Shown one piece after another: positions 1-33,126 of a stretch of 33,126 nucleotides of DNA. Every line of letters begins with the position of its first letter. Position 1 is the first letter of the stretch. The stretch is from NCBI GenBank assembly GCA_024699645.1, contig JAILPE010000071.1, positions 1-33,126 of the forward strand. The letters run 5' to 3'. The translations under genes were made by a program, and so were the position numbers. The notes beneath the pieces were generated by a model. The model did not search any database and was not told the DNA's origin. It saw only the letters and a list, made by a program, of their open reading frames with translations. Source of the stretch: Lachnospiraceae bacterium (lineage in GTDB: Bacteria; Bacillota; Clostridia; Lachnospirales; Lachnospiraceae).

Positions 1-2154
1 TTTAGCTGTGAAGTAACCACCGTTGTATGCTCTGAACGTGATGGATGCCTTCTGACGAGCAGTCTCTTTTGTAAGTGATGTATCAAGAGCAGTCTTGCTG
101 GTCTTGAAATCAAGAGTATCCTTAGCCTGATCGTAAGCAACGTTCTTTACAGAGAAGTTGTTGGTAACAGTGTTAGCCTTAGTTGTCACAGCACCGCTAT
201 TGATCTTTGTAGTAAGAACAATGTTACGTACCTTTTTGTTATCTCCTTCGGTATCATCACCGATAGAAGATCCAGCAACTCCATAACCAAGCTTGTTCTC
301 ATACTTACCTGTAGCGGTACGATTCCAACCACCCATTGTGACAGCTCTCTTATCAAGAGACTGCTTAAGCTGAGTTGTTTCAAGCTGACCTGTAACATCA
401 ATGTAGTCACCATACTGATCTTTTACTTCTGCCTTAAGTGTAACACTGTCATCATTATTAGCAGGATTGTATACTGACTGGCTTGTTGTGATGTTAAGGG
501 TTGCTGCATAACGCTTCTCTTTAACTTCGATAGGAGCAACTGCGATGATGGTCATCTTGCCTGTAACTGTATCATCATCTGTAGTTCCAACAAAGATATT
601 GGTTGTTCCAACACTGTTAGCTTTAATTGTAAAATCGGCACCCACATTACCTGTGATAGCTGCGATTGCTTCATCAGCAACTTTTGCGAAGAGGTTCTTG
701 CCGTTAAACTTATCAACACCAACCTGGAACTTATCTGTCTTGTTGTTCTTTGTGTATTTAAGAACTGCCTGGAATTCAGATGAGTCACCCATAGCCATGT
801 ACTTCTTAGCATTGCTCTCGTCGTTCTTAAGAACACGGGTAGCTGCTGCAGGATCTATTGTATAAACAAATCCGCTGTACTTGTATGCTTCAGGAGAAAC
901 AGCTGTGATCTTCTGTGTTGTAGAAAGAGTAGTCTCAGCGTAGTTGTTGTTAGGATCATAGTACTTGAAAGTAGCAACAACATCAGCTGTATCACCAACT
1001 GTGTACATTGTGATCGTTCCTGCGCTTACGTATGCATTAACTGTACCGTCAGCAGCGTTAAGGGTAACACTTGCATTTGCATCAGCAAGAGCTGTTGTTG
1101 TGATATCGATTCCGCTTTCATTGTAAAGAGCGTACTTGATATCTGTTGAAGCGCTGTCTGATGTAACTACAGAAGTTGTGGTGAGGATCTTAATAGCCTT
1201 AACATCCTTAGGTCCGTTTCCGGCGATAGCGAATGTGATAGGCTCCTCGCTGTTAACAAGCACATAGTATGTCTCACCGGCCTTGAATGTGTCGTACATT
1301 GTGATCTTAACGGTATTGCCGGTAGCCTTAACAGCCTTAACAGCTGAGAAAGGAACCTTTGTATCGTTGATCATGTAGTAGATAGCGTCAGTCTTGATTT
1401 CCTTAGCATCCTTGAAGAGGCCTGCTGCTTCAACGTCTGTGTCGAATACAAGCTCGAATGCTTCAGATGCAACTACGTTAATGTCTGTAGGAGCGGGCTT
1501 ACCAACAGTAACCTTAATGGTCTTGCTGGCTGTAGTTCCGGGATACTTAGCGCTCTGGTAAGCTGCAGCTGTGAATGTAGCTTCGCCTTCCTTAAGGAAC
1601 TTAACCTTGTAAGTTCTTGCGCTCTCGCCATCGGTGATCTCAGCAACATCAGTCTTGTCAACTGTAAGCTTTCTGTCGTCTGTATCAACGCCTGCGCGAG
1701 GGAGTGTCACGTCAACGCTCTGGCCAACCTTGAACTTGTCGCCATCAGCGATACCTGTAACGGTAACGTCTGTTGCGTTCTTCTTAACCTTTACTTTGAG
1801 ATCCTGCTTGAGTATTTCGTTCTCGTCCTCATCGTAAACGGTAACTGTAACTGTTGCGCTACCAAGCGACTTGGCAATGATCTTGCCAGCCTTGTTTGTT
1901 GCAACTACAGCCTCGTCGTCAGACTCAAGCTTGATCGTCATTGTGTCTGCATCAAAGTTCTTGATCATGTTAGCTACTTTCTTCTTGTAGCTGATCTTGC
2001 ACTCTGTGCCGTCTTCCTTTGTGCCTGAAGAGCCGTTCAGATAAAGTGTCTTGCTCTTTACCATGGTAAGCTGATCAGCTGCAGATGCAGGGATCACACC
2101 AACGATGAGAGTAAGAGCTAAAAGAACAGCGAGGCTCTTGAAAAACTTTCTCAT
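1..2154 (-). CDS. Secreted Ig-like surface protein, 3' end outside window
   Basis: An open frame of 718 codons runs from an ATG at 2154 to the window edge with no stop, so the C-terminus is missing. The first 25-26 residues form a clear signal peptide: MRKFF start, a hydrophobic stretch (LAVLLALTLIVGVIP), and an ASA-A cleavage site. The mature part is rich in Thr, Val, Lys, Asp and Ala and looks like a chain of beta-sandwich domains. Residues about 30-125 resemble a bacterial Ig-like (BIG2-type) domain, with a segment of the form KAGKIIAKSLGSATVTVTV. Only one Cys is seen (about residue 52). Codon use is extremely biased (GTT, GCT, ACA, CTT, AAG, AAC), unlike the neighbouring genes, which suggests very high expression. 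A good SD (AAGGAGGAAG, 2161-2170) precedes the start. S-layer protein, adhesin or cell-wall array protein are all possible; no SLH or sortase motif can be seen in the part present. Confidence 0.85.
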   Translation of the reverse strand, partial: MRKFFKSLAVLLALTLIVGVIPASAADQLTMVKSKTLYLNGSSGTKEDGTECKISYKKKVANMIKNFDADTMTIKLESDDEAVVATNKAGKIIAKSLGSATVTVTVYDEDENEILKQDLKVKVKKNATDVTVTGIADGDKFKVGQSVDVTLPRAGVDTDDRKLTVDKTDVAEITDGESARTYKVKFLKEGEATFTAAAYQSAKYPGTTASKTIKVTVGKPAPTDINVVASEAFELVFDTDVEAAGLFKDAKEIKTDAIYYMINDTKVPFSAVKAVKATGNTVKITMYDTFKAGETYYVLVNSEEPITFAIAGNGPKDVKAIKILTTTSVVTSDSASTDIKYALYNESGIDITTTALADANASVTLNAADGTVNAYVSAGTITMYTVGDTADVVATFKYYDPNNNYAETTLSTTQKITAVSPEAYKYSGFVYTIDPAAATRVLKNDESNAKKYMAMGDSSEFQAVLKYTKNNKTDKFQVGVDKFNGKNLFAKVADEAIAAITGNVGADFTIKANSVGTTNIFVGTTDDDTVTGKMTIIAVAPIEVKEKRYAATLNITTSQSVYNPANNDDSVTLKAEVKDQYGDYIDVTGQLETTQLKQSLDKRAVTMGGWNRTATGKYENKLGYGVAGSSIGDDTEGDNKKVRNIVLTTKINSGAVTTKANTVTNNFSVKNVAYDQAKDTLDFKTSKTALDTSLTKETARQKASITFRAYNGGYFTAK

Positions 2155-2235
2155 GTGTTTCTTCCTCCTTAAGAAATTAAGATGGTTTGATTTCCGCATG
2201 TCGCATACACACGCGGCCATTCCATAACGCCTTGA

Positions 2236-2264
2236 TTATATCAGTATCAAAAGTAAAGGTCAAT
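2236..2264 (-). promoter_or_regulatory. Sigma-70 promoter of the surface protein
   Basis: On the minus strand TTGACC (2259-2264) and TATAAT (2236-2241) are separated by exactly 17 bp. Transcription would start near 2229, giving a leader of roughly 75 nt ending in a strong SD. This is among the best promoters in the window and fits the codon bias of the gene. Confidence 0.8.
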
Positions 2265-2490
2265 ACCTTTACGCAATGATACCGCACAATTTCAGCGCTA
2301 CTAAATTAAAATTTTCGGAGCCCTCTCTTTAAGCCTTACCGGTGCACTGCCGGGTTTTAGGATGTGACACTTGGCAGTGCTCCCCCTTGCCTTCAGAGCG
2401 GTCAACCTGTGTGGATTATGACCTTCCTTTATGTCAAGATTATGTCAGGCGGTTGTCACATTCCGTCTTTTTTGATCTCCCAAAGGCAAA

Positions 2491-2519
2491 GCAGGATCTG
2501 CTGTTCATACGGATCCTGC
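2491..2519 (-). terminator. Probable intrinsic terminator of thrC
   Basis: A perfect 8-bp stem, GCAGGATC with GATCCTGC and a 13-nt loop, lies just after the thrC stop. On the minus strand it is followed by TTTGCCTTTG, a T-rich but imperfect tail. Confidence 0.55.
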
Positions 2520-2542
2520 CTGCAATTTATCATTTCTTTGTC

Positions 2543-4024
2543 TTATCTGAGATATATCTTGGCGATTTCTTCCTTCATCTTGTCGGGATCGCATACGGTG
2601 TTGTGACGCACGGTACCGTTTAATGCACGCTCCACGGCTGCAGGTATCTCAACGCCGCTGATCTTGTTGAGTCTTCCGATAAGCTCCTTATCGTTTCCTT
2701 CTTTATAAGAATCTCCTTCGATCGCCTTGAGAACGCTTGCCGAGAACTTATAAGGGCTTGCGGTGGAAGCGATCACGGCCGTCGTAAGGTCACGCGTATC
2801 GGCAAGGTATTTTCTGTATGCCGCCGAAGCAACAGCGGTATGCGGATCGAGCACATAACCGCAATCTTTGTAGACATGCCTTATTTCTTCCTGCATTTCT
2901 TCGCCCGTTGCAAATTCACCGACAAACAGATCGGCGGGATTCTCACTGTCGTCCGATCCCTTCAGATTCTTTACTTCGTAACGTCCCTTCGTTGCGAGAT
3001 CTTTCATAAGTTTTCCCGTCTCATCACCGGCAAGCTCAAATATCAATCTCTCAAGGTTGCTCGAGATGAGGATGTCCATGCTCGGCGAACTTGTCAGGAT
3101 GAATTCCCTGTTTCTGTCATAGACGCCGGTCTTAAAGAAATCAAAGAGGACTTTGTTGTCATTCGATGCGCATATGAGCTTTGCGATCGGAACGCCCATA
3201 CGACAAGCGTAGTACGCAGCAAGGATGTTTCCGAAATTTCCTGTCGGAACAACAAATGTTATCTCATCCTCCATAAGTCTCGTATACGCATATACATAAT
3301 ATGCGATCTGAGGTATCAGACGTCCGATATTGATCGAGTTGGCCGACGAGAATACATAGCCGGCTTCCTTCATTTCTTTGGCAAACGCTTCATCGGTAAA
3401 GATCTTCTTAACCTCGCGCTGCGCATCGTCAAAATTACCGTGGATACCGATAACGTGGGTATTGTCGCCTTCCTGAGTGATCATCTGTCTTTCCTGGAAG
3501 GAGCTCACTCCGTCCTTGGGATAGAAAACAACGATGCCCGTACCCGGAACATTGGCAAATCCTTCAAGTGCAGCTTTTCCCGTATCTCCCGACGTGGCGG
3601 TGAGGATGACTATCTTTTCCTTAAGCTCACACTTCTTGGCGCTTATGCTCATAAGATGAGGAAGTATCGAAAGTGCCATATCCTTAAAAGCAATCGTTCT
3701 GCCGTGGAAAAGCTCGAGGTAATATGCTCCGTTGGCTTTCATGAGGCATGTGATGTCCTCACGGTCAAAATTGTCTGTATTGTATGCAGCGTTGACAGCC
3801 GCGTGAACTTCTTCATCGGTAAAATCGGTAAGGAAGAGTCTGAGAACCTCGTAAGCGACCTCGGGGTAGCTCATCATCGAGAGTTCGTCAAACGACTTTT
3901 TAAGCGTGGGTATCCTGTCGGGGACATAAAGTCCTCCGTCGGGCGCGATACCGTGAAGGATCGCCTCGGATGCGGTTGCCTTAAGTGACGTGTCACGTGT
4001 TGAATGGTATACAAGTTCCTGCAT
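2543..4024 (-). CDS. thrC: Threonine synthase
   Basis: Converts O-phospho-L-homoserine to L-threonine with PLP, the last step of threonine synthesis. The 493-residue protein matches the long threonine synthase family typical of Firmicutes and enteric bacteria. Visible features are an N-terminal YHSTRDTS segment, the PLP-lysine region HGRTIAFKDMALSILP, a TATSGDTGKAALEGF phosphate-binding loop, and PTGNFGNILAAYYA further on. The start chosen is the ATG at 4024, preceded by AGAGGAGA at good spacing; an in-frame ATG at 4051 lacks this. It is a single gene with its own promoter and terminator, about 12 kb from the hom and lysC genes that make its substrate. Confidence 0.96.
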   Translation of the reverse strand: MQELVYHSTRDTSLKATASEAILHGIAPDGGLYVPDRIPTLKKSFDELSMMSYPEVAYEVLRLFLTDFTDEEVHAAVNAAYNTDNFDREDITCLMKANGAYYLELFHGRTIAFKDMALSILPHLMSISAKKCELKEKIVILTATSGDTGKAALEGFANVPGTGIVVFYPKDGVSSFQERQMITQEGDNTHVIGIHGNFDDAQREVKKIFTDEAFAKEMKEAGYVFSSANSINIGRLIPQIAYYVYAYTRLMEDEITFVVPTGNFGNILAAYYACRMGVPIAKLICASNDNKVLFDFFKTGVYDRNREFILTSSPSMDILISSNLERLIFELAGDETGKLMKDLATKGRYEVKNLKGSDDSENPADLFVGEFATGEEMQEEIRHVYKDCGYVLDPHTAVASAAYRKYLADTRDLTTAVIASTASPYKFSASVLKAIEGDSYKEGNDKELIGRLNKISGVEIPAAVERALNGTVRHNTVCDPDKMKEEIAKIYLR

Positions 4025-4110
4025 AATGTTCTCCTCTTCGGAATTAATCATATAAAAAAGCTTCCGTCAAAAGTGGCTTTATCTGTTTTGTTTCATCTTT
4101 TCAAGTGGGT

Positions 4111-4139
4111 ATTCTAACACGCAGGTCAAAACATTACAA
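4111..4139 (-). promoter_or_regulatory. Extended -10 promoter of thrC
   Basis: On the minus strand TTGTAA (4134-4139), a 17-bp spacer and TAGAAT (4111-4116) with the extended TGT element directly before the -10. It lies just downstream of the AP2-type gene, so thrC need not depend on read-through. Confidence 0.55.
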
Positions 4140-4172
4140 CCCACCAATGCTATTTCTGTGAGTTTGATGATT

Positions 4173-5051
4173 TCATCCGTTCAGAGCCCTAAAGCTCTTC
4201 ACAAGCGCCGCCTCCCTGATCTTAACGCCGCTGTAGAGCACTCTGTAGCCTGCGGGCGAAACGTCTTCGAGGTAGTTTGGGGTGTATGCACGTTCGGAGC
4301 CCGCCGATGTGAGAACGTCAACTGCCTTGTTATAGGCGACTGCGGCCTCTTCTTCAGTGTCGTATCGACCGACAACGACAGTGATCCCCTCGCCCATATT
4401 TATCCTGGCAACGTATTCCCCGCGTACGGAGGCGTCGTCGTCAGCCGAAGGACTCCTGCCTTCCCCGTCTGCCCTAATCTTTCCTCCGGTGCGTGGCTCC
4501 CATCTGACGCCCATATAGCGGTTGACGATCACCAGATTTCCGGGACGGAAGTCCTTATCGTCTCCGTTCTTAAAATAGTAATCTCTGTTCGGCACCGAAT
4601 AGGGTTTTACCCCGTAGCGCGAAAGAACGCTGACCTGCATTCCGTAATCGGCTACAAAAAGATGACCACCGCGTTTCTGGATCGCGTGATGTGTATAGTA
4701 AAAAAGGTCGTCCGGACCGAATCTGTAGTCCTCGGTAGGGCTTAAGTAATATTCGAAATAGCCTTTTCTCAGGTAGATCGGCCCCCTGCAGTATATCCCG
4801 TTATCACGGAAGTTGATCAGAGCGAGCCACTTAGAAAAAGACAGCATGCGGGAGCTTTCCGAATAATCGGCGATCTCAAAACTCTCACCGCCGTTTTCTC
4901 TCAATACACCGCATGCTTCGTGATACGCACATTCCGCATCCCGCTCCGTATCAAACGAGCCGAGGCTTATGTGCTTTCCTTTATATGTGACGGAAGCCCG
5001 AAAATACTGTGTTCCGTCCTTCTTTTTTGAAGGATATACTCCCGCCGCCAT
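4173..5051 (-). CDS. AP2-domain protein with degenerate HNH-like core
   Basis: A 292-residue protein with three visible parts. Residues about 4-46 read as an AP2/ERF-like DNA-binding domain (GVYPSKKKDG..., then SLGSFDTERDAECAYHEA). Residues about 137-177 align by eye with the HNH endonuclease core, where VHHxNGDxxDNRPENL is usual; here the corresponding stretch is RDYYFKNGDDKDFRPGNL, so both catalytic His are Tyr and the central Asn is lost. Residues about 207-247 look like a second AP2-like copy (ARINMGEGITVVVGRYDTEE...). AP2 plus HNH is the layout of phage and homing endonucleases; without the His residues this is more likely a DNA-binding regulator derived from one. The start is ATG 5051, with GGAG 6 nt upstream (GTG 5054 is too close). 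It lies between rnpB and thrC. Function unknown. Confidence 0.8.
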   Translation of the reverse strand: MAAGVYPSKKKDGTQYFRASVTYKGKHISLGSFDTERDAECAYHEACGVLRENGGESFEIADYSESSRMLSFSKWLALINFRDNGIYCRGPIYLRKGYFEYYLSPTEDYRFGPDDLFYYTHHAIQKRGGHLFVADYGMQVSVLSRYGVKPYSVPNRDYYFKNGDDKDFRPGNLVIVNRYMGVRWEPRTGGKIRADGEGRSPSADDDASVRGEYVARINMGEGITVVVGRYDTEEEAAVAYNKAVDVLTSAGSERAYTPNYLEDVSPAGYRVLYSGVKIREAALVKSFRALNG

Positions 5052-5080
5052 CACACCCTCCGTTTTACCCTGATATAACC

Positions 5081-5108
5081 CTCAGTCGGAGAGAGTTCTC
5101 CAACTGAG
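5081..5108 (-). other. Strong 12-bp hairpin between rnpB and the AP2 gene
   Basis: CTCAGTYGGAGA pairs with its complement over 12 bp (one G-U on the minus-strand RNA) around a 4-nt loop. It lies 9 nt after the RNase P P1 helix and 30 nt before the AP2 start. No U-run follows, so it may be a processing or partial termination structure rather than a full terminator. Confidence 0.6.
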
Positions 5109-5116
5109 AAAACAAA

Positions 5117-5533
5117 TTTAGCAATACTGTAAGCCGGGTTCTGTCTTGCTCGGTCATCTTTCTTGACTGTCCGTTACCGAACAGCTCCGGCAATCCCTTT
5201 CGTGACTGCCACGCAACCTACCCGGAGACGCGACGGGCAGCCGCATAGTCCCCTGTATGGTCTTGCTTCGGATGGGGTTTGCACAGCACATGGCGTTACC
5301 GTCATGCCGGTGGTCTCTTACACCGCCATTCCACCCTTACTTCAACTTGTGTCCGAAGAACGATTCCGAAAAACCGGTCCTCATAAACGGACATAGTATT
5401 GAAGCGGTATAATTTCTGTTGCACTATCCATGGGGTCACCCCCTCCGGACGTTATCCGGCATCCTGCCCTGTGAAGCCCGGACTTTCCTCACACGCGTAT
5501 GATCCCGCGTGCGCGACCGAACGTACTGCTAAA
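5117..5533 (-). ncRNA. rnpB: RNase P RNA, class A type
   Basis: The catalytic RNA that trims 5' leaders from pre-tRNAs. Hallmarks on the minus strand are GAGGAAAGTCC (5480-5490) followed by GGGCTTCACAGGGCAGGATG, and near the 3' end AGACAGAACCCGGCTTA (5130-5147). The ends were set by the P1 helix: TTTAGCAGTA (5524-5533) pairs with TATTGCTAAA (5117-5126) with one G-U. The GGGCAGG...GCCGGATAACG context is that of class A, as expected for Clostridia, not the Bacillus class B. No clear promoter is visible directly upstream; the two-hairpin repeat abuts the 5' end, and the kinase gene ends 74 bp away, so processing from a longer transcript is possible. Confidence 0.95.
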
Positions 5534-5612
5534 GGCGAATGTGTTTGGTTTTTTCAAACACATCCGAGTTTTGCTCTGAAATGCTTTCGATGGTTCAACG
5601 AAGCATTTCAAA
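5534..5612 (-). repeat. Two-hairpin repeat element, copy 1
   Basis: A 79-nt element 64/79 identical by hand count to copy 2 at 16179-16257. Hairpin A (5577-5610) pairs TGAAATGCTTCG with CGAAAGCATTTCA, with one bulged base. Linker CAAAACTCGG is identical in both. Hairpin B (5539-5563) pairs ATGTGTTTG with CAAACACAT around a 7-nt loop. The element begins within the stop codon region of the kinase gene (TGA is the first three bases of hairpin A) and ends at the rnpB P1 helix. Confidence 0.8.
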
Positions 5613-7272
5613 CCGGGAATACGCTTCCACCCACGAACTCTCTGACTATCGAATTATGGGGGATTTCCTCACTGTTCACTCCTATGAAGTAATCAAGGAA
5701 CTTGAGAAGTCTCTTCGCCTCGAGATACTGAGGATCGTCCTCGCTTATCCCGAAGAGGAGCGGCTCCGCGGACTGCTTGAGAACCGCAAGTTCGTATATG
5801 AGTGCCGAGTTAAACATAACATCGGCCTCTTCCTGGAACGGGAAGATATTTTCTTCTTCTCCGCGACGTACCGAAGGCCACATCGCGATCGTGTCCCGCG
5901 CACATGTGCCACGGGTGCGCGCATCTCTGACCATACGGCGGATCAGTCGGCCGTCCGTGGTGGGGATGCGGTTGTGCTCATCTATGTTAAGCTGTGTGAG
6001 CGCCGAAATATAAATCTTAAATTTGCTGTCCACCGGCAACGAATACGAAAGCGCATCATTAAGTCCGTGGATACCTTCAAGGACAAGGACGTCATCCTTT
6101 TCAAGTCGGAGCATGTTTCCTCTGTACTCGCTGCGGCCGCTCTTGAAATTGAATATCCTCATATCAACCTCTTTGCCGTTCAGGAGATCCGTCATATCCT
6201 TGTTGAACCCTTCAACGTCAATCGCTCCGAGGCATTCGAAATTGTAGCTTCCGTCCTCGTTGAGAGGCGTGTCCTCACGATTTTTAAAATAATTGTCAAG
6301 CGCAATGGGATGCGGCTTGAGGCCGAGCGTACGCAGCTGTATCGACAATCTGTGCGAGAATGTCGTCTTCCCCGATGACGAAGGTCCGGCGATCATGACA
6401 AACTTGGTGTCTTCACGTGCCTTGACCATCTCGGCGATCTTCGCGATGTTATGCTCCTGAGCGGCTTCCTGCACAAGGATCAGATCCGAGATATTACCCT
6501 TTGCGATCGCTTCGTTGAGATCCCCGACCGTCTCGATCCCCTGCATGCGTCCCCATTCGTTGCTCGCCCTGTGGATTGCTGAGAACTTCGGCTGGTCTTT
6601 GAACTTTGGTATCACCGTAGGAGCGCTCTTATCGGGAAGATTGATAATGAAGCCATCACCGTAAAGTGCGAGTTCATAGTATTTAAGTAATCCTGCGGAT
6701 GCGGGCATATATCCGTAGAAATAGTCCGTATAGCCGTCGAGGTCATATACATTGGTGTTCGAAACACGTCTGAACCTGAGAAGCTTCTCTTTGTCCGTCA
6801 TGCCTGCCTGCGCAAACATCTTTCGTGCTTCGCGCGTCTTTATCGAACGCTTTTTGATGGGCATATCTTCTGCGACGATCCTGTCCATCTCTTTCTTAAC
6901 TTCTTTTATATAGTCATCCGTGAGCTTAAAATTCGCATCGAGCGAACAGTAAAGAGCGGATCCGAGTGTGTGCTCGACCGTGATCTTCCTGATCTGTCCG
7001 GCATCAAAAACGCGGGTGAACGCTCTGAGCATAAGAAGGACGATTCCTCGTCTGTATGTAGACATACCGGGTTTCGTCGATGTGGTGACGAATTCGATGC
7101 TGCAATCCTCTTTTACCTTCTTCGAAAGCTCTGTAAGCCTTCCGTCGACGAGCACGAGAATGATATCGCCTTCAACATCCGCCGCAAAGTCAGCCACGAT
7201 ATCGCTGTAGGGTGTTCCCTCGGCGTATTCGAGGACCATTCCTCTCACTTTGATCTTACAATTGTTGTCCAT
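5608..7272 (-). CDS. TGS-domain uridine kinase-like nucleoside kinase
   Basis: A 554-residue protein of the family in which a threonyl-tRNA synthetase-like N-terminus is fused to a uridine kinase/phosphoribulokinase domain. Residues about 4-65 form a TGS-like domain; about 70-200 contain the SAD-like segment TVEHTLGSALYC. The kinase half carries a Walker A motif GPSSSGKT at 296-303, followed by DNYFKNREDTP, and VLVLEGIHGLND as Walker B-like region. The likely activity is phosphorylation of a nucleoside, but the substrate of the fused family is not certain. The family's usual length is close to 550 residues, so it is complete. It follows trmK by 50 bp, in the same direction, and its stop codon is part of the two-hairpin repeat. 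Confidence 0.88.
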   Translation of the reverse strand: MDNNCKIKVRGMVLEYAEGTPYSDIVADFAADVEGDIILVLVDGRLTELSKKVKEDCSIEFVTTSTKPGMSTYRRGIVLLMLRAFTRVFDAGQIRKITVEHTLGSALYCSLDANFKLTDDYIKEVKKEMDRIVAEDMPIKKRSIKTREARKMFAQAGMTDKEKLLRFRRVSNTNVYDLDGYTDYFYGYMPASAGLLKYYELALYGDGFIINLPDKSAPTVIPKFKDQPKFSAIHRASNEWGRMQGIETVGDLNEAIAKGNISDLILVQEAAQEHNIAKIAEMVKAREDTKFVMIAGPSSSGKTTFSHRLSIQLRTLGLKPHPIALDNYFKNREDTPLNEDGSYNFECLGAIDVEGFNKDMTDLLNGKEVDMRIFNFKSGRSEYRGNMLRLEKDDVLVLEGIHGLNDALSYSLPVDSKFKIYISALTQLNIDEHNRIPTTDGRLIRRMVRDARTRGTCARDTIAMWPSVRRGEEENIFPFQEEADVMFNSALIYELAVLKQSAEPLLFGISEDDPQYLEAKRLLKFLDYFIGVNSEEIPHNSIVREFVGGSVFPV

Positions 7273-7322
7273 GCTGTTCCCTTTCTCCCGAATGACCGGA
7301 ATATATATTTCCCGGACCGTCT

Positions 7323-8150
7323 TTATACGCAGTCCTTTTCGAGCTTTGAAAGTATCTTTTCCGCGCTCACGAGAAGGCGTCTGAAATATTCCTCTTTTTC
7401 CGGATCCTTGCCGTTTATCTCTCCGATCCGTTTTTTCGCCTTTCCGTGCATTGCCCGGACATATTCATAAAACAGTGGTTCACTCTTTTTTATCAGCACC
7501 GGTCCAAAGAAAAGTTCTTCGTCCGTTAACGCCCATGCCTTTGCCTCGCATTTCCCGGCAGCCATCCCGGCTTTCCGGTTCCTTACATTTTGCGGGCTTT
7601 GCCGCTCCGACACATGGCTCACGCACATCGCTGTGTAATATTTTCCGTTCTCGCGGCACATCCGCTCATCGGTGATCTCAAAACCTTCCGAAACGAGGAA
7701 CTCACGGACCGATTCGATATGCGACTGCGGAGAAAGCACAAGCCGCTTCGCCGCTTTCGCAACTTCAAGTCCGCGCGTCAACAGCACGCACATGAGTACG
7801 CCGCCGATCCCCGCCATAACTATCACATCGGCTTCTCCGGGAGAAAGCTCATCAAGCCCGTCCGAAAGCCTTGTTTCAAAGCAGGCCCCGTCAAGTCCGA
7901 AAAGCTTCGCATTTTCTTCCGCATGCGAAAGCGGTCCCTTTCGAAGATCCATGCCGATGACACGGTCCGCTTTTCCTTCAATCAGGAGCGATATTCCGAG
8001 CCATCCGTGATCGCAGCCAACGTCCGCAAGAGTCTCGATCCCGCTTCCGGCAAGGTCCGCGACCATCTTGAGTCTCTCCGACAGCTTGACGTCAGGGGCG
8101 GTCTTTCGCTGTGTTTCCTTCAGGTCCGGTCGGTTCTGTTTCTCAGTCAA
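7323..8150 (-). CDS. trmK: tRNA (adenine-22-N1) methyltransferase TrmK
   Basis: SAM-dependent enzyme that methylates N1 of A22 in tRNA. The family's N-terminal [12 protein letters not shown] and SAM-binding [16 protein letters not shown] (residues about 41-56) are clear, as are [15 protein letters not shown] and a charged helical C-terminus. I place the start at TTG 8150, which overlaps the last 8 bases of rpoD and suggests translational coupling. The longer open frame from 8231 would overlap rpoD by 89 bp and carries residues not seen in the family; the internal ATG at 8066 would cut off the conserved KLSERLK. The rpoD-trmK order is common in Firmicutes. Function is confident; the start is not. 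Confidence 0.85.
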
Positions 8151-9396
8151 GGAAATCCCTGAGTTTTTTGCTTCTGCTGGGATGACGAAGCTTACGAAGT
8201 GCCTTTGCCTCGATCTGACGTATACGCTCACGCGTTACGTTAAATTCCTTGCCGACCTCCTCAAGGGTACGTGTTCTTCCGTCATCGAGACCGAATCTGA
8301 GACGAAGCACCTTCTGCTCTCTGTCGGTCAGAGTGCTCAAAACCTTCAAAAGTTCCTCTCTCAGAAGTGTAAATGCTGCGGCTTCGGCAGGCACCGGTAC
8401 ATTATCGTCCTGAATAAAGTCGCCGAGATGAGAATCTTCCTCTTCGCCTATAGGCGTTTCGAGCGAAACAGGCTCCTGCGAGATCTTCTGGATCTCAGCA
8501 ACACGCTCGACAGGCATCTTCATCTCCTTGGCAACCTCTTCGGGGGTTGGTTCACGTCCGAGTTCCTGCAGTAACTGCCTCTGAACGCGGATGAGTTTGT
8601 TGATCGTCTCAACCATATGCACGGGGATACGGATCGTTCTTGCCTGATCCGCGATCGCACGCGTGATCGCCTGGCGGATCCACCATGTCGCATATGTACT
8701 GAATTTATATCCTTTTCTGTAATCAAATTTTTCCACGGCCTTAATGAGTCCGAGGTTTCCTTCCTGAATGAGGTCGAGGAACATCATTCCTCTGCCGACG
8801 TAACGCTTGGCGATCGAAACAACGAGTCTCAAGTTTGCTTCCGAAAGACGCTTCTTTGCTTCCTCGCTGCGGTTGAGGATATCCTCGTTGTCAGCGGTGA
8901 TCTTCTTGATCTTCGCATTGTTCTTCTCGCGCTCGGCCGAAGTAGCCCTCTCGTTCTTTTTCTTGATCTGCTCGATATCCTCACGCACACGGTTTCCCGC
9001 TTCCATGCGCTTGGCAAGCTCGATCTCGTCTTCCGCCGAAAGAAGCGGAACCTTTCCTATCTCCTTCAGATACATCCTGACGGGATCCTCAAGCGATACT
9101 CCTTCGGGGATCGTCAGGTCGATGGCGCTAAGATCTATGTCTTCGCTTTCGTCTTCCATCACCTCGTCGTCGATCTCTTCAAGCACTTCCTCGTGGGACT
9201 CTATCGGTGCGCGAAGGACGTCAACTCCGTTGTTCTCAAGATATTCGTAAATATGCTCAACTCTCTCGGGCTCGAGCTCGTAGTCAGCGAAGAAATCGTT
9301 CACTTCCTGATATTCGAGCACGTTCTTCTTCTTTCGCGCAAATTCGAGAAGCTCTTTGAGCTTCTCCATAAAAGGTGTCTTGTTTGTCTCTTCCAT
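8143..9396 (-). CDS. rpoD: Primary sigma factor RpoD/SigA
   Basis: Housekeeping sigma-70 subunit of RNA polymerase, 417 residues. Region 1.1 occupies about 1-80 and ends in an acidic stretch; region 1.2 begins at [17 protein letters not shown] (104-120). A Lys/Glu-rich non-conserved linker (about 136-180) follows. Region 2 contains [14 protein letters not shown] and the -10 recognition helix [18 protein letters not shown] (231-248). Region 3 follows, and region 4.2 carries the -35 recognition helix [19 protein letters not shown] (387-405). The start has a strong SD (GGGGAGG). dnaG ends 42 bp upstream, so the two are almost certainly cotranscribed, as in the classic macromolecular synthesis operon. 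Its TTGACA/TATAAT specificity agrees with the promoters found across this window. Confidence 0.98.
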
Positions 9397-9438
9397 TACG
9401 GGTTTCCTCCCCTTTTACTTTACATTTTCTTTTTGATC

Positions 9439-11274
9439 TTATTTGTTTCTGATCTTAGATATGAGCGTGTCTATGCTTTTTCTCCGCTTTGCGACCTGTG
9501 CAAAAGACATCTCGCGACCGTTTCGTTTGAAGCTTTCGTTAAGTACGGTACTGAGCGTATCACAAAACGCTTTGTTGCTTCCCTTGTCGTCCATGATCTC
9601 TTCTTCGCTGACGCCCATGAGGATCCTTGCCGCTGCCGCCGAGAGTTCTTCATCCGTCAGGTCTCCCGCGAGCACCGCCGGGCTTACCGGCCTGCCGCTG
9701 TCATAACGCTTATATATGCATTTGAGCAGTTCCGCGGCCGCCCTGTCTGTCAGATCGTTCTCCGACAAATCCTCTCTTACAAGCGGAATATACCCGGAAT
9801 GCGTGGCGAGCAGTGATATCAGCATGTGTTCGCTCTTCATCATTCCCTTCGGGGCCGCTTCTCTGAGGCGCCTTCCCGCTTCTCCCGACACATAGGTTTC
9901 CGGATCCGCCGCAGTGTAAGACGCCTGCGGTTCGCCCGCACGCCCTTCTCTTTCGGCTTTCTGCGCTTCATCCCTAAGCTTAAGACCTTCTTCATTCACT
10001 GCCCGCGTTAAGATCGCCTCGTCTATCCCGTAGCGCGTACTGCTTGCTTTTATGTAGCTGTAGCGCACTATCTCGTCATCGTATTTTGCTATCGATCTTG
10101 CGAGCATCGTGTTGAATTCTGTAAGCTTTACGGGATCGTCCGGCTTTACGCCGACATGTCCCGCTTCCATTTCGAAGAAGAAAGCGGATTCCGCTTTGTC
10201 GAGCCTTTCACGGTATGCCTCGGCTCCGAATTCCTTGATAAATTCATCCGGATCCTTCTTGGGTGACATATTTACGACTCTGACATCAAGGCCTTCACCC
10301 CGAAGTATCGGTATGGCTCTCAGTGTCGCCGCCTGTCCGGCTCCGTCGCTGTCGTATGTCAGCGCAACTCTCGAAGTGAACCTGCGCAGGATCTTCGCCT
10401 GCACCGGTGTCAGGGCCGTTCCGAGAGAAGCAACCGCACTGTCAAATCCCGCTCTGTGAAGCGCGATGACGTCCATGTACCCCTCACACAGCAGATAAGT
10501 GTCTGAGGATGTCCTCTTCGCTATATTTAATCCGTATATGTTACTTCCCTTATTGAACACCGGAGTTTCAGGCGAATTCAGGTATTTGGGGGCCTTCGAA
10601 GCCGTTCCCATGATACGTCCGCCAAAAGCGATAACTTTGCCTGATCTGTCCATTATCGGGAATATAACTCTGTTAAAAAATCTGTCGCTCATCCGGCCCT
10701 TTTCGCCGTTAAAAAGTCCCGTTCCTTCGAGCGCTTCTTCGGAATGACCGAGCTTTTTGAGGTGATCGTAAAGTGTCTCCCCTCCTTTTCCGGCGTATCC
10801 GAGTCCGAACTTATTGATCGTTTCCTCGTCGAGTCCTCTCTCAAAGAGATACTGCCGGGCTCTCACCCCGTCGGGGCTCCTGAGCGTCCTGTAATAAAAT
10901 CCCGCCGCATCCTTCATCGCGGCAAGTATTTTTTCTTTTCTTGTTGCCTCAAGCCTTTTTTCGGGTGTATCGTCCTCGGGGCTCTCCGGCAGATCTATAC
11001 CCACACGTCCCGCCAGCATCTTGACTGCCTCGGGGAATGTGAGGTTTTCGTATTCCATTATAAAATTGAAGACGTTTCCGCCTTTACCGCAGCCGAAGCA
11101 TTTAAATATCTGCCTTGTCGGGCTTACATGGAACGATCCTGTTTTCTCCGCATGGAACGGGCAGAGTCCGACGAAATTCGCTCCGCGTTTTTTTAAAGGC
11201 ACATAGGACGAGACTACATCCACGATGTCGTTTGCATCTCTGATCTTATCGATCAATTCGTCGGTAAACCGCAT
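9439..11274 (-). CDS. dnaG: DNA primase
   Basis: Makes RNA primers at the replication fork; 611 residues, normal length. The N-terminal zinc-binding domain has C38, H41, C59 and C62 (CPFH...CFGC). The RNA polymerase core includes the TOPRIM fold with E264 in CEGYMDV and D308/D310 in TYDSDGAGQ, the metal-binding residues. The C-terminal part (after about 430) is the helical DnaB-binding region and is, as usual, the least conserved. The start is ATG 11274, 7 nt after GGGAGGAGG; an overlapping ATG at 11278 is out of frame. It follows dgt by 106 bp, which hold an extended -10 promoter, and precedes rpoD by 42 bp. Confidence 0.98.
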   Translation of the reverse strand: MRFTDELIDKIRDANDIVDVVSSYVPLKKRGANFVGLCPFHAEKTGSFHVSPTRQIFKCFGCGKGGNVFNFIMEYENLTFPEAVKMLAGRVGIDLPESPEDDTPEKRLEATRKEKILAAMKDAAGFYYRTLRSPDGVRARQYLFERGLDEETINKFGLGYAGKGGETLYDHLKKLGHSEEALEGTGLFNGEKGRMSDRFFNRVIFPIMDRSGKVIAFGGRIMGTASKAPKYLNSPETPVFNKGSNIYGLNIAKRTSSDTYLLCEGYMDVIALHRAGFDSAVASLGTALTPVQAKILRRFTSRVALTYDSDGAGQAATLRAIPILRGEGLDVRVVNMSPKKDPDEFIKEFGAEAYRERLDKAESAFFFEMEAGHVGVKPDDPVKLTEFNTMLARSIAKYDDEIVRYSYIKASSTRYGIDEAILTRAVNEEGLKLRDEAQKAEREGRAGEPQASYTAADPETYVSGEAGRRLREAAPKGMMKSEHMLISLLATHSGYIPLVREDLSENDLTDRAAAELLKCIYKRYDSGRPVSPAVLAGDLTDEELSAAAARILMGVSEEEIMDDKGSNKAFCDTLSTVLNESFKRNGREMSFAQVAKRRKSIDTLISKIRNK

Positions 11275-11339
11275 GCATCTGCCTCCTCCCGATCACTTTC
11301 ACGCATGTGCCCTCACATGATATTTCGCGATTGGAATAC

Positions 11340-11348
11340 ATTATAGCA
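11340..11348 (-). promoter_or_regulatory. Extended -10 promoter before dnaG
   Basis: TGCTATAAT on the minus strand matches the extended -10 consensus perfectly. No good -35 sits at 17 bp (a TTGACA is present but only 7 bp away). It would give an internal start for dnaG-rpoD within the longer block. Confidence 0.5.
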
Positions 11349-11380
11349 TAGATGTCAAATAAAGGATATTGCGTTTCTCA

Positions 11381-12457
11381 TCAATATATATTCCAGCTTT
11401 GCGGTACCATGATCTCATTAAACTTCGTAACGGCAAACCTGTCGGTCATCCCCGCTATATAATCGCATACGGCGCGCTCCGTTCTTCTCTCGATGAGCTC
11501 CATCTCGCTGTACAGGTGCTGTTCCGTAAACTCTCTTCCGTCGCCCTCTTCGATATGCTTCTTCAGTTCTTCCGGCAGATCGTCCCGATGTTCCTTGTAG
11601 TACTCAAAAAGGAATTCGACCATTCTTTCGGCCTTCTTTTCCTGGCCTTTGGCTATGGGGCTTGTATATACGCTCGCGAACATGTATTTCCTGAGCCCCG
11701 CAAGCGCCCCTCCTACCTTCTCCGACATTTTTACGTCGTCCGTTCCGATACTGTTTGTCACAACATCATGTATAAGCGTGTTCAACCTGTCGCTGAGTGT
11801 ATCTCCGAGGATCCGCGCATATTCGGCCGGAATATCGCTTTCTTTTATTATGTTTCCGCGGATAGCGTCATCTATATCGTGATTAACATATGCGATCTTA
11901 TCCGCATATCTTACAACGCATCCTTCAAGCGTCGAGGGTTTTCCGTTTGAGCGGTGATTGACGATGCCGTCTCTGACCTCCTGTGTAAGATTCAGCCCTT
12001 TAACGCCGTTTCTTCTTTCTTCGAGAAGCTCGACCACCCTCAGGCTCTGCTCGTGGTGTGAAAAACCGATGATCTTCGTCGCCCTGTCAAGCGCCCTCTC
12101 TCCCGCATGTCCGAACGGTGTATGCCCCAGATCATGTCCGAGCGCGATCGCTTCCGTGAGACATTCATTAAGCTTTAACGCTCTCGCTATCGTTCTTGCT
12201 ATCTGAGAAACCTCAAGTGTGTGAGTCAGTCGCGTTCTGTAATGATCTCCCTGAGGAGTCAGGAAAACCTGCGTCTTACCTGAAAGCCTTCTGAAAGCTT
12301 TTGAATGTATGATGCGGTCTCTGTCTCTCTCAAAGCAGGTACGTATATCACACTCTTTTTCCATGACATCACGCCCAAGCGAACAGTCGCTGAAAGCCGC
12401 ATAAGGACTCAAAACCTCATGCTCTTCCTTTTCTCTCATCACGCGTATGGTTTCCAT
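11381..12457 (-). CDS. dgt: dGTP triphosphohydrolase (HD superfamily)
   Basis: Hydrolyses dGTP (or other dNTPs) to the nucleoside and triphosphate; 358 residues. The HD metal site is visible: R-rich segment with KAFRRLSGKTQVF, then H79 in RLTHTLEVSQIAR and H108-D109 in ALGHDLGHTPFGHAGE, with a later conserved D in VRYADKIAYVNHDIDDA. The start is ATG 12457, with GAGGTG 6 nt before it; the longer frame from 12466 would need a GTG inside that SD. The dgt-dnaG-rpoD order is typical of Clostridia and links dNTP balance with replication. queH ends 31 bp upstream, so it is probably cotranscribed. Confidence 0.93.
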   Translation of the reverse strand: METIRVMREKEEHEVLSPYAAFSDCSLGRDVMEKECDIRTCFERDRDRIIHSKAFRRLSGKTQVFLTPQGDHYRTRLTHTLEVSQIARTIARALKLNECLTEAIALGHDLGHTPFGHAGERALDRATKIIGFSHHEQSLRVVELLEERRNGVKGLNLTQEVRDGIVNHRSNGKPSTLEGCVVRYADKIAYVNHDIDDAIRGNIIKESDIPAEYARILGDTLSDRLNTLIHDVVTNSIGTDDVKMSEKVGGALAGLRKYMFASVYTSPIAKGQEKKAERMVEFLFEYYKEHRDDLPEELKKHIEEGDGREFTEQHLYSEMELIERRTERAVCDYIAGMTDRFAVTKFNEIMVPQSWNIY

Positions 12458-12488
12458 GTATATCACCTCATACTTTCACAGTACTCCG

Positions 12489-13175
12489 TCAAACCGTCTC
12501 CTTTAATCCTGCCGCACAGTTCCCGGAACAGTACGTCTCTTTTTGCTCTCCCTGTTTTTCTTTCTGCATCCTCTGCGCCTTCGAGAAGAGACATCCGCAA
12601 TAGTTCTGGCGGTAAAGTCCGTATTCGCGCGACAGCTCTATCGATTTTTGATATCCGCCGTTCTTCTTAAAATCCGTATCAAGGTAACGCACGTTTTTGT
12701 CGGAGAGGCTCTCTCCGATGGCATTTATTACCTTTGAATCCTTGAGCGGACTGAGGGTAAGCGTTGTGGCAAAAAAATCCGTTCCCATATCTCGCGCCAC
12801 GCGTGCCGTATCCTCGAGGCGCATACTGTAACATCTTATGCAGCGCTCACCCCGCTCCGGTGCATTTTCCAGACCTTTCGACATCTCAAAAAAGCGCTCC
12901 GGCTCCCAGGGTCCCGGTTTAACCCCGACCTTCCTCGGAAGCGGCATCTCCTTAACAAGCCTCACCAGCTCGCTTAGTCTGTGTTCATATTCGCTTTTTT
13001 CGGTAATATTGGGATTATAGAAATACAGCGTGATATCAAAGACATCCGCCAGATAAGTAAGGCAATAGCTGCTGCAGGGGGCGCAGCAGCTATGAAGCAA
13101 CAAAGAGGGATGTACGTTGCCATCCCTCCAAACTTTCATTTTTTTGTCAAGTTCTTTTTGAATATTAACATCCAT
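12489..13175 (-). CDS. queH: Epoxyqueuosine reductase QueH
   Basis: Catalyses the last step of queuosine formation in tRNA, reducing epoxyqueuosine; the QueH (former DUF208) family replaces the unrelated cobalamin enzyme QueG. The 228-residue protein holds the expected cysteines: C30, C31 and C34 in HSCCAPCSS, C112 and C115 in RCIRCY, and C193 and C195 in YCGCLFS, which serve the Fe-S and iron centres in this family. The C-terminal tail has two more (YCSGNC). The start at ATG 13175 is chosen by homology; its SD is weak, and the upstream alternative (13196) is a TTG without any SD. Two perfect hairpins lie in its first 40 codons. It sits between the response regulator gene (45 bp) and dgt (31 bp). 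Confidence 0.93.
   Translation of the reverse strand: MDVNIQKELDKKMKVWRDGNVHPSLLLHSCCAPCSSYCLTYLADVFDITLYFYNPNITEKSEYEHRLSELVRLVKEMPLPRKVGVKPGPWEPERFFEMSKGLENAPERGERCIRCYSMRLEDTARVARDMGTDFFATTLTLSPLKDSKVINAIGESLSDKNVRYLDTDFKKNGGYQKSIELSREYGLYRQNYCGCLFSKAQRMQKEKQGEQKETYCSGNCAAGLKETV
13065..13093 (-). other. Perfect 11-bp inverted repeat over the QueH cysteine codons
   Basis: ATAGCTGCTGC (13065-13075) and GCAGCAGCTAT (13083-13093) flank a 7-nt loop. The RNA hairpin would cover the codons for the catalytic CCAPCSSYC segment. Confidence 0.7.
13105..13128 (-). other. Perfect 8-bp hairpin early in queH
   Basis: GAGGGATG and CATCCCTC flank an 8-nt loop; on the minus strand the stem is followed by TTTGTTGCTT, so it resembles a weak terminator within codons of the first 25 residues of queH. 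Confidence 0.6.
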
Positions 13176-13220
13176 CAGGCTTTCAGTACCCTTCAAGGAA
13201 AAACATCAGGTCGTTGTTAC

Positions 13221-13613
13221 TTAGATAAGTTCAAGCTTTCTGAGAACGTTTTCGAACTTCTCCTGATCGATAGGCTTGCCGGCGTATGCAACACATCCGA
13301 GCTCAAACGCCTTCGTTACGTTACGGCCTTCATTAAGTGCCGTTGTCATAACGATCTTAGCCCTCTTCTCATCCGGGATACCCTTCTCTTTCTCTATGTC
13401 ACGGATAGCTTTCAATGTCTGATAGCCATCAAGTGCAGGCATCATGATATCGAGACAAACAAGGTCGTAACCGTCCCCGCTCTCAAGAGCCATAAGAAAC
13501 GCATCAACCGCTTCAAGTCCGTCCACTGTGATGTCACACTCTCCATACTTGGAAAGGAAGCGAAGCATGAATTTTCTGCTCGCGAAATCATCCTCGGCAA
13601 TTAATATCTTCAT
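13221..13613 (-). CDS. Single-domain response regulator (CheY-like)
   Basis: A 130-residue protein that is a receiver domain only. The acidic pair is D8/D9 (ILIAEDD), the phospho-acceptor D55 (VCLDIMMP), the switch Thr T90/T91 (KIVMTTA) and the conserved Lys K113 (YAGKPI). There is no DNA-binding output domain, so it acts by protein contact or in a phosphorelay. The start ATG 13613 has GGAGG 7 nt before it; the longer frame to 13637 does not. No histidine kinase is encoded nearby. It heads the block leading into queH, dgt, dnaG and rpoD, 45 bp before queH, and has its own good promoter. Confidence 0.92.
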   Translation of the reverse strand: MKILIAEDDFASRKFMLRFLSKYGECDITVDGLEAVDAFLMALESGDGYDLVCLDIMMPALDGYQTLKAIRDIEKEKGIPDEKRAKIVMTTALNEGRNVTKAFELGCVAYAGKPIDQEKFENVLRKLELI

Positions 13614-13658
13614 AGCATGTCCTCCGTTCCATCTCACAAAATTTCATCTGTAAACGTT

Positions 13659-13687
13659 ATTTTACCCATATATCAAAGAATTGTCAA
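13659..13687 (-). promoter_or_regulatory. Sigma-70 promoter of the response regulator block
   Basis: Minus strand TTGACA (13682-13687), 17-bp spacer, TAAAAT (13659-13664). It may drive response regulator, queH and dgt, and possibly further. Confidence 0.75.
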
Positions 13688-13800
13688 TACTCTTTTTCCT
13701 TTTTTTGTGATTTGACTATATAATGACACAAATTGTGAATTGAACAATTATTATCTGTTGACATATGAACTCTCAATTTTCGTCAAACCCTACAGCAAAC

Positions 13801-14859
13801 TCACTTATTCAACAATCTTCCGACTTCAGAAAGCATCGTGTCGATCTGTTCGTCCGTTCCGACGGTGATCCTGAGATAATTATCGATCCCTTTTATATTA
13901 AAGTGTCGGACATAGATGTGCTTTTTCGCAAGTTCCTCATAGACTTCGACAGCGCTTATCCCTGCGGGCGGCTGCGCAAACACAAAATTCGCACTCGAAG
14001 GGAGTACCCTAAAGCCGAGCTTCTTAAGCTCATCCGCAAGTCTTTCTCTTGTCGCAACAACTTTTTTGATCGTTGCGCGGAAATAATCTTCATCCTTCAC
14101 CGAAGCAACGCCCAACTCGATCGCCGGCCTGTTGTCGGTATAGGAATTAATACTGTTCCTTACTGCTTCGATAACGCTTATGAGTGCGGGGTTCGCAACA
14201 CAGTATCCGATCCTCGCTCCCGCAAGCGATCTTGATTTTGAGAATGTGCGCACAACTATCAGGTTGTCATAGCTCTTTACAAGATCAATAACCGACTCGC
14301 CGCCGAAATCGACATATGCCTCGTCGATGACCACAACATTGTCTGTATTGTTCTTTATGATCCTCTCTATCTCGCTTTTAGCCATAGCAACAGAGGTCGG
14401 CGCATTGGGATTGGCGATCACGATACCGCCGTTATCCACGCCAATATAGGCGTCGGCATCGATCGTAAAGTCTTCCTTAAGCGGGATCTTGCAGGTATTT
14501 ATGTTATAAAGCCTTGCCCACACCTCGTAGAACGAATATGTGATCTCGGGGAAGAGCACCGGCCTGCCGCTGTTAAAACATGCCTGAAATACAGTTGCAA
14601 GCACATCGTCCGAACCCACCCCGATGAACATGCATTCGCGGTCGTAGCCGTGATACTCGGCAAGCGCATCTCTGAGCGGTCCGACATCGACGCTCGGGTA
14701 CAGCCTCAGGCTCCCCGCATCAAAATTCTTCGATGCTTCCCCGACCATCGGCGACGGAGGATAGGGATTCTCATTTGTATTAAGCTTGATCATGTCGCTG
14801 AATCCGGGCTGGATTCCCGGAACGTAGGGCGTGATCTTTCTGAAATTATCCTGATTCAT
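13801..14859 (-). CDS. hisC: Histidinol-phosphate aminotransferase
   Basis: PLP enzyme of histidine synthesis that makes histidinol phosphate from imidazole acetol phosphate. The 352-residue length is normal. N-terminal LNTNENPYPPSP is the HisC signature; the PLP-binding Lys is K208 in RTFSKSRSLAGARIGY, with ANPNAPTS and VIDEAYVDF before it. Start ATG 14859 follows AGGGGA by 7 nt. The aminotransferase gene upstream ends 39 bp away, so the two are likely cotranscribed. No other his genes are present, so the enzyme could also serve aromatic amino acids, as some HisC proteins do. Confidence 0.92.
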   Translation of the reverse strand: MNQDNFRKITPYVPGIQPGFSDMIKLNTNENPYPPSPMVGEASKNFDAGSLRLYPSVDVGPLRDALAEYHGYDRECMFIGVGSDDVLATVFQACFNSGRPVLFPEITYSFYEVWARLYNINTCKIPLKEDFTIDADAYIGVDNGGIVIANPNAPTSVAMAKSEIERIIKNNTDNVVVIDEAYVDFGGESVIDLVKSYDNLIVVRTFSKSRSLAGARIGYCVANPALISVIEAVRNSINSYTDNRPAIELGVASVKDEDYFRATIKKVVATRERLADELKKLGFRVLPSSANFVFAQPPAGISAVEVYEELAKKHIYVRHFNIKGIDNYLRITVGTDEQIDTMLSEVGRLLNK

Positions 14860-14898
14860 TTACATTCCCCTGTGATGTGGTCCATGGTCCACAATCTT

Positions 14899-16086
14899 TT
14901 ACTTGTTATATTCCTCGGCAAGTGCCTTGAATGCCGGGAGAGATCTCTCGATCATGGCGTAATCAACACAGTACGCGATCCTCACGAATCCCGGGCAGCC
15001 GAATGTCGATCCCGGAACGATAAGGAGCCTGTGAGCCTTTGCCTTTGCGACGAAAGCCTTATCATCGGGTTCAAGGGCCTTAACAAAGAGGTAGAAGGCA
15101 CCCTGAGGCATAATGCACTCATAGCCGTATTCTTTGAGCTTCTCGTAAAGGAGCTTTCTGTTGCGGTCATATATGCCTACATCGACTCTCTCGTTCAGGC
15201 ACTTGGCAACCGCAAGCTGCGCAACTGAAGGTGAATTGACAAACCCGAGTATTCTCGTTGCCACACCCGCTGCGGCAAATATCTCATCATGGCCGTCGGC
15301 TTCTTTGGGGATAACAAGGTATCCGATCCTGTCGCCGGGAAGCGAAAGGGATTTGCTGTAAGAATATCCGACGATCGTATTGCGATAGAACGTCGTAACG
15401 AAAGGAACCTCGGCTCCGTCATAAACAAGCTCTCTGTAAGGCTCGTCCGAAAGCAGATAAATGCTCGTGCCGAACTTTCTCTGTGCTTCCTCGAGGACAA
15501 GTCCGAGCTTCGTAAGCGTCTCTGCCGAATAAACAACACCGGTGGGGTTGTTGGGAGAATTTACGATAACGATCTTTGTACGTGCCGTAAGCTTCTCCTC
15601 AAGTGCCTTAAGATCGGGTTGGAATGTCGAAGTGTCGGGAGCGATCTCCACAAGAACGCCGTCGAAGTTCGACACATAGTTTTTGTACTCTCCGAAGTAA
15701 GGAGCAAATACAACAACTTCATCGCCCGGATCGAGCAGGGTCTTCATGATAACGTTCATACCGCCCGCTGCGCCCACGGTCATAACAATGTCATTCTTGT
15801 CAAAAGCAACGGGATAACGTGCATTAAGATCCTTTGCGATCGCCCCGCGCACCTCGTCAAATCCCTGATTGAGCATATAGCCGTGAACGTAGTTCTTGTC
15901 GGGATTTTCCGCTACTTCTCTGTATGCGCGGCTAACAGCTTCCGGAGCCGAAACGCTCGGATTTCCGAGGCTGTAGTCATATACATTCTCTTTTCCGAAT
16001 TCAAGTGCCATCTTGCGGCCTTCCTCAAACATCGCACGGATGGCCGAGCTGTTCTTCACAAGATTCGACATTTTTTTGGATATCAT
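14899..16086 (-). CDS. Class I aspartate-type aminotransferase
   Basis: A 395-residue fold-type I PLP enzyme. Substrate loop YSLGNPSVSAPE, glycine-rich VGAAGGMNV, NSPNNPTG (about 175-183), DEPYRE and the PLP Lys K245 in YSYSKSLSLPGDRIGY are all visible. Members of this family in anaerobic Firmicutes are usually annotated as aspartate or general pyridoxal-phosphate aminotransferases; the exact substrate cannot be told from sequence. ATG 16086 has AGGAAG 8 nt upstream. It precedes hisC by 39 bp. Between it and the lysC stop are 174 bp that hold copy 2 of the two-hairpin repeat. An aspartate product would feed lysC. Confidence 0.9.
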   Translation of the reverse strand: MISKKMSNLVKNSSAIRAMFEEGRKMALEFGKENVYDYSLGNPSVSAPEAVSRAYREVAENPDKNYVHGYMLNQGFDEVRGAIAKDLNARYPVAFDKNDIVMTVGAAGGMNVIMKTLLDPGDEVVVFAPYFGEYKNYVSNFDGVLVEIAPDTSTFQPDLKALEEKLTARTKIVIVNSPNNPTGVVYSAETLTKLGLVLEEAQRKFGTSIYLLSDEPYRELVYDGAEVPFVTTFYRNTIVGYSYSKSLSLPGDRIGYLVIPKEADGHDEIFAAAGVATRILGFVNSPSVAQLAVAKCLNERVDVGIYDRNRKLLYEKLKEYGYECIMPQGAFYLFVKALEPDDKAFVAKAKAHRLLIVPGSTFGCPGFVRIAYCVDYAMIERSLPAFKALAEEYNK

Positions 16087-16178
16087 TATGATGCTTCCTT
16101 TCGTGAAATATATAAAAACTGCTTCTTAACCGCTCGATAATACCTCGCAGTTACGCCGACTGCTTTCGCTGCCTCGTT

Positions 16179-16257
16179 TTCGAAATGCTTCGTTAAACCA
16201 CCGAAAGCATTTCGGAACAAAACTCGGACGAACTTGAAAATACCAAGTTCGTTCGGC
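16179..16257 (+). repeat. Two-hairpin repeat element, copy 2
   Basis: A 79-nt relative of the element at 5534-5612, without gaps. Hairpin A is 16181-16214 (CGAAATGCTTCG with CGAAAGCATTTCG); hairpin B is 16228-16252 (ACGAACTTG with CAAGTTCGT, 7-nt loop). Of 15 differences from copy 1, ten fall in five base pairs that stay paired in both copies. This copy lies 3 bp beyond the lysC stop and in the orientation opposite to the local genes, whereas copy 1 runs with them. Confidence 0.8.
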
Positions 16258-16260
16258 TCC

Positions 16261-17466
16261 TTATCCTATAAATTTAGCATGTATAGCGTTCATGGCGCCG
16301 TCTGCGTATGCCGAATCGATAAGAACAGAGATCTTGATCTCTGATGTGGAGATCATCTTGATATTGATGCCTGCATCGTAAAGTGCTTCAAACATCTTTG
16401 CAGCAACGCCTGCGTTTGAGGTCATGCCGGCTCCGACAACCGAAACCTTAGCGATATTACGCTCAACGTCGATCTTCTCGCAGATAAGACTTGTCTGTCT
16501 GTGGTTCTCCATAACGGCGAGTGCATCGTCAACGGCATCACCGGCAACGGTAAAGCTGATATCCTTTGTGCCGTCACGTCCGATCGACTGCAGGATAACG
16601 TCAACGTTTATGTTATGATTTGCGAGGTGATTGAATAATTTAAATGCCACACCGGGCTGATCCTGAAGTCCGATAACCGCAATTCTCGCTGTATTCTTGT
16701 CGCAAGCAACACCGCTCACAAGCATCTTTTCCATTTTTATATCCTCCTTGACAACTGTGCCTTCATTATTATTCAAACTTGATCTTACAACAAGCTCCAC
16801 GCCGTATTTCTTTGCCATTTCTACCGAACGGTTATGAAGCACTCCCGCACCGAGCGATGCGAGTTCGAGCATCTCATCGTATGAGATCTCATCGAGCTTA
16901 CGTGCATTTTTAACGATCCTCGGATCGGCTGTATATACGCCGTCAACATCCGTAAATATCTCGCATCTGTCTGCCTTAAGCGCTGCCGCAAGTGCTACTG
17001 CCGTTGTATCGGAACCGCCTCGGCCGAGTGTTGTTACGTTTTCTGCCTTATCAACGCCCTGGAATCCCGTAACTATAACGATCTTCCTTGCTTCGAGCTC
17101 GGCTCTGATCCTCTCGGTGTCGATAGACGTAAGTCTTGCATTCGTATAAGCCTGCGTTGTGTGCATAGCTACCTGAAATGCATTGAGTGAAACTGCCGAA
17201 ACGCCCTTTGCGGCCATGGCCATAGCCATTAACGAAACAGATATCTGTTCTCCAACGCTTACGAGCATGTCAAGCTCTCTCTTGGGAGGATTGGGATTAA
17301 TGTCCTTTGCCTTCGCTATAAGCTCGTCGGTCGACTTTCCCATCGCCGAAAGTACTACGATAACGTCGTTTCCCTCTTTGTAGTCGGCTATGCACCTGTC
17401 GGCCACGTTATTGATCCTTTGTTTGTCTGCTACGGAGGTGCCTCCGAATTTCTTAACTATCAGCAT
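16261..17466 (-). CDS. lysC: Aspartate kinase
   Basis: Phosphorylates aspartate, the first step towards lysine, threonine and methionine. At 401 residues it matches monofunctional class II aspartokinases. KKFGGTSV lies at residues 5-12, VVLSAMGKSTDELI follows, then TTLGRGGSDTTAVALAAAL and FTDVDGVYTADPR. Two C-terminal ACT domains (from about 265 on) indicate feedback inhibition by an amino acid end product. The start ATG 17466 fits the family; an AAGGAG lies 11 nt before it. In-frame ATGs at 17487 and 17571 would add a basic tail not typical of the family. It is the last gene of the ACT-hom-apgM-lysC block. Confidence 0.94.
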   Translation of the reverse strand: MLIVKKFGGTSVADKQRINNVADRCIADYKEGNDVIVVLSAMGKSTDELIAKAKDINPNPPKRELDMLVSVGEQISVSLMAMAMAAKGVSAVSLNAFQVAMHTTQAYTNARLTSIDTERIRAELEARKIVIVTGFQGVDKAENVTTLGRGGSDTTAVALAAALKADRCEIFTDVDGVYTADPRIVKNARKLDEISYDEMLELASLGAGVLHNRSVEMAKKYGVELVVRSSLNNNEGTVVKEDIKMEKMLVSGVACDKNTARIAVIGLQDQPGVAFKLFNHLANHNINVDVILQSIGRDGTKDISFTVAGDAVDDALAVMENHRQTSLICEKIDVERNIAKVSVVGAGMTSNAGVAAKMFEALYDAGINIKMISTSEIKISVLIDSAYADGAMNAIHAKFIG

Positions 17467-17560
17467 CTTCTGCTGTTCTCCTTTCATAGTACCGTTCGTG
17501 CTCCGTTTTGCGCGGTCCGCTTCCTTTCGGGCCGCGTTCGCATATGCGCGTGTGGTATCC

Positions 17561-18814
17561 TTATTTCTCAAATAATCTGTCTATCAGCTTGTAGCCTTCG
17601 GGAACAAAGAGTCCGGCTGCCTTCGCTGTTTTTTCGTTATATGCGGCATCGCCCTTGGCGGGTTCGGTGCTGTCATACAACATAAACGGCACGGGATCGA
17701 TCGTGTGCGTCCTGCACCATATAGGCGTGGGATGGTCGGGTAATACCATCATTCTGTAAGGAACTCCCCACGCGTCCATCTCATCCTTGATGATCTTTAT
17801 AACACGTCTGTCGAGGTATTCGATAGCCTTGATCTTGCGCTCAATGCTTCCCTGATGGCCCATTTCATCGGGCGCCTCAACGTGAACATAAGCGAAATCG
17901 TAGCCTTCCTTGAGAAGTCTGACCGCAGCCTGTGCCTTTCCCTCGTAGTTCGTTTCGAGAGTTCCGTCGGCGCCGGGGACGATCTCAACGTGCATGCCCG
18001 TTCCGATCGCGATACCCTTCAGAAGGTCTACTGCCGAGATCATGGCGCCCTTCTTTCCCGTCTTCTCTTCAAAAGACATGAGCGAAGGCTTTGTTCCGGC
18101 TCCCCACATCCACATGCTGTTCGCTTTGTGAAGGCCCTTCTTTGCTCTTTCAACGTTTATGGGATGATTGTTGAGCACTTCATAGCTCTTCTCCATCATT
18201 TCGCGGAAAAGCGCATTTTCGGGAAGGTATTCTCCGATCACTCTTCCCGGAATGTCATGGGGCTGGGTAAGAGGCAGAACCTCTCCTCCTTCCCATATAA
18301 GGCAATGTCTGTAGCTTGTTCCCGTATACAGAGAAAAAGGAGGCTTGATCACTCCCGCATCCTTCAGCGCTTTAACAAGCACGTCCGCATCCTCAGTCGA
18401 GATCTCGCTCGAGCTGTGATCTATGATCGTTCTCTTTTCGTAAGGAATGCCCTCCTCGTCGGTAAGTGTGACAATGTTGCATCTTATGGCTATATCGCCG
18501 TCTTTCATGGGAACGCCTATGCTGAGAGCCTCAAGAGGCGATCTTCCCGTGTAATATTTTCTCGGATAGTAACCGAGCACCGCAAGATTGGCAGTATCAC
18601 TGCCGGGCTTCATTCCCTCGGGAATGTTTGCCGCAAGTCCAAGCTCCGATGTTTTTGCGAGTTCATCCATCGTGGGCGTAACTGCGGCCTCAAGGGGAGT
18701 AGCTCCCTTAAGCTGTTCAAGCGGTTCGTCCGCCATGCCGTCTCCGAGTACGATGATATATTTCATCTTACCCGCATTTTCCTTCTGTGCATCGGCGTTT
18801 GCATTAGCATTCAT
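17561..18814 (-). CDS. ApgM-like phosphoglycerate mutase, probable homoserine kinase analogue
   Basis: A 417-residue member of the archaeal-type cofactor-independent phosphoglycerate mutase family (alkaline phosphatase superfamily). Metal-binding GDGMAD lies at 24-29, the catalytic Ser at 72 (GSDTAN), with HVEAPDEMGHQG and LPDHPTP later. The gene lies between hom and lysC, and no GHMP-type homoserine kinase (thrB) is in the window. In comparative genomics such hom/thrC-linked apgM-like genes are annotated as predicted functional analogues of homoserine kinase; by that reasoning this protein would make O-phosphohomoserine for ThrC. The start at 18814 has a near-perfect SD (AGGAGGT, 6 nt), so a 16-residue Asn/Ala-rich tail before MKYIIVLGDG is probably translated. 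A true glycolytic mutase role cannot be excluded. Confidence 0.85.
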   Translation of the reverse strand: MNANANADAQKENAGKMKYIIVLGDGMADEPLEQLKGATPLEAAVTPTMDELAKTSELGLAANIPEGMKPGSDTANLAVLGYYPRKYYTGRSPLEALSIGVPMKDGDIAIRCNIVTLTDEEGIPYEKRTIIDHSSSEISTEDADVLVKALKDAGVIKPPFSLYTGTSYRHCLIWEGGEVLPLTQPHDIPGRVIGEYLPENALFREMMEKSYEVLNNHPINVERAKKGLHKANSMWMWGAGTKPSLMSFEEKTGKKGAMISAVDLLKGIAIGTGMHVEIVPGADGTLETNYEGKAQAAVRLLKEGYDFAYVHVEAPDEMGHQGSIERKIKAIEYLDRRVIKIIKDEMDAWGVPYRMMVLPDHPTPIWCRTHTIDPVPFMLYDSTEPAKGDAAYNEKTAKAAGLFVPEGYKLIDRLFEK

Positions 18815-18883
18815 TTTCTACCTCCTGTTCGGAAGCGTTCCTGTCGCTCCCGTCTTATTATTTATAGCTTTATTACGAAGCAT

Positions 18884-18917
18884 TGCCAAACTCGGCGGGT
18901 AGATTCCGTTTTTGGCA
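18884..18917 (-). terminator. Hairpin downstream of hom, terminator-like
   Basis: TGCCAAA and TTTGGCA form a 7-bp outer stem with an inner CGG/CCG pair. No U-run follows on the minus strand, so it may only slow or protect the transcript before the apgM-like gene. Confidence 0.35.
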
Positions 18918-18931
18918 TCATCGTTCAAATG

Positions 18932-20146
18932 TTAATCATGGAAATCAGTACGGATACGGCTGATGATGTTAAGTCCTGCCGCAGCCTTTTTGAAGTCTTT
19001 TTCGCTCATTACGGGTGTTACGAATGCGAATTCTCCTTCAGACGGAGCAACTTCCCTGATATCCCCAAAAGCTTTTCTTGCCGCTTTCTCATCCGCAGCA
19101 GCAACGCGGATAAGCGAAGCGTTCTCGCTTTCTTCGTATGAAACAACGTTTGCACGCTCCTCTGTCCATGCGGGAACCTGCTTTACATCAGATTTACCTT
19201 CCATGCACTGAGCGGCCTCGGCCATATCCGCCACAACGGCGCTCGCGGTAGGGAGCTTACCTGCTCCGCTTCCGTAAAACATGATATCGCCGACCGCATT
19301 TCCGCAAACAAGAGATGCGTTCTTAACTCCCTTCACCCCGTAAAGCTCGTTGTCTTCCCTGACAAGGAACGGTGCCACCATTGCCGATATCTTACCGTTC
19401 TCACGCGAGATCACGCTCAGGAGCTTGACTCCCGCATGAAGCCTGCGTGCATACTTAAAGTCTGTTGCGGTAATAGCGCTTATGCCCTCTGTATGAACAT
19501 CGTCGCAGCTGACGAACTTTCCTTCGAGTATCGACGCGAGTATTGACGTTTTTCTCATTGCGTCGTGACCTTCTATATCCGCAGTCGGGTCTGCCTCGGC
19601 GTATCCCTTCTGCTGAGCCTCGCTGAGAGCCTCTTCAAATCCGGCACCGGCCTCGCTCATACGGGTAAGTATATAATTGGTCGTTCCGTTAAGGATACTC
19701 TTCATATGAACGATATCATCGCCGTGAAGGGCCGTCATGATAGGTCTTATAAGCGGGATCCCGCCACCGACGCTTGCCTCGAAAAGATATCTGCAACCAT
19801 GCTCCTGTGCGATCTTCATAAGCTCGCAACCATGTGTTGCAACAAGTTCTTTATTTGATGTGCATACCGATTTGCCGGCTTCGAGTGCCGCGCGCGTAAA
19901 TTTGAGCGCAGCTCCGACACCGCCCATGACTTCGGCAACAACCTTGACTTCAGGGTCGTTTATGATGTCATTGACATCATGTGTGAGAACCTTCTCCACG
20001 GGATCATTCGGGAAATCACGCAGATCGAGTACATAAGCAACCTCGAGGCTCACTCCCGCCTTTTTTGCAATAACATCCTTATTTGTGTTCAGGACCTCAA
20101 AAACTCCGGAACCGACTGTTCCGTATCCAAGAATCGCTACCTTCAT
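18932..20146 (-). CDS. hom: Homoserine dehydrogenase
   Basis: Reduces aspartate semialdehyde to homoserine with NAD(P)H. 404 residues: the N-terminal Rossmann motif ILGYGTVGSGV (5-15), then VAEVMGGVGAA, CTSNKELVA, and the catalytic-region FEASVGGGIPLIRP and KSILNGTTNYILTRM, with the EADPTADIEGHDA segment of the substrate site. The last 75 residues are an ACT-like regulatory domain, as in threonine-sensitive enzymes. Start ATG 20146 is preceded by AAAGG at a rather long 12-nt spacing. The ACT-domain gene ends 99 bp upstream and the apgM-like gene begins 117 bp downstream, with all genes in one direction. Confidence 0.96.
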   Translation of the reverse strand: MKVAILGYGTVGSGVFEVLNTNKDVIAKKAGVSLEVAYVLDLRDFPNDPVEKVLTHDVNDIINDPEVKVVAEVMGGVGAALKFTRAALEAGKSVCTSNKELVATHGCELMKIAQEHGCRYLFEASVGGGIPLIRPIMTALHGDDIVHMKSILNGTTNYILTRMSEAGAGFEEALSEAQQKGYAEADPTADIEGHDAMRKTSILASILEGKFVSCDDVHTEGISAITATDFKYARRLHAGVKLLSVISRENGKISAMVAPFLVREDNELYGVKGVKNASLVCGNAVGDIMFYGSGAGKLPTASAVVADMAEAAQCMEGKSDVKQVPAWTEERANVVSYEESENASLIRVAAADEKAARKAFGDIREVAPSEGEFAFVTPVMSEKDFKKAAAGLNIISRIRTDFHD

Positions 20147-20245
20147 CTTATTATATATCCTTTCTCTTTACCTTCATGCATTTCGCCGTTCAGACTTTTC
20201 TCTTTGCGCTATGCCGATCAACCTTTTTCTTCTCGTATTTGTCGC

Positions 20246-20698
20246 TCAGACTTTGTCTTCACGTCCGAGTATCTTAAGAGAACTTACTCCCGTGAGCGCC
20301 GTGAGCATCGTTATGATCTCATCTACCGGCTTCGTCTCGGGCAATATCTCCATGCCTATGGTCACCGACGCGATGCCCCCGATCGGAATGGATTGGTGAA
20401 TAGTCAGTATATTCGCCCCGTACCTCGCGATCCTGTTGAGCATCTCCGAAAGAAGTCCGGGTCTGTCCTCAAGCTGCAACATGACGTTTATCGTCTTTCC
20501 TCTGTTGTTCTCGTGGAACGGAAATATATCGTCTTTATACTTATAAAATGAGCTTCGGCTGATGTCGACTTTTTTTGTCGCATCAAGCACCGATGTGACC
20601 TTTCCCGACTGAAGAAGCCTTTTTGCTTCGATAACCTTTAACAGGACCTCCGGAACGGCAGTCTCTCTCACCAGATAATACTTTTCCTTATTATTCAT
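20246..20698 (-). CDS. UPF0735-type ACT-domain protein
   Basis: A 150-residue protein. Residues about 1-65 look like a small helical domain with a possible helix-turn-helix (KVTSVLDATKKVDISRSSFYKYKD), and residues about 68-147 are an ACT domain (INVMLQLEDRPGLLSEMLNRIARYGANILTIHQS). This is the architecture of the UPF0735/PheB-like family, often found beside hom in Firmicutes. The ACT domain suggests amino-acid sensing; a DNA-binding role is only a guess. It is the first gene of the threonine block and has a good promoter. Confidence 0.88.
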   Translation of the reverse strand: MNNKEKYYLVRETAVPEVLLKVIEAKRLLQSGKVTSVLDATKKVDISRSSFYKYKDDIFPFHENNRGKTINVMLQLEDRPGLLSEMLNRIARYGANILTIHQSIPIGGIASVTIGMEILPETKPVDEIITMLTALTGVSSLKILGREDKV

Positions 20699-20749
20699 AT
20701 TATACCCCGTGTTTTTCGGTCAGATACAGATGTCCGTGATGCGTGGAAT

Positions 20750-20778
20750 ATGTTATCACAGGATTTTAGATAAATCAA
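20750..20778 (-). promoter_or_regulatory. Promoter of the ACT-hom-apgM-lysC block
   Basis: Minus strand TTGATT (20773-20778), 17-bp spacer, TAACAT (20750-20755) with an extended TGA before the -10. No T-box or lysine riboswitch features are seen in the approximately 50-nt leader. Confidence 0.6.
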
Positions 20779-20843
20779 GATACATTTTGAATAAACTTCC
20801 ATAAAATACTGTCTTCGAAATATGCCAATCCGGAAAAACCACA

Positions 20844-20883
20844 GGCACCGCAAGCCGGAAGGCACCGCAAGCCGGAAGGCACC
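20844..20883. repeat. 17-bp tandem repeat
   Basis: Unit GGCACCGCAAGCCGGAA at 20844-20860 and 20861-20877, perfect, followed by a partial third GGCACC that runs into the downstream terminator. Confidence 0.85.
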
Positions 20884-20912
20884 AAAAAAGAGGGCAACTG
20901 CCCGCTGCCCTC
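20884..20912 (-). terminator. Intrinsic terminator of the CdaR-type gene
   Basis: GAGGGCA pairs with TGCCCTC (7 bp, 9-nt loop) and is followed on the minus strand by six T. It lies just after the regulator's stop. Confidence 0.88.
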
Positions 20913-20926
20913 CTTTTCACATCTTT

Positions 20927-22021
20927 TCAGTACTCAAGCGACTCCATATACTTCATGTATTTCACTACCATCATGGCCATCTTGAATGTGATCGCATCGT
21001 CGAACACCCTCAGATCGAGGTTCGTCAGCTTCAGGATCTTGTCGAGCCTGTAAACAAGAGTATTACGATGGATAAAAAGCTGTCTGGATGTTTCCGAAAC
21101 ATTCAGGTTGTTCTCGAAGAACTTGTTTATGGTCAGAAGCGTTTCTTCGTCAAAGTCGTCGGGAGACTTTCCTCCGAAGATCTCATGAATAAACATTCTG
21201 CACATCTGTACCGGGAGCTGGTATATAAGTCTTCCGAGTCCCAATTTGTTATATGCCACTATATTTCGTTCACTGTAGAAGATCCTGCCTATGTCGAGGG
21301 CCATCTTTGCTTCTTTATAAGAACGCGAAATATCCTTAAGTTCATCGACGATCGTTCCGAATGCCACATGTACAGTGGACATCGCCTCGGTATTGAGCAT
21401 GTCAAGTATTACTTTTCCTGCCTTTTCAAGGTCTTCATACGATTCGTACGAACGAACCTCTCTTATTAAGATGATGTTCTTCTCATCAACTTCGGTGATG
21501 AAATCCTTGCCTCTCGTCGTTGCGTACAGTGATCTGACGGTTTCAAGAGCCGCTGCGTCCTTTTCCATGCGAGTTTCGATAACAAACGCCACTCTTCTGC
21601 ACTCTGTTTCGATTCTGAGCTTCTTGGCCTTGCTGTAAATATCCACAAGGAGCATATTGTCCATCAGGAGGGATCTTATAAAATTGTCTTTATCATATTT
21701 TTCTCTGTGCGCAATCATAAGACTTTCGATCTGGAACGTACAGAGCTGCCCAACCTTTTCGTTGTCGGGTCCGTATGCCGCAAGGACATATGCCACGAGA
21801 TGATCCTCAAACATCTTGAACAGCGTATGATCACCGCAAGACTTGACCTCTTTGTCCGAATCGGCAAATTTTACCACTTCATCCTTAATACTCTTTTCGC
21901 TTCCCTGAGGCTTAAATGTACCCAAAACCTTATGACCGTCCGCATCATACAGACAAAATTCGTTGCCTGTTATGTTTTTCACACCGCTTATGGTGTTCTG
22001 TAAAACCTGATTTGAGATCAT
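20927..22021 (-). CDS. CdaR/PucR-family transcriptional regulator
   Basis: A 364-residue protein. The N-terminal part (about 1-125) matches sugar diacid recognition regulators in form (start MISNQVLQNTISGVKNITGN). A middle segment holds the GGDEF-like fold usual for this family. The C-terminal PucR-type helix-turn-helix is clear: LLTINKFFENNLNVSETSRQ, then LFIHRNTLVYRLDKI (about 325-339). The natural ligand is unknown; sugar acids such as glycerate or glucarate are typical for the family. ATG 22021 has AGAGGAG at good spacing. The gene is divergent from the corrinoid-activation gene, with both promoters within 322 bp, so it is a candidate regulator of that gene. Confidence 0.85.
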   Translation of the reverse strand: MISNQVLQNTISGVKNITGNEFCLYDADGHKVLGTFKPQGSEKSIKDEVVKFADSDKEVKSCGDHTLFKMFEDHLVAYVLAAYGPDNEKVGQLCTFQIESLMIAHREKYDKDNFIRSLLMDNMLLVDIYSKAKKLRIETECRRVAFVIETRMEKDAAALETVRSLYATTRGKDFITEVDEKNIILIREVRSYESYEDLEKAGKVILDMLNTEAMSTVHVAFGTIVDELKDISRSYKEAKMALDIGRIFYSERNIVAYNKLGLGRLIYQLPVQMCRMFIHEIFGGKSPDDFDEETLLTINKFFENNLNVSETSRQLFIHRNTLVYRLDKILKLTNLDLRVFDDAITFKMAMMVVKYMKYMESLEY

Positions 22022-22112
22022 AACGAGCTCCTCTCATATCGTAAAAACAGTCTTCACAAGACCGAGATAACCATTGTCTTAACAGCTTCTTATAAGTAGA
22101 AACTACAGCGTT

Positions 22113-22141
22113 ATGATAGCAAACGAAGACAAATTTGTAAA
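22113..22141 (-). promoter_or_regulatory. Promoter of the CdaR-type regulator
   Basis: Minus strand TTTACA (22136-22141), 17-bp spacer, TATCAT (22113-22118). Confidence 0.6.
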
Positions 22142-22167
22142 GAATGGAGACGAAACGGTACGGGTGG

Positions 22168-22196
22168 TTGACCGTAAAAAAAAGAAAGTATATTGT
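22168..22196 (+). promoter_or_regulatory. Promoter of the corrinoid-activation gene
   Basis: TTGACC (22168-22173), 17-bp spacer, TATTGT (22191-22196). The predicted leader is about 140 nt and carries three dyads. Confidence 0.5.
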
Positions 22197-22210
22197 AAAT
22201 AATATAAAAC

Positions 22211-22318
22211 TTTCCGGCATCACGGAAAAGGAATCAAAAGTTAAAATATTAAAAGTCCGGCATCACCGGAATGAGAACTAAGAAGCATTATATATACCGA
22301 TCGGCATCGCGGAACCGG
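22211..22318 (+). repeat. Three spaced CCGGCATCACCGG dyads
   Basis: Related near-palindromes begin at 22214 (TTCCGGCATCACGGAA core), 22257 (TCCGGCATCACCGGA) and 22301 (TCGGCATCGCGGAA). Start-to-start spacing is 43 and 44 bp. Each can also form a short RNA hairpin with loop CATCA or GCATCA. Confidence 0.7.
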
Positions 22319-22342
22319 AGCGGGAATTTGGAGGAATTACAT

Positions 22343-23977
22343 TTGAAGATCAGGATCAGCGGCAACGGAAAAAAGAGTATAAAAGCGCTCCTTGAAGAAC
22401 AGGGAGTTTCTCTTTACGCGCCCTGCGGAGGTCGCGGAACCTGCGGGATGTGCGTTGTGACCGTTCTCTCCGGATCCTGTCCGCCTTCAGAAACCGACAG
22501 GGATATGCTCCGCGAGGAAGACATATCACGCGGTATGCGCCTCGCCTGTATGACCTTTCCCACCGGTGAGATCACTGTCGAGACTGTTGACGAAGCAAAG
22601 CCCGTAATATTGACGGATTACGAAACCGCTACCTCTCCCTCGGCGGACCCGGATGCAAAAATCAGCTCTCCTGCCCCTGCATCGCACTCAGGACTATCAG
22701 GGCAAATGCCGCCCGAAAACAATCATATATGCGTTGGTATCGACATCGGAACAACCACGGTAGTACTGGCTGTCCTCGGCTCCGACGGACATCCGTCCTT
22801 TACGCGTTCTTTTCTTAATCCGCTCCGCCGCTACGGGGCCGACGTCGTGTCCCTTATTGAAGCGGCCTCGGGCGGAAAGCTCGGTGAGATGCGCGATCTT
22901 CTCCGTAACGAAATAGAATCGGAACTCCGTAACTTGGCAAAACACACATCTCCCGACAGGGCGGGGAAAATATCATCCGATATTACAGAAAGCAATCCGG
23001 CCGGCGGAGTACAAATGTGTGTTGCCGTCGCGGGGAATACGGTGATGACTCACATATTCATGGGTTGGGTCACTTCGGGGCTCGGAACGTTTCCTTTTAA
23101 GCCTCACACGCTTTCTTTTTCAGAGACAACGCTTTGCGGATTCACCGCCTATGTTTTCCCCGGCATAAGCGCTTTTGTCGGTGGTGACATCGTTGCGGGA
23201 ATTTACGGTCTCGACCTCATTAACGGACAGACCGGCGACATGCTGATGGACCTCGGCACTAACGGTGAGATCGTCCTCAAAACAGACAACGGTCTGATCG
23301 CATCCTCCGCTTCCGCGGGGCCCGCCCTCGAAGGCGCTCACATCTCTTGCGGAACAGGCTGCGTTGAAGGAGCCGTGACAGGCATCACTCTCGAAAACCT
23401 AAGGCCCGTACTCACCGTAGCAGGGGCGCAGGTTACTGCTCCCGCATCCAACAAAGGCCTCGCGGGTGCATGCGGAAGTGCGATCCTCGAGCTTACCGAC
23501 GAACTTTTAAGGACGGGAATCTTAAGGTCCGACGGTTCTTATGTGGAAAGCTATGCCGACGAAGGATTTGCTTTCGGCACAGACCGCAACGGAAGGGTTC
23601 TCGCTCTCACACAGGCAGACGTTCGTGAGCTGCAGCTTGCAAAAGGAGCTGTAAATACCGCTGCCTTAATGCTCTGCGAGAAAGGCGGAGTCGATCCCCG
23701 TGATCTTAACATAAGCCTTGCGGGCGGAATGGGTTCGGGACTTCGTCCCGAGCGTATCAAGAGAACAGGTATAATCCCCGCATGTGCTTCGGTGCATGCT
23801 GTCGGAAACAGCGTTCTTTGCGGCCTCATGAAATTCCTCGGTGCCGTGTCCGATCCGCAGGAAAAAAACACCGCCGTCAAAGTCCTTTCGGATCTTGCCG
23901 CCGGTGTTGTCGTATATGATCTCGCCCTCGATAAAAACTTCGAAGAAAGATTTCTTAAATCTCTTTCTTTCGGTTGA
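22343..23977 (+). CDS. 2Fe-2S/ASKHA corrinoid-activation protein (RamA-like, DUF4445)
   Basis: A 544-residue protein that is predicted to reactivate a cob(II)alamin-bound protein by ATP-dependent reduction. The N-terminal ferredoxin-like domain carries C28, C34, C37 and C69 (CGGRGTCGMC and RLACM), the plant-type 2Fe-2S pattern. After a low-complexity linker (about 85-118) comes the ASKHA domain with VGIDIGTTTVVLAVL, then LMDLGTNGEIVL, SASAGPALEGAHI, CGSAILELTDELL and SLAGGMGSGL. The start is TTG 22343, 8 nt after GGAGG; the longer frame from 22271 overlaps the dyad region. No corrinoid protein or methyltransferase gene is in the window, so the partner is unknown. It converges with the MCP gene. 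Confidence 0.88.
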   Translation: MKIRISGNGKKSIKALLEEQGVSLYAPCGGRGTCGMCVVTVLSGSCPPSETDRDMLREEDISRGMRLACMTFPTGEITVETVDEAKPVILTDYETATSPSADPDAKISSPAPASHSGLSGQMPPENNHICVGIDIGTTTVVLAVLGSDGHPSFTRSFLNPLRRYGADVVSLIEAASGGKLGEMRDLLRNEIESELRNLAKHTSPDRAGKISSDITESNPAGGVQMCVAVAGNTVMTHIFMGWVTSGLGTFPFKPHTLSFSETTLCGFTAYVFPGISAFVGGDIVAGIYGLDLINGQTGDMLMDLGTNGEIVLKTDNGLIASSASAGPALEGAHISCGTGCVEGAVTGITLENLRPVLTVAGAQVTAPASNKGLAGACGSAILELTDELLRTGILRSDGSYVESYADEGFAFGTDRNGRVLALTQADVRELQLAKGAVNTAALMLCEKGGVDPRDLNISLAGGMGSGLRPERIKRTGIIPACASVHAVGNSVLCGLMKFLGAVSDPQEKNTAVKVLSDLAAGVVVYDLALDKNFEERFLKSLSFG

Positions 23978-24021
23978 ATATGTATGACCGCAAAAACGGG
24001 CTCCCGGTCAAATGATGCACA

Positions 24022-26187
24022 TCAGATCTTAAATCTCTCAACCGCCTCGGTAAGAGCAAGTGCCTTCTCCTGAAGCTCTCGGGATACTTTCTCAAGCTCG
24101 CTTGACGAAACGTCATGATTCTCAATAACCTGGTTAACAAGCGATGTGAGTGAGAAAGCTTCCTCCGTACTTGCCGAAATGTTGCTGATCGAATCGATCG
24201 TAACCGCACGCGTTCCGGACATATCCTTCATATCATCGTTTATATCGTTGATCTTGTTCATCAGGTTGTTGATCTCGCTCTTCGTAGTCGAAAGATTCTC
24301 TATAAGACCAACGGAAATATCATTCTGTGATCTGACGATTTCATCGGCCCTGTGAACGTTTCCTGCCGTAGTCTGAGCTTGCTCGTTTATGCCGATCGCA
24401 CATTTCTTGATCTCGTTTGCAGCCTTGCTTGTCTGATCCGCAAGTTTTCTGATCTCTTCGGCAACAACGGAAAAGCCGCGTCCCGACTCTCCGGCTCTCG
24501 ATGCCTCAATCGATGCGTTAAGCGAGAGGAGGTTGGTCTGTGAAGCAATACCTCCGATAACTTCGATAAATTCGTTTACGGAAGCTGCCTGCTGCTTCAG
24601 GCTCTCGATCTCAACGAGAAGAGAACTCATTATCCGGGATGAGCTGTCGGACTTCTCGACAAGTTCGTTCATCGATACGATATTCTGCGAGATGGCATCG
24701 CTCGTCTCAACGGCAAAGTCTCTGATGCCGATTATGTTTTCGCTTGCACGCTCGATCTTCTGCGAAAGAACATCCATCTCTTCAACACACTTCTGAGCGC
24801 TCATAGCCTCGGATTCAACCGTCTCCGAAACACGCGCCGTCGATTCGCTGACCTGATGCGCAAGATCCTTGAGTTCCGTACTCTTCTGAGTAACGTTTCC
24901 CGAGCATTCTTCAACCTGTTTCGTGACCTCAGCCACATGATTTATAAGCTTCCTGATATGACCGACGGTGCCCTTGACATTTCTTGTGAGTTTTCCGAAT
25001 TCGTCCGTGCTGCCTTCACCGAATTCAACGGTGAAATCGCCCTCGGCTACCTTGTCAAGCTTCGTCGTGATCTTCTTGATATTTCTGCCTATGTTTGTCG
25101 AAAGGAGGATTCCGGCCGTAACAGCAAGAGCCGCGCCCACCGCAACGAGTATGACGGTAAGGATACCGAGCGAATTAACCTCTCCGATGATGTTGTTCTC
25201 GGGAACAAGAGCGCAGAGCGTGTATCCGCTGTTTGTCTTGCAATATGTGAAGAGGTAGTTGTCTCCGTCCTTGTCATAATATGTAAATCCGGAAACGTCT
25301 TCGATCTCGTTTATGCCGGTTTTCTCGACTACTCCGGCCATAAATCCTGAATCGGCCTTAGTCTCGCTGTAATACTCTTCGCTTCCGTCGGGGAGTATAA
25401 GCGCCAGAATGCTGTTTTCCCCGTAATCGAGACCGTCCATCGTTTCCTTGACCGCCTCATAATTTATATCTACAAACAGTGCCGCTTTTGCCGAAGGGAA
25501 CTTACGGTAGAATGAGCAGAGGTACGGATCCTGTGAATTGCCGAACTTAGCGTCCATATCGCTGTGTTCTCTTATCCATTCACCGTTAAGACTCTTGAAA
25601 TTGAATTTTTCGTCCTTGGAAAGTTCTCCAAAGAAGCCGTCCGTCTCAATGATAGCATTTGTGGAGATAACGTCAAATCCGGCCGAAGGGATCAGCGTGA
25701 CGTTTCCGATAAATTTATTGACAACCTGCTTCATACTCAGGTATTTCTTGATATCAACTTTTGCTTTTCCGTATTCACCGTCCGTGGCTGTGTAGCTGAT
25801 CTTTTTTGCATATTCAAGGATAGGGGCGTATGTCAGACATTCCGACGCCGTCGCCGAAACGTTTTCCATACCGAAGGAAAGATAATCTCCGACTGCCGAG
25901 ATGGACTGAACAGCCGCAACTTCATAAGCCTCGGTGAGGTTGGTCGCCGATTTTTTATAGCTGATCACACCGAGCACGACAATAAGGACAACCGGGATCA
26001 TGAAGCATAAAAGGATCCTGACCCTGATTGAGAGAGTTTTATGAACCTTTTTTTCTTTAACGGGCTTAAGCTCAACGCCTATGTTACCCGGATTCTTTTC
26101 CTTTATCTTTTTAACTTTCTTTTCTTTGATCTTTTTTTCTTTAACCTTCTTTTCCTTCACTTTTTTTTGCTTTTCGCTGACATCCAT
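24022..26187 (-). CDS. Methyl-accepting chemotaxis protein
   Basis: A 721-residue transmembrane receptor. The first 50 residues are cytoplasmic and extremely Lys/Glu-rich, with repeats of the form [11 protein letters not shown]1 spans about 57-76, an extracellular sensing domain of dCache-like size 77-338, TM2 about 340-363, HAMP 364-417, then a long coiled-coil signalling domain. The signalling tip is clear ([20 protein letters not shown], then [22 protein letters not shown]). The start is ATG 26187 with GGAGGTG upstream; the in-frame start at 26205 lies before that SD. The ligand is unknown. No che genes other than a CheY-like regulator (13221-13613) are in the window. Confidence 0.93.
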
Positions 26188-26305
26188 AACCACACCTCCG
26201 GACAAAGATCCTTGTCGTTCCTAACCTTCCCACGCTACGGAAACGCACAACCCCCATTGATTTCGGAGCTCTCATAAGAGTTCCTAATTTATCAGTTAAA
26301 ATTAT

Positions 26306-26329
26306 AGTCTTTGACACGGGTCAAAGACT
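26306..26329. promoter_or_regulatory. 10-bp perfect dyad upstream of the MCP gene
   Basis: AGTCTTTGAC and GTCAAAGACT flank 4 bases. On the minus strand TATAAT follows directly (sharing its first bases with the dyad end), and a TTGAC lies inside the arm but too near for a normal promoter. It could be an operator for the MCP gene or the terminator of the methyltransferase gene (tail ATAATTTT). Confidence 0.55.
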
Positions 26330-26377
26330 ACTCAATAAGTGCTGAATTGCTGTTCTGCATTAATTTTGTTGCAGGCA

Positions 26378-27259
26378 TTATTTTTCAAATCTTCCGGATG
26401 ATCCGCAAGGAAGAACAAGCCCGTTTTTCTCAACCGGAAGACCTACTTCCTGAGCGTCCACTTTTCCCCTGAACCTGTCTTTTGTAAGGCTCCCGAGAAT
26501 ATATGAAAGTACCGAAGGTGCAAGCCCCGTTGTATAAGAATTGATGAGTACGAAAAGCGGCTCCGGACAGAGCACGTTCATGCACAGAGAGACGAAATCC
26601 CACAGGTTCTCCTCGAGTTTCCAAATTTCGCCTTTCGGACCGCGGCCGTATGAGGGCGGATCCATTATAATCGCGTCATAGAAATTGCCTCTTCTGATCT
26701 CTCTTTCGACAAACTTGGCACAGTCGTCGACGATATAGCGGATCGGCGCGTCCGCAAGACCCGAGAGTGCCGCATTTTCCTTTGCCCAGGTGACCATGCC
26801 TTTTGCCGCATCAACGTGAGTTACCGCCGCTCCCGCCGATGCGCACGCAACGGTTGCTCCGCCTGTATATGCAAACAGATTAAGGACCTTGACGGGGGTT
26901 CCTTCTCTTCCCCGACGGGTCCTCTCTTTTGTTATCAGCTCTCGCATCCAGTCCCAGTTTACCGCCTGCTCGGGGAAAAGTCCCGTATGCTTGAAGCTGA
27001 ACGGTTTGAGATTGAATTTAAGATCTTTATACGAAATCGACCACACTTCCGGAAGATTTTTGATCTCCCACTGACCTCCGCCTTTATCGCTTCGATGATA
27101 ATGACCGTTGATCGCGGACCAGAGCTCCTTATCCTTTTGTGTGTGCCAGATGACCTGGGGATCGGGTCTCACGAGTCGATACCCGCCCCAGTCTTCCAGC
27201 TTTTCTCCCCTTGAGCAATCTATTATCCGGTAGTCTTTCCAATCTTTAGCTATAAACAT
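26378..27259 (-). CDS. RlmI-like class I SAM methyltransferase
   Basis: A 293-residue methyltransferase of the Methyltrans_SAM (RlmI/RlmK-related) group, lacking the PUA domain of RlmI. SAM-binding motif VKVLNLFAYTGGATVACASAGA (motif I, about 123-144), then VTHVDAAKGMVTWAKENAALSG, and catalytic IIMDPPSYGRGPKGE (motif IV). The likely substrate is rRNA, but the site is not predictable. ATG 27259 has GGAG 6 nt upstream. The GGDEF-type gene ends 43 bp upstream, so they are probably cotranscribed. Confidence 0.87.
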   Translation of the reverse strand: MFIAKDWKDYRIIDCSRGEKLEDWGGYRLVRPDPQVIWHTQKDKELWSAINGHYHRSDKGGGQWEIKNLPEVWSISYKDLKFNLKPFSFKHTGLFPEQAVNWDWMRELITKERTRRGREGTPVKVLNLFAYTGGATVACASAGAAVTHVDAAKGMVTWAKENAALSGLADAPIRYIVDDCAKFVEREIRRGNFYDAIIMDPPSYGRGPKGEIWKLEENLWDFVSLCMNVLCPEPLFVLINSYTTGLAPSVLSYILGSLTKDRFRGKVDAQEVGLPVEKNGLVLPCGSSGRFEK

Positions 27260-27302
27260 TATACTCTCCGTATTCCGTATTCACGGTATACCGCCCGTTC
27301 CG

Positions 27303-28433
27303 TCAATTGGCTCTTCTGCTGTAAGCGCCGTATATAAGTTCGTTGCAAACCGTGCAATTCTTTCCGTTTTCTTTTGCACCGTAAAGGTAATCTTCTGCCT
27401 CGTCACAGAACCTGTATATATCGTCTTCCTCCACGGGAACATCACATGCAATGCCGACACTGAGTGTTACGTACTGATATGAAGCTCTTCTTCCGTGAGG
27501 TATCCTCTTTCCTTCAACACTCGCGCGGATCCTGTCGCCGAGTTCCGATACATAGTTCTCGTCCCTTCCGTCTATATAAACGATAAATCTTCCGCCGTTC
27601 TGTCTGCAAACGATATCACTGTCACGTTTACATCCGTTCTGGATGATCTGGGCGATCTGCTTGATCAGGAAATTACCCCTGTCGGAGCCGTAAGAATTGT
27701 TATACTGCTGAAGATCGTCAATGTCAAATAAAACGATCGACATTCTCTTTCTGTTGCGCGTACATATCTCGGCAGCGATCTCGGTTCTCTTCTCAAATCC
27801 CTTCTTGTTGAGAAGCCCCGTAAGCTTATCGATCGCCTCGAGGTCCTTGGCATCCTTTGCTCTTTCCGAAGCCACAAGCGCTGTGACGACTTTTTTGCTT
27901 TGACGGATACCGCCCATGATAAAGAGGGCATTCAATAATACAAGATATGCATAGTCACCTGCGGTTGCGTCGAACAGTACATTCGCAAAAACAGCAAACA
28001 ATATATGAAGTACCTGGTAGTAAATTCTTTCGTTAGATGCAAATACGGGAATAAAATTGATCGCTGCGACGAGGATGGGATAAAGCCCCATATGTCCGCC
28101 GGCCTGCGCGTCCGCATATATTATGAGAAGCATGAATGCTTCGAAGAAAGCCCAATAGACTTTTGTGATCAGCGACATATTTCTTACCTTGTGCTGATCA
28201 AGCGCTCTTTTTTCGAGAACGACCCCCGCAACATTAACAGCAAACATAGCCAGTAAGGCAATATTGGTAAGATTTGTCACTCCCTTTGTTATCCCGGGAA
28301 TGTTGTATATAAGTGCCAGGACCAAAACAACAGGCAATCCTGCCAGAGCGGTGAGAAGCGTACGACTTGCATTCAAGCAGGCAAGCCTTCCGGCTACTCT
28401 TCTTTCCTCCTGTCTGTTAAATCCATACCCCAT
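27303..28433 (-). CDS. Membrane GGDEF protein with degenerate active site
   Basis: A 376-residue protein. About six hydrophobic segments fill residues 25-178, followed by a short linker and a GGDEF domain from about 200 (DKLTGLLNKKGFEKR). The signature GGDEF is NGGRF at 279-283, so the catalytic Asp/Glu are missing, and the usual GHxxGD is GSDRGN. In contrast the inhibitory-site RxxD is present at 270-273 (RDSD), exactly five residues before the signature, as in classic enzymes. This suggests a c-di-GMP receptor or a regulatory protein rather than a cyclase. The start is ATG 28433; the frame from 28514 would run through the operator-like dyad. Its upstream region has two TACAnnTGTA-like dyads. 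Confidence 0.88.
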   Translation of the reverse strand: MGYGFNRQEERRVAGRLACLNASRTLLTALAGLPVVLVLALIYNIPGITKGVTNLTNIALLAMFAVNVAGVVLEKRALDQHKVRNMSLITKVYWAFFEAFMLLIIYADAQAGGHMGLYPILVAAINFIPVFASNERIYYQVLHILFAVFANVLFDATAGDYAYLVLLNALFIMGGIRQSKKVVTALVASERAKDAKDLEAIDKLTGLLNKKGFEKRTEIAAEICTRNRKRMSIVLFDIDDLQQYNNSYGSDRGNFLIKQIAQIIQNGCKRDSDIVCRQNGGRFIVYIDGRDENYVSELGDRIRASVEGKRIPHGRRASYQYVTLSVGIACDVPVEEDDIYRFCDEAEDYLYGAKENGKNCTVCNELIYGAYSRRAN

Positions 28434-28493
28434 AATCCCTAAATCTCCTCTTTCGAAGCTGTTAATTTTCTGTGACAAAAAATTTTTATCACA

Positions 28494-28509
28494 TTCTACA
28501 TTTGTAGAA
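28494..28509. promoter_or_regulatory. TACAnnTGTA-type operator in the GGDEF leader
   Basis: TTCTACATTTGTAGAA is a perfect 7-bp dyad with 2 central bases. It contains TACAnnTGTA, the core bound by BlaI/MecI/CopY-type repressors. It lies about 60 bp downstream of the predicted start of transcription. Confidence 0.55.
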
Positions 28510-28572
28510 CACATCCTACTCGTGTCTAACCAAACTGTTGTGTATCAAGGCTTTCCGAGGCCCCACATGTAG

Positions 28573-28601
28573 AGTGTAGCACAACTGTAGAATGGTTGCA
28601 A
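28573..28601 (-). promoter_or_regulatory. Promoter of the GGDEF gene with a second dyad in its spacer
   Basis: Minus strand TTGCAA (28596-28601), 17-bp spacer, TACACT (28573-28578). The spacer contains a second dyad-like site (28580-28592, CACAACTGTAGAA), and the -35 lies inside the palindrome GGTTGCAACC (28594-28603). Confidence 0.5.
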
Positions 28602-28750
28602 CCCTAAAATTAAATCTTTTTTTAATTCGGTGGCATTTTTTCTTCAAACGCCTATATCTCAGGCCTTTCAGCGATCGTCATCTATAAATCCGGATCGTTT
28701 TATAATAGGTAAGGAACGCCATACAGGGGGTGTTTGTTACATTTAATCGC

Positions 28751-28779
28751 TTGACATACAATCGAACATATGTTTTAAT
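28751..28779 (+). promoter_or_regulatory. uvrB promoter with LexA/SOS-type box
   Basis: TTGACA (28751-28756), 17-bp spacer, TTTAAT (28774-28779). The spacer holds CGAACATATGTTTT (28763-28776), one base off the Gram-positive LexA core GAACnnnnGTTC. A repressor bound here would block the polymerase, as expected for a damage-induced uvrB. Confidence 0.75.
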
Positions 28780-28804
28780 GGGTGTATTACGAAAGGAACA
28801 GTAT

Positions 28805-30799
28805 ATGGACTTTAAGCTTCACTCAGACTTCCAACCGACCGGCGACCAGCCTGCCGCCATTTCCGAGCTTGTCAACGGTTTTAACGAAGGAAACCAGTTT
28901 CAAACTCTTCTTGGCGTTACCGGATCCGGTAAGACTTTCACCATGGCGAACGTGATCGCCGCTTTAAACAAACCCACGATCGTTATCGCTCACAACAAAA
29001 CTCTTGCCGCGCAGCTTTACGGCGAGTTCAAGGAATTCTTTCCCGAGAACGCCGTCGAGTACTTCGTTTCTTATTACGATTACTACCAGCCGGAGGCCTA
29101 CATTCCTTCGACCGATAAATTCATAGAAAAAGATTCCGCCATAAACGACGAGATCGACAGACTCCGCCACTCCGCGACGGCTTCTCTTTCGGAGCGCCGC
29201 GACGTCATCATAGTTGCCAGTGTTTCGTGTATATATGGCATAGCAAGCCGCGAGGACTACGAGCAGATGACACTGTCTCTGCGTCCCGGTCAGAACCCGG
29301 GGTGGGAGAACGTCCTGAGGCGCCTCGTCGAGATGCAGTATGTGCGTGACGAGATCGATTTTCACAGAGGTACGTTCAGAGTCAAAGGCGACTGTCTTGA
29401 TATCTTCCCGATCTACAGCGGTGATCTTGCGATCAGAGTCGAGTTTTTCGGCGACGAGGTCGATCGCATATCGCAATTTGACCCGCTTACAGGCAAAACA
29501 GATTCAACACTCGACCATCTCATGCTCTTCCCGGCATCGCATTATGTTGTTCCGGAAGACAGAATGAAACAGGCTCTCATAAACATTGAGAAGGAACTCG
29601 AGGAACGTATCGCATACTTCAAGGCGAACGACAGGCTTATCGAAGCCCAGCGTATCGAAGAACGTACACGTTTTGACATGGAGATGCTCAGAGAGACCGG
29701 TATCTGCTCGGGAATCGAGAATTATTCCATGCATCTCGCGGGACTTACTCCCGGGTGTACCCCTCATACTCTTCTCGAGCACTTCGGAGACGACTACCTC
29801 ATGATCATTGACGAGTCACATATGTCAATCCCACAGTTCAGAGGCATGTACAACGGTGACCGCGCGCGTAAGACGATCCTTGTTGACTACGGCTTCCGGC
29901 TTCCGTCCGCCCTCGAGAACAGACCTCTTCATTTTGAAGAATTCGAAAGTATGCTTGACCGCGTCCTTTTTGTCTCCGCCACACCCGGCCCCTACGAGGC
30001 GGAGCATGAGCTTCTTCGGACAGAGCAGGTCATCAGGCCCACCGGACTTCTCGACCCCAAAGTCGAGGTTCGTCCCTCTCTCGGGCAGGTCGACGACCTT
30101 GCAGGTGAGATCAATGCCGTAACAGCCAAGCACGGCAAGGTTCTTGTAACAACCCTAACAAAACGTATGGCCGAAGAGCTGACCGACTACCTCCGCGGCA
30201 TAGGGATCCGTGTTCGGTACCTTCACTCCGACATTGACACGCTTGAGCGTTCACAGATTATCAGGGATATGCGACTTGATGTGTTCGACGTTCTTGTCGG
30301 CATCAATCTGTTAAGGGAAGGTCTCGACATCCCCGAAGTCAGTCTTGTAGCCATAATCGATGCTGACAAGGAAGGCTTCCTTCGTTCCGAAACATCTCTG
30401 ATCCAGACGATCGGACGAGCTGCACGAAACGTTGACGGGCATGTTATAATGTACGCTGATACGATGACAGGCTCCATGGAAAGGGCGATCGGCGAAACAA
30501 ACAGACGTCGCGCGATCCAGACGAAGTACAACGAAGAAAACAACATCACTCCTAAATCGATTGAGAAGAAGGTGCGCGAGCTCATAAGCATTACAAAGAA
30601 GGTCGAGGATTCCGACAGAAAGGTTCGTACTCTCGCAAAGGATCCGGAATCTATGAACCTGAAGGAACTCGAAGCGGAAGCAGAACGTCTCAGAAAACTC
30701 ATGAACAAGGCTGCCGCAGAACTCGAGTTCGAGAAAGCCGCGGAACTTCGCGACAGGATGATCGTAATAAGAAAGCATATCGCGGATCAGGCGCGATAA
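28805..30799 (+). CDS. uvrB: Excinuclease ABC subunit B
   Basis: The damage-verifying helicase-like subunit of UvrABC nucleotide excision repair; 664 residues, normal length. Walker A is GVTGSGKT (37-44), the Tyr-rich beta-hairpin is [16 protein letters not shown], with [19 protein letters not shown] and the motif V/VI region [15 protein letters not shown]-terminal UVR domain ([20 protein letters not shown]...EKAAELRDR) contacts UvrA and UvrC. The start is ATG 28805 with GAAAGGAA before it; the frame from 28730 adds 25 residues across the promoter. uvrA follows after 18 bp. Confidence 0.98.
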
Positions 30800-30817
30800 G
30801 AGAGGTTTTTGATAATC

Positions 30818-33126
30818 ATGGTACATAATTATATCAAAATTAAAGGTGCAAGAGAAAACAATCTTAAGAATCTCGACGTAAACATACCCCGTGACCAATT
30901 TGTCGTACTTACAGGGCTTTCGGGCTCAGGAAAATCTTCTCTCGCATTTGATACAATATATGCAGAAGGACAGCGTCGCTACATGGAATCGCTTTCTTCG
31001 TACGCAAGGCAGTTCCTCGGTATGATGGAAAAGCCCGATGTCGACAGTATCGAAGGACTTCCTCCCGCAATATCGATAGATCAGAAATCAACAAACCGCA
31101 ATCCCCGTTCCACGGTCGGTACCGTCACGGAGATCTACGATTATTTCAGACTTCTCTTCGCCAGGATCGGTATCCCCCACTGTCCTACTTGCGGTAAAGA
31201 GATCAAAAGAAGAAGCATCGACGAGATGGTCGACGAAGTCAAAAAGCTTCCCGAAGGGACAAGGATCATGATCCTTGCACCCGTCGTCAGAGGACGCAAG
31301 GGTGAACATGCAAAAGTCCTCTCGGACGCTCGCAGAAGCGGTTATCTCCGTGTTATCATAGACTCTCATCTCTACGATCTTTCGGAAGATATTCAGCTCG
31401 AAAAGAACAACAAACACAACATAAGCATTGTGATCGACAGACTTGTCGTAAGAGAAGGAATGGATCTGAGATTGACAGATTCGATCGAGAACGCTCTTAA
31501 GCTTACCGACGGACTCGTCACCATCGACAAAGGAGATGAGTCTCCCCTCACCCTGAGCCGTAATTTTGCCTGTCCCGATTGCGGAACAAGCATTGAAGAG
31601 CTCGAGCCGCGTACATTTTCATTCAACAATCCATTCGGTGCCTGTCCCGTATGTCACGGCCTCGGGCAGACAATGGAGTTTTCGGTAGACCTTATCCTTC
31701 CCGATAAGACCATGAGCGTTGTGGACAAGGGTGCCATGTCTGTCGGCGGTTGGAAATCCGTTTGGGATACATCTTCATTTTCCCGACAGTTGTTAAACGC
31801 AGTTGCAAAAGAATTCGGGATCGATATCAAGAAACCCTTCTGCGAGCTTACTCCCGAGGAACAGAATATCATCATGTACGGAAGCGGCAACCGCCCCATC
31901 CGAGTTAAATATGAAAGTGCCAGAGGTTCAGGTGAATACAATACCGTATTTGAAGGAATAATCGGAAATATCAAACGCAGGTATCGTGAATCAACCGAAT
32001 CCGCCAAGGCCGAATACGAAGAGTACATGCAGGTCATTCCCTGCTCGGCATGCGGCGGCAAGCGTCTCCGTCCCGAAGCGCTTTCGGTAACCGTCGGCGG
32101 TAAAAACATAGACGAACTCTCACGAATGGCAATAAGCGACCTCGGTGCATTTATGAACGAGCTCAAGCTCACTCCCATTCAGGAACAGATCGGAGCTCTT
32201 CTTCTCAAAGAGATCAGAAACAGACTCGGTTTCCTCAACAATGTCGGACTCGATTACCTGACTCTCGCACGAGCCACGGCGTCTCTGTCGGGCGGGGAAG
32301 CCCAGCGTATCCGTCTCGCAACACAGATCGGATCGGGTCTTGTCGGCGTTGCATATATACTCGACGAGCCGAGTATCGGACTTCATCAGCGAGATAACGA
32401 CAAGCTCATTTCCGCCCTCAAAGATCTGAAGGATCTCGGAAATACCCTGATCGTCGTCGAACACGACGAAGACACAATGCGTGCCGCAGATCACATAATA
32501 GACATCGGACCCGGTGCCGGATCACACGGCGGGAAACTTGTTTGTCAGGGAAGCGTTGAAGATATATGCAACTGCCCCGAGTCGATCACGGGAGCTTATC
32601 TTTCCGGAAAATTGAGCATAGACATTCCTCCCATCAGACGCACACCTCAGGGTTGGCTTCGTATAAAAGGTGCAAGAGAGAACAACCTGAAAAATATAGA
32701 CGTTGACATACCTCTCGGTGTATTTGCCTGCATTACGGGAGTCTCGGGGTCGGGCAAGAGCAGTCTTATCACCGAGATCCTTTCAAAGCGATTACAAAGA
32801 GACCTCAACCGCGCAAGAACGATCATCCCCGGAGTCCATGACAACATAGAAGGAATGGAGCAGCTTGACAAGATCATCAACATCGATCAGTCTCCCATCG
32901 GCAAGACTCCACGCTCAAATCCCGCAACTTACACCGGCGTGTTCGACCTGATCAGGGATCTCTTTGCTTCGACACCCGATGCCAAAGTCAAGGGATACGA
33001 CAAAGGAAGATTCAGCTTCAACGTTAAAGGCGGCCGATGCGAAGCCTGCGGCGGCGACGGTATCATAAAGATCGAGATGAACTTCCTCCCGGATGTTTAC
33101 GTCCCCTGTGAGGTATGCCACGGCCG
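30818..33126 (+). CDS. uvrA: Excinuclease ABC subunit A, 3' end outside window
   Basis: The damage-recognition ATPase of UvrABC. The frame is open to the window edge (769 full codons of an expected 940 or so). First Walker A is GLSGSGKSS (about 33-41), then [20 protein letters not shown], zinc-type Cys pairs CPTCG, CPDCG...CPVCHG and CSACGGKR, the signature [16 protein letters not shown] with [13 protein letters not shown], and the second Walker [10 protein letters not shown]. The last visible residues include CEACGGDG and CEVCHG of the C-terminal zinc finger. The start ATG has GAGAGG at 12 nt, a loose SD, so coupling to uvrB is likely. Confidence 0.97.

Follow-up and report, generated by a model that had tools for sequence, protein, structure and literature searches.

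Two similar stretches of 79 nt lie in a Lachnospiraceae contig, one beside the RNase P RNA gene rnpB and the other beside a gene that we take to be lysC. What is this element, and was its fold selected as RNA or as DNA? The window, that is, the whole stretch of DNA analysed, has a length of 33,126 nt. The first-pass annotation had described a two-hairpin, 79-nt element with a selected fold, as opposed to a decaying repeat, and had named the existence of further copies and the pairing of their stems as the check. The underlying alignment was reproduced: copies 1 and 2 were identical at 64 of 79 positions without gaps (BLAST E = 3.2e-16), and 10 of the 15 differences made up five pairs, four in hairpin B and one at the base of hairpin A, that were Watson-Crick in both copies. 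Both strands of both copies folded better than dinucleotide shuffles (z -4.4 to -7.4). Further copies were found in the genome and in its relatives, their stems pair with massive covariation, and the claim of a selected fold was thereby borne out. The 79-nt unit itself was rejected as the whole element; the flanks of the matches hold further structure, and the 79 nt represent two of five helical parts. The earlier interpretation as a whole is therefore partly supported.

Architecture of the element

The complete element is about 135 nt long (~129-142 nt) and lies on the strand opposite to that of the earlier reading. It consists, in order, of closing stem O, arm B, the long arm A, mini-hairpin D, the O3' strand and a separate hairpin C. 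Modelling showed a predicted fold in which O, B, A and D form a four-way cloverleaf that is followed by hairpin C (Table 1). When seven sequences were folded individually, O, B, A and C were formed in all seven and D in six. Most of 37 matched stretches likewise formed O, B, A, C and D; the exceptions include L050, L057, L058, L069, L049, L066 and window copy 1, and for L049 and L066 the start of the stretch had been set inside a long arm B.

Table 1. Coordinates of the element copies, their parts and the neighbouring genes in the window
Feature	Position	Strand	Remarks
rnpB (class A RNase P RNA)	5114..5532	-	Head to head with copy 1; Rfam RF00010, 280.6 bits
Copy 1, relic	5534..5612	+	Retains O5' and arms B and A; lacks D, C and the outer 3' strand of A
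ORF, presumably a kinase (label of the first-pass annotation)	5608..7272	-	Overlaps arm A of copy 1 with its stop codon
Next ORF of the operon	14899-16086	-	Copy 2 lies between lysC and this ORF
Copy 2, complete (O, B, A, D, C)	16126..16257	-	132 nt
Hairpin C	16127..16153	-	Loop GAGGTATTATCGA; helix 6 of A5, 95.9% of cells paired
O3' strand TCGGC, closing stem	16155..16159	-	
Mini-hairpin D, GCGAAAGC	16160..16171	-	Loop in copy 2 is GNNA
Arm A	16172..16227	-	Outer stem CCGAG/CGAGG, tandem G.A, 4-nt bulge GTTC, inner stem, apical loop; helices 3 and 4 of A5; bulge and G.A read by eye
Arm B	16228..16252	-	Loop region GGTATTTTC; helix 2 of A5, 94.5% of cells paired
O5' strand GCCGA, closing stem	16253..16257	-	Pairs with 16155-16159; helix 1 of A5
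ORF, presumably lysC (aspartate kinase; label of the first-pass annotation)	16261..17571	-	Ends 3 nt before copy 2

Copy 2 matched the full-element model R2 with 119.4 bits over all 134 model positions, being itself one of the seven sequences used to build that model. Its own fold reached -52.1 kcal/mol as RNA and -29.6 as DNA (z -4.2). This copy does end 3 nt from the lysC stop codon, as had been claimed, but the opposite orientation ascribed to it did not hold; on the modelled strand, the whole element runs in the same direction as lysC. Similarly, the sequence CAAAACTCGG is nearly fixed but was misread as a linker, since it forms one side of hairpin A's outer stem. Copy 1 lies between the presumed kinase gene and rnpB and contains the kinase stop codon, as first reported, but it is a truncated relic rather than an entire element. 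It scored 56.8 bits with R2, and its 3' half does not fold as D and C. At the same site beside rnpB, G011 and G012 carry the complete element (L007 and L035).

Several features recur across the copies when these are compared by eye. The outer stem of arm A is often CCGAG/CGAGG with the tandem G.A, a 4-nt bulge is usual and often reads GNNC, and the apical loop ends in YCAA. The loop of hairpin C is GAGGTNTTNTCGA or near to it, often with TWCC next. In the window's own genome, this loop pattern had 8 matches, and it was carried on a stem only in the 2 inside elements. Two lysC-linked copies of G011 (L056:1321-1511 and L023:1394-1584) share the same insert of ~62 nt nested in the loop of arm A; this insert comprises two hairpins, of which the second has an A-like loop, TATGCTTCAAA. 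In L053 and L040, the element is directly followed by short repeated pieces of hairpin C's 3' part and tail (GAGCAAGACTTCCTTGT and similar).

Covariation, distribution and placement

The element was searched for with three covariance models. R1, made from the two window copies and run at E up to 0.1, gave matches in 10 of the 24 genomes of this genus of gut-type bacteria; a few of these matches are probably not the element (e.g., L021, L032 and L033). R2, built from seven sequences, had matches in 11 of the 24 genomes at E up to 0.01, and R3, built from 34 matches, had matches in 11 at E up to 0.001, with 1 to 10 per carrier. Since R2 and R3 scored 140 of the 292-1320 first-look candidates per genome of the genus, and 8 per genome in the wide searches, these counts are minimum numbers, and the test for absence elsewhere is a weak one.

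In alignment A5 (34 rows), 91.2% of the cells were paired, and both sides changed in 45 of the 50 pairs. The covariation score was 0.672, compared with 0.205 for shuffles and at most 0.119 when the partners were slid. An alignment of 46 rows, 38 of them distinct, gave 90.7%, 46 of 50 pairs and a score of 0.587 versus 0.173. All six pairs of stem O (helix 1 of A5) showed double changes. Alignments A4 and A5 were fitted to the model and lean toward it. Yet the O, D and C pairs, which are absent from R1, are formed and covary in the sequences that R1 found, and the sequences fold alike singly.

Outside the genus, the element was not convincingly found in the wider, less sensitive searches, in which 8 candidates per genome were scored. 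At the level of the family, R2 gave matches in 2 of 397 genomes, both of the genus. At the level of the order, R3 gave matches in 3 of 392, namely, the element's own genome and two weak ones, G736 (same family) and G480 (same order). A pattern scan of GTDB contigs yielded 17 hits, of which 12 were confirmed by R2; these were in four MAG assemblies labelled Lachnospiraceae or Clostridia (G009, G005, G020 and G021), two of them labelled rumen. The other five (two Streptomyces and three others) were unconfirmed by R2 at E up to 0.1. A blastn search with copy 2 against phage and plasmid collections found nothing; on viral contigs, the pattern had one hit, unconfirmed by R2, and a second pattern had none. 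The element was not recognised in the literature searched, as judged by titles and the openings of abstracts, and may be in print elsewhere. In G736, which belongs to another genus of the same family, two-hairpin repeats with GAGGTNTTTTCGA loops were observed at L214:1590-1690 and L216:1346-1537. They share the loop of hairpin C, and those in L216 are in tandem with a 91-bp period. The L216 repeats lie downstream of what we take to be an nrdR-like gene, and the L214 repeats downstream of another gene. A plasmid search with the G736 repeat led no further.

The placement of the element was then tabulated for the 34 rows of A5, after the element start had been moved by hand in three rows with a long arm B (L049 and two of L066). 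In 31 rows, the 5' end coincided with a gene boundary or a tRNA 3' fragment. For twelve rows, the start overlapped a protein gene's stop codon or lay within 8 nt of it; nine started within 6 nt of a tRNA 3' end, three directly after a 3'-end fragment of tRNA-Leu (L041, L042 and L043) and two just after rnpB. Three were head to head with the 5' end of rnpB and two with that of a tRNA, and one was the second unit of a tandem. No gene was recognised on the 5' side in the remaining two, L051 and L052. Altogether, 26 of the 34 rows had a gene, rnpB, a tRNA or a tRNA 3' fragment upstream of them in the same orientation. Except for rnpB and the tRNAs, the gene names used here (groEL, purH, secG, nrdR, etc.) are our presumptive assignments from the sequence.

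The occupancy of these sites was polymorphic, with the element present in one species and absent from its sisters. Of 27 orthologous stretches compared from relatives (L203 not among them), 24 were without the element, two had part of it and one had it complete. At the lysC site, it was found in the window's own genome and on both G011 contigs and was absent in G023. At a groEL-like gene of G009, a spacer present in two relatives was replaced. Tandem, nested and partial copies occur, the partial forms comprising a solo hairpin C (L184), O-B-C (L188), O-D-C (L065) and B alone at rnpB (L110 and L114).

Three further observations were made around these sites. In L048, L041, L042 and L043, the 3' part of tRNA-Leu, starting at the T loop, is repeated as a copy of ~20 nt next to the element; such repeats may be att-like duplications, a partial second tRNA or sequence carried along by the element. 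In the window's own genome (G000:C35:17383-17739; L064 and L058), one full and several shortened copies follow tRNA-Leu (aag) in tandem, mixed with another hairpin module, ACTTGAAGGCCACCTTCGGCGGCCCG, that is also found near tRNA-Leu in relatives. Finally, in L051, L052, L029 and L034, from four genomes, a conserved stretch of ~150 nt with strong hairpins lies 5' of the element. That side of the element has no recognised ORF, and the stretch is possibly an unannotated RNA.

The history of the copies was examined by identity in 32 of the 34 rows, two partial rows being left out. Copies at the same locus in different species were 92% identical (8 pairs). Copies at other loci were 59% identical within a genome and 55% between genomes, an excess that was reached in 4 of 2,000 shuffles and that came chiefly from arm A. 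Recent jumping is thus not visible, because other-locus copies differ as 59% from 55% whereas same-locus copies share 92%. In one orthologous pair, L062 and L068, the element was identical at 139 of 139 positions, compared with 247 of 300 in the coding sequence upstream. The modularity of the element was assessed by correlating identities over 25 of the 34 rows, one per orthologous locus. Hairpin C showed no significant correlation with arm A or B (r = 0.10 and 0.07), and its correlation with O (r = 0.19) was reached in 89 of 2,000 permutations. O, A and B intercorrelated weakly (0.19-0.33), and the two strands within an arm did so strongly (0.51-0.91). Therefore, the copies seem to be old and under constraint where they sit, and hairpin C may have its own, separate history. 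Differences in occupancy between species could come from loss, from exchange with unsampled species or from stems renewed at insertion.

Folded DNA or folded RNA

The base-pair spectrum was used on the premise that stems selected as RNA would tolerate G.U but not A.C. At 41 of the 50 pairs, a set of variable pairs chosen after the fuller counts were known, the element had 31 G.U and 22 A.C (difference, p 0.27). For rnpB in the same genomes, the numbers were 62 and 5 (Fisher p 1.4e-5 versus the element), counted over 18 of 25 loci, with five left out as incomplete or without an anchor and two without a 3' anchor. The acceptor stems of 19 tRNAs had 16 and 1 (p 0.007). A set of 70 terminator-like stems, taken by a symmetric rule and some possibly derived from elements, had 29 G.T and 9 A.C, which was not significantly different from the element (p 0.12). 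The 41-pair count omits the G.T that is conserved at hairpin C's tip (25 cells), a position in D (10 cells) where the alignment reads one base out of register, and poorly paired pairs. When both omitted positions were included, the counts became 66 G.U and 20 A.C. This ratio was still distinct from that of rnpB (p 0.009), but it did not differ significantly from those of tRNA (p 0.18) and terminator-like stems (p 1.0). All 50 pairs together gave 72 and 36. By these comparisons, the pair spectrum distinguishes the element from rnpB and, with less certainty, from tRNA, but it fails to separate it from terminators.

The loops and the flanking genes were considered as well. The D loop was C(GNA)G in 23 of the 34 rows, with a G-C pair outside it in 20 of these 23. 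According to PMC4686876, DNA mini-hairpins of exceptional stability are formed by GNA and GNNA loops that have two or more G-C pairs. For comparison, passages of PMC2864571 deal with STAXI and the L17 downstream element, which are also intergenic covarying motifs; single-stranded DNA was considered for STAXI, with UUCG loops taken as favouring RNA, and the L17 element lies downstream of genes, its strand being chosen from G-U pairs and GNRA loops. Unlike these motifs, the present element has few G.U combinations at its variable pairs, and its D loops are mostly the DNA-favoured GNA. In five copies (window copy 1, L007, L035, the minus-strand copy of L055, and L061), all but one of them complete, the genes on both sides are oriented against the modelled strand. 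With DNA parameters, three elements gave z scores of -4.2 to -10.6 for the modelled strand and -3.4 to -10.1 for the complement. The complement folds almost as well, and therefore energy alone hardly discriminates between the strands. The first-pass annotation had left the choice between RNA and DNA open; the present evidence leans toward DNA, and we consider it fairly probable that the element was selected as folded DNA rather than RNA.

A structured RNA at transcript 3' ends, either a 3' untranslated region or a trailer of tRNA and rnpB precursors that protects the transcript or takes part in its processing, is a somewhat unlikely alternative. The 26 rows in sense after a stop codon, tRNA, tRNA 3' fragment or rnpB would fit such an RNA, as would the strong RNA folding energies, the excess of G.U over A.C in the fuller counts, and arm B of L049 and both L066 copies, which resembles a terminator hairpin with a T-run. 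However, the 41-pair spectrum unlike that of rnpB and tRNA, the five copies opposed by both flanking genes and the absence of the element from 24 of the 27 orthologous stretches all argue against it. Furthermore, RNase P was the only Rfam family at or above its gathering score in the window, and a low-threshold Rfam scan (E up to 1) of seven relatives' loci returned rnpB, three tRNAs and matches below gathering scores only.

A possible mechanism and its significance

The reading that we prefer, with a probability of roughly 0.5, is that of a modular interspersed repeat, specific to this lineage, on which selection acts as a folded single strand of DNA. The strand would fold when the duplex is opened during replication, transcription or transfer. 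A putative recombinase or transposase would recognise the folded strand and join the element at gene ends. The copies would then persist vertically as long as the fold stays under selection and would decay by the loss of whole arms. A bolder version, which we hold to be unlikely, is a new class of DNA-level cloverleaf, a single-stranded site of exchangeable arm modules that is joined by a recombinase precisely at gene ends. Such a recombinase would read the loops and the shape, not the sequence of the stems, so that new copies could bring their own stems. Concerning the enzyme, a Y1 transposase (Pfam Y1_Tnp) was not found in 7 of the 11 carriers, including G009 and G017, which are 99% complete; it was present in the other 4 carriers and in 8 of the 13 non-carriers. 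Its absence is not absolute because the genomes are drafts. No target-site duplication was seen by eye. A 4-bp CTAR target duplication is the rule for the IS5-like family. It was considered and set aside here; the 5' ends are often CTAR, and the 3' ends are inconsistent.

It is quite improbable that the palindromes are kept by mutation alone, through template switching at replication that copies one arm into the other. The rarity of both G.T and A.C at the variable pairs would agree with this, as would the comparison of L056 with L023, in which 8 double Watson-Crick changes exceeded 6 single ones (2 to G.T, 1 to A.C and 3 other). In the other copy pairs compared, however, single changes were about as many as double ones. 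Arm copying also leaves the conserved loops, the bulge, the tandem G.A and the start of the element unexplained, and closing stem O pairs across the other arms. Moreover, the 139 identical positions of the L062-L068 pair stand against the 247 of 300 in the coding sequence upstream.

Integron attC sites keep their structure rather than their sequence, contain bulged bases and are positioned right after stop codons. The element likewise abuts stop codons, keeps its structure and not its stem sequences, occurs in tandem copies and has strand-specific non-canonical features (GNA loops, the tandem G.A and the 4-nt bulge). An attC-like folded-strand site at which a putative tyrosine or other recombinase joins gene-sized pieces is nevertheless slightly less probable still than template switching. 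The element is multi-branched, unlike the single hairpin of attC, and attC end boxes were not seen in it by eye. Its neighbours include tRNAs, rnpB and protein genes that we presume to be housekeeping genes, not evident cassettes. The general likeness is that attC sites are folded DNA hairpins read by a recombinase, as described in PMC3053210 and PMC11641012.

Ordinary intrinsic terminators in a complicated guise are the least credible explanation: the terminator-like arm B with a T-run in L049 and both L066 copies, the T5 run of the B-only form at rnpB of G005 and a pair spectrum not significantly different from that of terminator-like stems speak for them. On the other side, arm B lacks a following T-run in most of the 37 folded copies (by eye), each lysC copy has an ORF on either side of it, both on one strand, a terminator-like hairpin that G009 also has is kept downstream of the element in L060, and neither a four-way fold nor conserved loops are needed for termination. 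L045, L059 and the G005 site at rnpB raise the possibility that arm B is a copy of the local terminator. Against this, the loci resemble one another at the start of O and at the base of arm B (mostly TG...CA), and the B-only sites can be explained by deletion.

In style, the preferred folded-DNA repeat resembles REP, BIME and REPIN sequences as well as attC, and we file it under neither. According to PMC3116915, REPINs are small, non-coding, interspersed extragenic palindromic repeats that occur as singles and in tandem and whose folding is predicted as single-stranded DNA or mRNA. The present element differs from them in that its stem sequences vary widely among copies and in its form, a cloverleaf plus hairpin of ~135 nt. 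Instead of the high copy number and conserved stems of REP and REPIN families, there were at most 10 matches per genome, as a lower bound, and an average identity of 59% between copies at different loci of one genome; in 7 of the 11 carriers, no Y1 transposase of the IS200/IS605 type (RAYT), which goes with those families, was found.

If the element is RNA after all, it represents a 3'-end RNA family without an entry in the Rfam copy used. As for DNA, we know of few natural elements, beyond attC sites and the ends of single-stranded transposons, for which covariation indicates selection on folded DNA. In this element, changes on both sides were seen at 45 of 50 pairs as the loops stayed similar, and the spectrum at the variable pairs separates from those of rnpB and tRNA. 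It sits precisely where tRNA, rnpB and protein genes end. Given this placement at gene ends and the species-specific occupancy, the protein that reads the element could therefore reveal a new system of DNA rearrangement.
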